Source of the DNA: Bacteroidota bacterium
GTDB lineage: Bacteria > Bacteroidota > Bacteroidia > B-17B0 > Aurantibacillaceae
Assembly: GCA_029237825.1 (NCBI GenBank)
Contig: JAQZBQ010000007.1
Coordinates: 186,001 to 250,000 of the forward strand
DNA length: 64,000 nucleotides
Direction: 5' to 3'
Translations under genes and position numbers: made by a program
Notes under the pieces: generated by a model
Databases searched by the model: none
Seen by the model: only the letters and a program-made list of their open reading frames with translations
What the model was told of the DNA's origin: nothing
In this document: positions 1 to 64,000 of the stretch, in pieces
How positions within the stretch are numbered: position 1 is the stretch's first letter
Layout of the letters: each line of letters begins with the position of its first letter

Positions 1-1155
1 ACCGAATCTTTCTTGGAACATGGGGCATTGGTGAGTGTATAATATATTTTATTTGTGCCTAACGAACTGGAAGCAGGTGAAAACAGCCCAGAGCCCGTAA
101 CCGAAGTGCCCATATTGGCCGCGCTCCAGGTTCCACCGGATGGACTAACAGACAATTGTTGGCTTGTAAAATTATCACAGAACGGGCCAGCCGGTGTAAT
201 CGTAGGTTGTACAACTGAGTTCACTGTTAGATTAATGGTGCTTGAAGAAGGACAAAGGCTCGCTGTTGGATTTGAATTAGTACTGTAAGTGATAGTATGA
301 ACACCAGAACCGGCAACCGATGGATCAAAACTGGTTCCGGAAACACCATTGCCGCTCCAAACACCGGTTCCCAACGGAGATGTTGACAATGCTGTTGCGA
401 GGTTAATCACTGGATCTGAAATACACATAACATTGACTGACCCGGTAATGGTAGAAGGCACAAATTGTTCAATTGAAATAGTTGTGGTTCCTGTTGCCGA
501 ACAAGTGGAGGATCCAACGGTGTATGTATAGGTGTTGTTACCCACTGTAGCCACCGACGGAGAAAGAACTCCGGAAGTTGAAATCCCGCTTCCTATCCAC
601 GTACCACCAGAAGGTGTAGCAACCACCGTTAATGAATTTGCATTTGTACAAAACGGCCCAACTGCTGTAATGGTTGGCTGGGCTGCAGAATTAATTGTTA
701 CTGCAATTGTGCTCGACGATGGACACAAACTAGCAGTAGGGGAAGAACTAGTACTATAGGTAAGGGTATGGGTGCCAACACCTGCAGCTACAGGATCAAA
801 CGTTGAACCAGTAACACCATTGCCTGCCCAGGTGCCTGCCCCCAGTGTAGAAGTTGTTAATGCCGTTGAGAGGTTAACCGGTGTGCCTGGTAAACAAATT
901 GGTGAGATTGTTCCGCCGATCGTAGAAGGCACGAATTTTTCAATGGAAATGGTTGTATTTCCAACCGATGAACATGATCCGGAACCAATGGAATACGTAT
1001 AGGTGTTATTTCCTATAGCAGCGAGAGAAGGCGTAAGCACACCCACAGGAGATACTCCCGATCCGCTCCAGGTTCCACCTGATGGTGTAGCCGTTAAGTT
1101 AACAGTTGATGCATTAGAACACATTGCATTAACCGGCGTAACAGTTGCAGGAACA
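1..1155 (-). repeat. Tandem 471-bp (157-aa) coding repeat, two full copies and one partial
   Basis: The same coding landmarks recur exactly 471 bp apart: ccaggttccacc near 1068, ccacgtaccacc near 597 and ccaggttccacc near 126. Likewise gaactagtacta at 745 matches gaattagtactg at 274. Each unit holds two alternating half-modules with GTWSGSGVS-like and GTWAGNGV-like cores, offset by about 222 and 249 bp. The copies have diverged at the DNA level but keep frame and length, so they are protein domain repeats under selection rather than recent duplications. Confidence 0.8.
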
Positions 1156-4025
1156 GGAACCACAACTGTAATAGTCGATGATTGTGCCTGCATACAGTTT
1201 GTTTGTCCTATCGGATTCACCTGAACGGTATAAACAGTTGTAACTGTCGGGCTTGCCATGGTTGTATACGTAGTTGTAGACGACAATCCTGCGCTTGGTG
1301 TCCATGTATAATTGAAGGCAGCAGGGTTAGTGTTTGGAGAGTTTGAAAAACGAATATTTGGTCTGTTTGATGAGGTTGAACTTGCACTTGTAATTGGGCA
1401 CGCTACTGTGCCGTCCGCATTATAATAGCGTACAGAAATGAAAGGGGTTGTAGTATAAGGAGAAGAAGAATTGTTTGTATAGGATGGCGTCTGAGAATTA
1501 CAAACATCGATAAGGATGTTAGAAACACCATCCCATTCATAGGCTACCGGGAATTGATAGGTATTCCAACCAGTGGTAATATTAATGGATGGGGAATAAT
1601 AAACCTGCGTTAAGCCGGTTTGATCAAATGTAAATGAGCTTACGTCTGTTACGTTTGTACATTTCATTTTAATAGTAAAATCTGGATAAGTGGTTGTTCC
1701 GTTAATGGTTGTTATATTCCATGAAATGCTGGTAATTTTACCTGGTGAAATTCCAGCTGCTAGTAACTCACTGGCGCGGTAGAGGATTTGGTGTCTCGCG
1801 TTACGATACCAGTTACTATAAATGGCGGGGTAGGAGGTAGTAGAATTTACGTTAGTTCCATTTCCAATAATTATTTGTTTTGGAGTTGAGCAGTTGCTGC
1901 TAGATGAGGATAAACCGCACGAAGCCTGCGCAGCATTGCAAAAATTAACGGCAAGAGAAGTGCTCCCTGGGGAACAAATATTTGCTGCGGAGGGGGTGAG
2001 GGTATAAGAATAAACGAAAGGACTTACCGAAAACGTAGTGTTATACAAACATTGTCCGTCAAAAACCGTAGCACTGTAAGTACCAATTGATAGCCCAACA
2101 ACACTATCTTTTATAGATGAGGTATTGTTTAATACAGAATTGTATCCCCCGGGCCCGGTTACTGTGTAACTGTAGGCGGGTGGCGCAGAAGTATTTAAAT
2201 TTATAATTGCGTATGAATTGTTGTTACCGGCGCAAATGCTTTTGATGTTACTAGCATAGATACTTCCGCCGGCGAACTGAGAAAGTGTATACTTGACAGA
2301 GTCTTTACAGCCGCTTGCGGTGTTATAAACCAAAAAGTAGGAAGCTCCGTTAATCGGTGAATTTATAGTTAGCGATGAACTGGTTGCTCCCGGAATTAAC
2401 GCAAGAGGAGAAGCGGTGTACCATTTGTAATTCGAACCGCCTGGCTTGGTGATCCAGGCCACGGTACCGCAATAAGGTGCCGGCAAACTATAAAATGATG
2501 GCGGCGAAACGCCCACGCTTACCGTGGCAGTTTGCGCACCACATAATGGTGAGGAGACGACGACACTGTAGGTTCCCGGCGATAAACCAGTTGCTGTTTG
2601 GGTTGTGCCCACGTTGCCCCCCAGGCTGTTTAGCCATTGGTAACTGTACCCTAAACTACTACCGGTTGCTGAAACAAAAGCCGTTCCGCTGCCACCGTTT
2701 TGGCAGGATGGTGTAGAACCGACGCCCGTAATGGAAACCGTAGTAATTGCAATCGTTGTTTGAAAAGAACTTGAGCAACCGTTTGGAGCTGTTACATTAC
2801 ACGAAAACACCTGACCGGCAGATACCGGCGAAATGGTAGCCGTTGGCGTGTTCCCACCATTTGAAACGGATACCGGCCCGCTTGGGCCAATCCATTGATA
2901 GGTGTTATAACCTGCAGGCGCTGTTAACACAGAAGCGTTTGAACCGGCACAGAAACTTGCCACCGCTCCACCCTGACTACAAGCAGCATCCACATAAGCG
3001 TAACCCCAGTGTCCGCCCTGAGAGCAGCCACCAACGTAAAACTCAACGTTTACAGAAGTAATGGTTGGATAGTTTGAAAAGTCAAAGGCGAATGTTTGCC
3101 AAGGGCGGTAAAGTGCATCGTAAGTTATAGAAGACTGCTTCCATAGTGGATCGTAAATTGGACTACCAACAACAGTTACTTGTGAGCTACATGTAATTGT
3201 GTATTGAGAACAACCCGGCACCAGGTTTCCGTTTTGGTCGGTTACTTTTACAGAGAAATAGGGTTGCTCATTCGGGTTATGCCCGGCATTTTCAAGGATT
3301 AAAGCATAAGAAACAGAAAAGTTCTTGTTATTTGGATTCAGGGCCATTTGGTAATTTAATTTCGCAGCGCGGTAGTTACCATAACTTGCCGGGCTGTTTA
3401 ACCTTACGGAAGTAGGGCCTCCGGCCGGGTTTACAAACGGAATTTCTGATACAGTTTGAGTTCCTATCACTCGGGAAGCAATGGAATCATAACCAACAAG
3501 ATTTGGATGAATATTGTTTATTGCGGCAGTAGTCATAATCGTGTGGTAATTCGTAGTGTTCATCAAACCCACGTTATTTCCCGCACCATTCATGATAGTA
3601 GCAGCGGTTTGGTTGTAAGTAGGAAATCCTGAACCGGCAGGCCCTGTCGCAACCGCTCCATATCCACCCGTCCAGTTTGCAAATGTGTTTTGCTCAAACC
3701 CGGCATTAGGACAATAGGCATTTTGAGGTGAATTTGGTGCAGCTGCAGAAGGTTTCTGTGCTCCATTCAAAAAAATGGTTCCCATATCCTGAATCCCCCC
3801 ATTTGGCTCTGAAATATGTGAATGGCTTTTATGATTGTTGTGGAGGTATTCGATATGCTTGGACTTCACATATCTTTCCACATCACCTACAGGAACCCCT
3901 TTTTGATTTGCTTCAGCGTAAGCTGCTTTAATATCAAAACCATCGGGCAGCTGAGCAAAACCCAGCTGTGTATAAAAAGTGGAAAATAAAACTATAAATC
4001 CAAGTAAAAATTTATTTTTTTTCAT
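1..4025 (-). CDS. Very large secreted Ig/PKD-like repeat protein, C-terminus beyond the left edge (partial)
   Basis: A minus-strand reading frame opens with ATG at 4025 and stays open to base 3, giving about 1341 visible residues with no stop; only the 5' part of the gene is in the window. Residues 1-25 form a signal peptide (basic MKKNK start, hydrophobic core, cleavage likely after FAQ). A Cys-containing module follows, then PKD/Ig-like stretches rich in Ser, Thr, Gly and Asn. A Bacteroidota-type module occurs at about residues 700-900 (QIIIGNGT, NWYRNARHQ motifs). Tandem 157-residue Ig-like units begin near residue 955. The composition and modules are typical of exported surface proteins that usually end in a type IX sorting domain, but that end is not visible. 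Function is probably cell-surface or adhesin-like (inference). The next gene upstream, HAAO, ends 102 nt away on the same strand. Confidence 0.85.
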   Translation of the reverse strand, partial: MKKNKFLLGFIVLFSTFYTQLGFAQLPDGFDIKAAYAEANQKGVPVGDVERYVKSKHIEYLHNNHKSHSHISEPNGGIQDMGTIFLNGAQKPSAAAPNSPQNAYCPNAGFEQNTFANWTGGYGAVATGPAGSGFPTYNQTAATIMNGAGNNVGLMNTTNYHTIMTTAAINNIHPNLVGYDSIASRVIGTQTVSEIPFVNPAGGPTSVRLNSPASYGNYRAAKLNYQMALNPNNKNFSVSYALILENAGHNPNEQPYFSVKVTDQNGNLVPGCSQYTITCSSQVTVVGSPIYDPLWKQSSITYDALYRPWQTFAFDFSNYPTITSVNVEFYVGGCSQGGHWGYAYVDAACSQGGAVASFCAGSNASVLTAPAGYNTYQWIGPSGPVSVSNGGNTPTATISPVSAGQVFSCNVTAPNGCSSSFQTTIAITTVSITGVGSTPSCQNGGSGTAFVSATGSSLGYSYQWLNSLGGNVGTTQTATGLSPGTYSVVVSSPLCGAQTATVSVGVSPPSFYSLPAPYCGTVAWITKPGGSNYKWYTASPLALIPGATSSSLTINSPINGASYFLVYNTASGCKDSVKYTLSQFAGGSIYASNIKSICAGNNNSYAIINLNTSAPPAYSYTVTGPGGYNSVLNNTSSIKDSVVGLSIGTYSATVFDGQCLYNTTFSVSPFVYSYTLTPSAANICSPGSTSLAVNFCNAAQASCGLSSSSSNCSTPKQIIIGNGTNVNSTTSYPAIYSNWYRNARHQILYRASELLAAGISPGKITSISWNITTINGTTTYPDFTIKMKCTNVTDVSSFTFDQTGLTQVYYSPSINITTGWNTYQFPVAYEWDGVSNILIDVCNSQTPSYTNNSSSPYTTTPFISVRYYNADGTVACPITSASSTSSNRPNIRFSNSPNTNPAAFNYTWTPSAGLSSTTTYTTMASPTVTTVYTVQVNPIGQTNCMQAQSSTITVVVPVPATVTPVNAMCSNASTVNLTATPSGGTWSGSGVSPVGVLTPSLAAIGNNTYTYSIGSGSCSSVGNTTISIEKFVPSTIGGTISPICLPGTPVNLSTALTTSTLGAGTWAGNGVTGSTFDPVAAGVGTHTLTYSTSSSPTASLCPSSSTIAVTINSAAQPTITAVGPFCTNANSLTVVATPSGGTWIGSGISTSGVLSPSVATVGNNTYTYTVGSSTCSATGTTTISIEQFVPSTITGSVNVMCISDPVINLATALSTSPLGTGVWSGNGVSGTSFDPSVAGSGVHTITYSTNSNPTASLCPSSSTINLTVNSVVQPTITPAGPFCDNFTSQQLSVSPSGGTWSAANMGTSVTGSGLFSPASSSLGTNKIYYTLTNAPCSKKDS

Positions 4026-4035
4026 AGGCTTGTGA

Positions 4036-4061
4036 TTAATACTGCTAATTTACAGTATTAA
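4036..4061. promoter_or_regulatory. 9-bp perfect inverted repeat just upstream of the large surface gene
   Basis: TTAATACTG (4036-4044) and CAGTATTAA (4053-4061) are perfect inverted arms around an 8-nt spacer. The site ends 10 nt before the ATG of the large surface protein at 4025. It could be an operator or a leader hairpin; no T-tract follows, so a terminator is unlikely. Confidence 0.45.
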
Positions 4062-4127
4062 CACAGGAAAAACTAGATTTTTACTCGGTAAAACTGTCCT
4101 TTTACGAAGTTTTTAGGCCTAAATGGT

Positions 4128-4652
4128 TTAAGCTATCACCGGAGGGGGCTGCATAACTGACTGACAGACTTTACATGTTCTCAATTCTTCTGAATTGTAA
4201 AACTTGGCAAAAACACCTTGAAATTGCGAAGCTATATCATTTAAAACGAATTTTTCCTCATACAATTTGGCATTGCATTTTTCGCAAAACCACATCAGTC
4301 CGTCCATTTCCCCTTCTCTTCGTTTTCGCTCCATTACTAATCCAATTGTATTGGCAAACCGAATGGGATTATGTGGCACTTTAGGCGGCAATAAAAAAAT
4401 TTCGCCTTCACGGATATCAAATTCCTCGGATTTACCATCAATCTGTAATTTTACTTTGATGTCGCCTTCGAGCTGAAAAAAAAACTCTTCACTTTCGTTG
4501 TAATGGTAGTCTTTTCGAGAATTAGGGCCGCCAACAACCATCACTATAAACTCGGCATCTTTGTAAACCACTTTATTATTTACAGGCGGCTTCAACGAAT
4601 CTCTGTTTTCATCGATCCATTTTTTGAAATTAAACGGTTTGGTTATTGGCAT
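4128..4652 (-). CDS. nbaC: 3-hydroxyanthranilate 3,4-dioxygenase
   Basis: A 174-residue cupin enzyme that opens the ring of 3-hydroxyanthranilate to 2-amino-3-carboxymuconate semialdehyde, in the kynurenine route of tryptophan breakdown or NAD synthesis. Visible features: iron ligands H50, E56 and H94 in the cupin, substrate-side residues R46, R98 and E109, and a C-terminal rubredoxin-like metal site made of C123/C126 (CEKC) and C160/C163 (CKVC). The second site is typical of the bacterial single-domain form. Length fits the family. It lies 20 nt downstream of the enoyl-CoA hydratase on the same strand, so the two are probably co-transcribed. ACMSD, the enzyme acting on its product, is far away at 44489-45478. 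Confidence 0.93.
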   Translation of the reverse strand: MPITKPFNFKKWIDENRDSLKPPVNNKVVYKDAEFIVMVVGGPNSRKDYHYNESEEFFFQLEGDIKVKLQIDGKSEEFDIREGEIFLLPPKVPHNPIRFANTIGLVMERKRREGEMDGLMWFCEKCNAKLYEEKFVLNDIASQFQGVFAKFYNSEELRTCKVCQSVMQPPPVIA

Positions 4653-4672
4653 GGTATGCTTAAAAATTTAAA

Positions 4673-5473
4673 TTAATTTCCAGGAAACTGTGCTTTGCGT
4701 TTTTCTAAAAATGCGGTAACGCCTTCTTTAAAGTCTCCACTGGCAAAGCTTTTGCCGAACTCTTCAATTTCAACTTCGTAACCGTTTTGTTTGTTATTAA
4801 AGCCAGCATTTATTACCCGAATGGCTGTTCTCACTGCAACCGGCGACTTAGTGCTGATTTTAGCGGTTATTTCAAAGCATTTATTTAAAAGTTCCTCCTG
4901 CGTTGTAACATAATTTACCAGCCCCCACTTGTAAGCGTCTTCCGCATTAACCATATCGGCCGTTACAATCATTTCAAATGCTTTTCCTTTTCCCACTAAC
5001 TGCGCTAAGCGCTGCGTTCCGCCATATCCAGGGATTACACCTAAACTTACTTCAGGCAAACCCATTTTTGCATTTGAACTAGCAACGCGTATATGGCAAG
5101 CCATTGCTAATTCCAATCCTCCTCCTAAAGCAAAACCATTAACGGCACCAATAACCGGCTTTGAATAATTTTCAATAAAATTAAATATTTTGAAATGCCC
5201 GATGGAGCTTAATTGTTTTCCCTCTTCTACACTATAGTTCGCAAATTCTGCGATATCTGCTCCGGCAACAAATGCTTTTTGTCCTGAACCTGTAATGATT
5301 AACGCGCGGATGTTTTTATCATTTTCGGCATCAACAAAAGTTTCATGGAGCTCTTCAATTGTTTGTTTGTTTAATGCGTTGAGTTTGTCGGGGCGATTAA
5401 TAGTTATAATTAATACGTCGTTTTTTATTTCTGTGGTAATATTTTCTAAAGCCATCTCTACAGTCATTTTCAT
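4673..5473 (-). CDS. Enoyl-CoA hydratase/isomerase (crotonase) family protein
   Basis: A 266-residue crotonase-fold enzyme, probably hydrating short-chain trans-2-enoyl-CoA. The oxyanion-hole segments AFVAGAD (68-74) and ALGGGLEL (115-122) are present, and both catalytic glutamates are there: E121 (GGGLEL) and E141 (GLPEVSLG). The C-terminal helix with FLEKRKAQF is intact. The first ATG is at 5473, but ATGs at codons 3 and 7 are also possible; codon 7 (MALENI) matches the usual family start best. It precedes HAAO by 20 nt. Substrate cannot be told from sequence; a role in beta-oxidation or in aromatic amino-acid breakdown beyond HAAO is possible. Confidence 0.88.
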   Translation of the reverse strand: MKMTVEMALENITTEIKNDVLIITINRPDKLNALNKQTIEELHETFVDAENDKNIRALIITGSGQKAFVAGADIAEFANYSVEEGKQLSSIGHFKIFNFIENYSKPVIGAVNGFALGGGLELAMACHIRVASSNAKMGLPEVSLGVIPGYGGTQRLAQLVGKGKAFEMIVTADMVNAEDAYKWGLVNYVTTQEELLNKCFEITAKISTKSPVAVRTAIRVINAGFNNKQNGYEVEIEEFGKSFASGDFKEGVTAFLEKRKAQFPGN

Positions 5474-5490
5474 TTTTATTTATTAGGAAA

Positions 5491-5498
5491 CAAATATA
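5491..5498 (-). promoter_or_regulatory. Candidate -7 box (TATATTTG) for the crotonase-HAAO pair
   Basis: Read on the minus strand this is TATATTTG, a full match to the Bacteroidota TAnnTTTG -7 element, 18 nt before the crotonase ATG at 5473. No convincing -33 TTG was found at the expected distance. Confidence 0.4.
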
Positions 5499-5606
5499 AC
5501 CCGATAACCAGAAATGAACTAAAAAGTTATTAACCCGGAATTGGATTTTAACAATTGTTATTGTGAGATTCTATGCCTTTCCGGCGAAGTATTTTAACTT
5601 TATCCT

Positions 5607-6257
5607 ATGATTATTTATGCAATTCCCGGGTTAGGTACTACTGAAAAACTTTATGTGAATACGCGAATTGATAATGCTGAGGTTGTTGTTTTGAAATGGC
5701 CTACTCCTGAGAAGAACGACACGATGAAAACCTATGCAAGAAAATTTTTAGACCAGATGGATCTTAGTAAACCCTTTTGCTTATTAGGTGTTTCATTTGG
5801 CGGGATGTTATGCACAGAATTATCCAAAATTACTTCACCGGAAAAAGTGTTTTTAGTTTCTACATCGAAACTACGGAAAGAACTTCCCTGGTTTATCCGA
5901 GCAATGAAATACATTCCAATTCATAAACTGTTGAGTGAAACCAACCATCGTAAAATGGCTTATCAGGGCCGGTGGTTTATTGGTTTTGGAAAGGCGTATA
6001 TACCGGAATTTTTAGGCATGGTAGATTCTATGACGGAAAATTATTTCAGGCATTGCATTCAAATTATTGCTACCTGGGATAACAGGCAGATACCACAAAA
6101 AGCCGTTCACATTCATGGAAATGCTGATAAGTTATTATTATATAAATGCGTATCTGCTCACTACACGATTCAAAACGGATCCCACGCCATGATCATGTAC
6201 CATGCCGATGAAGTTAATGACATTATCGCAAAAGAGCTTACTTCCGCCTGGCAATAA
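5607..6257 (+). CDS. Small alpha/beta hydrolase
   Basis: A 216-residue cytoplasmic alpha/beta-hydrolase-fold protein. The nucleophile elbow is GVSFGG with S63; a likely acid is D174 (HGNADKL) and the likely catalytic histidine is H193 (NGSHAM). The N-terminal GLGTTE segment fits the oxyanion region. It has no signal peptide and is shorter than typical esterases, with a small lid of about 50 residues. Its 3' end overlaps the end of convergent cysQ by 20 nt. Substrate unknown. Confidence 0.75.
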   Translation: MIIYAIPGLGTTEKLYVNTRIDNAEVVVLKWPTPEKNDTMKTYARKFLDQMDLSKPFCLLGVSFGGMLCTELSKITSPEKVFLVSTSKLRKELPWFIRAMKYIPIHKLLSETNHRKMAYQGRWFIGFGKAYIPEFLGMVDSMTENYFRHCIQIIATWDNRQIPQKAVHIHGNADKLLLYKCVSAHYTIQNGSHAMIMYHADEVNDIIAKELTSAWQ

Positions 6258-7056
6258 ACCAGTTGTTTAATAAATTTTCCCGATTGTACTTCATTGGTTG
6301 AGATGTTTCGCCGTCTATTAATTCACAACCCGCTTCCTGTAAAATGGCTTGCCCTGCAGCGGTATCCCACTCCATTGTCGATCCAAATCGAGGATATTCA
6401 TTTGCAAAGCCTTCTGCTACCCAGCACATTTTAATACTGCTTCCGATACTAACAATATCCACCTGGCTATGGATGGTTTTAATTTTTTCGATATGTTGAT
6501 AGGTCTCTTTACTCATGTGTGACCGACTTGCAACTACGACATAATTTTTATTTTCCCGCGAAATAGGTAATTTTTTTGCTTTACTTATCACGTCTTCAAT
6601 CGTTGAGGTTTTAATCGACACTTGTAAATTCTTCACGTCCTCTTTTTCAAGTTTAAAGGCGCCTAGCCCGCTTGCCGCAAAATACAAAACGTTAAACACT
6701 GGTGAAAAAATGACACCCACTTTGGGTGACTGATCTTCCACAAAAGCAATATTAACAGTAAACTCGCCGTTCTTTTTTACAAATTCTTTTGTCCCGTCAA
6801 GAGGATCAACAATCCATAATTTATTCCATTTTTTGCGTGTGTTGTAGTCCGGATGAAACCCTTCCTCACTCAATACAGGAATGTTAAATGAATTCAGGTA
6901 ATCTGAAATAACATTGCTGGCCACTTTATCTGCGAGTGTTACCGGAGATTTATCGTTTTTATATTCAACACTAAAATCGGTGTCATAGATCTTTAAAATT
7001 TCCTTGCCTGCTACTAAAGCGGCATAAATGGAGCGATGAAGCAGGTCGTGATACAT
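6238..7056 (-). CDS. cysQ: 3'(2'),5'-bisphosphate nucleotidase (CysQ-type inositol-monophosphatase family)
   Basis: A 272-residue Mg-dependent phosphatase that hydrolyses PAP or PAPS by-products of sulfate assimilation. The family metal-binding signature is clear: SEEGF, then WIVDPLDGTKEF, and a C-terminal GSTMEWDTAAG motif. Length fits CysQ (about 250-275). It starts 40 nt downstream of feoB on the same strand and could be the third gene of a feoA-feoB-cysQ transcript. CysQ and other family members (IMPase, FBPase) share these motifs; CysQ is preferred from overall likeness. Confidence 0.88.
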   Translation of the reverse strand: MYHDLLHRSIYAALVAGKEILKIYDTDFSVEYKNDKSPVTLADKVASNVISDYLNSFNIPVLSEEGFHPDYNTRKKWNKLWIVDPLDGTKEFVKKNGEFTVNIAFVEDQSPKVGVIFSPVFNVLYFAASGLGAFKLEKEDVKNLQVSIKTSTIEDVISKAKKLPISRENKNYVVVASRSHMSKETYQHIEKIKTIHSQVDIVSIGSSIKMCWVAEGFANEYPRFGSTMEWDTAAGQAILQEAGCELIDGETSQPMKYNRENLLNNWFIARRK

Positions 7057-7096
7057 AGAATGATTGTAAAAAAATTGAGGAAAGGCCGGTTCAGGC

Positions 7097-9124
7097 TTAA
7101 CTCAAAACCTGATAAATTATTAATGAGGAAAGGTAAGCAAGTCCGGTCATAAATACCAGTTGAATTGCCGGCCATTTCCAGTGTTTAGTTTCCCGGTACG
7201 TGGTAGCCAGTGTGCTCATACACTGCATGGCAAACACGTAAAAAATGAGGAGTGACCAGCATACCGCATTTGAGTAAGCCGGCTCACGTGTTTTATAATT
7301 TTTTTCGGCCATGAGTTTTTCCCGCAAGGTTTCCGTGTTTTCACCGTCACCGCTACTGTAAATTGTTGCCATTGTGCCAACAAAAACCTCACGGGCAGCA
7401 AACGATGTGATTAATGCAATACCTATTTTCCAGTCAAATCCCAGTGGATGTATCACCGGTTCCATCTTCTTCCCTAAAATCCCTGCATATGAAGCTTCCA
7501 GTTTCTCTGATTGTAACTGAGCTTCCAGGTTTTGTTTTAAACTGTCGTTTGGTGCAGAGGCAATGGCGATCTGGTAGCCTTTTTCAACATTTTCAAAATT
7601 ATACGAGGGTGTATGTGAAGTTAAAAACCATAATACAATGGATATAGCAAGAATAATTTTACCGGCGTCAAATAAAAACACTTTAACCTTACTAAGTACA
7701 AGTATGGAGACAGTTTGTAACTGTGGTTTCCTATAAACAGGAAGCTCCATAATGAAATAACTTTTTTCGTTTGTTTTTAACAGGTGTTTTAAAACGAAAG
7801 CTGCTAATAAGGCAGCGGCAAAGCCAAGAAGGTACATACTCATTAATACCATTCCCTGGTAATTAAAAAATCCCATTGATTGTTTTCCGGAAAACATGAT
7901 ACTGATTAACAATGTGTAAACCGGAAGACGTGCGGAGCAGCTGATAAGCGGTGTAACAAGGATTGTAATGATACGGTCTTTCCAATTAGTTATGGTGCGG
8001 GTACTCATAATGGATGGCACCGCACAGGCAACGCTGCTCACCATGGGAATAACAGATTTTCCATTCAATCCAAAACGGCGCATGATTTTATCTAAAATAA
8101 AACTTGCGCGGGCCATGTATCCGGTGTCTTCTAAAATAGCGATGAAAAGAAAAAGGAGCGCAATTTGTGGAACAAAGATTACAATGCCGCTTAAACCGGC
8201 CAGAATCCCATTTACAATTAAATCATTTAACTGGCCTTTTGGTAAGAGGTTTGATGTAAAATTCATTAGCTGCGCGAAACCCTCTTCAATAAGGGTCATA
8301 GGCCACTCTGCAACAAAAAAGATGAACTGAAAAATGATAAAAAGAATTAAAAAGAAAAAGGCAAACCCAAAAATTTTATGTGTAAAAAACGCGTCAAGTT
8401 TTTGCGTGACGCTTTTATCAATTTGTACGGGTTGCTTTAAACATTTTGCAATGATGTAATTTATTTTCGAAAACCGGTGAATGTTATCCGCCAATTCAAA
8501 TTCTTTGAGCCCGCTTTTATTTTCATGAAACTGAGATTCAATAACTTTCTTATAGCTGTTACTTTCAGGCAGTAACTGCGCCTGTTTTTCAAAATCGTAA
8601 AAAATGGAATCGGAAACTTTCGCTTTAATGATTGCTTCTTTAAGTTCAGTAATGCCGCGCTTGTTCCTTGAATCAACTGCCACAACAGGAACATCCATTA
8701 ACTTTTCCAATTCATTTTGGTAAATTGTGATGTTGTTTTTATCTGCCTCATCAATCATGTTCAAAACCAACACACAGGCTTTTTTCAAATCTATAACCTG
8801 CGTGGCAAGCAAGAGATGACGTTTAAGGTTCGATGAATCTGCAACAATCACAACAACGTCGACAGGATTTTTTTCACTTAAAATTGCTTTACAGGCAACC
8901 TGCTCATCAATGGATTTTGGGTAAAGGCTATACGTTCCGGGAAGGTCAGTAATTTTATAATCAATGCCTTTGAATTTAAATGACCCATAGTGCTTGTCAA
9001 CTGTAACCCCGGCATAATTTCCTGTTTTTTGGTTCAACCCCGTTAACGAATTAAACAGCGTTGATTTACCACTGTTAGGGTTGCCAATTAAAGCAACGGT
9101 TATATGTGGGTTAGGAGATGACAC
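7097..9124 (-). CDS. feoB: Ferrous iron transport GTPase-permease FeoB
   Basis: A 675-residue inner-membrane Fe(II) transporter. The N-terminal G domain has the P-loop GNPNSGKS (14-21), switch GNYAGVTV, G3 DLPGTYSL and G4 NMID. A helical spacer is followed by two Gate-type repeats with many membrane segments, including the conserved cytosine-rich-coded segments SSVACAVPSIMSTR and ISCSARLPVY. The start is GTG at 9124, since no ATG lies in frame before the P-loop. It overlaps the end of feoA by 14 nt, indicating coupled translation. It is somewhat shorter than the E. coli protein, within the range for the family. Confidence 0.95.
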   Translation of the reverse strand: MSSPNPHITVALIGNPNSGKSTLFNSLTGLNQKTGNYAGVTVDKHYGSFKFKGIDYKITDLPGTYSLYPKSIDEQVACKAILSEKNPVDVVVIVADSSNLKRHLLLATQVIDLKKACVLVLNMIDEADKNNITIYQNELEKLMDVPVVAVDSRNKRGITELKEAIIKAKVSDSIFYDFEKQAQLLPESNSYKKVIESQFHENKSGLKEFELADNIHRFSKINYIIAKCLKQPVQIDKSVTQKLDAFFTHKIFGFAFFFLILFIIFQFIFFVAEWPMTLIEEGFAQLMNFTSNLLPKGQLNDLIVNGILAGLSGIVIFVPQIALLFLFIAILEDTGYMARASFILDKIMRRFGLNGKSVIPMVSSVACAVPSIMSTRTITNWKDRIITILVTPLISCSARLPVYTLLISIMFSGKQSMGFFNYQGMVLMSMYLLGFAAALLAAFVLKHLLKTNEKSYFIMELPVYRKPQLQTVSILVLSKVKVFLFDAGKIILAISIVLWFLTSHTPSYNFENVEKGYQIAIASAPNDSLKQNLEAQLQSEKLEASYAGILGKKMEPVIHPLGFDWKIGIALITSFAAREVFVGTMATIYSSGDGENTETLREKLMAEKNYKTREPAYSNAVCWSLLIFYVFAMQCMSTLATTYRETKHWKWPAIQLVFMTGLAYLSSLIIYQVLS

Positions 9125-9368
9125 AGGACTCGATCGTATTTTCAGGAATTAGTTTCACAACAATGGTTGCTGCTTCTTGTTTCCTCAGGCTTAGTAAATA
9201 ACCCGACACTTCTATTGCAATTGGGTCACCTAATGGCGCGATATTAGCCAGACGAATTTTTTCTCCCGGAAGGCACCCCATTTCAATAAATTTCAGCGAC
9301 AAAAAATCATCCGTAAAATCTATGATTGTGGCCATTTGGCCTTGTATTAATGTATCGAGGGTGCGCAT
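9111..9368 (-). CDS. feoA: FeoA ferrous iron transport accessory protein (SH3-like)
   Basis: An 85-residue FeoA-domain protein, the cytosolic partner of FeoB. The family pattern is visible: L..L..GQ.A.I at the N-terminus, then FIEMGCLPG, PLGDPIAI and GYLLSLRKQEA. The first ATG at 9368 gives the proper family N-terminus. The start codon sits directly against the T-tract of a strong hairpin (9369-9401), an unusual leader for a translated gene. feoB follows with a 14-nt overlap. Confidence 0.93.
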   Translation of the reverse strand: MRTLDTLIQGQMATIIDFTDDFLSLKFIEMGCLPGEKIRLANIAPLGDPIAIEVSGYLLSLRKQEAATIVVKLIPENTIESCVIS

Positions 9369-9401
9369 AAAAAAAGCAGATAAAAATACGTTTTTATCTG
9401 C
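9369..9401 (-). terminator. Hairpin plus T-tract between purQ and feoA, ending at the feoA ATG
   Basis: On the minus strand an 11-bp perfect stem (GCAGATAAAAA arms at 9376-9386 and 9391-9401) with a 4-nt loop is followed by seven T residues (9375-9369) and then at once by the feoA ATG. It looks like the purQ terminator, 28 nt after the purQ stop, but it would also lie in the leader of any feoA transcript that starts upstream. Confidence 0.7.
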
Positions 9402-9429
9402 TGTTTACTTATACCTTAAATGTGGTAGC

Positions 9430-10125
9430 TTATGCGTTTACCATAGTTGCCTTTAAAATGCTTTCAAATAAAAACTTACCATCGGTGTTTCCAAGTAATT
9501 CATCAGCAGCCCGCTCAGGATGTGGCATCATGCCAAATACATTTTTTGTGGAATTACAAATGCCGGCAATGTTTTCTGTCGCCCCATTTGGGTTTGATTC
9601 CGGTGAAACAAAACCGTTTTCATCACAATATCTGAAAACAATCTGACCGTTTTTATTCAATGCGGCTAGTGTTTCCGCATCCGCAAAGTACTTGCCTTCA
9701 CCATGAGCTATAGGAATTTTTAATGCATTAGCTGGAACCGAATTTGTGAGAACGGTATCAGTAGTTTCCGCTTTAACAAAAACATTTTTGCAGATAAACT
9801 TACGGCTATTATTGTGCAATAAGGCTCCCGGGAGCAAACCACTTTCACATAAAATCTGAAAGCCATTGCATACGCCAAACACAAAACCCCCGTTCTCAGC
9901 ATGTTTCATTACACTCGTCATGATCGGTGAAAAGCGTGCAATTGCACCGCTTCTTAAATAGTCACCGTAGGAAAAACCACCGGGTAAAACAATATGGGTA
10001 CAACCTTCCAGGTCATTGTTTTTATGCCAGATCTTAACAGTTTCCTGTTTCATGATGTCGCGTAATACGTACACCATGTCTTCATCACAATTAGAACCAG
10101 GGAAAACAACCACTCCAAATTTCAT
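9430..10125 (-). CDS. purQ: Phosphoribosylformylglycinamidine synthase, glutaminase subunit PurQ
   Basis: A class I glutamine amidotransferase that supplies ammonia to PurL in step four of purine synthesis. Visible features: GFSYGDYLR oxyanion segment, nucleophile Cys in FGVCNGFQIL (residue 86 from the ATG), and the C-terminal His/Glu pair in MMPHPER. The 231-residue length fits the stand-alone bacterial subunit, so PurL must be separate and is not in this window. A TTG two codons upstream (10131) is also in frame, but the ATG at 10125 gives the standard MKFGVVVFPG start. Confidence 0.96.
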   Translation of the reverse strand: MKFGVVVFPGSNCDEDMVYVLRDIMKQETVKIWHKNNDLEGCTHIVLPGGFSYGDYLRSGAIARFSPIMTSVMKHAENGGFVFGVCNGFQILCESGLLPGALLHNNSRKFICKNVFVKAETTDTVLTNSVPANALKIPIAHGEGKYFADAETLAALNKNGQIVFRYCDENGFVSPESNPNGATENIAGICNSTKNVFGMMPHPERAADELLGNTDGKFLFESILKATMVNA

Positions 10126-10152
10126 AATCAATATTTTTTAAAAAAGGTTTTA

Positions 10153-10160
10153 CAAAAGTA
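10153..10160 (-). promoter_or_regulatory. Candidate -7 box (TACTTTTG) for purQ
   Basis: Minus-strand TACTTTTG fits TAnnTTTG and lies 28 nt before the purQ ATG. No clear -33 element was seen. Confidence 0.35.
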
Positions 10161-10203
10161 GATAAATCCAACTAAAGGAAAGCGGAATTTTTTAACAAAA
10201 AGG

Positions 10204-11193
10204 TTAAATAATGTCTAATGCATGTAAATAGATTAACGTGAAGCCGGCAATGTACAATACCAGGAGCGTGTTTGCTATTTTTAGTTGTTTAATTTCAGAC
10301 AGGTAGTCGCCGGTTAAAATGCTGAACGGGATAATACAGGGTAAGAGAATCATATCAGACATTTGCTCGAAAAACAGGATTGAAAAACTTAATAGAAGCA
10401 TCCAGATTAAAATATACTTGGCTTTTTTTGTCTTTACTTTTCCGCCAAAACCTTTACCCAGGTAATGCGCCAAAGAGAATAAAATAGTTAGAATCGAAAT
10501 AAAGAGAAGCGGCATATAGTATTCGGAAAGCAAGGGTTTTTGAACAGAAGAGGTTGCCTCTTTTAACATCCCGAACACGGCGAACGGCATATCTGTAACC
10601 AGGTATGAAATGCCGATGTACAGGTAAAGTGGCGTTAACAGTCCAAGTAAAAGGACCACCCACTCCCGCCAGTTAAAGGGCCTTAAGATGATTAAGGCAA
10701 TAAAACATAACGGAAACATTACCATATAATGAATACAAAAAAAAGACGCAAGTCCCATAAACAAGCCAGATTTATAGAATTCCGCCAAAGCATAATCCTG
10801 CCGGTAACTATTCATTAAAAAATAAAGTGCCGGAAGTACCAGCAAATTAGCAGCTAAAATGGGTTCAATGAGTCCTTTCGTATTGGCTGAAAAGGCAAAA
10901 AGAATGTAAAAAAAAGCCGGTAAATAATTGGTCTTGGTTGTAATTTCCTGTTCTATGGCTAGGAAATTCGTAAAAAATGCGCCGGTTAAAATAATAAGCA
11001 GTGTAAATATATGCTGAACTGTAGCAGATAATATCTTGTCGAAAAAAAAGGAATATAAAATATGCTCTTTATAGTTGATGGAAGAAGTTTGCAGGTGTAC
11101 AAAACCGAAGGTTCCTAGCCAGGCGGCAAAGCAAAAAACCAATAGAATAATGATAGAGAATTGAATATTGCTTTTTAAAGGACCAACTATCAT
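10204..11193 (-). CDS. Polytopic membrane protein, DUF6427-like
   Basis: A 329-residue protein with about nine to ten hydrophobic segments covering nearly all its length and no soluble domain. Segments are separated by short loops, and the only longer loops lie near residues 205-225 (FAVFGMLKEATSSVQKP) and 245-255 (GKGFGGKVKTKKAK). It resembles a Bacteroidota-only membrane family of unknown function that I recall as DUF6427; this is recall, not a search. It is divergent from a small one-segment membrane protein at 11267-11467, an arrangement that also recalls the DUF6427/DUF6341 pairing. Role unknown; cell-envelope biogenesis is a guess. Confidence 0.65.
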   Translation of the reverse strand: MIVGPLKSNIQFSIIILLVFCFAAWLGTFGFVHLQTSSINYKEHILYSFFFDKILSATVQHIFTLLIILTGAFFTNFLAIEQEITTKTNYLPAFFYILFAFSANTKGLIEPILAANLLVLPALYFLMNSYRQDYALAEFYKSGLFMGLASFFCIHYMVMFPLCFIALIILRPFNWREWVVLLLGLLTPLYLYIGISYLVTDMPFAVFGMLKEATSSVQKPLLSEYYMPLLFISILTILFSLAHYLGKGFGGKVKTKKAKYILIWMLLLSFSILFFEQMSDMILLPCIIPFSILTGDYLSEIKQLKIANTLLVLYIAGFTLIYLHALDII

Positions 11194-11230
11194 TTTTCGG
11201 AGAAAAGCGTTTTTTATTAGAAAATAATTC

Positions 11231-11259
11231 TATTTTTGTGCTGTAAACTTACAAAATTA
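11231..11259. promoter_or_regulatory. Overlapping divergent promoter region between two membrane genes
   Basis: On the plus strand TATTTTTG (11231-11238) and on the minus strand TACTGT-free TAATTTTG (11259-11252) both match TAnnTTTG. They face each other and would place both start points near 11245, 22 nt before the plus gene and 52 nt before the minus gene. Their -33 elements are weak. Confidence 0.4.
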
Positions 11260-11266
11260 GATTTAT

Positions 11267-11467
11267 ATGACTTCTTTAATGATCACTATGACGGATGTTT
11301 TTTATGCGATTGGAGACTTTTCGTATTTAATATTTAAAGGAATGCGTGCATTAGGACATATTCCAAACATCATACTTTGGGTGATTATCGCATTTTTATT
11401 GGTATATCAAACCCTTCAAATTTTGAAGCAGGATAAAGAAGCAGAAAAGAATGGTACTTTAAGATAA
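11267..11467 (+). CDS. Small membrane protein, DUF6341-like
   Basis: A 66-residue protein with a short amphipathic N-terminal part, one strong transmembrane segment (about residues 33-51, IILWVIIAFLLVYQTLQIL) and a charged tail ending KQDKEAEKNGTLR. Size, layout and its divergent neighbour resemble the small Bacteroidota family recalled as DUF6341. A strong terminator follows 25 nt downstream, so it is a single-gene unit. Codon 8 is also ATG and could be the real start. Function unknown. Confidence 0.65.
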   Translation: MTSLMITMTDVFYAIGDFSYLIFKGMRALGHIPNIILWVIIAFLLVYQTLQILKQDKEAEKNGTLR

Positions 11468-11492
11468 TACTTTCTATTATAGTTTTTGACAG

Positions 11493-11520
11493 AACCCTGA
11501 TTTTTTAATCAGGGTTTTTT
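11493..11520 (+). terminator. Rho-independent terminator
   Basis: Perfect 10-bp stem AACCCTGATT (11493-11502) / AATCAGGGTT (11507-11516), loop TTTT, followed by a T-run to 11521. It separates the small membrane gene from the next plus-strand set. Confidence 0.9.
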
Positions 11521-11551
11521 TATATCTTAGTGTAAACTATTCGAATTTGAA

Positions 11552-13273
11552 ATGACCAAAAGGTTACTTTGCACATTTCTGATAATGAGTTCTCTTTTTT
11601 CTTTTAAGGAAATTAGTGCAACTCATATTGTTGGAGGGGAATTGAATTATAAATATTTAGGCGCGAACAATTACGAAATACGATTAACCGTTTACCGGGA
11701 TTGTTATGTGGGTGTCCCACCATTTGATAATCCTGCAAGCGTTGGAATTTTTAACAACGCAAACCAATTATTGCAAACGCTACAAATGACTTTTCGCGGT
11801 CTGGACACGTTGCAACCTACCATTAACGATCCCTGTATGATTCCGCCGCTTGATTTCTGTTATGAGGTAACCACTTATATCGACACCATCAACCTTCCGC
11901 CACTGGCGGGCGGCTACCAGATTTCATATCAACGCTGTTGCCGTAATCAAAACATCCTTAACATTATAAATCCTGAATGCGTTGGGGCGACATATTATGC
12001 TACTATCCCCGGACCCGAAACCGTTTTAGTGAACAGTAACCCGGTAATTAAGTTTTGGCCACCGCCATTCATTTGTGCTAATAAACCGTGGGTGTTTGAC
12101 GATTCGGCCATTGATTACGATGGCGATTCGCTTGCCTACGAACTTTTTATGCCCTTTGACGGGTTGACTGCCTCATGTCCTATGATTGGTCCGTTTTCTC
12201 CGGCCGGCACCTCCTGTCCCAACACAGTTCCGGTTTGCCCTACTGTTCCTGTAAACCCACCGTTCAACCCAATTGTTTGGGCGGCGCCATACAGTACTGC
12301 AAATATGCTGGGAGGAGTGCCTATGCAAATTAATGTACATACCGGCCAGGTTACCGCGACTCCAAACACGCAAGGTTATTTTGTTATCGGAATTAAAGTA
12401 AAGGAATATCGAAATGGTGTTTTTTTGAGTGAAACAAAACGCGATTTCCAATTGATCGTCAAACCGTGTCCGAGTGTGGTTGTGGCTGCGGCCCAGGCAC
12501 CTCAGGCAATTTGCGGAACCACATCCGTTTCTTTTTCCAACAACAGCACTGGCAGCGCCGGGTTGGGATTCAATTGGTATTTTGGTGATCCTTCTACCAC
12601 AGCGGATACCTCGCATGCAGTTTCACCTACTTATAATTATCCGGGAACAGGAAGTTATTCAGTAACGCTTGTAGCATATGTGAGTAGTAAACCCATGTGC
12701 AATGATACAGTCAATACCGTGGTATCAATCAGCGATTCTTTTAAGGCATCGTTCACCTTTACACCGATTCCCTGTTCCAATAACCTGGTTCTGTTTGAGG
12801 GCAAAGTGCAAAGTCCGCCAGGAACGGTTACCGAATGGTTATGGAATTTTGGTGACGGAGACACATCCAGTGTTCAAAGCCCCAATCACAATTACGGTAC
12901 CGGTGGTGAATTCCAGGTTACGTTGATTGCTGATATTCCTAACTCCGTTAACTGCAATGATACGCTCACCGCGCAAACAGTAAATGTTATTACAAACCCT
13001 GAAGTGTATATTCCAAATACGTTTACCCCGAACGGAGATGGTAAAAACGACCTTTTTAAAGTGCGTGGCCCTAAATATGAAGTGTTTTATTTTGCTGTGT
13101 ATAACCGATGGGGCCAACTGATGTACGAAACCGAAGACATTGATGAGGGTTGGGATGGTTTATTCAAAGGTAAACAGGTTGACCCTGGTGTATTTGGTTA
13201 CTATATGAAAGCCAGGTGTAACGCAGAAAGTGAAGAAATATTTAAAAAGGGGAACGTCACCTTAATCAGATAG
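11552..13273 (+). CDS. Secreted PKD-domain protein with gliding motility-associated (type IX, type B) C-terminal domain
   Basis: A 573-residue exported protein. Residues 1-23 are a signal peptide. The mature start THIVGGELNYKYLG and the VYRDC motif mark an N-terminal module common in Bacteroidota gliding-associated proteins. Two PKD-like domains follow (about residues 320-400 and 410-480; NWYFGDPST, WLWNFGDGDT). The last 90 residues form the CHU_C-type sorting domain: IPNTFTPNGDGKND, VYNRWGQLMYE, WDGLFKG. That domain directs export and surface attachment by the type IX system. porP follows after 1 nt, so the two are co-transcribed, fitting SprF-like partnership. No PorKLMN genes are in the window. 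Confidence 0.92.
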   Translation: MTKRLLCTFLIMSSLFSFKEISATHIVGGELNYKYLGANNYEIRLTVYRDCYVGVPPFDNPASVGIFNNANQLLQTLQMTFRGLDTLQPTINDPCMIPPLDFCYEVTTYIDTINLPPLAGGYQISYQRCCRNQNILNIINPECVGATYYATIPGPETVLVNSNPVIKFWPPPFICANKPWVFDDSAIDYDGDSLAYELFMPFDGLTASCPMIGPFSPAGTSCPNTVPVCPTVPVNPPFNPIVWAAPYSTANMLGGVPMQINVHTGQVTATPNTQGYFVIGIKVKEYRNGVFLSETKRDFQLIVKPCPSVVVAAAQAPQAICGTTSVSFSNNSTGSAGLGFNWYFGDPSTTADTSHAVSPTYNYPGTGSYSVTLVAYVSSKPMCNDTVNTVVSISDSFKASFTFTPIPCSNNLVLFEGKVQSPPGTVTEWLWNFGDGDTSSVQSPNHNYGTGGEFQVTLIADIPNSVNCNDTLTAQTVNVITNPEVYIPNTFTPNGDGKNDLFKVRGPKYEVFYFAVYNRWGQLMYETEDIDEGWDGLFKGKQVDPGVFGYYMKARCNAESEEIFKKGNVTLIR

Positions 13274-13274
13274 T

Positions 13275-14312
13275 ATGGGAAAGAATTCTCTAAAAGCTTC
13301 TTTTTTAAACGGCATGGCCGTCTGGATTTTGTTTTTGATTCACTCCGAAGCAATTTGTCAGGATATTCATTTTTCGCAGTATAACGGTTCGCTTCTTAAC
13401 GCAAACCCGGCCTTTAGCGGTTTTTTTGACGGAGATCACCGGGTTGGAGCTATTTACAGAAGCCAATGGCAGATGGTTCCGGTGTCTTATTCTACATTTT
13501 CGATGTTCGGCGATACAAAGTTAAAAACGAAAAGGATGCGAAGCGACCAAATCGGTGTGGGTTTAGTTTTTAATAACGATAAGGCAGGGTATGCCAATTA
13601 CAGTACTAATCAATTTTACCTTTCTGGATCATACATTCATAAAGTAAATAAGGATTCAACGTTATTATGGAGCACTGGGTTAAACCTGGGGTTTTCAAAT
13701 ACATCTTTTAACTACAACAAAATGACCTTTGATAGCCAGTATGACGGAACGAACTATAATGGTTCCTACGCGACCGGAGAAAACTTCACAGGTTTTGCGG
13801 CCAATTATGCCGATGTGACACTGGGCACTGTTGTGAAATACATCCTTAAGCAAAGGGCGTATCTTCAGTACGGGTTAACTTACAGTCATTTAAATTCACC
13901 CCGGATCACATTTCAAAATAATACCTCGGTGAAAATTGACCCAAAGTTTTATAATTACATATCTGTTCAATATCCTGTAACGCCAAAAGTGGATGTGGTT
14001 TTTGAAATGCTTCAGCAAAACCAGGGAAAGTTTAACGAGTTTATTCCAAGTCTGATGGCAAAGCTTCATCTCAATGAAATGAAACAACAACAAATTGGAG
14101 CAGGATTTAATTACAGGGCAAAAGACGCTATAGTGGCAAGGCTTTTCTACCAGGTAAAAACACTAAATGTCGGCCTTGCGTATGATTTGAATACCAGTAA
14201 ATTTATTGCAGCAACTAACCGACAGGGTGCGGTTGAGATTTACCTAACCTATATTTTTAAAAAGCTTATCCCCTTTGTTCCCAAAACCCGGGTGTGTCCT
14301 ATCTACATGTAA
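13275..14312 (+). CDS. PorP/SprF family type IX secretion outer-membrane protein
   Basis: A 345-residue predicted outer-membrane beta-barrel. A signal peptide ends near IHSEAICQ and the mature start DIHFSQYNGSLLNANPAFSG is the family hallmark (DxHFSQ...NPA). The remainder alternates Tyr/Phe-rich strands, with QYGLTYSHL and the closing LTYIF typical of barrels. SprF-like members are needed for secretion or attachment of the specific type B protein encoded beside them, here the gene 1 nt upstream. The OmpA-family gene begins 1 nt after its stop, so all three genes form one tight unit. Confidence 0.92.
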   Translation: MGKNSLKASFLNGMAVWILFLIHSEAICQDIHFSQYNGSLLNANPAFSGFFDGDHRVGAIYRSQWQMVPVSYSTFSMFGDTKLKTKRMRSDQIGVGLVFNNDKAGYANYSTNQFYLSGSYIHKVNKDSTLLWSTGLNLGFSNTSFNYNKMTFDSQYDGTNYNGSYATGENFTGFAANYADVTLGTVVKYILKQRAYLQYGLTYSHLNSPRITFQNNTSVKIDPKFYNYISVQYPVTPKVDVVFEMLQQNQGKFNEFIPSLMAKLHLNEMKQQQIGAGFNYRAKDAIVARLFYQVKTLNVGLAYDLNTSKFIAATNRQGAVEIYLTYIFKKLIPFVPKTRVCPIYM

Positions 14313-14313
14313 T

Positions 14314-16272
14314 ATGCAGAGAACCAGAAATTACATACTATTTGTTTTCATGCTATTGGCTTGTTCGCTTACTTCACAAACAGTGAAACAATATCTCAAG
14401 TTAGGCGCCGAGGCAATGGAAAAAAAAGATTTTTCATCTGCAGCACAATATTACAATCAGGTGATGATAATTGATTCAACGAAAGTGGAATATCAATTAT
14501 TATTTGCGGACGCTTCACGGTTAAATTACGATAACAGCTCTGCTCTAAGATGGTATGAGAAAATTTATAAGAAAGATAACGGTAAGACTTATCCAGAAAT
14601 ACCGTTTTACATCGCTACTTTATATAAAGGCTCGGGCAAATATAAGGATGCCAAAAAATATTTTGATAAATATTATAAGAAGCAACGGAACAGCAAAGAC
14701 AAAGAACGAAAGCAAAGAGCGCTTAAAGCAAAGCAGGAATTTGAATCCTGCGACATAGCCCAGGTACTGGTTAAAAATCCGGTTGATGTAAAAGTGGTTC
14801 ACCTCGATAGTGCGGTTAACAGTAGGGTGAGTGAATATGCGCCATTTGAGGCAGACAGCGTTTTATATTTTTCTTCATTAAGAGACAAGTCAACTACCGA
14901 TAAAGCCGGTGTAGGATTCAACAAATTGTATACTGCACATAAATCTGCAAAAAAAGAAAATAAGTTTTTAAAAGCTAAAGAATTAGATTCTCTATTTAAC
15001 ATGGCCGGAATCCACAACGCTAATACCAGTTTCAATTCCGATTTTACTAAGGTTTTTGTATCACGCTGCGGAGCCGTTAACATGAGTCAGTATCGGTGTG
15101 AAATTTACGTTTCTGATTTCAAAGATGGAAAATGGACTGAGGCTCAGAAATTGCCTTCGCCGATTAACGTAGATGGCAGCAACACAACTCAGCCTTGTTT
15201 TAGTGAATTAAACGGAAAGCCTGTTTTGTTTTTCGCAAGCGACCGTAGTGCAGGTGAGGGTGCAATGGACATTTGGTATGCCGCAATGAATGATGACGGA
15301 AGCTTTGAAACCCCTGTGAATGCAGGAAAAAAAGTGAATACCATTGAAGATGACATTACGCCCTGGTACGTAAAGGAAAACAAAACCCTTTATTTCAGCA
15401 GCACCTGGCATAAAGGCTTAGGCAATTTTGACATATTTAGTTCCGAGTTTAAGGATGGCACATTTACAGACGCTCAGAATATTGGGTTTCCAATCAACAG
15501 TAGCTATAACGATATTTATTATAGTGTAAATTCAAAAAAGGACCGGGCGTATATTTCATCCAACCGGATAGGGTCTTATTTTGAAGATAAGCCGAACTGT
15601 TGTAACGATATTTACAGTTTCCCCATCACACCTTTAACGGAGCCGCCCATACCGGTTGATACCACTGCCTTATTGATAAACCAGATGAAAGTGTTGGTGC
15701 CACTAACTTTATATTTTCATAATGACGAGCCCGAACCCAAAACCAAAGTTGTGGTCACAAAAAAGAACTATCGTAAAACATACGACGACTACATTGTGTT
15801 AAAACCAAAATACTTAACTGAATACGCAAAAGGTATTGAGGGAGAGCAGAAAGAATTTGCTATAAACAGGGTTGAAAATTTTTTTGAGGATAGTGTGGAA
15901 GCCGGCATGCAGGATCTGGATAAGTTTGCCCTCTTATTAGATCAGGTATTGCAACGCGGAGAAAAAGTAAAAATCACCATGAAGGGATATTGCAGCCCGT
16001 TGGCAAGTACAGATTATAATGTGAACCTTGCTAAACGAAGGATCAGCAGTTTGCGAAATTATTTTATGGAGTATGAAAACGGGAAATTTGTGAAGTATGT
16101 AGACAACACAAACGAACAGGAGGGCCGAATTGAGTTTTTCAACGAAGACATCGGCGAACTACCTGTCAGCAAAGTTAGTGACGATGTGAAGGACGTCCGA
16201 AATTCGGTTTACAGTCCGTTTGCTGCCAGTGAACGAAAAATACAGATTATTGCGATTAGCTACCTGAAGTAA
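14314..16272 (+). CDS. OmpA-family protein with TPR and WD40-like (PD40) repeats
   Basis: A 652-residue envelope protein, third gene of the unit. The start at ATG 14314 is chosen because it follows the porP stop by 1 nt and begins directly with a signal peptide (MQRTRNYIL...ACSLTSQ); an ATG further upstream would overlap porP. N-terminal TPR-like helices (about 25-150) are followed by PD40 propeller motifs (FSSLRDKS, FASDRSAG, FSSTWHKGLGNFDIF, ISSNRIGS) and a C-terminal OmpA domain with DYNVNLAKRRISSLRNYF that would bind peptidoglycan. This is the architecture of PorE-like and related envelope anchors in Bacteroidota. A role in anchoring or exporting the neighbouring surface protein is inferred. 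Confidence 0.9.
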   Translation: MQRTRNYILFVFMLLACSLTSQTVKQYLKLGAEAMEKKDFSSAAQYYNQVMIIDSTKVEYQLLFADASRLNYDNSSALRWYEKIYKKDNGKTYPEIPFYIATLYKGSGKYKDAKKYFDKYYKKQRNSKDKERKQRALKAKQEFESCDIAQVLVKNPVDVKVVHLDSAVNSRVSEYAPFEADSVLYFSSLRDKSTTDKAGVGFNKLYTAHKSAKKENKFLKAKELDSLFNMAGIHNANTSFNSDFTKVFVSRCGAVNMSQYRCEIYVSDFKDGKWTEAQKLPSPINVDGSNTTQPCFSELNGKPVLFFASDRSAGEGAMDIWYAAMNDDGSFETPVNAGKKVNTIEDDITPWYVKENKTLYFSSTWHKGLGNFDIFSSEFKDGTFTDAQNIGFPINSSYNDIYYSVNSKKDRAYISSNRIGSYFEDKPNCCNDIYSFPITPLTEPPIPVDTTALLINQMKVLVPLTLYFHNDEPEPKTKVVVTKKNYRKTYDDYIVLKPKYLTEYAKGIEGEQKEFAINRVENFFEDSVEAGMQDLDKFALLLDQVLQRGEKVKITMKGYCSPLASTDYNVNLAKRRISSLRNYFMEYENGKFVKYVDNTNEQEGRIEFFNEDIGELPVSKVSDDVKDVRNSVYSPFAASERKIQIIAISYLK

Positions 16273-16462
16273 TGTTAATGCGCTGAGTGAAACTGATTTT
16301 TGTACAAAAGGGGAAAAAAACATACCACTTATAAACTCAAATCAACCACTTACAAATTCACCTTTTATTTTAATGAAAAAATGGACAATCTTTGTAGAAA
16401 AACCAAGCGGTAGAAACAAGGGAAATCATTTAAAACATTAACAAAAAGATAGTATACTATTA

Positions 16463-16493
16463 TTGTTATTTAAAAACCTTTTTACTATGTTTG
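16463..16493 (+). promoter_or_regulatory. Promoter of the exbB-exbD-exbD-tonB operon
   Basis: TTG at 16463-16465 and TATGTTTG at 16486-16493 are separated by 20 nt, a very good match to the Bacteroidota -33/-7 promoter. The predicted start lies near 16500, leaving a leader of about 37 nt before the exbB ATG. The rest of the 264-nt gap from 16273 is AT-rich with no further feature seen. Confidence 0.65.
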
Positions 16494-16536
16494 GCCTCAT
16501 TCTTAAAAATAGAAACTAACTAAAAAACAATCTATC

Positions 16537-17340
16537 ATGAGTAACAAAAAAACATCAGGCGGTTTTCCATTAATCGTTTCAGCAATTGCTATCCTTATCT
16601 GTTTAGTAATTGGTATTGTGGTTTATAAATTTGTATTGGGTGATCCGGCTAATTTTGATGCGGAAGGTCCTGAAAAAGGTCATCCCCATAATTTCTTTGG
16701 TATTATGTACAAAGGTGGATTTATCGTACCAATCTTATTAGGCGTATTGTTTACAGTAATTTGCTTTTTCTTTGAGCGTTTAATTACCATTCAAAAAGCA
16801 AACGGGGCAGGTAATACAGACAAGTTTGTTGCAAAAATTAAAAGCCTGGTTGCTGCTGGTGATTTAGATGGTGCCATTGCTGCCTGCGATAAACAAAAAG
16901 GTTCTTTAGGAAACGTTGTTCGTGAAGGGTTGATGAAATATAAGTTCGTGCAAAATGATTCTACAATGGATAAAGAGTCTAAAGTAGCAGCAATCTCTAA
17001 AGCTTTGGAAGAAGCTACAGCGTTAGAATTACCGATGTTATCAAAAAATCTTAGCGTCATCTCTACCTGTGCATCCATCGGTACACTCGTTGGTTTGATT
17101 GGTACAGTTGTTGGTATGATCCGTGCTTTCGGCGCATTAGCTGCAGCTGGAACTCCTGACACAGCGGCTTTAGCAACAGGTATCTCTGAAGCACTTGTCA
17201 ACACGCTGGTAGGTATCTTATCTTCTGCCTTAGCTATTATTTTCTATAACTTCTTCTCTAACCGTGTAGATCAAATTACTTACGCAATGGATGAAGCAGG
17301 ATTCTCTATTATCCAGGAATTCCAAACTTCAGGAAAATAA
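16537..17340 (+). CDS. exbB: ExbB/TolQ/MotA-family proton channel subunit
   Basis: A 267-residue inner-membrane protein that with ExbD uses the proton gradient to energise TonB. An N-terminal hydrophobic segment (about 12-32) is followed by a second (about 58-80, FIVPILLGVLFTVICFFFERL), a cytoplasmic region with LVAAGDLDGAIAACDKQKG, and two C-terminal segments in the conserved MotA/TolQ block (STCASIGTLVGLIGTVVGM and ALVNTLVGILSSALAIIFY). The Thr/Gly-rich helix packing of the family is intact. It heads a four-gene operon. Confidence 0.94.
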   Translation: MSNKKTSGGFPLIVSAIAILICLVIGIVVYKFVLGDPANFDAEGPEKGHPHNFFGIMYKGGFIVPILLGVLFTVICFFFERLITIQKANGAGNTDKFVAKIKSLVAAGDLDGAIAACDKQKGSLGNVVREGLMKYKFVQNDSTMDKESKVAAISKALEEATALELPMLSKNLSVISTCASIGTLVGLIGTVVGMIRAFGALAAAGTPDTAALATGISEALVNTLVGILSSALAIIFYNFFSNRVDQITYAMDEAGFSIIQEFQTSGK

Positions 17341-17415
17341 TTCTCACCGATTTTTATCGGGATTTATGGAATTAGAAAAGAAATTGAATCTATTAATTAG
17401 AAATAAAAAGTAATC

Positions 17416-18111
17416 ATGCCAAAGATAAAACCAGCAGCACACGCACCAAGCATAGACATGACTCCTATGGTGGATCTTGCGTTCTTATTGGTTACATTCT
17501 TTATGCTTACCGCTTCGTTTCGTATGGCAGAGCCAGTGATTGTGGATCCACCGTCATCAGTATCTGACAAAACATTGCCCGAAAACACAGTTTTAATTAC
17601 CGTGGATAATAATGGCAGGGCATTTTTTGGAGTAGGAAACGGGGAAGCCAGAACAAACACTTTAGCTAAAATGAGCGAAAAGTATGGCGTTAAATTTAAT
17701 GCCGACCAAATTAAAAAATTTGGTGGTTTATCAAGTTTTGGCGTAGAAATAAAGGATTTACCAAGGTACCTCGACGCAACCGAAGCCGAACGTTTAAAGT
17801 TTCAGCCTCAGAAAGGTGTTCCTTTGGACTCTGTTAATAATCAACTTCGCGACTGGATTCAGATTTCAGCGACAGAGTTGAATGTTATTTATATGAGGAA
17901 CAAGGAAAAAGCTGAGAGTACAGGCCAGGAATTTAAAGGGGAGAAGCCGCGCTACGCCATAAAAGCGGATGCAAAAGCTAAATACATTTACGTAAAAGAT
18001 GTATTTAAAACCTTCACCGATATGAAAATTTACACCTTCAATTTGATTACATCGATGGAAGGTGGATCGTCAATGCCTCCGGCTACGGTGCCAGGGCCAC
18101 CGGCGAAATAG
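17416..18111 (+). CDS. exbD: ExbD/TolR family protein 1, with extended periplasmic domain
   Basis: A 231-residue proton-channel partner. The single membrane helix follows DMTPMVDLAFLL, with the proton-carrying Asp at residue 20. The periplasmic part is longer than usual for ExbD (about 140), with a charged insertion around residues 85-185 before the closing AKYIYVKDVFKTFTD segment. The gene lies between exbB and a second exbD, in the same operon. Paralogous ExbD pairs are common in Bacteroidota and probably form mixed dimers inside the ExbB ring (inference). Confidence 0.92.
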   Translation: MPKIKPAAHAPSIDMTPMVDLAFLLVTFFMLTASFRMAEPVIVDPPSSVSDKTLPENTVLITVDNNGRAFFGVGNGEARTNTLAKMSEKYGVKFNADQIKKFGGLSSFGVEIKDLPRYLDATEAERLKFQPQKGVPLDSVNNQLRDWIQISATELNVIYMRNKEKAESTGQEFKGEKPRYAIKADAKAKYIYVKDVFKTFTDMKIYTFNLITSMEGGSSMPPATVPGPPAK

Positions 18112-18141
18112 TAACAGTATTAATATTAAAACAAATTTAAC

Positions 18142-18783
18142 ATGGCAGAAATAGCAGAAAGCGGCGGCGGCGGGCATGGTAAAGGCGGTAAGAAACGCGC
18201 CAAGAAGCAGAGTACCCGCGTGGATATGACTCCAATGGTAGACTTGGCGTTTTTGTTGTTAACGTTTTTCGTTTTAACATCAACGTTTAGTAAACCAAAA
18301 TCAATGGAGCTAAGTTTACCGGCTGAGCCACCTCCGGGAAGCCCACCACCACCGGAAGTAAAAAATGGTGTTACGTTTTTATTGACCAAGGATGATAAAA
18401 TATTTTATTATGCAGGTCAGTTCTACGGGCCGGGTAATGAAAAAGGCATGCCTCCTACTGAACTTAAGGAAACAAACTTTAGTCCTGATGGCCTGCACAA
18501 ATTATTAATGGAACAAAACAAATGGGCCGTTGATGAGATCAAAACCTTAGCTGATCAAAACAAAAGCAAGCAATTGGCTGATACGGCATTTAAGCGCATG
18601 GCGGTTGAAGCAACTGCCGATCCCCGTGCCATTACTGTATTAATTAAAACCGATGATCAGGCTACCTATAAAAACGCGGTTGACATGCTGGATGAGTTAA
18701 AAATCTGTAATGTTGGCAAGCGTGTATTAGGAGTTGAAATGTCAGCACCGGAATACGCATTGTTACAAGAAAAAATTAAATAA
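18142..18783 (+). CDS. exbD: ExbD/TolR family protein 2
   Basis: A 213-residue second ExbD paralogue. The cytoplasmic N-terminus is rich in Gly and Lys (GGGGHGKGGKKRAKKQ), followed by VDMTPMVDLAFLLL with the essential Asp at residue 34. A proline-rich linker (AEPPPGSPPPPEVK) leads to the periplasmic domain, which ends with the standard ITVLIKTDDQATYKNAVDMLDEL fold. tonB starts 1 nt after its stop. Confidence 0.93.
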   Translation: MAEIAESGGGGHGKGGKKRAKKQSTRVDMTPMVDLAFLLLTFFVLTSTFSKPKSMELSLPAEPPPGSPPPPEVKNGVTFLLTKDDKIFYYAGQFYGPGNEKGMPPTELKETNFSPDGLHKLLMEQNKWAVDEIKTLADQNKSKQLADTAFKRMAVEATADPRAITVLIKTDDQATYKNAVDMLDELKICNVGKRVLGVEMSAPEYALLQEKIK

Positions 18784-18784
18784 G

Positions 18785-19588
18785 ATGACAGCAAATTGGA
18801 ATAGTGTAGTTGACGACTCCAGAAACGACATCGTTTTTGAGGGACGCAACCAGGACTACGGAGCGTATCAGATACGCCGTAAATACAATTGGACCGTTAC
18901 CTTAATTCTTGGTTGTATGGTTGGTGCTTTGGCATTAGGAATGACAACTAAGTACCTGTTAGGGTTAAAAAGTGACGACGTTGAGAAAGAAACAATATTG
19001 GATATGACCACTATTGATCTTACTCCTCCGCCGGTTGATAAAAATGAACCACCACCACCGCCACCACCACCGCCACCACCAGTAATGGAAACGGTGAAAT
19101 TTGTGCCGCCTGTAATTAAGGATGATGCGGTGGAAACAGATCCACCACCACCACAGGAAAAACTGGCTGAAACTAACGTAAGTACGGTTACACAGGAAGG
19201 TGATGGAGACGCTGTTGTTGTTCCTACAGAAGGAAACGGAAATGGCGTGGTAGAAGAAAAAGCACCTGAGATTTTTACGGTTGTGGAAGAGATGCCAGAG
19301 TTTCCGGGTGGAGCAATGGAAATGATGAAATACATCCAAAAAAATATCCAGTATCCGCAAATGGCAAAGGAAGCCGGCTTAAGCGGAAAATGTTTCTTAA
19401 AGTTCGTTGTTAACGGAAATGGAAACATCACGGATGTAACGGTTTTAAAAGGAGTTCCAGGATGCGGAGAATGCGACAGGGAAGCAATTCGGGTTGTGAA
19501 GTCGATGCCAAACTGGAAACCAGGAAAACAGAATGGACGAGCCGTATCTGTATTCTTCAACTTACCAATTAACTTCCAGTTGAGGTAG
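18785..19588 (+). CDS. tonB: TonB energy-transducing protein
   Basis: A 267-residue TonB. The ATG at 18785 is chosen because it lies 1 nt after the exbD stop; a start further upstream would overlap exbD. The N-terminus carries the Bacteroidota RNQDYGAYQIRRKY motif before one membrane helix (about 38-58). A periplasmic spacer with an 11-proline run follows. The C-terminal domain (about 180-267) has EFPGGAMEMMKYI, YPQMAKEAGLSGKCFLKF and the FNLPINFQLR end. It passes energy to outer-membrane receptors, none of which lies in this window. Confidence 0.95.
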   Translation: MTANWNSVVDDSRNDIVFEGRNQDYGAYQIRRKYNWTVTLILGCMVGALALGMTTKYLLGLKSDDVEKETILDMTTIDLTPPPVDKNEPPPPPPPPPPPVMETVKFVPPVIKDDAVETDPPPPQEKLAETNVSTVTQEGDGDAVVVPTEGNGNGVVEEKAPEIFTVVEEMPEFPGGAMEMMKYIQKNIQYPQMAKEAGLSGKCFLKFVVNGNGNITDVTVLKGVPGCGECDREAIRVVKSMPNWKPGKQNGRAVSVFFNLPINFQLR

Positions 19589-19604
19589 AAAATCAAATTA
19601 GTAG

Positions 19605-19642
19605 AAAATCCCTTTTACCCTTGGTGAAAGGGATTTTTTTTG
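19605..19642 (+). terminator. Terminator of the exb-tonB operon
   Basis: AAAATCCCTTT (19605-19615) pairs with AAAGGGATTTT (19627-19637), followed by further T residues. It lies 17 nt after the tonB stop. Confidence 0.85.
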
Positions 19643-19691
19643 AGATCACAAATTTTTCCGGTTTAATTTACCAATCTGAAATGAAAACGAC

Positions 19692-19901
19692 ATGAATAAA
19701 ACTCCCACAGAACTCATCAACCTCATGTTTAGTGCCATTATGGTACTGTTAACTTTTACCGGCGCCATTGTATTATTGTTTACCGATTTGTTGGACGAGA
19801 AAGCCCATGGAAGCAAACGTATTATACTTGGCGTGATCTTCCTCTTATACGCGGTTTATAGGTCGTATCGGATGTATATTGCAATTAAGCGTACTGAATA
19901 A
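19692..19901 (+). CDS. Small two-helix membrane protein, function unknown
   Basis: A 69-residue protein with two hydrophobic segments (about 10-30 and 43-60) joined by a short charged loop LLDEKAHGSKR and a basic tail (YRSYRMYIAIKRTE). It has its own ATG after the tonB terminator and ends before a bidirectional terminator, so it is a separate small unit. In many Bacteroidota a small membrane gene follows tonB, but I cannot assign a family. Confidence 0.6.
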   Translation: MNKTPTELINLMFSAIMVLLTFTGAIVLLFTDLLDEKAHGSKRIILGVIFLLYAVYRSYRMYIAIKRTE

Positions 19902-19950
19902 TAATCGAAATCCGGATGGCAAGGAATTTCAAGAGCGAGAGATACTTGAT

Positions 19951-19990
19951 AAATTAAAAAGGCTTCCCATGAGAGAAGCCTTTTTAATTT
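19951..19990. terminator. Strong bidirectional terminator
   Basis: A perfect 16-bp inverted repeat (AAATTAAAAAGGCTTC at 19951-19966, GAAGCCTTTTTAATTT at 19975-19990) with an 8-nt loop. It has A-runs before and T-runs after the stem on both strands and lies between convergent genes. Confidence 0.92.
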
Positions 19991-20004
19991 GTAGGATGTA
20001 ATTG

Positions 20005-21669
20005 TTATTTACCTGCAGGACTCTTAAAGAAGTCGTTAGCTGCTTTGTTGGAAGGATCAAGTTCTTTTACCAGGTTAAAGTATTCCTTCGCTTTGTTTAA
20101 GTCTTTTTCCTTTGAGAAGGCAAAATGCGAACCAAGGTATAAATACGCTTCGATGAGGTTTTGCTTCACGCTGGCTTTTTCTTCAGGTTTCACTAAACTA
20201 ATAGCCTTTTCATAGTGCGGTTTCGCCAATCCTTTTTCATCTTTTAAATCCTGTTGAACGTTCGCTTTTCCCCTCCAGAAATGAGCAATGGAATAAGATG
20301 GACTCAATTGCGATAATTTTGAAAAACAAGTATCAGCTTTCACAAAGGATTCAAGTGCTTCGGCATCTTTCTTCTCACGTTGTTTAGCACCTCCATTATA
20401 ATAGTAAGCGCGACCAAGTTCGTACCAGTCTTGGGCAGTTAAGTTTTTCGAGTCGCCAGCCATTTTCTTTTCATAGGTTTCAATAGCTTTACCGTACTTT
20501 TTAGACTTCATGTGAGCCTTAGCAATTTCATTGATAATGTCGCCTGAAATTTTCGGATCAATGGCTGCGCCTTTTTCCATTTCAATAACACCTAAACTAT
20601 CCTGGCCGGTTCTTGATAACAGAATTCCTTTGTATTTATAATCTGTACCAACGTATTTAAAATTGGGCACTTTGGAAGATTTCTCGAAGAATCTGTCGAT
20701 AGCTGCTAAACCTTTTTTGTAGGCTAAGCTGTCCGTGCGGTTACCAAGTTCAGCATAGGAATACCCTAAATAGCGATCGAGGTATAGGTTACTGTTGCCA
20801 GAGTTCTGCAGTTTTTCAATTTCTGCAATGGCTTCAGGATACTGTTTATTATTGAAAATAAAGGCGGCATAACGTTCACGCGCTTCGTCTGAGTTATTAA
20901 GTTCAAGATATTTTTTATAACTTTCTACTGCGTTTGCTTTTTGTCCTGCCAAGTGGTATAATTCTGCTTTTTCACGGTACGCAGGGGCAAAGGTTGGGTC
21001 AATAGCTTCCGCTTTTTTATAAAGGTCTAATGCTAATTGGTAATTTCTCCCACGCTGATATAATTTACCTGCACGTAAAATTCCTTTCGGGGATTTTGGA
21101 TTTAACTCCGAAAATTTGTCGTATTGTTTAATAGCCGGACCGCCCTCGGTTGGATTCTTTTCTAATAATGCATCACCCATCAACAGGTAATTTTCAGCAT
21201 TTTTAGGCTCTATCTTAATGGCGGAGTTTAATAAATTAATGGCTTCGTCCAGGTTTTTATTATCCGAATTGATGTAGGCTTCAGCGGTTTTACGCATAAC
21301 CTCGGTATTCTTGTTGGCCCCCAGGGTCGCAGCTTTAAAAAATTGAGTTTTGGCATCAGCAGAATTGCCTTTGTACCATAATACTTTCCCTAAGCCTACA
21401 TAATTTAAAGGATAAGTGGCATTGAGTTCCACTCCTTTTTGATAATATAAATTAGCAGAATCAAGGTCGCCGCTCTTAAAGAAATTTTCTCCGTAGTAGA
21501 AATAATTTTCTCCTTTAGCAGATTCTTTTGAGATGAGTGATCTGAAATCAGAGGCCGCCGCTTGGTAGCGTTCATTTTCAGATTTCGTAATGGCTTCTTG
21601 CAGCGTTTGGGCAAAGGAAAAACCGGAAGTGAGGATTGCGGTGCTTAAGGCTATCGTTTTAATTTTCAT
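20005..21669 (-). CDS. Exported tetratricopeptide repeat protein
   Basis: A 554-residue protein with signal peptide (1-20, ending GFSFAQ) and then helical repeats through its whole length, about ten TPR units (for example YYQKGVELNATYPLNYVGLGK, AIKIEPKNAENYLLMGDAL, KKAEAIDPTFAPAYREKA). No enzyme motif is seen, so it is a periplasmic or envelope scaffold. It lies downstream of the PstS-like lipoprotein on the same strand, and both converge on the tonB operon. Close linkage of these gene types to tonB is common in Bacteroidota, suggesting a role in envelope energisation or uptake (inference). Confidence 0.85.
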   Translation of the reverse strand: MKIKTIALSTAILTSGFSFAQTLQEAITKSENERYQAAASDFRSLISKESAKGENYFYYGENFFKSGDLDSANLYYQKGVELNATYPLNYVGLGKVLWYKGNSADAKTQFFKAATLGANKNTEVMRKTAEAYINSDNKNLDEAINLLNSAIKIEPKNAENYLLMGDALLEKNPTEGGPAIKQYDKFSELNPKSPKGILRAGKLYQRGRNYQLALDLYKKAEAIDPTFAPAYREKAELYHLAGQKANAVESYKKYLELNNSDEARERYAAFIFNNKQYPEAIAEIEKLQNSGNSNLYLDRYLGYSYAELGNRTDSLAYKKGLAAIDRFFEKSSKVPNFKYVGTDYKYKGILLSRTGQDSLGVIEMEKGAAIDPKISGDIINEIAKAHMKSKKYGKAIETYEKKMAGDSKNLTAQDWYELGRAYYYNGGAKQREKKDAEALESFVKADTCFSKLSQLSPSYSIAHFWRGKANVQQDLKDEKGLAKPHYEKAISLVKPEEKASVKQNLIEAYLYLGSHFAFSKEKDLNKAKEYFNLVKELDPSNKAANDFFKSPAGK

Positions 21670-21794
21670 GTCTTATTGGTATAGGATAAAAATACATTTT
21701 TAAAAAATCAATTTACCTGCCATTCTTTGTTTGAATCAGGTAAAGCCGCCAAATTTAACATTATTTTAAAGTATCAGAGGAACAAAATTTTACA

Positions 21795-22721
21795 TTATTC
21801 TGTTATTTTAAGGGGAGTCATATCGACTTCAATCAATCGTTCTTCCTGACGGTTCGGAGGCAGTCCTTGTTTTAAGAACATCAATTGACCTTTATCACCT
21901 GCGATGAAGGTTTCAATGCCTTTTCCAAGACTGAATTCTGCCGATCTGCGGATGATGCAAATGCTCTGGCAAAGCGGATAATCACCTGTTGCAATATTGG
22001 ACTGGTCGGGTAGATACGAAATGTCTTTTTTGGATTTTGAAACCGCTAATATTTTTACCTTTTTTAAAATATCTTTTGTAGTGTTATCATCCTTGTCGCT
22101 TAACCATGCATAGTCGCAAACGCCAATGGCTAAAGAATTTGTCGCAATGGTTTGAATTAGTTGCGGTGTATGATTTGAAGCCGTACAGTTTTTACCGAAA
22201 TTTTCTGTCTTTAACAAGGAATCTTTTAAATGTCGTGTGGAACCGGAATTGGGATTGTCGAATACAATAGAAGTACGCTGATGCGCAACAAAGGCGCTGT
22301 CATTTCCTTTAAGTAATTCAGTTAATTCTTCCAGCGAAATAGTTGAATCTGCAAATTGATGGTTCACGATGAATGCAATGGCATCGCCTGCTACGCGTGA
22401 AGTTTGTGGATACACATTCTTTGCATGAAACTGCTTCAGTTCATTCTCAGAAAGTGGCCTGGAGATAGCGATTATTTTGCTGCTGTCGTGATATAGTGCT
22501 TCTACGCAGGCTTTTTCGTTTGTGGCAACCAGGTTAATATCTGCGTACTTGTATGTAGTGGTGAAGGTATAAATCTGATTTTTAATATGAAGGGTTAAGC
22601 CTTCATCAAAATATAAGTTCACTTTTCCTGAGGTAGGGGTGTCATTTTTGGTGATGTCGTCCTGCATTCCGCAAGAAATTAAAAGTAATGAGGTTAACAG
22701 AAACGCGAGCGTGAATTTCAT
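21795..22721 (-). CDS. PstS-like substrate-binding lipoprotein
   Basis: A 308-residue lipoprotein: signal segment then lipobox LLISC with the acylated Cys at residue 17. The mature part is a periplasmic-binding fold of the phosphate-ABC (PstS/SphX) type: ISRPLSENELK, AIAFIVNH, the IVFDNPNSGSTRHLKDSLL ligand loop and a C-terminal SICIIRR..FIAGDKGQLMFLKQGLPP segment. No PstCAB genes are nearby, so classic phosphate transport by this copy is doubtful. It is upstream of the TPR gene by 125 nt on the same strand. Confidence 0.8.
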   Translation of the reverse strand: MKFTLAFLLTSLLLISCGMQDDITKNDTPTSGKVNLYFDEGLTLHIKNQIYTFTTTYKYADINLVATNEKACVEALYHDSSKIIAISRPLSENELKQFHAKNVYPQTSRVAGDAIAFIVNHQFADSTISLEELTELLKGNDSAFVAHQRTSIVFDNPNSGSTRHLKDSLLKTENFGKNCTASNHTPQLIQTIATNSLAIGVCDYAWLSDKDDNTTKDILKKVKILAVSKSKKDISYLPDQSNIATGDYPLCQSICIIRRSAEFSLGKGIETFIAGDKGQLMFLKQGLPPNRQEERLIEVDMTPLKITE

Positions 22722-22740
22722 AAGTATATGGTGTCTGCAG

Positions 22741-22768
22741 CAAATATACCTACTTTCACAAAAACAAA
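22741..22768 (-). promoter_or_regulatory. Candidate promoter of the PstS-like gene
   Basis: Minus-strand TATATTTG (22748-22741) matches the -7 element, with TTTG (22768-22765) 16 nt upstream as a slightly close -33. The coding start is at 22721. Confidence 0.45.
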
Positions 22769-22841
22769 AATTCTGACTTTATAATTGGCAGGGTTCAACC
22801 TATACCTGGTGGTTTTTCCTGTTTAACTGGATGGGGAGAAC

Positions 22842-24062
22842 CTACAGTAAAAATCTGATGGACTTTTTTAAGGCTTCGATAAAAAGATCAATCTCTTCAA
22901 TAGTGTTATAAAAAGCAAACGAAGCGCGGATTGTGCCAGGAATATTGTAAAACTGGCAAAGAGGCTGCGTGCAATGATGTCCGCTCCGGATAGCAATTCC
23001 GTATTTATCAAGCAGTGTTCCAACATCAAAAGGATGGGCGCCTATTACATTAAATGCAATTACTGATGTTTTATGTTTGGATGAACCATAAATGCGAATA
23101 TGCCCGATCTCAGTCAGCCTTTTTGTAGCATAATGCATTAAATTTTCTTCATGCTTTTGTATATCAACAAACCCAATCGCGTTTACATAATTGATGGCCG
23201 CCGCCAATCCAATCCCGCCTTCAATGTGCGGCGTGCCCGCTTCGAATTTTAATGGGCCCTCTGCAAATTCCGTTTTTTCCATGGAAACCGTTTTAATGGT
23301 TCCGCCACCCGTTTGGTAGGGTCCGAATTTGGATAACCACTCACTTTTAGCATACAGAATACCTACACCTGTTGGCCCAAATAATTTGTGGCCACTGAAG
23401 GCATAAAAATCACAATCGAGTTCCTGTACATCAGGTTTTAAATGCGGCACAGCCTGTGCGCCATCAATCAGAACCGCCGCACATGAATGCGAGCGTATTG
23501 TTTGGATAATTTCCTTTACAGGATTAATGGTGCCGAGTGTGTTGGAAATGTGGGTAAACGCTACGAGTTTTGTTTTATTGGAAAGGAGTAAGGGAATTTG
23601 ATCTAGCTTAAGTTCACCTTCTTCGTTGATGGGAACGTATTTTAAAACAGCTTTCCTTTCTTCACAAAGTTGTTGCCAGGGAACGATATTGCTATGGTGT
23701 TCCATTTGGGTGATCAGTATTTCATCTCCCTCGGAAACATTTAACTTTCCAAAACAGTGTGCCACTAAATTGATTGATTCTGTTGTGCCCCTGGTAAAAA
23801 TAATTTCCCCGGGCTGCTTTGCATTGATGTGGAGTTGTATTGTTTTTCGTGCCTCTTCGTAGGCTGTAGTGATTTCCCTGCTCAACGTGTGAACACCACG
23901 ATGGATGTTTGAATTTTGATAGGTGTAATAATGTGTCAACGTATCGATAACAGCCTTTGGCTTTTGGGCAGTTGCTCCATTATCAAAATACACAAGGGGT
24001 TTCCCGTTAACAGTTCTGGAAAGAATAGGAAAATCGTTGCGTATTTTTTGAATGTCGAACAT
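22842..24062 (-). CDS. sufS: Cysteine desulfurase SufS
   Basis: A 406-residue class V aminotransferase-fold, PLP-dependent enzyme that takes sulfur from cysteine for Fe-S assembly. The PLP lysine is K226 in SGHKLFGPTG, and the persulfide cysteine is C364 in RSGHHCTQPL. His123 in MEHHSN and the ARGTTE-like RGTTESINLVA loop fit. Length equals the SufS/CsdA group. It is last in the suf operon, 57 nt after sufD. No SufE or SufU gene lies beside it, so its sulfur-transfer partner must be elsewhere. Confidence 0.95.
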   Translation of the reverse strand: MFDIQKIRNDFPILSRTVNGKPLVYFDNGATAQKPKAVIDTLTHYYTYQNSNIHRGVHTLSREITTAYEEARKTIQLHINAKQPGEIIFTRGTTESINLVAHCFGKLNVSEGDEILITQMEHHSNIVPWQQLCEERKAVLKYVPINEEGELKLDQIPLLLSNKTKLVAFTHISNTLGTINPVKEIIQTIRSHSCAAVLIDGAQAVPHLKPDVQELDCDFYAFSGHKLFGPTGVGILYAKSEWLSKFGPYQTGGGTIKTVSMEKTEFAEGPLKFEAGTPHIEGGIGLAAAINYVNAIGFVDIQKHEENLMHYATKRLTEIGHIRIYGSSKHKTSVIAFNVIGAHPFDVGTLLDKYGIAIRSGHHCTQPLCQFYNIPGTIRASFAFYNTIEEIDLFIEALKKSIRFLL

Positions 24063-24119
24063 ATTTTTTGTGCGTCTGATGTATTTCAGAATCAGTGTTG
24101 TGTGTACGCCTTAGCGAAG

Positions 24120-25409
24120 TTACAGCGATTCTTCAAACAAATGTAATACTCTTTCCTGTAAGGTCGGTATTTCAATTTTATCAATCAGTTCCTGAGCAAA
24201 GGCCTGTAACAACAGCTTACGCGCAGTATCTTCGCCAATACCGCGAGCCTTTAAATAAAACAAAGCTTCAGTATCAATTTTACCCGTTGAGGTTCCGTGC
24301 GAACATTTTACATCATCAGCATAAATTTCTAATTGAGGCTTGGTATTAATGGTGGCATCATCGCTCATTAAGATATTTTTACTGCTTTGGTATGCGTTGG
24401 TTTTTTGAGCGTCTTTACGAACAAATATTTTACCGTTAAAAGTACCTGATGATTTATCTTTAGCAATGCCTTTATACAATTCATTGCTTTCGCAGTTTGG
24501 CATCTGATGATCAATCAGCGTGTGATTATCAACCTGCTGAGTGCCTTGAGTGATGAACAAGCCATTTAAATGCGCTTCGCAGTTTGGTTCTGCTAATACA
24601 ACATTGTGATTATTACGAACTAATTCGCCGCTTAAAGTTGCGGTCATATTGCTGTAATTACCGTATTTAAAAATCTTTGCCTGGTTCGTATGAACAGAGT
24701 AGGAAAGCGAACCTTCATTTTGAAATGTAAAGCATGTAAGTTTCGCGTTTTCTTCAACCAGCTTTTCACTCACAAAATTTGAAAATACTTTTGAATTGCC
24801 GATATTATAAAAGCTCTCAACCAAAGTTGCTTCAGCATTCGGGCCAATACGAATAAAGCTACGGGTATTCACTACACAATTCCCATTGCCACTATTCACA
24901 TAAATAATATGAATGGGCATCGGAATCACATTTGCATTCTCAATTTCCAGATACAGTCCGTTCCCACAAAATGCACTATTCAACGCGATCAATGCGTCGG
25001 ATTCGGATTTTGCCTGCGAAGAAAGAAGATTTTTTTCTAAAGCGGATAATTCGTTAAACGCTTTAACGGTTAATCCCCTCACAATCATTTTTTCGCTGAG
25101 AGCACTCACATAATTACCGTTAACAACCACTAAATTAATGGCTTCCTCTAATTTTAAGGGGGCAATATCCTCAGGAATTAACGCGTTGAAAGATTGTTCA
25201 ACCGATTTAAATTCCTTACGTAAAATGCCTTCGATATTACAGTATTTATAATCTTCGTGTTTGTTATTAGGAATGCCTTTGTCTTCCAGGTAACGTATAG
25301 CTGAAACGATTTCAGAATCAGGCATAAAGGCAACTTTGGAAGCGTTGTTCTGAAGCTGATCCAATAAGGTTTGGGTAACGGCACTTTTATTTTCTGCTAT
25401 TAATGACAT
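24120..25409 (-). CDS. sufD: Fe-S cluster assembly scaffold subunit SufD
   Basis: A 429-residue SufD. The C-terminal half has the SufB/D beta-helix hallmarks: NHTLIDHQMPNCESNELYKG, GTFNGKIFV, AYQSSKNILMSD, and the CSHGTSTGKID motif with Cys and His at the SufB-SufD cluster interface. The N-terminus is helical (NNASKVAFMPDSEIVSAIRYLEDKG) and variable as usual. It partners SufB and the SufC ATPase. sufC ends 2 nt upstream. Confidence 0.94.
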   Translation of the reverse strand: MSLIAENKSAVTQTLLDQLQNNASKVAFMPDSEIVSAIRYLEDKGIPNNKHEDYKYCNIEGILRKEFKSVEQSFNALIPEDIAPLKLEEAINLVVVNGNYVSALSEKMIVRGLTVKAFNELSALEKNLLSSQAKSESDALIALNSAFCGNGLYLEIENANVIPMPIHIIYVNSGNGNCVVNTRSFIRIGPNAEATLVESFYNIGNSKVFSNFVSEKLVEENAKLTCFTFQNEGSLSYSVHTNQAKIFKYGNYSNMTATLSGELVRNNHNVVLAEPNCEAHLNGLFITQGTQQVDNHTLIDHQMPNCESNELYKGIAKDKSSGTFNGKIFVRKDAQKTNAYQSSKNILMSDDATINTKPQLEIYADDVKCSHGTSTGKIDTEALFYLKARGIGEDTARKLLLQAFAQELIDKIEIPTLQERVLHLFEESL

Positions 25410-25411
25410 AG

Positions 25412-26170
25412 TTAATCAGCTAATTCAAATTCTTTTTTTATCTCGTCATAGCCTTTCGCTTCCAGTTCTAGCGCTAATTCTTTGCCACCGCTTTTCACAA
25501 TCCGCCCTTTGTATAAAATATGTACAAAATCAGGAACGATATAATCAAGAAGACGTTGGTAGTGTGTAATTAATATGGTCGCGTTATCTTTCGATTTTAA
25601 TTTGTTTACGCCACTGGCTACAATGCGTAAAGCGTCAATGTCCAAACCACTGTCCGTTTCATCTAATATAGCCAGCTTGGGATTTAACATGGCCATCTGA
25701 AAAATCTCATTCCTCTTTTTTTCGCCACCGCTAAAACCTTCGTTTACACTGCGGCTCGCTAATTTAGAATCCAGTTCTACCAATTTAGATTTGTCTTTAA
25801 CCAATGCTAGAAAGTCCTTAGCAGACATTTCCTCCTGGCCATGATAGGCACGTATTTCATTTAAAGCAGTCCTGAGGAAATTAATATTACTTACTCCTGG
25901 TATTTCAATCGGATACTGAAACGCTAAAAACAATCCTTCACGCGCGCGGTCTTCGGCCGCCATATCCAATAAGTTTTTACCATTAAAAATTACTTCTCCT
26001 TCAGTAATTTCATAATCTTCTCTGCCAGCTAATACACTTGATAAAGTCGATTTTCCAGAACCATTAGGTCCCATGATGGCATGCACTTCACCGGCTTTCA
26101 CCTCTAGATTAATTCCTCTTAATATTTCTTTGTCGCCTATTGAGGCATGTAAATTTTTAATACTGATCAT
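25412..26170 (-). CDS. sufC: Fe-S cluster assembly ATPase SufC
   Basis: A 252-residue ABC-type ATPase of the SufBCD scaffold. Walker A GPNGSGKST, Q-loop FQYPIEIPG, signature FSGGEKKR and Walker B LAILDETDSGLD are all present; the EKKRNE signature and DETDSG are SufC-specific. No membrane segment, so it is the cytosolic member. It lies between sufB (9 nt) and sufD (2 nt). Confidence 0.97.
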   Translation of the reverse strand: MISIKNLHASIGDKEILRGINLEVKAGEVHAIMGPNGSGKSTLSSVLAGREDYEITEGEVIFNGKNLLDMAAEDRAREGLFLAFQYPIEIPGVSNINFLRTALNEIRAYHGQEEMSAKDFLALVKDKSKLVELDSKLASRSVNEGFSGGEKKRNEIFQMAMLNPKLAILDETDSGLDIDALRIVASGVNKLKSKDNATILITHYQRLLDYIVPDFVHILYKGRIVKSGGKELALELEAKGYDEIKKEFELAD

Positions 26171-26179
26171 AATTATTTT

Positions 26180-27631
26180 TTATCCTACAGATCCTTCTAA
26201 ACTGATTGCTAATAATTTTTGCGCCTCAACGGCAAACTCCATTGGTAACTTATTTAATACTTCTTTGCAGTAGCCGTTCACAATCAATCCAATGGCTTTT
26301 TCATTATCAATGCCTCTCTGTTTACAATAAAACAGCTGGTCTTCCCCAATTTTACTAGTCGTGGCTTCGTGTTCTACAACTGCAGATTTATCTTTGATTT
26401 CGATATAAGGAAATGTGTGCGCCCCACATTTATCGCCCATTAACAAACTATCACATTGCGAAAAGTTACGGGCATTACTTGCGCCTTTTTTAATCTGTAC
26501 TAACCCTCGGTAACTGTTGTTGCTAAACCCGGCCGAAATACCTTTAGAGATAATCGTTGAACGCGTGTTCTTTCCAATATGGATCATTTTTGTTCCGGTG
26601 TCAGCCTGTTGATAGTTATTGGTTACTGCCACCGAATAAAATTCACCAACCGAATTGTTCCCTTTTAAAATTACAGAAGGATATTTCCATGTAACGGCAG
26701 ATCCGGTTTCAACCTGCGTCCAGCTTATTTTTGAATTATCCTCTAAACAGATACCGCGTTTGGTAACGAAATTAAAAATTCCGCCTTTTCCATCTTTATC
26801 TCCTGGATACCAGTTTTGTACTGTACTGTATTTTACTTCAGCGTTTTTGTGCGTGATAATTTCTACCACTGCCGCATGTAACTGGTTTTCATCGCGCTGA
26901 GGTGCAGTACAGCCTTCCAGGTATGAAACATACGCGTCTTCGTCTGCAATTATTAAGGTTCTTTCAAACTGCCCGGTGCCGCTGGCATTTATCCTAAAGT
27001 ATGTAGATAGTTCCATCGGCGAACGCACACCTTTTGGAATGTAGCAAAATGAGCCATCTGTAAATACAGCGGAGTTTAAAGCTGCGTAAAAATTGTCAGT
27101 TGGAGGCACTGCCATTCCCATGTATTTTTTTACCAGTTCAGGATGTTCCTGAACGGCTTCACTGAACGAACAAAAAATAATTCCTTTTTCGGCAAGGGTT
27201 TCTTTAAAGGTGGTTTTAACGGAAACGCTGTCAAATACCACATCTACCGCGATGTTGCTTTGCACACCACTCAAGCGTTTTTGCTCTTCTAAAGAAATGC
27301 CAAGCTTTTCAAACGTTTTTAAAATTTCAGGATCTACTTCATCCAGGCTTGCCAGTTCTTTTTTTGGTTTTGGCGCCGAGTAATAAATGATATCCTGAAA
27401 GTCCGGCTTTTTGTAAGAAACATGAGCCCATTGCGGCTCAACCATGTTTTTCCAGTTTCGGAAAGCTTTTAATCTGAATTCAAGCAGCCAATCCGGTTCG
27501 CTTTTTTTTGCTGATATAAATCTGATGATGTCTTCATTTAACCCTTTCGGTGCCTCATCGGCATCAATATCAGTGGTGAAGCCCCATTTATATTCATTCT
27601 GTATATGTTCTTCTAAAATTTCGTTTGCCAT
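26180..27631 (-). CDS. sufB: Fe-S cluster assembly scaffold SufB
   Basis: A 483-residue SufB, the main scaffold subunit. Clear markers: [40 protein letters not shown], the [20 protein letters not shown] block with the sulfur-accepting Cys, [23 protein letters not shown], and the closing [19 protein letters not shown]. Length and ends are complete. It is second in the operon, 66 nt after sufA. Confidence 0.97.
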
Positions 27632-27697
27632 TTTCTTCTGCGTTTCGCGTTCAAGTCTCAGGTTATCACTAACGGGAAACCAAAATGCCTCTCTTTA

Positions 27698-28024
27698 TTA
27701 AACACTAAACGATTCGCCACATCCACAGGAGCGGGTTGCGTTTGGGTTTTTAAAAATAAATCCTTTACCATTTAACCCGCCGCTGTAATCCAATTCAGTG
27801 CCAACCAGGTACAAAAAGCTTTTTCGGTCAACCACCACTTTCACGCCGTTATCTTCAAACAACTGGTCGCCTTCTTTCATCACATTATCAAACACCAGGT
27901 TATACATTAAGCCGGAGCAACCGCCGCCATCCACTCCAACACGGATGAAAGTATCTGCCGGTTTATTCTCGCTTTTTATCAATTCAAGTGCATGAGCTTT
28001 TGCCGCATCGCTAACTGTAATCAT
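27698..28024 (-). CDS. sufA: HesB/IscA-type Fe-S carrier (SufA/ErpA)
   Basis: A 108-residue A-type carrier that moves clusters from SufBCD to target proteins. The three conserved cysteines are present: C36 in VDGGGCSGLMY and C100/C102 in the C-terminal SCGCGESFSV. It is the first gene of the suf operon, with a clear promoter and two repeats upstream. SufA, IscA and ErpA cannot be told apart from motifs; the operon context favours SufA. Confidence 0.94.
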   Translation of the reverse strand: MITVSDAAKAHALELIKSENKPADTFIRVGVDGGGCSGLMYNLVFDNVMKEGDQLFEDNGVKVVVDRKSFLYLVGTELDYSGGLNGKGFIFKNPNATRSCGCGESFSV

Positions 28025-28067
28025 TTTGTAAGTAATTAATTGTTAGTTACTTGTAAGTTATCCTTAA

Positions 28068-28082
28068 TTAGATTAAATCTAA
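28068..28082. promoter_or_regulatory. Palindrome at the suf transcription start, candidate operator
   Basis: TTAGATT-A-AATCTAA is a perfect 7-bp inverted repeat around one base, sitting 9 nt downstream of the -7 box, at the predicted transcription start. Nearer the gene, direct repeats TTGTAAGTAA (28026-28035) and TTGTAAGTTA (28051-28060) also occur. A repressor controlling Fe-S supply would fit this position; no regulator gene is adjacent. Confidence 0.5.
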
Positions 28083-28090
28083 ACGGAACA

Positions 28091-28122
28091 CAAAGATACC
28101 ATATTTAAGGTATAAGAACAAA
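28091..28122 (-). promoter_or_regulatory. Promoter of the sufABCDS operon
   Basis: On the minus strand TTTG (28122-28119) and TATCTTTG (28098-28091) are 20 nt apart, a full match to the Bacteroidota consensus. The leader is about 60 nt. Confidence 0.7.
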
Positions 28123-28144
28123 TTATTTGAATAAATTAGCAATC

Positions 28145-28178
28145 GTGAAAATGGTTAGGATTTTTTCTTCTTCTAGGG
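28145..28178 (+). other. Signal-peptide coding segment out of frame with the gene that follows
   Basis: GTG at 28145 and ATG at 28151 open a frame that ends at a TAA inside the next gene. Removing one T from the six-T run at 28161-28166 would join the ATG to the downstream frame and give MVRIFLLLGVFSC, a complete lipoprotein signal with lipobox. As it stands the downstream frame has only a GTG at 28179. Confidence 0.6.
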
Positions 28179-28757
28179 GTGTTTTCATGTAAAAGAAATC
28201 ACACCAGTGTGCTGGTTAAAGTGTTGGATAACGAAACGAATACTCCGGTGAGTTTTGCTAAAGTTAATGTGGTTCGGAAAGGAAAAAAAGGCTGGCTGAC
28301 AGAAAAAGAAAGTATGTTAGTTAACGAATCCCTCACTAATACGTATGGTGAGGTGTTAGTAGATTTTAAATACGACAGGGGCAACACATACGCCTTATTT
28401 GTGTATCCTCCGAGTGGTTATTTTCAAACGGGGAATTACCACTATGTCGATCTCGAAAAAGGAAAAAACCAGGAAACCGTTTATCTCTACCAACAATCTT
28501 TTATCAAGTTGAATTTGATTTCAAATCAAGCGTCAGGTAAGGTTTTGGATATCAAAATAGATGAAGCAACGAGCGTTTATTACACCTATTATTCAAATTC
28601 CACCGCTGTTAACAAGATGGTCTTTTGTTCCGTAAACTCATCGGTTGGAAATAAATCGCTTACCTGGAGCGTCGATTCAGCCGGAACAAGAAATAAATAT
28701 GCGTCGCCTATTCAGTTAAAAGGACATGACACCGTTTACGCAACCATTCATTTTTAA
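28179..28757 (+). CDS. Probable lipoprotein of unknown function, start disrupted
   Basis: As read, a 192-residue protein starting at GTG 28179 (FSCKRNH). The early Cys, preceded by hydrophobic codons in the same frame back to a stop at 28146 (FFLLLGVFSC), is the expected lipobox. The body begins with a carboxypeptidase-regulatory or transthyretin-like beta-sandwich pattern (VLVKVLDNETNTPVSFAKVNVV, GEVLVDFKYDRGNTYALFVYPP), and the second half (YYSNSTAVNKMVFCSV) has no family I know. It lacks any enzymatic motif. Its stop shares TTAA with the stop of the convergent VOC gene. The start problem is treated under findings. Confidence 0.6.
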   Translation: MFSCKRNHTSVLVKVLDNETNTPVSFAKVNVVRKGKKGWLTEKESMLVNESLTNTYGEVLVDFKYDRGNTYALFVYPPSGYFQTGNYHYVDLEKGKNQETVYLYQQSFIKLNLISNQASGKVLDIKIDEATSVYYTYYSNSTAVNKMVFCSVNSSVGNKSLTWSVDSAGTRNKYASPIQLKGHDTVYATIHF

Positions 28758-29815
28758 TCTTTTACTCTACTAAACTTCAGCGCTTTTAAAATGAAGTTTG
28801 GTAAAGCTTTTTTTGGATCACGTTTACGAAGATCAAGGTACCAGCCAATTTTTTTCACAACCGGTAATTTCTTTGTCTCCACAAATTCAATCAATGTTCC
28901 GTCAGCGTCCTCAATATAGGTAAAATGGCCTGCGGCTTCTCCCATTTCAAAACCGGCGCCGCCGTCGACTGTAAAAGGGTGGCCGGCTTTTTTGCAAGCT
29001 TCTTCCAGGGCTTTCATGTTTTTTATATCAAAGCATAAGTGAATAAATCCACAATCTCCCCATAATCGGTTTTCAAATATTTTCCTCGGCGAGTAGTCAA
29101 ATGCCTGAATCAATTCAATTTCATTATCTCCTAAAAGTGGACCGAAACTACCTTCCCTTGGTTTGCTGTTTCTTAAAACAACCCGTCTGAATTTCTTTTG
29201 CGAACCTTCAACACCCTTCCAGTCACTGAAAATGCTAGTTGTGTCAGAAATAACGGTGTCGAATCCCAGAACAGTTTTATAAAGTCCAATTGATTTTTCA
29301 ATATCTTTCACACCGATAACCGCGCCTAAAACACCGCCCGTTGTAAAATCTTTCTTCTGGTACCACGACGATTTTTCTTCAATTATTTCATAAACATTTC
29401 CCCATAGGTCCTGAATGTAAAAATGGTTTCTTCCGTAGGGCGTTTGAGAAATTTCAGTAAAGAGCTTCGCTCCAAAATTTTTCAAGTGATCGTATGATTT
29501 TTTGATGTCATACGATTTAATTTTTCCGGCAAAAATGCCAAGATCGCCCAACTGCGGCGTAAATTCCGCTTTCTGTGCCGTTCGGCTTGTGTATTGCCAG
29601 ATTTCAAAACCACCACCACCGTTCAAACTAATAGCTAAAATGGCATGGCGCGCATGCGGCATATTAGCGGTATAGGGAAGCATCAGTTCGGCCATAGCAG
29701 CCTCTTCAAAAATTTTAATATCCGTGCCAAATGCTTTTCGGTACCATTTAAATGTTTCGTGAACGTTGGTATTCCCAACACCAAGTTGCTGTATGCCTGA
29801 AATGATGTAACTCAT
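28754..29815 (-). CDS. Two-domain VOC (glyoxalase/dioxygenase superfamily) protein
   Basis: A 353-residue cytosolic protein with two vicinal-oxygen-chelate modules: N-terminal (about 5-130; IQQLGVGNTNVHETFKWYRKAFG, FEIWQYTSR) and C-terminal (about 145-320; AVIGVKDIEKSIGLYKTVLGF, IHLCFDIKNMKALEEACKKAG, TYIEDADGTLIEFVETKK). The C-terminal His and Glu (IHLCFD, LIEFVE) could bind a metal. The layout recalls extradiol-type dioxygenases and HPPD-like enzymes, but the substrate is unknown. It may share a transcript with the GNAT gene, which ends 36 nt upstream. Confidence 0.75.
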   Translation of the reverse strand: MSYIISGIQQLGVGNTNVHETFKWYRKAFGTDIKIFEEAAMAELMLPYTANMPHARHAILAISLNGGGGFEIWQYTSRTAQKAEFTPQLGDLGIFAGKIKSYDIKKSYDHLKNFGAKLFTEISQTPYGRNHFYIQDLWGNVYEIIEEKSSWYQKKDFTTGGVLGAVIGVKDIEKSIGLYKTVLGFDTVISDTTSIFSDWKGVEGSQKKFRRVVLRNSKPREGSFGPLLGDNEIELIQAFDYSPRKIFENRLWGDCGFIHLCFDIKNMKALEEACKKAGHPFTVDGGAGFEMGEAAGHFTYIEDADGTLIEFVETKKLPVVKKIGWYLDLRKRDPKKALPNFILKALKFSRVKD

Positions 29816-29851
29816 GAAATGTAATTAAACCGTAAAATTAAGATTTATAAT

Positions 29852-30229
29852 TTATTGCCCAACGTATTTCATGACCACGTATGTTTCCGGAACCATTAGT
29901 TCGGATGAGCAGTAATTGAGTTTGTCAGCGATTTCGGGAGGGTATTGATCAACCGTTTGGAAGCCGAGTTTTGAAAAATATTCCGGTATAATGCATACCA
30001 GATAAATGGGTTGAGTAGCGATTTTAACCCGTGCCTCGACCAATGCTTTGGCAATACCGTTAAAGCGTTTTTTCTCAATAACACCAAGCGAGCAAAACTC
30101 GTCACACCCATAATGTTTTCTAATCCTTCCAAAGCCAACGATCTCATCCCCTTCTTTTGCTACTAAAAACTGGCTCATTTGAAGATCACGGTTATCCAAA
30201 TCATATTCAGAAACATACTGAACAATCAA
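29852..30229 (-). CDS. GNAT-family acetyltransferase, N-terminus disrupted
   Basis: As read from the TTG at 30229, 125 residues: FLVAKEGDEIVGFGRIRKH (beta-2 to beta-4), SLGVIEKKRFNGIAKALVEA (acetyl-CoA loop, a weak version of the usual R/QxxGxG/A) and YFSKLGFQTVD near the end. In the same frame upstream, ISIHNANEKDFKLIV (30269-30225) is the normal first strand of the fold, so the real protein starts further up. No ATG, GTG or earlier TTG exists there; adding one base to the seven-T run at 30265-30271 would join it to the ATG at 30282. Function unknown. Confidence 0.7.
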   Translation of the reverse strand: MIVQYVSEYDLDNRDLQMSQFLVAKEGDEIVGFGRIRKHYGCDEFCSLGVIEKKRFNGIAKALVEARVKIATQPIYLVCIIPEYFSKLGFQTVDQYPPEIADKLNYCSSELMVPETYVVMKYVGQ

Positions 30230-30370
30230 TTTAAAGTCCTTTTCGTTGGCGTTATGGATGCTAATTTTTTTGATAAGATCATGGGATGATAAACGTAATA
30301 TTACTAATAAAATTAGAAATCGCTGCGATTAAATTGTTTTTATGAATGGAATTAAGCCTGTTTTAATTTG

Positions 30371-30378
30371 TATTTTTG
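30371..30378 (+). promoter_or_regulatory. Candidate -7 box (TATTTTTG) for the halogenase-like gene
   Basis: TATTTTTG matches the -7 consensus 19 nt before the ATG at 30398. A matching -33 was not found at the right distance. Confidence 0.4.
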
Positions 30379-30397
30379 TTTAACCTGAATTTATATC

Positions 30398-32086
30398 ATG
30401 CAAGACAAATACGACGTAGTAATAGCCGGTGGCGGTCTGGCAGGCCTTACCCTATCCATTCAATTAAAGCAAGCTAATCCTGATATTTCAATTTTGATTC
30501 TTGAAAGCAGGGACAAAGCAGCGGCCATCGCTGCTCACAAAGTTGGTGAATCGACGGTAGAACTGGCGACCCATTATTTCCGGGAGGTCCTCGGCTTAAA
30601 AGATTATTTAGAAGAGTTTGAACTGCCTAAGCATGGTTTGCGCTTTTTCTTTACTGACGAAAAAAAGGTTGAATTATCCAACAGGGTAGAGTTGGGTCCT
30701 CGGTTAAAACTCCCTGTTCCGAGTCATCAATTGGATAGGGGTACTTTTGAAAATTATCTGGAAAGACATACCAAATCGTTAGGGACAGACTTTTTGCTGG
30801 CGGCTCGTGCTAAGGATGTTGTGTTCGGTGATAACGGAGATTTGCACACTGTAGTTTATGCTCATGAGAGGCAGGATAAAATCGTTAGAGCGCGCTGGTT
30901 AGTGGATGCAACCAGTCGGATTAGTTTACTGAAAAAGAAACTGGGGTTTCAAAAAGAAGCGCCTCATAATGTAAATGCTGCATGGTTCAGGGTTAAAGGT
31001 GTTGTTGATATTGATGAATGGAGTGATAACAAAGAGTGGCAATCTTTTTTGGCGCCGAAGCTCCGCTACCTTAGTACAGTGCATTTTATGGACAAAGGAT
31101 ATTGGCTTTGGGTAATTCCGTTAGGTTCAAAAAACACAAGTATCGGAATTGTAGCCGACGAGGATATTCATCCCTTTGAAACAATAAATACATATGAAAA
31201 GGCTGTAGCCTGGATACATAAACATGAGCCGCAGGCGGCTAAATTTGTCTGCCCTAATAAAGAAGATATTTTGGATTTTAGAATCCTGAAGCACTTTGCG
31301 CACGACAGTAAGCGGATTTATTCAGCTGATCGATGGGCTGTTACAGGCGAAGCGGGTGTGTTTCTTGATCCATTTTACTCTCCCGGAAGTGATTTTATTT
31401 CATTGAATAATACATGGCTGAGTGATTTGATTCTTCGTGATTATAAAGGAGAAGATATTTCGGTACGTGCGCAGATATATGAGCAAACGCATTTGTCCTG
31501 GTTTGAAAGTTGGTTGCCAATATACCAGGATAAGTATAAACTAATGGGTAACACCCAGATTATGGTTTTCAAAATCTTCTGGGACTGGGCCATTTATTGG
31601 TCGGTTCCATGCTTGTTATTTACCAATAACGGTTTTACGGATTTGAAAGTACTGAAGGAATTATTTGTATCGGAGAAGAGCCTCGGCCGAAAGTTTGGCC
31701 GGCTAAATAAAGCCGTGCAGGATTTATTTCTGGAGTGGTTACCGTTTGAAAAAGCAATATTTGAGCAACGCTATATCGATCCTTTGGATTTGGATTACCT
31801 TAAAAGGTTTCAGCGAGGAATTGACGAGGTGCACGGAACAAGTGAGGTTGTTGGAAAGGTTTCTGATAATATGAATATCCTCGAGAATGTTGCCGCTGAA
31901 ATGTTCCGTTTAATAAGTAATCAGGTTAACAAAACACCATTGGATATAATAGTTGATCCTTATGTGATGACTTTATCGAAGCCATACGACGCCAGTGAAC
32001 ATTTAAATGGTTTAAACCCAGATGGTGTGATTGGAAATGACGTTGCCAAAATGTGGTTTTACCAGCCAACGACTGTAGCCATTTAA
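30398..32086 (+). CDS. Flavin-dependent halogenase-like FAD oxidoreductase
   Basis: A 562-residue enzyme of the tryptophan-halogenase fold. The FAD site GGGLAG (11-16) opens the protein. KVGESTVE (48-55) follows, and K78 in LPKHGLRF aligns by eye with the catalytic lysine of PrnA-type halogenases. The halogenase signature WLWVIP (236-241) matches WxWxIP. The second FAD motif is GEAGVFLDPFYSPGSD. These features suggest a halogenase on a free or carrier-bound substrate, but close relatives are hydroxylases. Product, halide and substrate are unknown. No flavin reductase, carrier protein or pigment cluster is adjacent; it is a single-gene unit ended by a strong terminator. Confidence 0.8.
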   Translation: MQDKYDVVIAGGGLAGLTLSIQLKQANPDISILILESRDKAAAIAAHKVGESTVELATHYFREVLGLKDYLEEFELPKHGLRFFFTDEKKVELSNRVELGPRLKLPVPSHQLDRGTFENYLERHTKSLGTDFLLAARAKDVVFGDNGDLHTVVYAHERQDKIVRARWLVDATSRISLLKKKLGFQKEAPHNVNAAWFRVKGVVDIDEWSDNKEWQSFLAPKLRYLSTVHFMDKGYWLWVIPLGSKNTSIGIVADEDIHPFETINTYEKAVAWIHKHEPQAAKFVCPNKEDILDFRILKHFAHDSKRIYSADRWAVTGEAGVFLDPFYSPGSDFISLNNTWLSDLILRDYKGEDISVRAQIYEQTHLSWFESWLPIYQDKYKLMGNTQIMVFKIFWDWAIYWSVPCLLFTNNGFTDLKVLKELFVSEKSLGRKFGRLNKAVQDLFLEWLPFEKAIFEQRYIDPLDLDYLKRFQRGIDEVHGTSEVVGKVSDNMNILENVAAEMFRLISNQVNKTPLDIIVDPYVMTLSKPYDASEHLNGLNPDGVIGNDVAKMWFYQPTTVAI

Positions 32087-32104
32087 CGAATAGATATACT
32101 CATA

Positions 32105-32136
32105 AAAAACTCCTACTGAAACCAGTAGGAGTTTTT
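32105..32136. terminator. Bidirectional terminator between the halogenase gene and ctaD
   Basis: Perfect 14-bp stem AAAAACTCCTACTG (32105-32118) / CAGTAGGAGTTTTT (32123-32136), loop AAAC, with A/T runs at both ends. It ends the halogenase gene and, on the other strand, the 11.5-kb respiratory operon. Confidence 0.92.
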
Positions 32137-32155
32137 ATTTTATAATGTTTTGAGA

Positions 32156-33979
32156 TTAATGGCCGCCTCCACCATCTTGTTCGCCTTCAACTAAAGGAAC
32201 CGTCTGCGGAATAAAATCATTTGGTGAACCTGGTTTGCTATAGTCATATGCCCAACGGTGAACAACAGGTAAAGGACCTGGCCAGTTCCCATGAATGTTT
32301 GCCATTGGAGTTGTCCATTCTAAAGTATTAGAATTCCATGGATTTTGCGGGGATTTCTCACCACGGAAAATACTATAGAAGAAGTTGAATATAAATATCA
32401 CTTGTCCTAATGCTGCTATAATAGCAAACACGGTTACAATTTCATTAATATCCACCAGGTTATCAAACATCGGGAAAGCACTGTTAGTGTAATACCGACG
32501 AGGAACACCTGCTAATCCTAAGAAATGCATTGGGAAAAACACGCCATAAGCACAGATGAATGTTACCCAGAAATGTAAATATCCAAGTTTTTTGTTCATC
32601 ATACGCAAGAACATTTTTGGGAACCAGTGATATACACCGGCGAACATTCCAAATATTGCTGATAATCCCATTACAATATGGAAGTGGGCAACTACGAAAT
32701 AAGTATCATGCACGTTAATATCTAATGTTGAATCCGCTAATATGATTCCGGTAACTCCACCTGTTACAAATGATGATACCAAACCAATTGAAAACAACAT
32801 AGCAGGTGTGTATTGGATATTTCCTTTCCATAGTGTGGTGATGTAGTTAAATGCTTTTACTGCTGAAGGAATGGCAATTAATAATGTTGTGAAAACGAAC
32901 ACTGAACCAAGGAAAGGATTCATTCCTGTTAAGAACATATGGTGGCCCCAAACGATGAAAGATAAAAATCCGATTGCTAGCATGGAACCAATCATCGCTC
33001 TGTAACCAAAGATAGGTTTACGGGAGTTAGTAGAAATAATTTCTGATGTAATACCTAAAGCGGGTAATAATACGATATATACTTCCGGGTGACCTAAGAA
33101 CCAGAATAAATGTTCAAATAAAATCGGGCTACCACCTACGTTGTCTAAAGGTCGGCCACCAATATAAATATCAGATAAGTAAAAGCTTGTTCCTAAACTT
33201 CTGTCACATATTAATAAAACCACACAGGAAACCAATACAGGGAAAGATAATACACCCAGGATTGCAGTAATTAACATAGCCCACATGGTTAAAGGCATAC
33301 GTGTCATTTTCATTCCTTTTGTACGGAGGTTGATAATTGTAACGATGTAATTGATACCACCTAATAATGAAGATACAACGAACAATGTCATTGAAATTAA
33401 CCACAAAGTCATACCTAATTTAGATCCGGGCATTGCTTCAGGTAACGCCGATAAAGGAGGGTAGATTGTCCACCCACCTGATGCAGGACCGTCCTCAATA
33501 AACAGTGAACCTAACATGATCACACTTGAAAGAAAGAAAAACCAGTAAGACAACATGTTTAGGAATCCGGAAGCCATATCACGTGCTCCAACCTGATAAG
33601 GAATTAATAAATTGGCGAATGTACCGCTCAAACCACCTGTTAATACAAAGAATACCATGATCGTTCCGTGAATGGTAACCAATGCCAGGTACATGTTTGG
33701 GTCAAGGATTCCATCTTTTCCCCATTTATCGCCTAATACCGCATTGATAAAAGCAAATTTTTCACCTGGCCATGCTAATTGCATACGGAAAATGATAGAC
33801 ATGGTCATGGCGATAACAGCCATAACTATTGCAGTGATCAAAAACTGACGGGAAATCATTTTATGATCCATGCTGAAGATGTATTTACTTACAAAACTTT
33901 CTTCATGCTCGTCATGATCATGCGCGTGATCGTGGTGCCCTAAATGTTCTGTTAAATCTGCTGAATGTTCGTGTGACAT
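32156..33979 (-). CDS. ctaD: Cytochrome c oxidase subunit I
   Basis: A 607-residue membrane haem-copper oxidase core subunit with about 12-13 helices. The CuB/haem motif WFLGHPEVYIVLLPALG carries the His-Tyr pair, and HDTYFVVAHFHIVMG carries the haem ligands. MYLALVTIHGTIMVFFV contains the low-spin haem-a His. The N-terminus (residues 1-28) is unusually His-rich (HHDHAHDHDEHEE), possibly a metal-binding tail. It is the last gene of the act-cta operon. Subunits III and IV are not in this window. Confidence 0.97.
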   Translation of the reverse strand: MSHEHSADLTEHLGHHDHAHDHDEHEESFVSKYIFSMDHKMISRQFLITAIVMAVIAMTMSIIFRMQLAWPGEKFAFINAVLGDKWGKDGILDPNMYLALVTIHGTIMVFFVLTGGLSGTFANLLIPYQVGARDMASGFLNMLSYWFFFLSSVIMLGSLFIEDGPASGGWTIYPPLSALPEAMPGSKLGMTLWLISMTLFVVSSLLGGINYIVTIINLRTKGMKMTRMPLTMWAMLITAILGVLSFPVLVSCVVLLICDRSLGTSFYLSDIYIGGRPLDNVGGSPILFEHLFWFLGHPEVYIVLLPALGITSEIISTNSRKPIFGYRAMIGSMLAIGFLSFIVWGHHMFLTGMNPFLGSVFVFTTLLIAIPSAVKAFNYITTLWKGNIQYTPAMLFSIGLVSSFVTGGVTGIILADSTLDINVHDTYFVVAHFHIVMGLSAIFGMFAGVYHWFPKMFLRMMNKKLGYLHFWVTFICAYGVFFPMHFLGLAGVPRRYYTNSAFPMFDNLVDINEIVTVFAIIAALGQVIFIFNFFYSIFRGEKSPQNPWNSNTLEWTTPMANIHGNWPGPLPVVHRWAYDYSKPGSPNDFIPQTVPLVEGEQDGGGGH

Positions 33980-34021
33980 ATTATATCCGTTATTTTAAGT
34001 ACAACAATGTTTTAAATTAAT

Positions 34022-35056
34022 TTATTTTGAAACTACTCTCTTTTTAAAGCGTGGTTGCGTTAAAAGCCAGTCTTTATAATCTTTCTCGCTTTCAACAATA
34101 ATTGTCATCTGCATGTTATAGTGAGATGCGCCACATATTTTATTACAAAGAAGGATGTAGTCAAATTCAACTGGTTCTTCTCCTCTTTTTTCTCTTACTT
34201 CATTAATTCCCTTCATTAATTGAATAACGTAAGGATCTTTGCGCATTTCAGCGGTTGTTTTTGATGGTGTAAATTTAAATTCAGTAACCATTCCCGGAAC
34301 ACAGTTCATTTGTGCGCGGAAGTGTGGCATGTATGCAGAGTGAATAACATCACGGGAACGCATTTTAAATTCAATTTCCTTGTTAACCGGAATATGGAAT
34401 TCATTTTTTACGATGATGTCATCATTCCCTGCTGGATCTAAAGTATCCATACCCACAACATTTCCACCATCAATCTGGCGATAATCGGTTGAGCCTAACG
34501 TTTTATCAAATCCTGCGTAACGGGCAGTCCAATCGAATTGCTTCGCATAAAGTTCAATGGTAATTTTATTTGGGTCGTTAGATCTGTCTGTGATTTCGTT
34601 CCAGTACTTTAATCCGAAAATGATGATAAATGCTAATACAACAGCTGGTACAATTGTCCAAATCATTTCAAGTCTGTTGTCATGCGCAAGGAAAGTTGCT
34701 TTTGTTTCTTTAGTTCCACGGTATTTGTAAGCAAAATAAAATAATACAGCATTGGTTAAAACAAACACAGTTACAATGATGTACATATTGTAATCCCATA
34801 GGGTATCTACTTTTACACCATGAAGAGATGAAGCTGCCGGTAACAGATTGTCGTTCCAGCGGTTTGCCTGCCAGAAGAAAAAAGCAATAAACGCAAAACC
34901 AAAAAGCAACATGGCTTTTCCGTTGAAAGAATTATCACTGTCTTTCACTGACCACTCGTTTCCTTTCTTAAACTGGCGCGATAATTCAACAACACGCATT
35001 AACTGGTGGACAGCGATAATTAAAAGTACAAGTCCGATTAAGATTAACAATTTCAT
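34022..35056 (-). CDS. ctaC: Cytochrome c oxidase subunit II
   Basis: A 344-residue subunit with three hydrophobic segments (about 2-20, 48-65 and 90-110) and a fourth (127-150) before the periplasmic CuA domain. CuA ligands are in CNKICGASHYNM (Cys, Cys, His, Met) with an upstream His in IHSAYMPHFRAQMN. There is no C-terminal cytochrome c domain, so this is not a caa3 type and must get electrons from a separate or Act-linked cytochrome. It lies 91 nt after actF and 42 nt before ctaD. Confidence 0.95.
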   Translation of the reverse strand: MKLLILIGLVLLIIAVHQLMRVVELSRQFKKGNEWSVKDSDNSFNGKAMLLFGFAFIAFFFWQANRWNDNLLPAASSLHGVKVDTLWDYNMYIIVTVFVLTNAVLFYFAYKYRGTKETKATFLAHDNRLEMIWTIVPAVVLAFIIIFGLKYWNEITDRSNDPNKITIELYAKQFDWTARYAGFDKTLGSTDYRQIDGGNVVGMDTLDPAGNDDIIVKNEFHIPVNKEIEFKMRSRDVIHSAYMPHFRAQMNCVPGMVTEFKFTPSKTTAEMRKDPYVIQLMKGINEVREKRGEEPVEFDYILLCNKICGASHYNMQMTIIVESEKDYKDWLLTQPRFKKRVVSK

Positions 35057-35147
35057 AATTAGATATTTATTTTTTTAGTTGTCTTGTGTAGGTGATTTTA
35101 CTCACATCACATCAAATAATTTTTAAATGCTTTATCTGGTTTATTTA

Positions 35148-36380
35148 TTAATATGAGTGGTGAGCACTTTCTTCCAGGAACGGGTGGTTTTTCACCAACA
35201 ATGGACGTTTTGAAAGGTTGTTTAACACTACATAAATAAATAGTCCTAAGAAGAAAAGGAAATTACCAACTTCCATCCAGCTGATACCTGTCCAGTGATG
35301 TCCAACTGTTCCAGGCATTACAACCATAATGATGTCAAGGTAATGACCAATGAAAATAATAACTCCAACAAATATCAAGAAGAAATAATTCCTTTTAGAA
35401 TCGCGACTCATTAACATAATCATCGGGAAAGAGAAATTAACCATTAAAACGGTCCACATTAAGGCTTTATAGGATTCCCAACGTGTTTGGTAGTAAGTTA
35501 CCTCTTCAGGGATATCAGCATACCAGATTAACATGAATTGAGAGAAGTATAAATATGTCCAAAGGAAAGAAATAGCAAACATCCATTTACCGATATCATG
35601 AACGGTACTTTCAGTAACAAACTCAAGGTAACCAAGTTTTTTCAACCAAACCACAAGGATCGTTACGGTTATCATTGCGCTCACCCACATTCCGGAGAAT
35701 ATATACCAGCCCATCATTGTAGAGAACCAGTGCGTATCAATACTCATAATCCAATCCCAGGCAGAAGTTGAAGAAGTAACCGCAAAAACAACCATAAACC
35801 AGGCACTTAATTTCACGTTTTTCCAGTGGTAACCTTTTGCTTCTTCATGTCCTAAAGCATCGGCCTCAATTGAGTTTTGGCGTAACTTCCATGTGAACAT
35901 TACCCAGGCAACCATATATAATAAGGTACGGATCCACCAGAAAATTCCGAAGTAACCTATTTTACCCGCGATAACTGCATCATAGTTTTCTGAACCTTCA
36001 GTTGCAACGCCTTCCGCCATCCATGGATAGATAGTGTTCATGTGTAACTGACTGAAAATAAAAATTAACAGCAGACATGATAAACCAACCGGTAAAAACC
36101 AGGAAACCGCTTCAATGATTCTTTTGATTGTTGTAGCCCAACCTGCTTCAGCCGCATATTGTAATCCAAGGAAAAATGCAGCTCCTAAAGCGATTGCCAT
36201 AAAAAAGAACGAACCGGCAAATACGTTGGCCCAGGCACGTGTTGCATGGTAATGATGGTCATCCGGCTGCTTATCAAATAAAAACATGCAGATGATGGAA
36301 ACCAAGCCAACAGCCATCAAAATCATCGATGTCATTTTAGCTTTAGCGGGTACTACGAAATTTAATTTATCAGTGTTCAT
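35148..36380 (-). CDS. actF: Alternative complex III subunit ActF (NrfD-like quinol-binding paralogue)
   Basis: A 410-residue integral membrane protein with about ten helices, related to the DUF-type C-terminal partner of ActC. The AWANVFAGSFFFMAIALGAAFFLG and WWIRTLLYMVAWVMFTWKL segments and the HHWTGISWMEVG motif near the end fit ActF. It is one of the two quinol-facing membrane subunits. It lies 35 nt after actE in the operon. Confidence 0.9.
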   Translation of the reverse strand: MNTDKLNFVVPAKAKMTSMILMAVGLVSIICMFLFDKQPDDHHYHATRAWANVFAGSFFFMAIALGAAFFLGLQYAAEAGWATTIKRIIEAVSWFLPVGLSCLLLIFIFSQLHMNTIYPWMAEGVATEGSENYDAVIAGKIGYFGIFWWIRTLLYMVAWVMFTWKLRQNSIEADALGHEEAKGYHWKNVKLSAWFMVVFAVTSSTSAWDWIMSIDTHWFSTMMGWYIFSGMWVSAMITVTILVVWLKKLGYLEFVTESTVHDIGKWMFAISFLWTYLYFSQFMLIWYADIPEEVTYYQTRWESYKALMWTVLMVNFSFPMIMLMSRDSKRNYFFLIFVGVIIFIGHYLDIIMVVMPGTVGHHWTGISWMEVGNFLFFLGLFIYVVLNNLSKRPLLVKNHPFLEESAHHSY

Positions 36381-36415
36381 ATCTAAAAATTCTGTCGTAT
36401 TTAATTCGTTCTTAA

Positions 36416-37051
36416 TTAATGTTTTTTAGTTGAATCTGCCGGAGCAACAGCTTTGGTGCTATCAGTCGCTACAGTTTTTGGTCCTTGTAATTTTTGAACA
36501 TAGTATACTAATTTCCAACGCTCTTCCTGGGTTAACAAACTCTGATGCGGACCCATTGAACCTTTACCGTAAGTAATGGTGTGAAAGATCTTCCCTTCTG
36601 ATAAGTTTTTCAGTGCCCCGTTGTACGCAGGTGGTGGACCAGGTAATTTAGCAGCCACTTTACCATCTCCGGCACCGGTGCTTCCATGGCAATGTACACA
36701 GAATTTCACATACAAATCTTCCCCTTCTTTTTCAACGGCTGCTGAATAAGCAATTGGATTTTTTAAATATAAACCAGCTTGTTCATATGCCTCAACAGTA
36801 TTTGGATATACATAAGGTATAAAGCCACGAGCGATGGTTCCATTTACTGGTAATAAGGCGTTGTTAATAGTATCACCATTAATAACGTGGGTTCCGTAAT
36901 ATTCTACAGATGGCGAACGATACATGTCTGGCATGAATTCAAATCCAGGACTGTTCGTGTCTTTTTTACCACATGATGTAAAACCCGCTACCAGCATAAC
37001 TGCAAACGTTCCGCAAGCTACCAGTTTAAGATTTTTGTATGATAAGTTCAT
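36416..37051 (-). CDS. actE: Alternative complex III subunit ActE, monohaem cytochrome c lipoprotein
   Basis: A 211-residue exported protein. The signal segment ends with a lipobox GFTSCGKKD (Cys near 27), anchoring it to the membrane. The haem-c site CVHCHG lies in EDLYVKFCVHCHGSTGAGDG and the axial Met in YGKGSMGPH. It probably hands electrons from ActA to oxidase subunit II. A Pro/Ala/Lys tail closes it. It begins 18 nt after actD. Confidence 0.94.
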   Translation of the reverse strand: MNLSYKNLKLVACGTFAVMLVAGFTSCGKKDTNSPGFEFMPDMYRSPSVEYYGTHVINGDTINNALLPVNGTIARGFIPYVYPNTVEAYEQAGLYLKNPIAYSAAVEKEGEDLYVKFCVHCHGSTGAGDGKVAAKLPGPPPAYNGALKNLSEGKIFHTITYGKGSMGPHQSLLTQEERWKLVYYVQKLQGPKTVATDSTKAVAPADSTKKH

Positions 37052-37069
37052 ATCGTTGTGTTTAGCTAA

Positions 37070-37618
37070 TTAATATTTTGGTTCAATTGTAATAGTTCCT
37101 TTGTAATTTACTTCTTCAGCACCTGTAGAACGTAAAATTTCATCCGCTTTTTTAGATTGCTCTTCGTTCAACTCTAGATAAATCATGAATTTATCATCTG
37201 TTGTACGTGGATCAGGATTTTTAGCTTTTGCACCCGGTACCAACCAGCAACGTAATAAATAGGTTAAAGACATACCATGTGCAGCGCAAAATACGGTAGA
37301 CTCAAATGTAATTGGAATAAAAGCGGGAATCGCCGAATAATAATTCCAGTTCGGTTTACCACCGATATCATTTGGCCAGTCGTGTACCATCATGTACCAC
37401 ATCATTAAGGTTGCAAGTGATAAACCTGTAATTCCGTATATAAAAGCGCAAATCGCAATTCGGGTTCTTGGAACACCTACAACAGGATCGATTCCGTGAA
37501 CAGGAAATGGTGTGAATACATCTTTGATACGAATCCCGGATGCACGTAGTTTCGCGCATGCGTCTAATAAAGGAACTTCGTCTGAATAGATGCCGTGTAT
37601 AATTTGTTTAGTTGCCAT
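37070..37618 (-). CDS. actD: Alternative complex III subunit ActD (DUF3341)
   Basis: A 182-residue protein with two membrane helices (about 55-80 and 95-117) between a soluble N-terminal domain (ACAKLRASGIRIKDVFTPFPVHG) and a short C-terminal domain. The FTPFPVHG and DDKFMIYLE pieces are typical of the DUF3341 family, which I know as ActD. It lies 37 nt after actC. Confidence 0.93.
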   Translation of the reverse strand: MATKQIIHGIYSDEVPLLDACAKLRASGIRIKDVFTPFPVHGIDPVVGVPRTRIAICAFIYGITGLSLATLMMWYMMVHDWPNDIGGKPNWNYYSAIPAFIPITFESTVFCAAHGMSLTYLLRCWLVPGAKAKNPDPRTTDDKFMIYLELNEEQSKKADEILRSTGAEEVNYKGTITIEPKY

Positions 37619-37655
37619 ATTATAATTTCTAATATCTTAATTCTAAATCTTATTG

Positions 37656-39044
37656 TTAGTGGTGCGCGTGATCTGCTGCTAATTTTTTGTGTTCTTCTCC
37701 GGAAGCTTTTAAAATTGACTTCAATTCAGCCTGAGCGATAACCGGGAATGTGCGTGAATAAAGAAGGAACAACGTGAAGAACATTCCAATAGTTCCAACA
37801 AAAATACCTACGTCAATAAAAGAAGGAGTATAGGAGTTCCATGTAGATGGTAAATAAGTACGGCAAAGTGTTGGAACGATAATTACAAAACGCTCAAACC
37901 ACATACCAATGTTTACCACAATCGATAGCACGAAAGTAAATGCAATACTGGTACGTAATTTTTTAAACCAGAATAATTGCGGAGAAATTACGTTACAGGT
38001 CATCATAATCCAGTATGCCCAAGCCATAGGTCCGGTTGCTCTGTTTAGGAAGGCGTACTGTTCCCATTCAACTCCTGAATACCAGGCAACAAATAATTCA
38101 GTTAAATAGGCCACACCAACAATCGAACCGGTAACAATAATTACAATGTTCATGTATTCAATATGTTTGATGGTTAAATACGCTTCGAGTTTATACACTT
38201 TTCTTACAATGATCATTAATGTTAATACCATTGCAAATCCTGAGAATACAGCACCTGAAACGAAGTAAGGAGGGAAAATGGTGGTATGCCAGCCCGGAAC
38301 CACAGACGTAGCAAAGTCAAAGGATACGATAGAGTGTACGGAAAATACTAAAGGTGTTGATAAACCCGCTAATACCAAGGAAACTTCTTCAAAACGTGAC
38401 CAGTGACGAACAGAACCGCCCCAGCCAAATGAAAGGATAGAGTACGCTTTTTTCATACGTGGCTTAACAACACGGTCACGAATCATTGCGAAATCAGGAA
38501 TTAAACCAATGTACCAGAATACAATGGATACGGTTGCATAGGTAGATACCGCGAAAACGTCCCACAATAACGGTGAGTTAAAGTTAGGCCAAAGGGAACC
38601 AAATTGATTTGGTAAAGGAAATAACATGTAGTCTAGCCACGGACGGCCAGTATGCAGCGTTACGAAAATAGCAGCACATAATACCGCAAAAATTGTCATC
38701 GCCTCAGCAGAACGGTTAATGGCCATGCGCCATTTCTGGCGGAATAATAACAATACGGCTGAAATTAAAGTACCTGCGTGACCAATACCAATCCACCATA
38801 CGAAGTTCGTAATATCCCATGCCCAGTCAACACCGTTATTGGAACCCCAGGCTCCAATACCAACACCAATGGTATATGATAAACATCCGATACCCCACAA
38901 AAAGCCCAATACGGAAATCGTAAATAGAATATACCATAAACGGTTTGCTTTACCTTCTATTGGAGCAATAATATCATCGGTGATGTTTCGGTAAGTTTTG
39001 TTACCTAAAATCAACGGTACCCTAATCTGTGATTCTGCGTGCAT
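37656..39044 (-). CDS. actC: Alternative complex III subunit ActC (NrfD-like quinol-binding membrane subunit)
   Basis: A 462-residue membrane protein of the NrfD/PsrC family with about ten helices. The FVWWIGIGHAGTLISAVLLLFRQKWR and FSVHSIVSFDFATSVVPGWHTTIFPPYFVSGAVFSG stretches carry residues expected at the quinol site. The C-terminus is His-rich (KLAADHAHH). ActC with ActF spans the membrane and supports ActB. It follows actAB by 44 nt. Confidence 0.95.
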   Translation of the reverse strand: MHAESQIRVPLILGNKTYRNITDDIIAPIEGKANRLWYILFTISVLGFLWGIGCLSYTIGVGIGAWGSNNGVDWAWDITNFVWWIGIGHAGTLISAVLLLFRQKWRMAINRSAEAMTIFAVLCAAIFVTLHTGRPWLDYMLFPLPNQFGSLWPNFNSPLLWDVFAVSTYATVSIVFWYIGLIPDFAMIRDRVVKPRMKKAYSILSFGWGGSVRHWSRFEEVSLVLAGLSTPLVFSVHSIVSFDFATSVVPGWHTTIFPPYFVSGAVFSGFAMVLTLMIIVRKVYKLEAYLTIKHIEYMNIVIIVTGSIVGVAYLTELFVAWYSGVEWEQYAFLNRATGPMAWAYWIMMTCNVISPQLFWFKKLRTSIAFTFVLSIVVNIGMWFERFVIIVPTLCRTYLPSTWNSYTPSFIDVGIFVGTIGMFFTLFLLYSRTFPVIAQAELKSILKASGEEHKKLAADHAHH

Positions 39045-39088
39045 ATTATTTTAATTCAGAATTTATAAAATTACTTTTTTACTACTTT

Positions 39089-42000
39089 TTATGAATGGTG
39101 TTCTTCTTTGTGCTCTTCATCATGGCTTGTTCCTGTAGGACCCGCGTGTTGAACATGAGTATGAATCGCTTCTTCCTGATTTCTCACTTTAAGCAGGTAA
39201 GAAACGGTTGGTTTAACACCTACTTCTTCTAATAAGAAATAGTTTTTATCATCTTGTCTCCAGGTGTTTACTGCTGATTTTTCATCATTGATGTCGCCAA
39301 ACATAATAGCGTTTGTTGGACATGCTTGCTGACACGCAGTTTTGATAGAACCATCAACCACTGGCATTTTAGCTGCTTTTGCTACTAATTTACCAGCCTG
39401 TAAACGCTGAACACACATGGAGCATTTTTCCATGACACCACGTGAACGAACAACTACATCCGGGTTTAATACCATGCGGCCTAAATCCTGTTGCGCTGGG
39501 TTCACATCACTGAACATTTCATTTCCGTTATAATTGAACCAGTTAAAGCGACGAACTTTAAACGGACAGTTATTTGCACAATAACGGGTACCAATGCAAC
39601 GATTATAAGTCATCATGTTTAATCCTTCAGTACTGTGGCTTGTTGCTAAAACAGGACAAACCGTTTCGCAAGGAGCATGGTTACAGTGCTGACACATCAT
39701 CGGCTGGAAAGTCACTTTAGGATTTAAAGAAGGATTTTCCATATCCAGGTACATTTGTTTTGTACCAACGTGTTCTTCATGAGCTTTTTCTTTGTTCATG
39801 TCAGAAGAATAGTAACGATCGATACGCAACCAATGCATATCACGCGTCATCGCGATCTCATCTTTTCCAACAACTGCCACGTTATTTTCTGCAGTACAAG
39901 CAACAACGCAGGCAGCACAACCAATACATGAGTTCATATCAATGGTCATTCCCCATTTATGGTTCATCCGTGGATGAGCATCCCAAAGATCGATTTCTTC
40001 AACATGTTTTTTTCCACCACCATGCATTGGAAGCATAGCCGCAGGGTTCCAAACCTCTTTTTCTTTGGTTTTATATTCGTTTAAAGAAACTTCGCGTAAC
40101 AAGTATTCCTCACGACCCATAATGGTGTGATGAATTTGTGTGGCCGCAAATTTATGGTCTCCTGTAGCCTTGCTAACAGTAGCCGATAAACCTACATACT
40201 GGAATGTATCATTGTTTACTGTTACAAACGGGTAGGCATTTACTCCAACGCCAGTGGCTACTTTCATAGATTCTGCCGTACGGCCGTAACCCATAGCTAA
40301 GCCAATTGTACCTGCTGTTTGCCCTGGTTGAGGATAAACAGGAGCCTGAATGGTGATGCCATTTACAGTCAATTCAACGATAGAACCAATTATATCCTGG
40401 CGCTTCATCTCATTTAAACCAAGAGTTGCGACGTCAGCAGGATTCATTGTAATATAATTATCCCAGGTAACTTTTGAAATTGGATCAGGTAATTCCATTA
40501 ACCAAGGGTTATTACTTTGGTTACCATTTCCTAGTCCGATTTTTTCGTATACAACTAATTCAAATGAACCTCCTTTTGCGCCGGTTGCCATTGCTGCGGC
40601 TTTATTATAATCTGGTGCAGTTACGTTTGTCGCCGGTTCAGAAACAGGTTGTTTAGAAGCGGAAGAAGCTGCTGGAGCTTCGGTTTTTGCAGAATCTCCG
40701 ATTACTTCATTTACTATTGCTGCAACTCCGGCCATCAAAGGTTTCCCTGAAGAATCTTTTGCCATTGGAGCAACAGGCATATCTTTAATCACAGACACTT
40801 TAAGAACACCATCGTGTAATGTATGCGCCCAGAAAGAAGCGAAGTCGAGGTATTTTCCTTGTTGAGGAAATACGTGGTTATTCCAGTATCCTTGTAAATA
40901 GGTTAAATAATCAGTTTTGATGCCGGACCATTTTAAAAGGGAATCCTGTACCTGGCGTGTTCCTTCATAGCGAGGTGCTGCAAAAATCTGACGAATGGTA
41001 GGTTGTTGTAAAGAGTAATGCCCACGTTTTGGATTAGCATCACCCCATGATTCTAAGTAATTGTTATCCGGGCAAACAAAATCAGCCAGTTTAGACGTTT
41101 CATCTAATGCCTGGGAGAAAGAAACCTTTAACGCCGCTTTTGTATAAGCTGTTTCAAATTTTAAAGAAGCAGGTGCCGTGTAAACCGGATTACAGTTGTA
41201 AGTCATTAATACTCCAACTTTTCCTGCATTTAAATCCGAAACAAGATCAATAAAATCTTTATCATTTCCTTGTTTCAGGTTGTAATGCATGTCAACATCT
41301 ACTGTTTTACCATAGTTGTCAAGCATTTTATTGATGCCGTTTACCAGAGTCTGGCAACCTTCATCATTGAAACCACACACTACAATTGACTTTCCTTTAT
41401 TTTCTACTAATTGCTTAGCCGCTTTAGAAATGGCCTTAACCGCTTCAGCGTTTGAAATACCAGCTGAAGTTACTTTTGCATTTCCAATAGCACCCGCAAC
41501 TTCGTTATATAAAGTAGCAATCACCTTCCCGAATTCAGACGCCTTCACCATGTAACGTTCATCGGCGTTAGCCCCCGTTAACGATAAATTTGCTTCGAAA
41601 TGGTAGTGCTTACTCATTTCCAAATTTTCACGGCTTACCTTACGTGTTTTGCTGTATTGAGCAGCAAACTCGATAGGGTTTAACCATGTTCCAAGGAAAT
41701 CACAGGCAATACCAACTATGGTTTTTGCTTTAGAGAAATCATAAGATGAAACAACCGATTTTCCAAATACATTCTTATTTGCTTTGATTAAAGCGGAATA
41801 AGAAACCGCGTCGTAAGTTACATGTTTGGAGTTTGGGTATTTAGCAATAAATTCAGCAATAACCGCTCTTGTTGAAGGACTGATAATGGTTGAACTTAAA
41901 ATGACGTTGGTTCCAGCAGTTAATGACTTAGAAACGGCTTCGTCAACGTTTTTCCAGGTTGTAGGATTGCCTTTTGCCAACGGTCCGCTTAAACGTGCGC

Positions 42001-43666
42001 CGTCATATAAACTCAAAACAGAAGCCTGAACGCGTGCGCTTGTAGCGCCATGGCTAACTTTTGACAATTCGTTTCCTTCAATTTTAATTGGACGTCCTTC
42101 ACGGGTTTTAACTAAAACAGAAGCATAGTCATGTCCATCATAAAACGTAGAAGCATAGAAGTTCGCCACGCCTGGCGTTACTTCTTCGGGTTTAATAACG
42201 TAAGGAATTGACTTGTTTACAGGTGTTTCGCAGGCTGCCAAAGCAACGGCAGCAGTTGAAAAGCCCATTACTTTTAAGAAATCCCTACGGGTAGTACCTT
42301 TTGAGTTTGCATCATCACCAGTAAGGAAATCTTCCATTGGTAAGCTCTCTGCGAACTCATTGTTTTTGCTTTTTAAAAAGTCTTCGCTGTTGTTTAATTC
42401 AGGTAAACCTTTCCAGTATTTTTTCGACATAGTCATCTGTGATATTTCTTGTCCTTTGTATTTTTCTTTTAAAGCTTTGTGAAGGCGGTCATAGTACGCA
42501 TTACCTTCCATTGCTACTTCTGTTTTACGGTGACATTCAACACACCATTTCATGGTAAGCGGAGACTTTTGTTCAACAGTAGTCATCTTCTTAACATCGC
42601 CATGGCAGGTTGCACAATCCTGTTTACCTACTACTACGTGTTGCTGGTGGTTAAAATAAACGTGATCAGGAAGTGTGTGTACTTTGATCCATTTAATTGG
42701 ATTTTCATTACCGGTGTAGTTGCCGGATTTAGCATCAAACCCTGCTGCTGCATAGATTTTAGAAATTTCTTTTTCGCCATGTTCCGGGCCTGTGCTGATA
42801 CCTTTATGACAATTCATACACACGTTAACTGTTGGGATTCCAGCATGACGCGATTTTTCAACAGAATTGTGGCAGTACTGACAAGCAATTTCATTATCGC
42901 CAGCGTGTAATTTATGAGAGAATTTTATTGGCTGTTCCGGGTGGTATCCTTTTTGGGTTTCCCACTCATAATAAACGCCAAGGTCATAACATGCGTCCCA
43001 ACAGGATTTCATCCCAATGAACACAAACAGGATAACAAATACACCCACTAATCGACGGTGACCGCTAATCCAGTCTTTAACTTCTTGTCCGAAAGTAGTT
43101 TCAGGAACTTCATCCTTTCCTACTTTACGGTTGTATGAATTCTCAAGGGCGTGACGTACACTTCTTAATGCGCCAATAATTATCGCGATGATTACAATAG
43201 CACCTAACAATAAATATAACGGATCAATTCCACCTTTTTCTTCAACAACTTCAGCTCCTGAGGTTGCAGGGCCCTTAGCTACATCAGTTTTAGGCGCAGG
43301 AGGATTTTTAATATAAGCAATGATCGCTTTTACCTCATCATCTGATAAAAACTCAAATTCGCTCATGTTTGCACCGCTGAACTTTGCATCAATACTTTTT
43401 GCATAGGCATCGCCGCTTGCTTTTACCTTTGTAGCGTTTTTGATCCAGTGTAATAACCATTCGTCTGCTGGTTTTGGAACACGATCTGCAACACCTGCAA
43501 GACCCGGACCGGTTAATGCGCCATCGTCTAATTTGTGACAAACCGCGCAATTCGACTTAAATAATTTAGCACCATCCTGGGCTTTCAGTCCAAATGAGAA
43601 AGCAAAAAACAGGAAAACCGCGCCAAATAAAGATTTTAAAGAGAAATGAGACATATTATTTTGCAT
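39089..43666 (-). CDS. actAB: ActA-ActB fusion: alternative complex III cytochrome c plus molybdopterin-like/Fe-S subunit
   Basis: One uninterrupted frame of about 1525 residues where two genes are usual. Start at ATG 43666 is chosen (43654 also possible; 43717 adds a non-signal-like extension). Counting from 43717: signal peptide, class-I haem site CAVCH (57-61), membrane helices (168-184 and 223-236), then haem sites CQYCH (279), CMNCH (300), CATCH (368) and CVECH (392). At residues 428-430 (42436-42430) is an in-frame MTMSKKYWKG, the normal start of ActB. ActB follows with a Tat-like RRDFLKVMGFSTAA and CE lipobox, a molybdopterin-like domain without clear cofactor ligands, and a ferredoxin-like domain with many Cys (CIGCAACVVAC, CQHCNHAPC, CIGTRYCANNC, CSMCVQ). 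The usual fifth C-terminal haem site of ActA was not seen before the junction. Confidence 0.93.
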   Translation of the reverse strand: MQNNMSHFSLKSLFGAVFLFFAFSFGLKAQDGAKLFKSNCAVCHKLDDGALTGPGLAGVADRVPKPADEWLLHWIKNATKVKASGDAYAKSIDAKFSGANMSEFEFLSDDEVKAIIAYIKNPPAPKTDVAKGPATSGAEVVEEKGGIDPLYLLLGAIVIIAIIIGALRSVRHALENSYNRKVGKDEVPETTFGQEVKDWISGHRRLVGVFVILFVFIGMKSCWDACYDLGVYYEWETQKGYHPEQPIKFSHKLHAGDNEIACQYCHNSVEKSRHAGIPTVNVCMNCHKGISTGPEHGEKEISKIYAAAGFDAKSGNYTGNENPIKWIKVHTLPDHVYFNHQQHVVVGKQDCATCHGDVKKMTTVEQKSPLTMKWCVECHRKTEVAMEGNAYYDRLHKALKEKYKGQEISQMTMSKKYWKGLPELNNSEDFLKSKNNEFAESLPMEDFLTGDDANSKGTTRRDFLKVMGFSTAAVALAACETPVNKSIPYVIKPEEVTPGVANFYASTFYDGHDYASVLVKTREGRPIKIEGNELSKVSHGATSARVQASVLSLYDGARLSGPLAKGNPTTWKNVDEAVSKSLTAGTNVILSSTIISPSTRAVIAEFIAKYPNSKHVTYDAVSYSALIKANKNVFGKSVVSSYDFSKAKTIVGIACDFLGTWLNPIEFAAQYSKTRKVSRENLEMSKHYHFEANLSLTGANADERYMVKASEFGKVIATLYNEVAGAIGNAKVTSAGISNAEAVKAISKAAKQLVENKGKSIVVCGFNDEGCQTLVNGINKMLDNYGKTVDVDMHYNLKQGNDKDFIDLVSDLNAGKVGVLMTYNCNPVYTAPASLKFETAYTKAALKVSFSQALDETSKLADFVCPDNNYLESWGDANPKRGHYSLQQPTIRQIFAAPRYEGTRQVQDSLLKWSGIKTDYLTYLQGYWNNHVFPQQGKYLDFASFWAHTLHDGVLKVSVIKDMPVAPMAKDSSGKPLMAGVAAIVNEVIGDSAKTEAPAASSASKQPVSEPATNVTAPDYNKAAAMATGAKGGSFELVVYEKIGLGNGNQSNNPWLMELPDPISKVTWDNYITMNPADVATLGLNEMKRQDIIGSIVELTVNGITIQAPVYPQPGQTAGTIGLAMGYGRTAESMKVATGVGVNAYPFVTVNNDTFQYVGLSATVSKATGDHKFAATQIHHTIMGREEYLLREVSLNEYKTKEKEVWNPAAMLPMHGGGKKHVEEIDLWDAHPRMNHKWGMTIDMNSCIGCAACVVACTAENNVAVVGKDEIAMTRDMHWLRIDRYYSSDMNKEKAHEEHVGTKQMYLDMENPSLNPKVTFQPMMCQHCNHAPCETVCPVLATSHSTEGLNMMTYNRCIGTRYCANNCPFKVRRFNWFNYNGNEMFSDVNPAQQDLGRMVLNPDVVVRSRGVMEKCSMCVQRLQAGKLVAKAAKMPVVDGSIKTACQQACPTNAIMFGDINDEKSAVNTWRQDDKNYFLLEEVGVKPTVSYLLKVRNQEEAIHTHVQHAGPTGTSHDEEHKEEHHS

Positions 43667-43733
43667 AGAATTATATCTAATTTTGTGGGTATTGTGGCAA
43701 TTTAATGACATTATCATGACAAAAAATTTCCGA

Positions 43734-43741
43734 CAAAAATA
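43734..43741 (-). promoter_or_regulatory. Candidate -7 box (TATTTTTG) for the act-cta operon
   Basis: Minus-strand TATTTTTG is a full -7 match with a predicted leader of about 60 nt before ATG 43666. No good -33 was seen. The rest of the 270-nt gap to 43989 holds a GTTTCGAAAC palindrome (43840-43849) and otherwise AT-rich sequence. Confidence 0.4.
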
Positions 43742-43989
43742 GCAGAATGTTATATAACTAGCATGGAAATTTTAATTTTTATTAACATTCGAACTAATTT
43801 ATAATTATTCTAAATAAGACACATCGAAGAAATTGAAAGGTTTCGAAACTCTTATCTTTTCTATATTTCCAGAGATAAAGTTAATCGTCTGACAAACACA
43901 CTTTTTTATCAGATCAACTTCAATTTATACCCTTTTAATGTCTTGGAGTGAGAAAAAGTTAATAAAATCGCTTGCAATTTATGTAGGAA

Positions 43990-44445
43990 TTAATCCTCCC
44001 AATAATCGATGATTAAACCGTCGTTCGGGCTGATGCCGATTGACCGTTTCTCAGTTCCAAAATCAATGATTAAGGCGTCATTTAAAAATTGTGTGTCTTC
44101 TTTACTTAGTTGAAAGCCATCAATGGTTTGTCCAATGACATCTGTCCACATTTTTGTAGTCGACGCGTCAATTGGTATGATTTTAATTTTATCGCCAAAC
44201 TCCTGCTTCAGCTGGTTTTTTTCCTCCTCGAAGTTAAAGTCAGTCAATACGTCAATGCCGGTCCCTTCTTCATTACAGGTAATCACCAGGTTTGAATCCT
44301 CGAAAACTAATTCCACGTTATCGATTAAGTCAACCTGCGCCTCAGGGTTAAAACGATTCACCCAAAAATAGATCATCACTTTTTTAAGTATTTTCCCTTC
44401 GGCTGTCGCAAGAAGCTGTAATTGATGATTCGTAAAGTGTGACAT
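43990..44445 (-). CDS. Hypothetical acidic cytosolic protein
   Basis: A 151-residue protein, strongly acidic, with no signal peptide or membrane segment. The pattern alternates short strands and charged helices (VDLIDNVELVFEDSNLVITCNEEGTGIDVL, FNFEEEKNQLKQEFGDKIKIIPID). I do not recognise the family. It is 43 nt downstream of ACMSD on the same strand, so it may share its transcript. Confidence 0.6.
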   Translation of the reverse strand: MSHFTNHQLQLLATAEGKILKKVMIYFWVNRFNPEAQVDLIDNVELVFEDSNLVITCNEEGTGIDVLTDFNFEEEKNQLKQEFGDKIKIIPIDASTTKMWTDVIGQTIDGFQLSKEDTQFLNDALIIDFGTEKRSIGISPNDGLIIDYWED

Positions 44446-44488
44446 AAACTCAGTTTTTTGATTTAGAATTAAATTGACGTAATTTCAA

Positions 44489-45478
44489 TTAAAGTGAAAG
44501 CCAGGCTTTAGCTGCGGTAGACATGATAATTTCTTTTGTTGAATCGCTCAGTGGTGATTCCCTTACTAACGCTCCGGGTACTGCTTCTCCTAGCGGAAAT
44601 GGATAATCGGAACCCTGCACCACTTTGTCTGCACCAACCAGATCAATAATGTATTGAAGCATTTTATGGTCGCACACATGGGAATCTACCCAGAATTTAC
44701 CGAGGTACTTTTTTGGATTATGCGGATTGTCAATAGCCACCAGGTCGGGCCGGCATTCCCAACCATGTTCAATACGGCTTATTGTGGGCAAAAATGACCC
44801 ACCGCCATGCGCAAAACACACTTTTAAATTAGGAAATTTTTCAAAAATTCCTCCAAAAATCATGGAGCATATCGCTCGACTGATCTCAGCGGGCATACCA
44901 ACAAGCCATGGTAACCAATACTTAGTCATGTGCTCTTGCCCCATCATTTGCCAGGGATGAATTAAGATAGCAGCGTTTAAGCTTTCTGCTGCTTCCCAAA
45001 GTTCATAAAATTGAGGTTCGCCCAGGTTGATGTTGTTGACATTGCTGCCGATCTGAACGCCTTTGAAACCCATGTCCATGCAGCGTTCCAGTTCCTTAAC
45101 TGCGAGTTTGGTATCCTGCATTGGAACCGTCGCCAGTCCGAGGAATTTATCAGGATATGCTTTAAAAGTTTGCGCGATGTCATCATTCAGGAATTGTGAA
45201 ATTTCAAGTCCGTCCTGTGGTTTTGCATCGTAACTGAACATCACCGGAATCGTGCAGATAACCTGCACATTGGTCTTATGCTCCGACATTTCTTTAATGC
45301 GTAATTCAGGGTTCCAGCAGTTTTCAACGATCTCTCTAAAACGCTTTTCCCCCTGCATCATCCAGGCTCTGCCCGGTTGGTGATGATCGAGTTGAATAAA
45401 GTTTCCGTAACCGAATTTTTTAGTGAAATCCGGTATGTGTTTAGGTATTATGTGTGTGTGTGTATCGATTGTGAACAT
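44489..45478 (-). CDS. 2-amino-3-carboxymuconate-6-semialdehyde decarboxylase (ACMSD)
   Basis: A 329-residue amidohydrolase-fold decarboxylase that removes CO2 from the product of HAAO and so steers kynurenine breakdown away from quinolinate/NAD. Zinc ligands fit: H7 and H9 (DTHTHI), H174 (ILIHPW), and D291 (GSDYPFPLG); H224 lies in CFAHGGGS. The stretch GRAWMMQGEKRFREIVENCWNPELRIKEM is characteristic of ACMSD. The ring-opening enzyme HAAO is 40 kb away at 4128-4652, and no other kynurenine-route enzyme lies between them. Confidence 0.9.
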   Translation of the reverse strand: MFTIDTHTHIIPKHIPDFTKKFGYGNFIQLDHHQPGRAWMMQGEKRFREIVENCWNPELRIKEMSEHKTNVQVICTIPVMFSYDAKPQDGLEISQFLNDDIAQTFKAYPDKFLGLATVPMQDTKLAVKELERCMDMGFKGVQIGSNVNNINLGEPQFYELWEAAESLNAAILIHPWQMMGQEHMTKYWLPWLVGMPAEISRAICSMIFGGIFEKFPNLKVCFAHGGGSFLPTISRIEHGWECRPDLVAIDNPHNPKKYLGKFWVDSHVCDHKMLQYIIDLVGADKVVQGSDYPFPLGEAVPGALVRESPLSDSTKEIIMSTAAKAWLSL

Positions 45479-45482
45479 CTGC

Positions 45483-45490
45483 CAAAGTTA
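45483..45490 (-). promoter_or_regulatory. Candidate -7 box (TAACTTTG) just before ACMSD
   Basis: The box ends 4 nt before the ATG at 45478. If real, transcription would start at or next to the start codon and give a leaderless message. No good -33. Confidence 0.3.
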
Positions 45491-45551
45491 ATTATAAAAA
45501 ACAATTCCTAACTTTCCCGGAACCAATACGGTGTGCGAGATATCAACTTTT

Positions 45552-46202
45552 ATGGACCCATTAATTTCCCAAACGATCGATTTTGTGAAACAAGAATTGC
45601 AGTGCGCAGAGGCAGGGCATGATTGGTTTCATGTTGAGCGGGTTTATCGAACAAGTATGTTAATTCATGATATCGAGGGTGGAAATGCATTGGTGATTGC
45701 CCTGGCAGCATTGCTGCACGATATTGCCGATCCAAAATTTCATAATGGTAATGAAGCTATTGGCCCGGAGAAGGCAGAGCGGTTTCTAAAATCGGTTGGT
45801 GTTGCAGAGACAAAAATTGCCCACGTTAAACACATTATCGAAGGCGTGTCGTATAAGAACAGTTTTGATAATAAAAGATTTACCTCACTGGAAATGAACA
45901 TTATTCAGGATGCCGACCGACTCGACGCCATTGGCGCCATTGGAATTGCAAGAGCCTTTACTTATGGTGGGTTTAAAAACAGAACTCTTTACGATCCCGA
46001 AATCATGCCGGTAACAGAACACACGAAAGAAAGTTATAAGAAAACCACCGCTCCAACGATTAATCATTTTTATGAGAAGCTTCTTTTATTAAAAGATAAA
46101 ATGAATACCGTAACCGGGAAGAAACTTGCGGAAGAACGGCATGATTTCATGAAGCTTTACCTGGAACAATTTTACAAAGAATGGAGAGGGAGTGCAGTTT
46201 AA
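45552..46202 (+). CDS. HD-domain phosphohydrolase
   Basis: A 216-residue metal-dependent phosphohydrolase. The HD motif is clear: H in HDWFHVERVYR, then LAALLHDIADPKFH, and a downstream Asp in NIIQDADRLDAIGAIGIAR. These match the YpgQ/YedJ-type soluble HD group, some of which act on nucleotides. The ATG at 45552 is preferred to the GTG at 45531. Its stop shares TTAA with the end of the convergent DUF885 gene. Confidence 0.82.
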   Translation: MDPLISQTIDFVKQELQCAEAGHDWFHVERVYRTSMLIHDIEGGNALVIALAALLHDIADPKFHNGNEAIGPEKAERFLKSVGVAETKIAHVKHIIEGVSYKNSFDNKRFTSLEMNIIQDADRLDAIGAIGIARAFTYGGFKNRTLYDPEIMPVTEHTKESYKKTTAPTINHFYEKLLLLKDKMNTVTGKKLAEERHDFMKLYLEQFYKEWRGSAV

Positions 46203-47953
46203 CGATTCGCACTATTTAACATCAATTCCTTAATATATTTAACCGGCGCACTTCCATAGCTTAGAAAAGTTTCATGAAAATGTTTGAGGTTATATTTTGT
46301 CCCTTGTTTTTTTCTAAAATCGTTCCGTAGGGCACAGATCTCTGTAAACCCCGTAAAGTAAGAGCATAACTGTACCTGGCTCACACACACCCGCTTCCAT
46401 TTTCCTTCTGCTTCAGCCTGTTGTTGGAAGGCTTGTTTTATCAATAAGTTCATGGCGTCTTCCTTAGTCATGTTGTTTACATGCACACCATAATCCAAAA
46501 TGGTATTGCAAGTGCTTCGTAAGTTCCATTTATAGTACATGAGCCACATTTCATCAGAATTATTCCCGAATCCATTTTCCAGCATCATCAGTTCCGAATA
46601 CACCGCCCATCCTTCAACCATAGCTCCGTTTCCGAATATGGCTTTGATGATACTTGGTGATTTGTTTGAATAAATTAACTGGGTATAATGTCCGGGAATT
46701 GCTTCGTGGATATTTAAAATCTGAAGGATATAATAATTGTATTCACGAAGGTAACTTTCAATCTGTTGTTTGCTCCATCCCGAGAAGCTGCCTACGTTGT
46801 AGTAGGTATTGCCTTCTTTATCATAGGGTCCCGGTGAAGATATGGAGGCGCCTGCCACCCCCGCCATATAAGCCGGTTCTTTTCGAACAACCAATGGTTT
46901 TGCAGGATCAAGAAAAATCAAGTCCTTTTGTGTTACAAAGTTTACCAATAAAGGTATTTGACGTTCGATTACAAGTTGAAATGAATCTGGTGCAACGTGT
47001 CTGAGTGATATAACATCGATCAATTGCCTGATAGCGGCTAATGAATCAGAAGGTATGTTTTTACCTTCCAGATATTTTGGCCACAGTTTTTTGGTAAGTG
47101 CAAACATCTTAACATGCAACTCTTCTTTATGTGCCTGTGCTTTTTGGAAAATTTCATCAGCAGCATATTCCGATTGTATATCATGACTAAATTTTTCAGC
47201 ATATAATTCTTTCCCTAATTGGAAAGGCCTTGGATTGTCATTTTTAAATTCCTTTAAAAAGCGCGCATAGTCGCCAATTATAACTTTAACTTCTGCAGCT
47301 CTTTGCAGGATAAGGTCTTTTTCATTAACATTTAAACTGGATTTGTCGAGTGCAGCTTTTAAATCCGCATCAAATGTAGATGCACCGCCAAGATTTTGGT
47401 CGATTGCCAGCCGCGTATGTTCAACTGTTGGGTATTTGAGTTGACGTCTCGCCGTTTCATAATAAGCCTTAACATTCCGCATTTTCGAATAGAAATTCCG
47501 TAAACGGTTGTTTAAGGAATCATAGTCATTGGCCAGCATTTCAGCAAAACCGCCGCATACATTATACTCGCCTGGGTTCCACTCGTACGATTTATAGTTT
47601 TTGATATACCATTTCGTGGAATTCAGTTGACCTTCAATAATTTTCAAATCAATTTTATTATTGTCTGATAAATTACCAGAATGAAACGTTTTTAAGGAAT
47701 CTAAATTGTCGTCACAAAAAGTGAGTTCTTTTTTTCGTTGGGCATCATCAGGAATAATTAACACACTGTCAAACTTATGATATCCCTGACTGCTGGCCCA
47801 ACCAGGGTATATTTCCCACAAACGTAATACAAAGCGTTCTTTGAATGCGTTGAAAGTAACATCCTCATTAAGCTGTCTACCCTCTGTTTTCTTTATGCTA
47901 TCACCGCAGGAAGAAAAGACAAGAATGGAAATACCAATCAGAATTTTTTTCAT
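46199..47953 (-). CDS. DUF885 family lipoprotein, putative metallopeptidase-like
   Basis: A 584-residue exported lipoprotein. The start at ATG 47953 gives MKKILIGISILVFSSC with a lipobox; the frame extends upstream but would overlap hutU. The body is helical. HEAIPGHYTQLIYS is the HExxxxH-like signature of DUF885 proteins, with GWAVYSELMMLE downstream. The family resembles zinc peptidases but the activity is not proven for most members. Function here unknown. Confidence 0.85.
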   Translation of the reverse strand: MKKILIGISILVFSSCGDSIKKTEGRQLNEDVTFNAFKERFVLRLWEIYPGWASSQGYHKFDSVLIIPDDAQRKKELTFCDDNLDSLKTFHSGNLSDNNKIDLKIIEGQLNSTKWYIKNYKSYEWNPGEYNVCGGFAEMLANDYDSLNNRLRNFYSKMRNVKAYYETARRQLKYPTVEHTRLAIDQNLGGASTFDADLKAALDKSSLNVNEKDLILQRAAEVKVIIGDYARFLKEFKNDNPRPFQLGKELYAEKFSHDIQSEYAADEIFQKAQAHKEELHVKMFALTKKLWPKYLEGKNIPSDSLAAIRQLIDVISLRHVAPDSFQLVIERQIPLLVNFVTQKDLIFLDPAKPLVVRKEPAYMAGVAGASISSPGPYDKEGNTYYNVGSFSGWSKQQIESYLREYNYYILQILNIHEAIPGHYTQLIYSNKSPSIIKAIFGNGAMVEGWAVYSELMMLENGFGNNSDEMWLMYYKWNLRSTCNTILDYGVHVNNMTKEDAMNLLIKQAFQQQAEAEGKWKRVCVSQVQLCSYFTGFTEICALRNDFRKKQGTKYNLKHFHETFLSYGSAPVKYIKELMLNSANR

Positions 47954-47996
47954 TACTTCATTAACATGATGTGTTTTAATTTCTTGGTTGAAAGGT

Positions 47997-50030
47997 TTAG
48001 AATAATTCATTCAACAGTGAATCGTCTACAAGGTTTGGCAGAGTTACTTTTAAATTTGGAGTGCGCGCCATTTCCCGTTTGATAGCGAAGTTTGCTTCTT
48101 TATTTCTTGCCCAGCTTCTTCTGGCAATACCATTATTAACATCCCAAAACAACATTGATTTTAACTTTCTGTCAGCATCTTCGCTTCCATCTAACACTAA
48201 ACCAAAACCGCCATTGATTACTTCTCCCCAACCAACTCCACCGCCATTATGTAAACTGACCCAGGTAGCGCCTCGGAAGCTATCACCCACAAAATTCTGG
48301 ACGGCCATGTCGGCTGTAAATTTTGATCCATCATAAATGTTTGATGTTTCGCGGTAAGGTGAATCCGTTCCGCTTACATCATGATGGTCACGGCCTAACA
48401 CCACCGGAGCTGAAATTTCTTTTGCTGCTATGGCCTTATTAATTGCTTCGGCAATTTTTACCCTACCTTCGCTGTCTGCATACAGAATACGGGCCTGCGA
48501 GCCAACAACCAGGTTGTTTTTCATTGCATCCCTGATCCAGATAATATTATCGCTCAGCTGTTGGTTTATTTCCGGCGGCGCAGTTTTATAAATTTGTTCC
48601 AAAACGCCAAGCGCAATTTCGTCAGTTTTACGAAGATCATTTTCGTTGGCGCTTGTGCAAACCCATCGGAAAGGACCAAAACCATAATCAAAACACATTG
48701 GGCCAAGGATATCCTGAACATAGGAATTGTATTTAAATGTTGCACCAACACGACCACCTTTTACAGGTTTTTCTGTTTTGTAGATATCGGCACCTGCACG
48801 ACCTGCTTCTAAAAGAAAAGCATTGCCATAATCAAAAAAGTACATCCCTTTAGCGTGCAATGCGTTAATAGCATTTGCGTGTCGCACTAACGTTTTTTGA
48901 ACTTCTTCCTTAAATTTTTCAGGATTTTCAGCCATCATGGCATTACTTTCCTCCAATGTTAAACCAACAGGATAATAGCCACCAGCCCAGGGATTGTGTA
49001 AAGATGTCTGATCTGAACCAATGTCAACGGTCATATTTTCTTTTACAAGGCGTTCCCATAAATCAACAACATTACCCTGATACGCTAATGACACAGCCTC
49101 TTTGTTTTCGCGCGCTTGTTTAATTCTCTCAATCAAAGTATCCAGTTGTTCAAAAACTTCATCTACCCATCCCTGGGATTTTCTGGTATGAACCGCTTTC
49201 GGGTTTATCTCAGCGGTTACAGAAATGAGCTCAGCAATCTTGGCTGCTTTCGGTTGTGCTCCGCTCATTCCTCCTAAGCCACACGTAACAAATAATTTGC
49301 CTTTCCGTTCTTCTTCAGTTTTACAAATTTTGCGCGCGGCATTCATTACGGTGATACACGTGCCATGAACAATTCCCTGCGGACCAATGTACATGAATGA
49401 TCCGGCAGTCATTTGCCCGTATTGTGTCACGCCCAAAGCATTGAATTTTTCCCAGTCATCCGGTTTACTATAATTTGGAATCATCATCCCATTAGTGACA
49501 ACTACCCTTGGAGCATCTTTATGCGAGGGAAATAGTCCCATTGGATGACCGCTGTATAATACAAGGGTTTGCTCATCGGTCATTGTTGCCAGGTATTGCA
49601 TGGTAAGCAGGTATTGGGCCCAGTTTTGAAAGACAGAACCATTACCACCATAAGTGATAAGTTCATGCGGATGCTGAGCAACGGCATAGTCAAGGTTATT
49701 GCTTAGCATGTGCATGATTGCAGCTGACTGTATGGATTGATGGGGGTAATCGTGAATTGGTCGTGCAAATATTTTATAATCGGGACGAAACCTGTACATG
49801 TATATTCTTCCGTAGGTTTTTAGTTCGTCAGCAAATTCTTTGGACAACACCGCATGATGTTTAGGATCGAAGTACCGGAGCGCATTTTGTATAGCCAGTT
49901 TCTTTTCGTCAGTTGTTAAGCTATCCTTGCGTTTTGGTGCGTGATTGATTGTTTTTTCATACGGTTTTGGGAGTGGAAGTTCCGACGGAATTCCCTGTAA
50001 AATATGTTGTTGAAATTGTTTTAATTCCAT
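47997..50030 (-). CDS. hutU: Urocanate hydratase
   Basis: A 677-residue NAD-dependent enzyme that hydrates urocanate to imidazolonepropionate in histidine breakdown. Typical motifs: YGGNGSVFQNWAQYLLTM, TCGLGGMSGAQPKAA, DQTSLHNPWAGGYYPVG, and GGVGWGEVINGGFG. It is longer than the 550-560-residue form, as in a known larger group. ATG 50030 is chosen over an in-frame TTG three codons upstream. No hutH, hutI or hutG lies in the window, so the pathway is scattered. Confidence 0.95.
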   Translation of the reverse strand: MELKQFQQHILQGIPSELPLPKPYEKTINHAPKRKDSLTTDEKKLAIQNALRYFDPKHHAVLSKEFADELKTYGRIYMYRFRPDYKIFARPIHDYPHQSIQSAAIMHMLSNNLDYAVAQHPHELITYGGNGSVFQNWAQYLLTMQYLATMTDEQTLVLYSGHPMGLFPSHKDAPRVVVTNGMMIPNYSKPDDWEKFNALGVTQYGQMTAGSFMYIGPQGIVHGTCITVMNAARKICKTEEERKGKLFVTCGLGGMSGAQPKAAKIAELISVTAEINPKAVHTRKSQGWVDEVFEQLDTLIERIKQARENKEAVSLAYQGNVVDLWERLVKENMTVDIGSDQTSLHNPWAGGYYPVGLTLEESNAMMAENPEKFKEEVQKTLVRHANAINALHAKGMYFFDYGNAFLLEAGRAGADIYKTEKPVKGGRVGATFKYNSYVQDILGPMCFDYGFGPFRWVCTSANENDLRKTDEIALGVLEQIYKTAPPEINQQLSDNIIWIRDAMKNNLVVGSQARILYADSEGRVKIAEAINKAIAAKEISAPVVLGRDHHDVSGTDSPYRETSNIYDGSKFTADMAVQNFVGDSFRGATWVSLHNGGGVGWGEVINGGFGLVLDGSEDADRKLKSMLFWDVNNGIARRSWARNKEANFAIKREMARTPNLKVTLPNLVDDSLLNELF

Positions 50031-50118
50031 AGCGGGCAATGGGATAATTGATTAATTTGACGTGTTGAAATTACATGTTTTTTTTAAACTTTTCCCGTCA
50101 CATAGGTTTTAGTACACA

Positions 50119-51441
50119 ATGAAAAAGATTAATATCATTTGGTTCCGGAGAGATTTGCGACTGGAAGACAACGCGGCTCTTTATTTTGCGTTAAAAGCGG
50201 GTTTACCCGTTTTGCCTGTGTTTGTTTTTGATACACATATCCTTAGCAAACTTGCTGACCCATGTGATGCGAGAGTGGAATTTATTCACTCTGCCTTAAG
50301 CGGATTAAATGAACAGCTGAAAAAATTCGGATCATCTATAAAAATTTTTCATTCTTCACCTCAAGATGCATTCGTAAGCCTATTAAATGATTATCAAGTT
50401 GACTCGGTATATGCCAATCATGATTATGAACCCTATGCGCGTGAACGTGACGAGTCGGTAAAAAGTTTACTTCAAAAACACGCGGCCCATTTTAAAACCT
50501 ATAAGGATCAATGCATTTTCGAAAAAGATGAAATTATTAAGGAAAATGGCTCGCCTTATACCATATTTACGCCGTATAGCAAAAAATGGAAGCTGAAGTT
50601 GAATGACTATATGGTGAAGCCTTATCCTACCAAAAAGTACTTTACTCAGTTTTTTCAAACCCCACCGTTTAAATTTCCATCTCTGGCAAGCATAGGATTT
50701 AAATCAGCCCATCATGAAGTGCCCGCTGCTACAGTAAAAAAAATACTTGTTCAAAAATATAAGGAACAGCGTGACTTTCCAGGGATCCAGGGGACAAGTC
50801 GTTTAAGCGTGCATTTACGGTTTGGTACGGTAAGCATCCGGTCATTAACGAAACAAGCGCTTGAACTTAGTGAAACATGGTTAATCGAATTGATATGGAG
50901 GGATTTTTACATGATGATTTTATACCAGTTTCCTCAGGTTGTTACGAAGTCATTTAAACCTGCTTATGACAGGATTGAATGGAGAAACGATGAAAAAGAA
51001 TTTGAAGCTTGGTGCAAAGGTAATACCGGTTATCCCATTGTGGATGCAGGAATGAGGGAACTTAATTCTACCGGTTTTATGCACAATCGGGTAAGAATGA
51101 TTGTGGCTAGTTTTTTAATTAAGGACTTGCTGATTGACTGGCGATGGGGTGAAGCGTACTTTGCACAGAAGTTATTGGATTTTGATCTAAGCGCTAATAA
51201 TGGCGGGTGGCAATGGGCGGCGGGAAGCGGTTGTGATTCGGCACCGTATTTCAGAATTTTTAACCCGGCGGAACAAACTAAAAAATTTGATCCTGAATAC
51301 ACCTACATTAGGAAATGGGTTCCTGAGTGTAATACCTCGCACTATATAAAACCCATTGTTGATCATTCGGCTGCCAGGCTAAGAACCTTAAAAGTGTACA
51401 AAGAAGCATTAACAGAAAATAATCAAACCAGTCTTTTTTAA
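50119..51441 (+). CDS. phr: Deoxyribodipyrimidine photolyase/cryptochrome family protein
   Basis: A 440-residue FAD enzyme that repairs UV-made pyrimidine dimers using light. The N-terminal antenna domain (INIIWFRRDLRLEDNAAL, VYANHDYEPYARERD) is followed by the helical FAD domain with GTSRLSVHLRFGTVS, RDFYMMILYQFP, GYPIVDAGMREL, MHNRVRMIVASFL and NNGGWQWAAGSGCDSAPYFRIFNP. The tryptophans used for electron transfer fit the class I CPD photolyase pattern. Divergent from hutU. Its stop shares TTAA with the convergent histidine kinase. Confidence 0.93.
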   Translation: MKKINIIWFRRDLRLEDNAALYFALKAGLPVLPVFVFDTHILSKLADPCDARVEFIHSALSGLNEQLKKFGSSIKIFHSSPQDAFVSLLNDYQVDSVYANHDYEPYARERDESVKSLLQKHAAHFKTYKDQCIFEKDEIIKENGSPYTIFTPYSKKWKLKLNDYMVKPYPTKKYFTQFFQTPPFKFPSLASIGFKSAHHEVPAATVKKILVQKYKEQRDFPGIQGTSRLSVHLRFGTVSIRSLTKQALELSETWLIELIWRDFYMMILYQFPQVVTKSFKPAYDRIEWRNDEKEFEAWCKGNTGYPIVDAGMRELNSTGFMHNRVRMIVASFLIKDLLIDWRWGEAYFAQKLLDFDLSANNGGWQWAAGSGCDSAPYFRIFNPAEQTKKFDPEYTYIRKWVPECNTSHYIKPIVDHSAARLRTLKVYKEALTENNQTSLF

Positions 51442-52670
51442 ATCGGGAAAACAAAACTAACGCAGGCTCCTTTTTCGTTTTTGAAAACAACTTTTGCGTC
51501 TATCTGGTCCCCAAGGGATTCTATTAATGAAAGGCCGAGCGCTGTTTCATTTCGCTTGGAAATATCGGCAAAACCTGTGCCATTATCGCAAATGCAAATG
51601 TGAATGCGATCATAAATTAGCTGAAGCTTAATTCGGATGCATGGATGATCAATGGGGTGGTAGAAGGCGTGCTTGAGGGAATTTGTGAGTACCTCGTTTA
51701 TGATTAATCCAATCGGGACAGCTTTCGTAATCTCAATTTCAACCGGATCGAGTTCTTCCTGAATCTCAATTTCACAGTTAGCAATAGGAAAACTTTTTAT
51801 TACCTCTTTGACCAATTCCGAAACGTACGAATGAAGTTTTATTTTAGATAAATTATCTTTCTTGTATAAACGCTCATGCACCATTGCAATACTCATTACC
51901 CTGTTTCTTGATTCAATCAAAATTTGCCTGGATTGTTCACAGGGCGCCTTTTCTGTTTGCAGGTTAAGTAACCCAGTGATAATGGCAAGATTATTTTTTA
52001 CACGGTGTTGTATTTCAGCAAGCAATACATCTTTCTCTTTTAACGACTGGGTAACCTTTAACTGTGCAATTTGTTCTTTATGCAACAGCGCCATTGCTTC
52101 ATCATTTTGACGGTTAATAAGTTTTATGACTAATAACACAAGAATAATGGTAATAATAAATGCCAGAACGCTGTTGTAGACCCAGAGTGTCGAGTTGTCG
52201 TGCTGGGTGAGGGTTTCGTTTTTTAAAAAAGAAATTTCGATGAAAAGTGAAGCTAAAAAACTAACAAGTGTAACAAGGAAAAATATGACTGTGCGGGATG
52301 TTGATTGCGAAGGGTTATGGATAAGCGCTACACAAAAAATAACCGGAAAATAATACAGGTAATTTCCTACAGCAACAATGTATTGCTTACATAATAAAAA
52401 AATCGTGATGTTAATCGATACAACAAAAACCCACGTAGCGATGTGATGAAGTTTTTGGTAGTTACAATAAAGACTTATTAAGGAACAGATACCCGTGAAA
52501 AGCACTGTTCCGGTAGCATAACTACCGCTGATAAAAAAAATAGTAGAAAGGCCCAATAGTAATCCGGAAAGAGTAATGAGTGCAATGAGATTAACGATCC
52601 GGGCCTCCCGCTTCAGGAAGAACTCCATCTCGGTTTCTACCCCCAGATTTATCAGGTTTCCAAAAATCAT
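51438..52670 (-). CDS. Membrane sensor histidine kinase (HisKA_2/HWE-like)
   Basis: About 410 residues from ATG 52670; a TTG ten codons upstream is also in frame, but the ATG follows a purine-rich AGAGGGTAGG. Six hydrophobic segments fill the N-terminal half, followed by a coiled linker (EQIAQLKVTQSLKEKD). The phospho-acceptor is the His in LAEIQHRVKNNLAIITGLL, the HisKA_2 type. The ATPase domain has the N-box INEVLTNSLKHAF and G-box ICDNGTGFAD. No response regulator is adjacent, so this is an orphan kinase; its signal is unknown. Confidence 0.85.
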   Translation of the reverse strand: MIFGNLINLGVETEMEFFLKREARIVNLIALITLSGLLLGLSTIFFISGSYATGTVLFTGICSLISLYCNYQKLHHIATWVFVVSINITIFLLCKQYIVAVGNYLYYFPVIFCVALIHNPSQSTSRTVIFFLVTLVSFLASLFIEISFLKNETLTQHDNSTLWVYNSVLAFIITIILVLLVIKLINRQNDEAMALLHKEQIAQLKVTQSLKEKDVLLAEIQHRVKNNLAIITGLLNLQTEKAPCEQSRQILIESRNRVMSIAMVHERLYKKDNLSKIKLHSYVSELVKEVIKSFPIANCEIEIQEELDPVEIEITKAVPIGLIINEVLTNSLKHAFYHPIDHPCIRIKLQLIYDRIHICICDNGTGFADISKRNETALGLSLIESLGDQIDAKVVFKNEKGACVSFVFPI

Positions 52671-52766
52671 CCTACCCTCTTTGTTCAATTGAGGTTTCAA
52701 GGTAGGAATTTTTTCGAATTACAAATTTTTTTCGATCCGCTTTGCTTGAACGATTTAGACCAGAGA

Positions 52767-55559
52767 TTAAACCACCATATTCACGATCTTTTTATGAACA
52801 ACAATGACTTTCTTTGGCTGTTTGCCTTCCAATAATTTAAGGGTTTGATCATGGTTCATCACTTCAGCTTCTACTTCCTGTGCCGACAAAGTTGATGGCA
52901 GTTCAAGAGTGAATTTTAGTTTCCCATTTACAGAAACCGGGTAGTTAATGCTATCGTCCACCAGATGGGCTTCGTTAAATTCGGGAAATGGTGCAGTTGA
53001 AATACTTTCTGTATGCCCTAATTGTTTCCAAAGTTCTTCAGTGATATGCGGTGCATAAGGTGAAAGGCAAATGAGTAACGGTTCAAGGACCGTTCTTTTA
53101 TTACATTTTGCATCGGTTAATTCATTTACACAAATCATAAAGTTACTGACGGAGGTGTTAAATGAAAAACGTTCAATGTCTTCGGTAATTTTTTTGATGG
53201 TTTTATGCAGCGTTTTTAATTCGCTTTTGGTGGCTTCATCATTGCTAACCGCAAACGTTCCAGATCCATAAAACAATTTCCACAATTTTTTTAGGAAGCC
53301 ATGAACTCCCGTGATACCATTGGTATTCCAAGGTTTGCTTTGTTCCAATGGACCTAAAAACATCTCATAAAGCCTAAGCGTATCTGAACCAAATTTTTCT
53401 GCAATGTCATCAGGCGAAACAACATTGTATTTTGATTTGGACATTTTTTCGATTTCAACCCCACAAATATACTTGCCGTCTTCTAAAATGAATTCTGCGG
53501 AATTAAAGTCTTCTCGCCATTTTTTAAATGCTTCAACATTTAAAATGTCATTATCAACAATATTTACATCGGTGTGAAGTGCGGTTGTTTCGTAATCCTT
53601 TTTTAATCCATTCGATACGAATTTATTTGTACCATTGATCCGGTACACAAAATTACTTCTTCCCTGAATCATTCCCTGGTTGATCAATTTTTTTGCTGGT
53701 TCTTCAATATCAATGAATCCCCGGTCTTTTAAAAATTTAGTCCAGAATCTCACGTATAACAGATGGCCCGTTGCGTGTTCACTTCCCCCAATGTACAAAT
53801 CAACCTGTTTCCAGTAGTCGGTTAGTTTTTTGGATGCAATCCCCAAAGCGTTAGTTGGGTCCATGTATCTGAGAAAATACCAGCTGCTTCCCGCCCAACC
53901 AGGCATCGTACTATGTTCGTAATCATATTCACCTTTATATTTCCATGAAGATGAGGCACGTGCCAGCGGCGGTTCTCCATCTTCGGTGGGTAGGTATTTA
54001 TCTACTTCAGGAAGAACTAAAGGCAGTTCATTTTCGGATAGTGCAAAGGGAACATCATCCTTGTAATAGATCGGAATTGGTTCTCCCCAATAACGCTGCC
54101 GTCCAAAAACCGCATCGCGCAGGCGATAATTAATTTTCCCTTTTCCTAACTGTTTGATTTCAATTTCCTGTATCGCCAGTTTTAAGGCGTCTTTTACCTG
54201 CAACCCGTTTAAGATATCGGAATTCACTAATATTCCTTCTTTTTCCCCCCACGCTTCCTTTTCAAAATCATGCTCCACCCCAGGCTTTATCACAACTGGT
54301 CGTTCTAAACCAAAATGTTTAGCGAAACTGAAGTCCCTTGAATCGTGGGCCGGAACAGCCATCACGGCTCCCGTTCCGTATCCGGCCAGTACATAATCGC
54401 CAACCCATATTGGAATTTGTTTTCCGTTAAACGGATGCTCTACATAAGAACCCGTGAACACTCCTGTAATTTTATTTATATCAGCCTGGCGTTCCCTTTC
54501 ACTTCTGTTTTTTGCTTGCGTAACATAAGTTTCAACAGCCGCTTTATTTTTTGCTGTTGTTAAACTTTCAACCAGTTCATGTTCAGGTGCCAACGTTACA
54601 AATGATACGCCGAATATAGTATCCGGGCGCGTTGTAAATACTTCTATATACGTTTCATTGTGGTTGGCCACCTTAAACTTTAAACTTGTTCCTTCCGATT
54701 TTCCAATCCAGTTACGCTGTGCTTCTTTTAAACTTTCCGTCCAATCAAGTGTATCAAGGCCATCCAGTAACCGTTGAGCATAGGCAGTAATGCGCATGCT
54801 CCATTGTTTCATCATTTTACGTTCTACAGGATATCCGCCCCGTTCACTCACTCCGTCTTTTATTTCATCATTTGCCAAAACCGTACCTAATTGCGGACAC
54901 CAGTTTACAAAGGATTCTCCAAGATAGGCCAAACGAAAATTCATCAGGATATCGCTTTTCTTTTTTTCATCAAAAGCTTTCCATTCCTCACCGGTGAAGG
55001 TGCCGAGTTCCTTTTCAATATCGCCTGTTAATGTATCATCAAGTTTTGAATTAAAACCTTTCGTCTCAAAGATTTTAATCAATAATTCAATGGGTTCTGC
55101 TTTATTGGTGCTTTTGTTATACCATGAATTGAAAATTTGAATAAAAATCCACTGCGTCCATTTATAATACTCCGGGTCAGAGGTTCTTACTTCTCTGTCC
55201 CAGTCAAATGAAAATCCGATCTTGTCAAGTTGTTCACGGTAACGGGCAATATTTTGTTCAGTGGTAATCTTGGGATGCTGTCCGGTCTGAATTGCATACT
55301 GCTCTGCCGGTAGGCCAAAACTATCATATCCCATTGGGTGCAATACATTGAAGCCTTTATGACGTTTGTAACGGGCAATAATATCGGAAGCGATATATCC
55401 TAATGGATGGCCCACGTGCAAGCCCGCGCCGGAAGGGTAGGGGAACATATCCAAAACATAATATTTGGGCTTATCTCCGCCATCCTTGGCAGCAAACGTT
55501 TTTTGTTTTGCCCAATAGGACTGCCAGTTACTTTCGATTTCTTTAAAGTTGTATTCCAT
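52767..55559 (-). CDS. leuS: Leucyl-tRNA synthetase
   Basis: A 930-residue class I synthetase that charges tRNA-Leu. The HIGH-type motif is HVGH (in [13 protein letters not shown]) and the KMSKS loop is complete ([11 protein letters not shown]). The CP1 editing domain ([38 protein letters not shown]) is present. The C-terminal anticodon part follows to residue 930. An extra segment after residue 150, rich in charged residues, occurs in many Bacteroidota LeuS. Essential housekeeping gene, transcribed alone. Confidence 0.98.
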
Positions 55560-55581
55560 GGATCAATGATTTAGCGAGGGG

Positions 55582-55611
55582 TAAAGATAAGATTTACGTG
55601 GAAAGAGTCAA
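55582..55611 (-). promoter_or_regulatory. Promoter of leuS
   Basis: Minus-strand TTG (55611-55609) and TATCTTTA (55589-55582) are 19 nt apart; the -7 differs from the consensus only in its last base. The leader would be about 20 nt. The rest of the 290-nt gap to 55847 shows nothing further. Confidence 0.5.
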
Positions 55612-55847
55612 GCGAGTTTGTGTATGCAAGTCTTCTATCATTTTGTGCATACCAAACTCTTTTGTGGAAAGCGGCCAAGAAGGATTTTCACTAAAATCCC
55701 TTACGACTGATTATTATAACCTCGATGTTTCTCCTCTGTTATGATGAATTTATATTGCTTTTAAAGTGAAGGATTCTCACGTCCAGGAACTGAACTGCAG
55801 GGCCGGATTTTACAGATTAATTTACACCCTCACCATTCGGAGAAAAA

Positions 55848-56726
55848 TTAATACTTGATTCCTGAGACGCCAATGTTTTCAATTGGGTGCCAGGTAGTTT
55901 TAATTTCCTGTAAGTCGGTAATGAAATAAGGCCCTTGTTCGGTTTCATCGGCCCAGTTTTTATTCCAGGTAAAAACACGTTTCACATTTAACGAAGCATT
56001 TTCGCCAATTGTTTTATTAAACTCTTTCTCAGAATTACAATTGATCACGGCGTTTACATCCATATGTGAAGAAAAGTGCGCGTGTAATTCTTTGCGGTTA
56101 CCGGTAACAATATTAACCACACCGCCAGGGACATCACTGGTTGCTATCACTTCCGCGAACGTTATAGCGCATGTAGGTTTGCTTTCAGATGCCAGTACAA
56201 TACAGGTATTTCCTCCGGCAATGCAAGGGGCAATTACAGAAACGAGTCCAAGCAAGGCTGTGGATTCATCTGCCATGATAGCAACAACGCCCATTGGTTC
56301 CGGAACTGAAAAATTAAAATGTGAACTCGCGACAGGATTAACAGTGCTTAACAACTGCTGGTATTTATCGCACCATCCGGCGTAATACACTAACCGGTCA
56401 ATGCTTTGCTCTATTTCTTTTTTGGCACTTGCAACCGAATAACCCAACTGTTTTAGCTCCTCTAAAAACTGTTCTTTTCTTCCCTCAAGCATTTCCGCGA
56501 TGCGGTATATTATTTGTCCGCGATTAAAAGCCGCTCGTGTGCTCCACCCGTTAAAAGCGGAACGGGCGGCTACAACGGAATTTCTAAAGTCCTTACGTGA
56601 TGATAAACTGACATTGACCGTCATGTTGTTTTTTAATTTTAAAGGGTAATAGCGCCCGCTTTCCGTTCTTGGAAATTGACCGCCAATAAATATTTTGTAC
56701 GTTTTTAATACTTCTATTCTCTCCAT
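55848..56726 (-). CDS. Half-length aldehyde dehydrogenase-like protein without catalytic domain
   Basis: A 292-residue protein matching the N-terminal NAD-binding half of ALDH enzymes: FIGGQFPRTESGRYYPL, FNGWSTRAAFNRGQIIYRIAEML, RLVYYAGWCDKY, PEPMGVVAI, CIAGGNTCIVLASE and VPGGVVNIVTGNRKEL. The GxTxxG loop, the catalytic Cys and the ELGG Glu are absent, and a normal closing strand (IENIGVSGIKY) ends it, so this is not a recent truncation. It lies 36 nt downstream of the full-length ALDH. The pair resembles the two halves of ALDH16, where a catalytic ALDH is fused to a non-catalytic one. A structural partner role is inferred. Confidence 0.82.
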   Translation of the reverse strand: MERIEVLKTYKIFIGGQFPRTESGRYYPLKLKNNMTVNVSLSSRKDFRNSVVAARSAFNGWSTRAAFNRGQIIYRIAEMLEGRKEQFLEELKQLGYSVASAKKEIEQSIDRLVYYAGWCDKYQQLLSTVNPVASSHFNFSVPEPMGVVAIMADESTALLGLVSVIAPCIAGGNTCIVLASESKPTCAITFAEVIATSDVPGGVVNIVTGNRKELHAHFSSHMDVNAVINCNSEKEFNKTIGENASLNVKRVFTWNKNWADETEQGPYFITDLQEIKTTWHPIENIGVSGIKY

Positions 56727-56762
56727 GATTTTAAATTTTTCTTTGCATCTCCGCGGTTAAAA

Positions 56763-58232
56763 TTAAAATTTCAAATACGGTAATAAACCATGCAACCCGC
56801 CTTCTCTTCCAAATCCGCTTTCTTTATATCCGCCAAAAGGAGATGTCGGATCAAATTTATTATACGTGTTTGCCCATACTACACCGGCTCGCAATTTGGA
56901 GGTCATATTAAAAATGCGCGATCCTTTGTCAGTCCACACGCCAGCGCTTAAGCCATACGGAATGTTGTTCGCTTTCTCAATCACTTCCTCCACAGTTCGA
57001 AACGTTTGAACAGCCAAGACAGGCCCGAATATTTCTTCCTGAGAAATGCGGTGAGACTGCGAGGTATTTAAAAATAAGGTAGGGCGTACAAAAAAACCTT
57101 TGTCCGGAAGCGTGCATGAGCTCTGGTAAATTTCAGCACCATCGTCTACGCCAATTTTTAAGTACTCGTTAATTTTATTCAATTGCATTTTAGAATTGAT
57201 GGCACCTATATCCGTATTCTTATCCAGAGGGTCTCCAACTATCAGCGTTTCAAGACGGTCTTTTAATTTACGGATTACTTCCTCAGCTACGCTCTCCTGA
57301 ACAAATAAACGTGAACCGGCGCAGCAGACATGCCCTTGATTAAAAAATATACCGTTTATAATTCCCTCAACAGCTTGATTGATTGGCGCATCTTCAAAAA
57401 TAATATTTGCAGCTTTTCCACCAAGTTCGAGGGTTAATTTTTTATCGGTACCAGCAACCGCTTTCTGGATCCACTTACCCACTGTGGTGCTACCTGTAAA
57501 GGCCACCTTATTAATGTCTTTATGTTGAACCATTGCTGCGCCCACCGGACCGTGACCGGTTATGATGTTTACCACGCCATCCGGTAAACCGCTTTCCTGA
57601 ATGATCTCTGCCAACTTGAGTGCAGTTAAGGATGTTGTTTCAGCGGGTTTTAATACAACGGTATTACCGGTAGCCAGTGCAGGGGCAATTTTCCATGCCG
57701 CCATTAATAAGGGGAAATTCCATGGAATTACCTGGCCTGCAACGCCTAATGGTGCGGGATTGCGGTTAGGAAACGCGTACTCAAGTTTGTCGGCCCAACC
57801 TGCATAATAAAAAAAGTGGTTGGCTGCTAATGGGACATCAATATCGCGGCTTTCGCGAATTGATTTTCCTCCGTCTAAGGTTTCGATTACAGCCAGTTCC
57901 CGGGCGCGTTCCTGTATTAAACGCGCGATACGATAAATATATTTCGCACGTTCTTTAGCAGGCATTTTTTTCCACGTTTTATCGTATGCGCCTCGTGCTG
58001 CTTTAACAGCAGAATCGACATCTTTTTCGTTGGCCTCTGCAATTCTGGAAATGTGTTGTTCGGTTGCCGGATTTATTGTATCAAAGTGTTTACCGGAATT
58101 TGGCTTAACAAACTTGCCATTGATAAACAGATCGTATTGCTTTTTTAAGTTGATGTGATCCGTGGCCTCAGGAGCTGGGGCATATTTCCAATCTGTAAAG
58201 TATTCTAATTTTTTAGTTTCGTTTTTTGCCAT
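56763..58232 (-). CDS. NAD-dependent aldehyde dehydrogenase
   Basis: A 489-residue full ALDH. The NAD loop FTGSTTVG (245-252), general-base E269 in LELGGKAANI, and nucleophile C303 in FFNQGHVCCAGSR are intact, with N172-type PWNFPLLMAAWK supporting the oxyanion. It has no signal peptide. It is 78 nt after deoC and 36 nt before the half-length ALDH; DeoC makes acetaldehyde, so this enzyme probably oxidises it to acetate. A role as 2-aminomuconate-semialdehyde dehydrogenase for the kynurenine route cannot be ruled out but is less supported by location. Confidence 0.93.
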   Translation of the reverse strand: MAKNETKKLEYFTDWKYAPAPEATDHINLKKQYDLFINGKFVKPNSGKHFDTINPATEQHISRIAEANEKDVDSAVKAARGAYDKTWKKMPAKERAKYIYRIARLIQERARELAVIETLDGGKSIRESRDIDVPLAANHFFYYAGWADKLEYAFPNRNPAPLGVAGQVIPWNFPLLMAAWKIAPALATGNTVVLKPAETTSLTALKLAEIIQESGLPDGVVNIITGHGPVGAAMVQHKDINKVAFTGSTTVGKWIQKAVAGTDKKLTLELGGKAANIIFEDAPINQAVEGIINGIFFNQGHVCCAGSRLFVQESVAEEVIRKLKDRLETLIVGDPLDKNTDIGAINSKMQLNKINEYLKIGVDDGAEIYQSSCTLPDKGFFVRPTLFLNTSQSHRISQEEIFGPVLAVQTFRTVEEVIEKANNIPYGLSAGVWTDKGSRIFNMTSKLRAGVVWANTYNKFDPTSPFGGYKESGFGREGGLHGLLPYLKF

Positions 58233-58310
58233 TGTGTATGTGTTTCAACTTTTTTCACTTCCTTACCCGGGTTAAAGCGTTAGTATAAAATAGTGCTATG
58301 CGACCTAACT

Positions 58311-59213
58311 TTAATCTACTGAAATGTAATCCTTACTGAAGTAAACTCCTCTGGCTTCTTTTTCTAATTGTAAAATTAAATCATTAGCTAATGAGCTTGC
58401 TCCAAACCGGAACCATTTATTATCCAGCCATGCATTTCCCAACGTTTCATGAAGCATTACTAAGTACTGAAGTGCGCTTTTCGCGGTGCTGATTCCACCA
58501 GCCGGCTTCATTCCAACCATGATGCCAGTTTTAATGTAGTAATCCTTAATGGCGTCAAGCATTACCAGTGTAACGGGCATGGTTGCCGCCACTCCGATTT
58601 TACCGGTTGAGGTTTTAATAAAATCAGCACCTGCATAAATGGCGATATCACTTGCGCGGCGCACATTGTCTAAAGTGGAAATTTCTCCGGTTTCAAAAAT
58701 CACCTTTAACCGCGCTTCATATTTTTTGCACAAGTCTTTGATTGAAGCGATTTCATCAAACACAAAATTATAATTGCCTTTTAGAAATTCACCTCGGCTT
58801 ATAACCATGTCGATTTCGTTAGCGCCATTATCCAATGCAAATTTTGTGTCTAATAATTTAATTTGCATGGTTGAATTTCCACTTGGAAATGCTGTGGAAA
58901 CCGATGCTACTTTTACCTGGCTTCCCTTCAAGGCATCTTTGGCTGTTTTCACCATGGTGGGATACACGCACACAGCCGCGGTTGTTGGAAGATCGGGCAT
59001 GGCGATATGGGGATGAATGGCTTTATAACACATTTGCTTCACTTTCCCTTCGGTATCTTTTCCTTCTAAAGTAGTGAGGTCAATCATGTTAAGCGCGAGC
59101 TTTAATCCCTGCACTTTCGTCCCTTTTTTGATGCTCCGGGTATTAAACCGCGCAACCCTTTCTTCAATTCCAACCTGATCAATCGCCGGGCTATGTTTAA
59201 AATCGTATGACAT
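58311..59213 (-). CDS. deoC: Deoxyribose-phosphate aldolase
   Basis: A 300-residue class I aldolase that splits 2-deoxyribose-5-phosphate into acetaldehyde and glyceraldehyde-3-phosphate. The Schiff-base lysine is K200 in GADFIKTSTGK; the proton-relay D135 (NEIDMV) and the K in VGMKPAGGIST are present. It is longer than the 250-residue E. coli enzyme because of an N-terminal extension of about 35 residues. It heads the deoC-ALDH-half-ALDH unit. Confidence 0.94.
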   Translation of the reverse strand: MSYDFKHSPAIDQVGIEERVARFNTRSIKKGTKVQGLKLALNMIDLTTLEGKDTEGKVKQMCYKAIHPHIAMPDLPTTAAVCVYPTMVKTAKDALKGSQVKVASVSTAFPSGNSTMQIKLLDTKFALDNGANEIDMVISRGEFLKGNYNFVFDEIASIKDLCKKYEARLKVIFETGEISTLDNVRRASDIAIYAGADFIKTSTGKIGVAATMPVTLVMLDAIKDYYIKTGIMVGMKPAGGISTAKSALQYLVMLHETLGNAWLDNKWFRFGASSLANDLILQLEKEARGVYFSKDYISVD

Positions 59214-59244
59214 GATAAACTTTAATAAAACGGGTTAATTCATT

Positions 59245-59252
59245 CAAAAGTA
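59245..59252 (-). promoter_or_regulatory. Candidate -7 box (TACTTTTG) for deoC-ALDH unit
   Basis: Minus-strand TACTTTTG matches the consensus 31 nt before the deoC ATG. No -33 found. Confidence 0.35.
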
Positions 59253-59415
59253 AGATATTTAATTGTATTTTTAAATTCTAATATTGAGTAACCCTGAGCC
59301 CGCAACTTTATATCTTTCACAGGCATTTCAAGCAAGATTATACGATCAACTCAGGTCTTTTTATTCCTGATCAGATTAATTATGTAAAGGCTAAATTTAT
59401 TACTGCTGCAGACTG

Positions 59416-60657
59416 ATGTTTTTACTTTGTGATAAAATAATTGCGCGGAATATTTTGAAGCCAAACAGGAAACTCTTTAGCCATTATACGTTTACCTGTT
59501 TTGAAGATATTGCAGAAGTACCACAAACGGAATGGTCCACGGCGCTGCGTAATAACAATGTCTTTTTATCATATGAATACCTTAGTGTTTTGCATCAGGA
59601 AAAGACACCACATTTCCGTTTTCGTTATGTTATTGTTTATAACCGAAGTACCCCAATTGGTGTAGTGTATTTCCAGATCAATGATTTTTCAGCCTCTCTT
59701 TTCGGTGAGTTAGTGGATAAGCAAATCAAGGAACTGAAAAGTAAAAAGGCTTCTGTTTTTCAAAAGTACATTGAGAAAAATGAGAACGAAACCATTATGC
59801 GCCTCGTGACGTGTGGCAATAACTTTATTAGTGGAGAACATGGGTTTTATCTGGATGTAAATAGCAAAAAAACGGTTTTCAAATTAGTGGAAGGTGTTAT
59901 TGATTGCGTGTCGCGTGCCGAAAAATTAAGGGGGCGAATTTCAGCAATTCTTGTAAAGGATTTTTATGAAGAAGGATTCGGTGACAAGGATTGCTGGTAC
60001 TGTACGAGGTTCATTCACTTTAATGTTGAGCCGAATATGATAATAACATTGCCTGCAAACCTTAATGATTTAAACGATTACATTAATTTGTTCTCTAAGA
60101 AATACAGGAAAAGATCAAGACATATTTTAAAAGCGAGCGAAATGCTTGTGAAAAAACGTTTAAAGGGCGAAGAGATTGTAAAATATAAGTTAGAGTTATA
60201 TGAATTATACAGCCAGGTATTTGATCATGCCAAATTTAAACTGGCACACTTGTCGGCCGATTATTTTCCGGACTTGGCTAAATCGCAATTGGATTCGTTT
60301 TTTATTGATGCGTGGTTTAAGGATGACAAAATGGTTTCTTTCTCCAGTGGTTTTTACTTAGAGAACGAGGTCGAAGCTCATTATATAGGGTTTGATTACA
60401 ATTTGAACAAAGAATATGAATTGTACCAAACAATTCTATACAGCTACATTGAACAAGCCATCATTCATCAAAAAAATAAAATAAACCTTGGACGTACGGC
60501 TTCAGAAATAAAGACTACGGTTGGCGCGCGCGCCCACGAGTTAATCTGTTATATTAAGCCGCAAAATACCGTTTCAAAACTTATTTTAAAACCGTTTATG
60601 CAGTTTTTACAGCCAACGGCCTGGGTTCCCAGAAATCCATTTAAAGAAGAAGCATAA
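59416..60657 (+). CDS. FemAB/GNAT-like acyltransferase-fold protein, substrate unknown
   Basis: A 413-residue cytosolic protein without signal peptide. It has the pattern of two linked GNAT-like lobes: N-terminal FLSYEYLSVLHQ, RYVIVYNRSTPIGVVYFQIND and C-terminal KKYRKRSRHILKASEML, DDKMVSFSSGFYLENEVEAHYIGFDYNLNKEYELYQTILYSYIEQAI, INLGRTASEIKTTVGA. This resembles peptidoglycan- or lipid-modifying acyltransferases, but I cannot name a family. It is a single-gene unit ended by a terminator. Confidence 0.65.
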   Translation: MFLLCDKIIARNILKPNRKLFSHYTFTCFEDIAEVPQTEWSTALRNNNVFLSYEYLSVLHQEKTPHFRFRYVIVYNRSTPIGVVYFQINDFSASLFGELVDKQIKELKSKKASVFQKYIEKNENETIMRLVTCGNNFISGEHGFYLDVNSKKTVFKLVEGVIDCVSRAEKLRGRISAILVKDFYEEGFGDKDCWYCTRFIHFNVEPNMIITLPANLNDLNDYINLFSKKYRKRSRHILKASEMLVKKRLKGEEIVKYKLELYELYSQVFDHAKFKLAHLSADYFPDLAKSQLDSFFIDAWFKDDKMVSFSSGFYLENEVEAHYIGFDYNLNKEYELYQTILYSYIEQAIIHQKNKINLGRTASEIKTTVGARAHELICYIKPQNTVSKLILKPFMQFLQPTAWVPRNPFKEEA

Positions 60658-60686
60658 AAAAAGGAGAAATTTTATTTCTCCTTTTT
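60658..60686. terminator. Bidirectional terminator
   Basis: Stem AAAAAGGAGAAAT (60658-60670) / ATTTCTCCTTTTT (60674-60686), loop TTT, right after the stop at 60657 and just before the end of the convergent gene at 60689. Confidence 0.9.
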
Positions 60687-60688
60687 CT

Positions 60689-61132
60689 TTAGTCGTCAGT
60701 GGGTTCGGGTGCTTTTTTTGCTGCAGCCTTTTTCGCTTTTACTTTGTTTGGCCAAAGCACGTTGATGAGTTCATTGTGAACGGTAATCATCGATTCACTG
60801 ATCCCATTAATGATGTCCACATCTTTATTGGAATTGTTTTTCCAGGTACGCGTTACCAGTTCCTCGGTGTTATCCTCTTTAATGATATAAAATTTAACCA
60901 GCTTGTGTTGCCTTACCTCAGCTTTTCCGCTCCAGCAATTTGCTTTTGACCCAATACGTGAAGAAATAATAACATCGTCGTAGATGCCATCTTCAACAGG
61001 TTCAGCGCCACGTTCATCAAAACGCTGAGACCATTTGTTATAACAAGTGAGTTCCCTTGGTTCATCAGTTTGCGCATTCATTTGAAATAAAGAAATAAGA
61101 AATGCGGTTGAGAGAAGTAATTTTTGAATCAT
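60689..61132 (-). CDS. Small secreted protein of unknown function
   Basis: A 147-residue protein with a signal peptide ending near FQMNAQ. The mature part has a Cys pair (LTCYNKWSQRFDERGAEPVED, SKANCWSGKAEVRQHKL) that could form a disulfide, and a short Lys/Ala/Pro tail (KVKAKKAAAKKAPEPTDD). No known domain. It is 55 nt downstream of the GT-C-like gene on the same strand. Confidence 0.6.
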   Translation of the reverse strand: MIQKLLLSTAFLISLFQMNAQTDEPRELTCYNKWSQRFDERGAEPVEDGIYDDVIISSRIGSKANCWSGKAEVRQHKLVKFYIIKEDNTEELVTRTWKNNSNKDVDIINGISESMITVHNELINVLWPNKVKAKKAAAKKAPEPTDD

Positions 61133-61187
61133 GTGCTTTTATTTAGAATGATAAATATATAAAAATTAATTAAAAATTGAAGAGTGG

Positions 61188-62669
61188 TCAACCAGGATTT
61201 TCTGGAGCCACTCGTTTTAGTAAAACAACCGCTGTTTCATTATTTTTAAAAAGGGTTGGATTTGGCTCAAGGCTCCTAAACTCCGGATCATTATTAAACA
61301 AATACCAGTAATCTTCAAATCCCGTAATGCCTTTTCGGTGAGTTGGCAACAACCATTTCAGGTTCCAGGTATACCGGTAAAAATTTGTTGTGGGCTCAAA
61401 AAGCCAGTTTATCCCGAGTTGTACGGAATAATCTGAGCGATGTGAATTATCTGCTACCAGTCGCATCATCGCCTCTTTCGTATCTTTGTCATATTTCCAG
61501 TCTTTAAAATATTTTAAATTGTAATTCGAATAGAAATTAAGGGTCATACCCAAAACAACAATATACGTAACTATGATCTGTAATTTGGGGTAGGATCTAA
61601 AGAAACGTATAAAGGCAAAAATATTTAACATTACTATTGGATAAAGAAACAAGGCAAAGCGGTGCACATAAAAATCGTTCCCGAGAAATACATGTTGCAG
61701 GTAGGAAAAAAGAACTATAGTGAATGCCGTTAGGTTAATAAACATAGCAAAGGCGTGATGCTTAAGAAATAACCAATCGGATTTAAGTAAACGGATAATC
61801 AAAAAAATAAAGAGGACTGCAAGGATTAGGATGATGCAGGATTTAATCATCACCGTGACGAATATTGGCGGGGTCATTTCATAAAAAAAGTCATCAATTG
61901 AGGATCCGATAGTATCGGCGATAAATCCGCTTTTCCCGCCAAAGTCGAGTAAACCAATCTTCGATAACCTGCGTAAAGGTTCATACAGAACCATTCCTGA
62001 AATTAATAGCGATACCAGGTTTATTTTATTCATTTTCCAGAACGATTGCTTATAATCTAATCTGGCATCTCGGTTAAGAAAATACAAATACACATTCAAG
62101 CCAATGAGTGCGGCACCATAATAATTCAATAATGAAAAATTACTCATCACTGCAAGGAATGCGCCTGTGTTAAATCCTACTAAATTCCGTGCTCCTAGGT
62201 TATTTAAGTATCTGTTCGCAAAATAAATACTCATCATTAAAAATCCAATGGAAAGGCCATAGCCTCTCGCTAAAGCGAAAAACTCTAAGAGGTAGGGATG
62301 AACCGTGAGCAAAACATAAAACGGGAACATCAATTTCGGGCAAAAGTCCTTGACGAGAAGAACTGAAAATATGCTATAAAGAATGAAAGCTAAAACATTC
62401 GGAAACCTCAATACCAGTTCCGAGCTTCCAAACAATGACTCGAAATATTTTATGAGAACAGTATTTAAAATGTGATTATTGGTATAAGGAGTTTTATATG
62501 AAATGATATCCATAAAACTTTGATGCACATAATGCAGGTAAGTATAACTTTCATCATGCGTGAAAGATAAATTTATTGCTTTATACAAAATATAGATGAG
62601 CGCCATGGTAAACGTCAATCCAACCAATACAAGCTGAACATTCCATCTGATATGCAAATTTTGTAGCAT
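61188..62669 (-). CDS. Polytopic GT-C/GT39-like glycosyltransferase-type membrane protein
   Basis: About 493 residues from ATG 62669 (an upstream ATG at 62717 gives a less likely N-terminus). It has ten or more hydrophobic segments. The first extracytoplasmic loop has the acidic HDESYTYLHYV motif, like the DE pair of GT-C enzymes of the ArnT/PMT kind that use lipid-linked sugars, and a NNHILNTVLIKYFESLFGSSELVLRFPNVL stretch typical of GT39-like proteins. The C-terminal soluble part (about 430-493) has NNDPEFRSLEPNPTLFKNNETAVVLLKRV. Substrate unknown. Confidence 0.75.
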   Translation of the reverse strand: MLQNLHIRWNVQLVLVGLTFTMALIYILYKAINLSFTHDESYTYLHYVHQSFMDIISYKTPYTNNHILNTVLIKYFESLFGSSELVLRFPNVLAFILYSIFSVLLVKDFCPKLMFPFYVLLTVHPYLLEFFALARGYGLSIGFLMMSIYFANRYLNNLGARNLVGFNTGAFLAVMSNFSLLNYYGAALIGLNVYLYFLNRDARLDYKQSFWKMNKINLVSLLISGMVLYEPLRRLSKIGLLDFGGKSGFIADTIGSSIDDFFYEMTPPIFVTVMIKSCIILILAVLFIFLIIRLLKSDWLFLKHHAFAMFINLTAFTIVLFSYLQHVFLGNDFYVHRFALFLYPIVMLNIFAFIRFFRSYPKLQIIVTYIVVLGMTLNFYSNYNLKYFKDWKYDKDTKEAMMRLVADNSHRSDYSVQLGINWLFEPTTNFYRYTWNLKWLLPTHRKGITGFEDYWYLFNNDPEFRSLEPNPTLFKNNETAVVLLKRVAPENPG

Positions 62670-62787
62670 CGTTGCAAAGCAAAGGTAAGGTTTCGTATTG
62701 TAAAATAGCAATGCCATTCAAATTGCTACAATTTATAGCACAGGCGTGCTTCTTTTTGTTGTTATTTTGCTTAAAAAAAGTGAAGAT

Positions 62788-64000
62788 ATGTTAGTTAAAA
62801 CATTCGGGAGCGCGGTTCATGGAGTCAATGCCACAACGGTGACTGTTGAAGTACACATCGGTCAGGGAATCAATTTTTATCTGGTTGGTTTGCCTGACAG
62901 TGCTGTTAAAGAGAGTCATCAACGCATAGATGCAGCTCTCAAGAATAATAATTTAAAAATTCCGGGAAAGCAAATAACCATTAATATGGCGCCTGCTGAT
63001 ATCCGTAAAGAAGGCTCGGCGTATGATTTAACGATAGCGGTTGGAATACTTGCTGCCTCTGAACAAATTAAGTCAGAGGAAGTTTCTAAATATGTGATTA
63101 TGGGAGAGCTTTCACTTGATGGTGAATTGAGGCCCATAAAAGGAACCTTGCCTATTGCAATTAAAGCAAAACAGGAAGGGTTTAAAGGAATCATTTTACC
63201 CGATGTGAATGCCAAAGAAGCAGCTGTGGTTGACGGTCTGGAAGTTTACGGTGTTTCAACGATTAAACAGGTAATTGGTTTTTTTAATGAAACCGAGGAA
63301 TTGAATAAAACTACCATTGACATTGAACAGGAATTTCTGACACGATTGGATGAGATTGAATTTGATTTTGCGGATGTGAAAGGACAGGAAAATATAAAAC
63401 GCGCTCTGGAGATTGCTGCTGCTGGCGGACATAATGTGATATTAATTGGGCCACCGGGTGCAGGAAAAACAATGTTGAGTAAACGCATGCCGTCTATACT
63501 GCCGCCATTAACGCTTGATGAGGCACTGGAGACCACGAAGATACATAGTGTGGCTGGCCGCACATCTAAAACAATGGGGCTTGTGACCAAACGGCCTTTT
63601 CGGAGCCCGCACCATACCATTTCCGATGTAGCACTTGTTGGCGGAGGAATGAATGCTCAACCCGGTGAAATTTCGCTTGCCCATAATGGCGTCTTATTTC
63701 TCGACGAACTGCCTGAGTTTAAGCGAACGGTGTTAGAAGTGATGCGCCAGCCTCTTGAAGATAGAATCGTGGCAATTTCCAGAGCCAGGTTCAGTGTGGA
63801 ATATCCTGCAAGCTTTATGCTGATGGCAAGTATGAACCCCTGTCCCTGCGGTTACTATAATCATCCTGAAAAAGAATGCGTGTGCGCACCCGGGGTAGTT
63901 CAAAAATACCTGAATAAAATTTCAGGTCCGTTGCTAGATCGGATTGACCTACATGTGGAAGTCACACCTGTTCCCTTCAGTGAATTGAGCCGGGTTCAAT
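62788..64000 (+). CDS. comM: ComM/YifB family Mg-chelatase-like AAA ATPase (partial, cut by right edge)
   Basis: The first 404 residues are visible; the frame runs to base 64000 without a stop. The N-terminal Lon-protease-like fold ([58 protein letters not shown]) leads to the AAA+ core with Walker A GPPGAGKT, Walker [12 protein letters not shown] and a zinc-knuckle-like [15 protein letters not shown]. In other bacteria ComM helps branch migration during natural transformation. The right part of the gene lies outside the window. Confidence 0.94.

Follow-up and report, generated by a model that had tools for sequence, protein, structure and literature searches.

A lone gene in a Bacteroidota genome encodes a member of the flavin-dependent-halogenase superfamily that probably halogenates flexirubin, or a precursor of it, as a tailoring enzyme of the pathway. 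Flexirubin is an orange pigment in which an aryl polyene and a dialkylresorcinol are joined as an ester. The tie to this pigment is supported by gene neighbourhoods in relatives, by co-occurrence across genomes, and by flexirubin genes in the organism's own genome. From the comparisons below we infer that the reaction is likely halogenation, and the ring and the timing are proposed in the same way.

The gene, its motifs and its surroundings

The window (the whole 64,000-nucleotide stretch analysed) contains the following features of the gene.

30398..32086, + strand: open reading frame, flavin-dependent-halogenase superfamily, 'SPG' clade; 562 aa, ATG start
30428..30445, + strand: GGGLAG, residues 11-16, FAD-binding GxGxxG; GGGLAG in 52/53 aligned members, GGGLAA in 1/53
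30629..30631, + strand: codon of K78 in PKHGLRF (LPKHGLRF); K78 and G80 invariant, 53/53
31103..31120, + strand: WLWVIP, residues 236-241, halogenase motif WxWxIP; 52/53, with WLLVIP in L044
31361..31387, + strand: F322-LD-P325-FY-S328-P329-G330, third halogenase motif FxxPxxSxG; the halide-loop position is occupied by proline
31520..32083, + strand: C-terminal helical region, about residues 375-562, from the secondary structure of the model; past the PltA-matched part
32105..32136, no strand: intrinsic terminator hairpin between the halogenase-like gene and a convergent gene for cytochrome oxidase subunit I; -19.8 kcal/mol, z -7.6

Conservation was counted in an alignment of 53 proteins: the window protein and 52 full or nearly full-length copies from the 55 loci, all with Bacteroidota-type titles, found by a search of genome contigs; L050, L052, L077, and L078 were left out as truncated. 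The 562-aa frame matches the Pfam model Trp_halogenase at 44.1 bits (cut-off 21). Purifying selection on the gene is strong, with pN 0.065 and pS 0.851 against the nearest relative (L024), and pN 0.065-0.130 and pS 0.81-0.89 against seven relatives; pN and pS are reported instead of dN/dS because synonymous sites are saturated. Near-invariant motifs in 53 members, together with this selection, amount to more than chance resemblance.

The initial annotation called the halogenase marks intact. This is so for GGGLAG, K78 in LPKHGLRF, and WLWVIP, but the halide loop, which reads DPFYSPGSD, had been overlooked. FxxPxxSxG is described as a motif of flavin-dependent halogenases (PMC12645471, in part). 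F322, S328, P329, and G330 are found in 53/53 members and P325 in 52/53 (alanine in L068), so that proline separates S328 from G330 throughout the alignment. The same proline occurs in homologues from Janthinobacterium and Gloeothece and in extra copies from two relatives (G033 and G035); in the readable segments of PltA, Mpy16, ChlB4, Bmp2, FasV, CtcP, and CmlS its place is taken by S, T, R, Y, or Q. In RebH the halide is bound by the backbone NH of T359 and G360, the two residues after the loop serine (PMC5945002, in part), and P329 corresponds to T359 by motif alignment alone. Since proline at 329 has no such NH to offer, the enzyme must either bind halide differently or have lost the ability. 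Loss of tunnel residues had been named as evidence against a halogenase; K78, WxWxIP, and FxxPxxSxG are all kept, but P329 replaces a position that binds halide in RebH. The spacing of K78 in K-x-G is the same as in PltA, 3NIX, FasV, and Bmp2.

The gene was also credited with its own terminator, and a strong hairpin does lie directly 3' of it, but between convergent genes, both of which it may serve. Its neighbours in the window are SUF, glyoxalase, GNAT, and respiratory genes. None of the neighbouring ORFs encodes a reductase or carrier protein, as previously claimed, or a polyketide synthase, and the window ORFs around the gene include no flx/dar cluster gene. In 11 same-genus loci (L024-L033 and L050) the gene is solitary, has no DAR or polyene marker nearby, and mostly lies between GNAT/glyoxalase/SUF genes and varied right-hand genes.

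In the window the glyoxalase-like and GNAT genes are at 28754-30229 on the - strand, left of the halogenase-like gene. Including the window, the left-hand GNAT is kept in 10 and the glyoxalase in 8 same-genus loci. A functional tie to this pair was considered and dropped; the pair is missing beside the gene in loci that carry flexirubin genes and therefore looks like local synteny. Elsewhere in the window (39089-43717, - strand) a single 1542-aa frame matches cytochrome c, multihaem cytochrome c7, and 4Fe-4S ferredoxin models and adjoins quinol-oxidase-like genes; presumably it represents fused subunits of alternative complex III.

Relation to known halogenases

The window protein is a member of the flavin-dependent-halogenase superfamily. 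Searched against the PDB as a single sequence, it matched 16 distinct sequences at E<=0.01, and a family profile matched 19 at E<=0.001; all in both searches are halogenases except 3NIX, and no hydroxylase was found at E<=0.001 in the profile search. These matches to halogenases stop at residue 372-378 of 562. No NCBIfam model exceeds its cut-off for the protein; the best match is a geranylgeranyl-reductase family (64.9, cut-off 158.8). The AlphaFold model has a mean pLDDT of 88.8. Among its best 50 Foldseek matches, rows 1-45 are halogenases or 3NIX, headed by PltM (E 3.1e-22), and aromatic hydroxylases start at row 46 (E 1.2e-16). VIA-align hardly tells the two groups apart, with Z 27.9 for Bmp2 and PltM and 26.6 for the aromatic hydroxylase 2-hydroxybiphenyl 3-monooxygenase.

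PltM (6BZA/6BZQ) is the closest in fold, as the best Foldseek match and the tied best VIA-align match (rmsd 3.0, 432 aligned residues); it shares with the window enzyme a long helical C-terminal region and a catalytic lysine, and its substrates are electron-rich phenols (PMC6424973, in part). In sequence, however, PltM is only 16-17% identical, gives no significant match in the single-sequence search, and matches weakly in the profile search (E 1.5e-6). The best sequence relatives in the PDB are PltA, Mpy16, ChlB4, and Bmp2 (PltA at E 2.5e-17 in the single-sequence and 2e-24 in the profile search), which have the same motifs and K-x-G spacing but differ in a loop that reads SSG or SYG instead of SPG, lack the long C-terminal part, and belong to a separate branch of the tree.

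The tree has 29 rows, including 16 SPG proteins, and is rooted on a distant FAD oxidase-like protein from the same genome (on C32) that is cut at the edge of its region; aromatic hydroxylases are not among the rows. A branch supported at 99/97 sets all 16 SPG proteins apart from PltA, Bmp2, CmlS, FasV, CtcP, and the 3NIX family. The root is unsure because of several long branches and the single distant outgroup. Phylogeny against halogenases and hydroxylases had been proposed as a check on the annotation: in this tree the SPG family lies apart from the five characterised halogenases and the 3NIX family, and it is not shown to belong to a hydroxylase clade. An unassigned protein from a Methylorubrum plasmid sits near the SPG side.

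Association with flexirubin genes

The flexirubin clusters described for Chitinophaga pinensis and Flavobacterium johnsoniae comprise FlxA (TAL), KR, KS, ACP, acyltransferase, and DarA/DarB genes. Such genes stand beside SPG family members in related loci and are dispersed in the genome of the window. There, FlxA (819.5 bits, NCBIfam cut-off 700) heads a group on contig C33 that by similarity encodes a KR, KS, ACP, and lipid-A-type acyltransferase; DarB (604.8 bits, cut-off 550) is followed on C26 by genes that are DarG-like and DarH-like by similarity; and a DarA-like gene lies 2.4 kb from the end of contig C22. Counting the window gene, the pieces in this genome number at least five, all apart from one another. 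The earlier statement that there is no pigment cluster is thus true of the neighbourhood but fails at the genome level, since FlxA, DarB, DarG/DarH, and the DarA-like gene are on other contigs. One flavin-reductase-family protein is encoded on C8.

Beyond the same-genus loci, marker genes were counted within 8 kb of the gene in 43 loci (L034-L077 without L050), from genomes recruited with the query's own peptides, so that the set leans towards close relatives. DAR-type genes (DarA/DarB/DarG/DarH) are present in 25/43 loci and any marker in 28/43: DAR-type and polyene-type together in 13, DAR-type alone in 12, polyene-type alone in 3 (one of them, L064, by virtue of a single reductase, and another, L052, being truncated), and neither in 15. 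The labels were checked at L041, where DarB, FlxA, DarG, and DarH reach NCBIfam curated cut-offs; the DarA-like protein, which matches no NCBIfam or Pfam model, is named from its position before DarB. The gene is found within the flexirubin cluster in lineages whose copies are 55-76% identical, and gene order in the loci resembles that listed for the dar cluster of Azoarcus (PMC3949708, in part). Where the pathway is split, the gene accompanies the Dar half. At L071 it lies beside DarA, DarB, DarH, and DarG, with FlxA on another contig; in G027 it lies beside DarB, DarG-like, DarH-like, and ABC transporter genes, with FlxA and a DarA-like gene elsewhere; and in G033 beside DarH-like, DarG-like, ABC transporter, KS, and ACP genes, with FlxA and DarB elsewhere.

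Several further features of these loci were recorded. A DUF1702 protein is encoded near the halogenase-like gene, usually directly behind it, in 17/43 loci (L036, L042-L044, L048, L049, L051, L056, L057, L059, L064-L068, L070, and L073). Tandem copies of the gene occur at L051 and L066, and G033 has a second, diverged copy (L099, 41%) adjoining a carrier-protein-like ORF. Two SPG homologues are on plasmids. The homologue from Janthinobacterium lividum (L102, NZ_CP139977.1; 41% identity) adjoins genes for a type I polyketide synthase, an alpha/beta hydrolase, and a phosphopantetheinyl transferase. That from Gloeothece verrucosa (L103, 35% identity), annotated as tryptophan 7-halogenase, adjoins hpaB and lies near a fatty acid desaturase gene, with ribF in the same stretch.

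Co-occurrence was counted in 41 genomes, the organism's own and 40 relatives, with DarB scored at E<=1e-90. A full-length copy of the gene is present in 16/41, DarB in 21/41, a DarA-like gene in 20/41 (excluding a weak, broken match in G015), and a flexirubin-type TAL of at least 47% identity in 20/41 (partial in G019). All 16 carriers of the gene have DarB, and 15 have DarB, the DarA-like gene, and TAL. The table of gene against DarB (16/0/5/20) gives a Fisher p of 2e-7, ignoring kinship; the carrier genomes are related, and the counts are therefore not independent. The exception is G035, in which neither FlxA nor DarA accompanies the gene and the only DarB-like frame is one of 618 aa; its copy of the gene is followed by KR, dehydratase, ACP, two KS, and DUF1702 genes. 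All four same-genus genomes without Dar genes (G009, G010, G011, and G015) also lack the halogenase-like gene. Every one of the 43 genomes that supplied L034-L077 has DarB (partial in G296), and 41 have a flexirubin-type TAL of at least 50% identity, some partial; G296 and G298 have HutH-like matches alone.

The converse does not hold. DarB occurs without the gene in 5 of the 21 relatives with DarB (G004, G006, G013, G018, and G032). In a phylum sample of 247 genomes the gene (E<=1e-40) is present in the organism's own genome only, and DarB in 19, of which 18 are among the 246 other genomes. A core step of flexirubin synthesis was therefore rejected, the gene being missing from these 5/21 relatives and from 18/19 DarB genomes of the phylum sample. 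An optional gene among DarB genomes fits a tailoring step, for example the variable chlorination of flexirubin; chlorination at the polyene ring of flexirubins varies (PMC3992019, in part).

Proposed reaction, alternatives and significance

In the reaction we favour, FADH2 supplied by a general flavin reductase would react with O2, and the peroxyflavin would yield hypohalous acid at the flavin, which would be relayed to K78. The K78 stage would lead to halogenation of a phenolic ring of flexirubin or its precursor. This ring could be that of the dialkylresorcinol half, which gene linkage slightly favours, or the 4-hydroxyphenyl ring at the end of the polyene, for which chlorination is reported; linkage to Dar genes points to the resorcinol half, whereas the published chlorination is that of the polyene ring. 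PltM, the best fold match, iodinates drugs that bear a resorcinol and is inactivated by the mutation K87A (PMC6424973, in part). In this genome the pathway is unclustered, divided among the FlxA/KR/KS/ACP/acyltransferase group, the DarB-DarG-DarH group, the DarA-like gene, and the lone enzyme. Of the substrates suggested in the initial annotation, an endogenous pigment made elsewhere is supported, with flexirubin as that pigment, and a free metabolite is not.

Several observations count against flexirubin halogenation: the invariant P329, a place in the tree apart from the five known halogenases, the near-tie with hydroxylases in VIA-align, the absence of any NCBIfam match above cut-off, the 15/43 and 11 same-genus loci without markers, the presence of the gene in G035 without FlxA or DarA, and the plasmid relatives in non-Dar settings.

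A second superfamily member encoded in the same genome might be the flexirubin halogenase, with the window enzyme catalysing a different, second step; this is possible but doubtful. This 414-aa orthologue of 3NIX (a structural-genomics flavoprotein from Cytophaga hutchinsonii) is encoded alone on C14 (21749-22987; L094:9750-10988). It is much closer than the window enzyme to CmlS, FasV, Bmp2, and PltA (E 8e-45 to 2e-41), retains an SSG halide loop, and tracks the flexirubin genes, being present in 20/41 relatives, exactly those with a DarA-like gene; at L106 and L105 it lies next to FlxA or close by. It is also found, however, in 17/19 DarB genomes of the phylum sample (and one genome without DarB), and a gene present in nearly all sampled DarB genomes fits a core step better than variable chlorination. 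The paralogue appears to be a core enzyme of the flexirubin pathway, and its halogenase halide loop is intact. The 3NIX family shares its superfamily and co-occurrence with flexirubin genes with the window enzyme, but differs in length (about 414 aa), SSG loop, core distribution, and sequence (26% identity).

The main rival to halogenation is hydroxylation. The window enzyme would then be a flavin monooxygenase of the flexirubin pathway that has lost halide binding and hydroxylates or oxidises the dialkylresorcinol or the aryl ring, which is rather unlikely. The proline in the halide loop of every member, the separate clade in the 29-row tree, the hydroxylases close behind in VIA-align, and the presence of the known non-halogenating geranylgeranyl reductase, LodB, and QhpG among the weak NCBIfam matches all favour this reading. 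Retention of K78 in 53/53 and of WxWxIP in 52/53 members speaks against it, as WxWxIP has been proposed to protect the substrate site against hydroxylation (PMC10696468, in part), and so does the lack of hydroxylases at E<=0.001 in the family-profile PDB search.

A halogenase-type enzyme that acts on a free metabolite and is unrelated to flexirubin, co-occurring with it through shared ancestry, is very improbable: the solitary gene in the window's genus, the 15/43 other loci without a marker, the kinship of the carrier genomes, and the relatives outside the phylum, which have type I PKS or hpaB instead of Dar genes beside them, would accord with it, but DarB is present in all 16 carriers among the 41 relatives and in 43/43 further carriers, the gene is in-cluster in lineages at 55-76% identity, and it is missing from the four same-genus genomes without Dar genes. 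Co-occurrence and linkage likewise led to rejection of a pathway-less stand-alone halogenase as the main reading. Action on a carrier-bound pyrrole, as by PltA, is unsupported; PltA is the first sequence match, and the top fold match is the free-phenol enzyme PltM.

Knowledge of flexirubin chlorination goes back to Achenbach and colleagues (cited in PMC3992019, in part). Reichenbachiella agariperforans, whose strain DSM 26134 carries the gene beside DarA/DarB (L071), is listed as flexirubin-positive, with arylpolyene and resorcinol regions (PMC10752948, in part). A halogenase is listed in the literature for a xanthomonadin-type cluster of Azoarcus, and the main text of the Chitinophaga pinensis cluster paper names no halogenase, FAD protein, or oxidoreductase. 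Among the openly licensed papers searched there was no report of a halogenase tied to a Bacteroidota flexirubin cluster, nor of chlorinated flexirubin, chloroflexirubin, or halogenated dialkylresorcinol in Bacteroidota. Other background includes the zobelliphols of Zobellia and a paper reportedly entitled '5-chloroflexirubin'. The superfamily and the pathway are already known; judged by the openly licensed literature, the link between them and the SPG halide loop appear to be new.

A bolder reading, which we consider improbable, is that the SPG proteins form a branch of flavin-dependent halogenases that has gone unrecognised and in which the halide site is rewired, and that the Bacteroidota members of this branch halogenate the dialkylresorcinol half of flexirubin or free dialkylresorcinol. 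Halogenation of that half, if true, would give a type of pigment or signal molecule without report in the openly licensed literature searched. For flexirubin halogenation in general, the outcome is a concrete candidate enzyme for pigments that serve as markers in Bacteroidota chemotaxonomy, together with a cultured flexirubin-positive strain suited to testing it. The SPG loop makes it possible to ask if the third halogenase motif can accommodate proline where halide binds, and the window gene illustrates how a gene with no pathway partners around it can still be part of a pathway dispersed through the genome.
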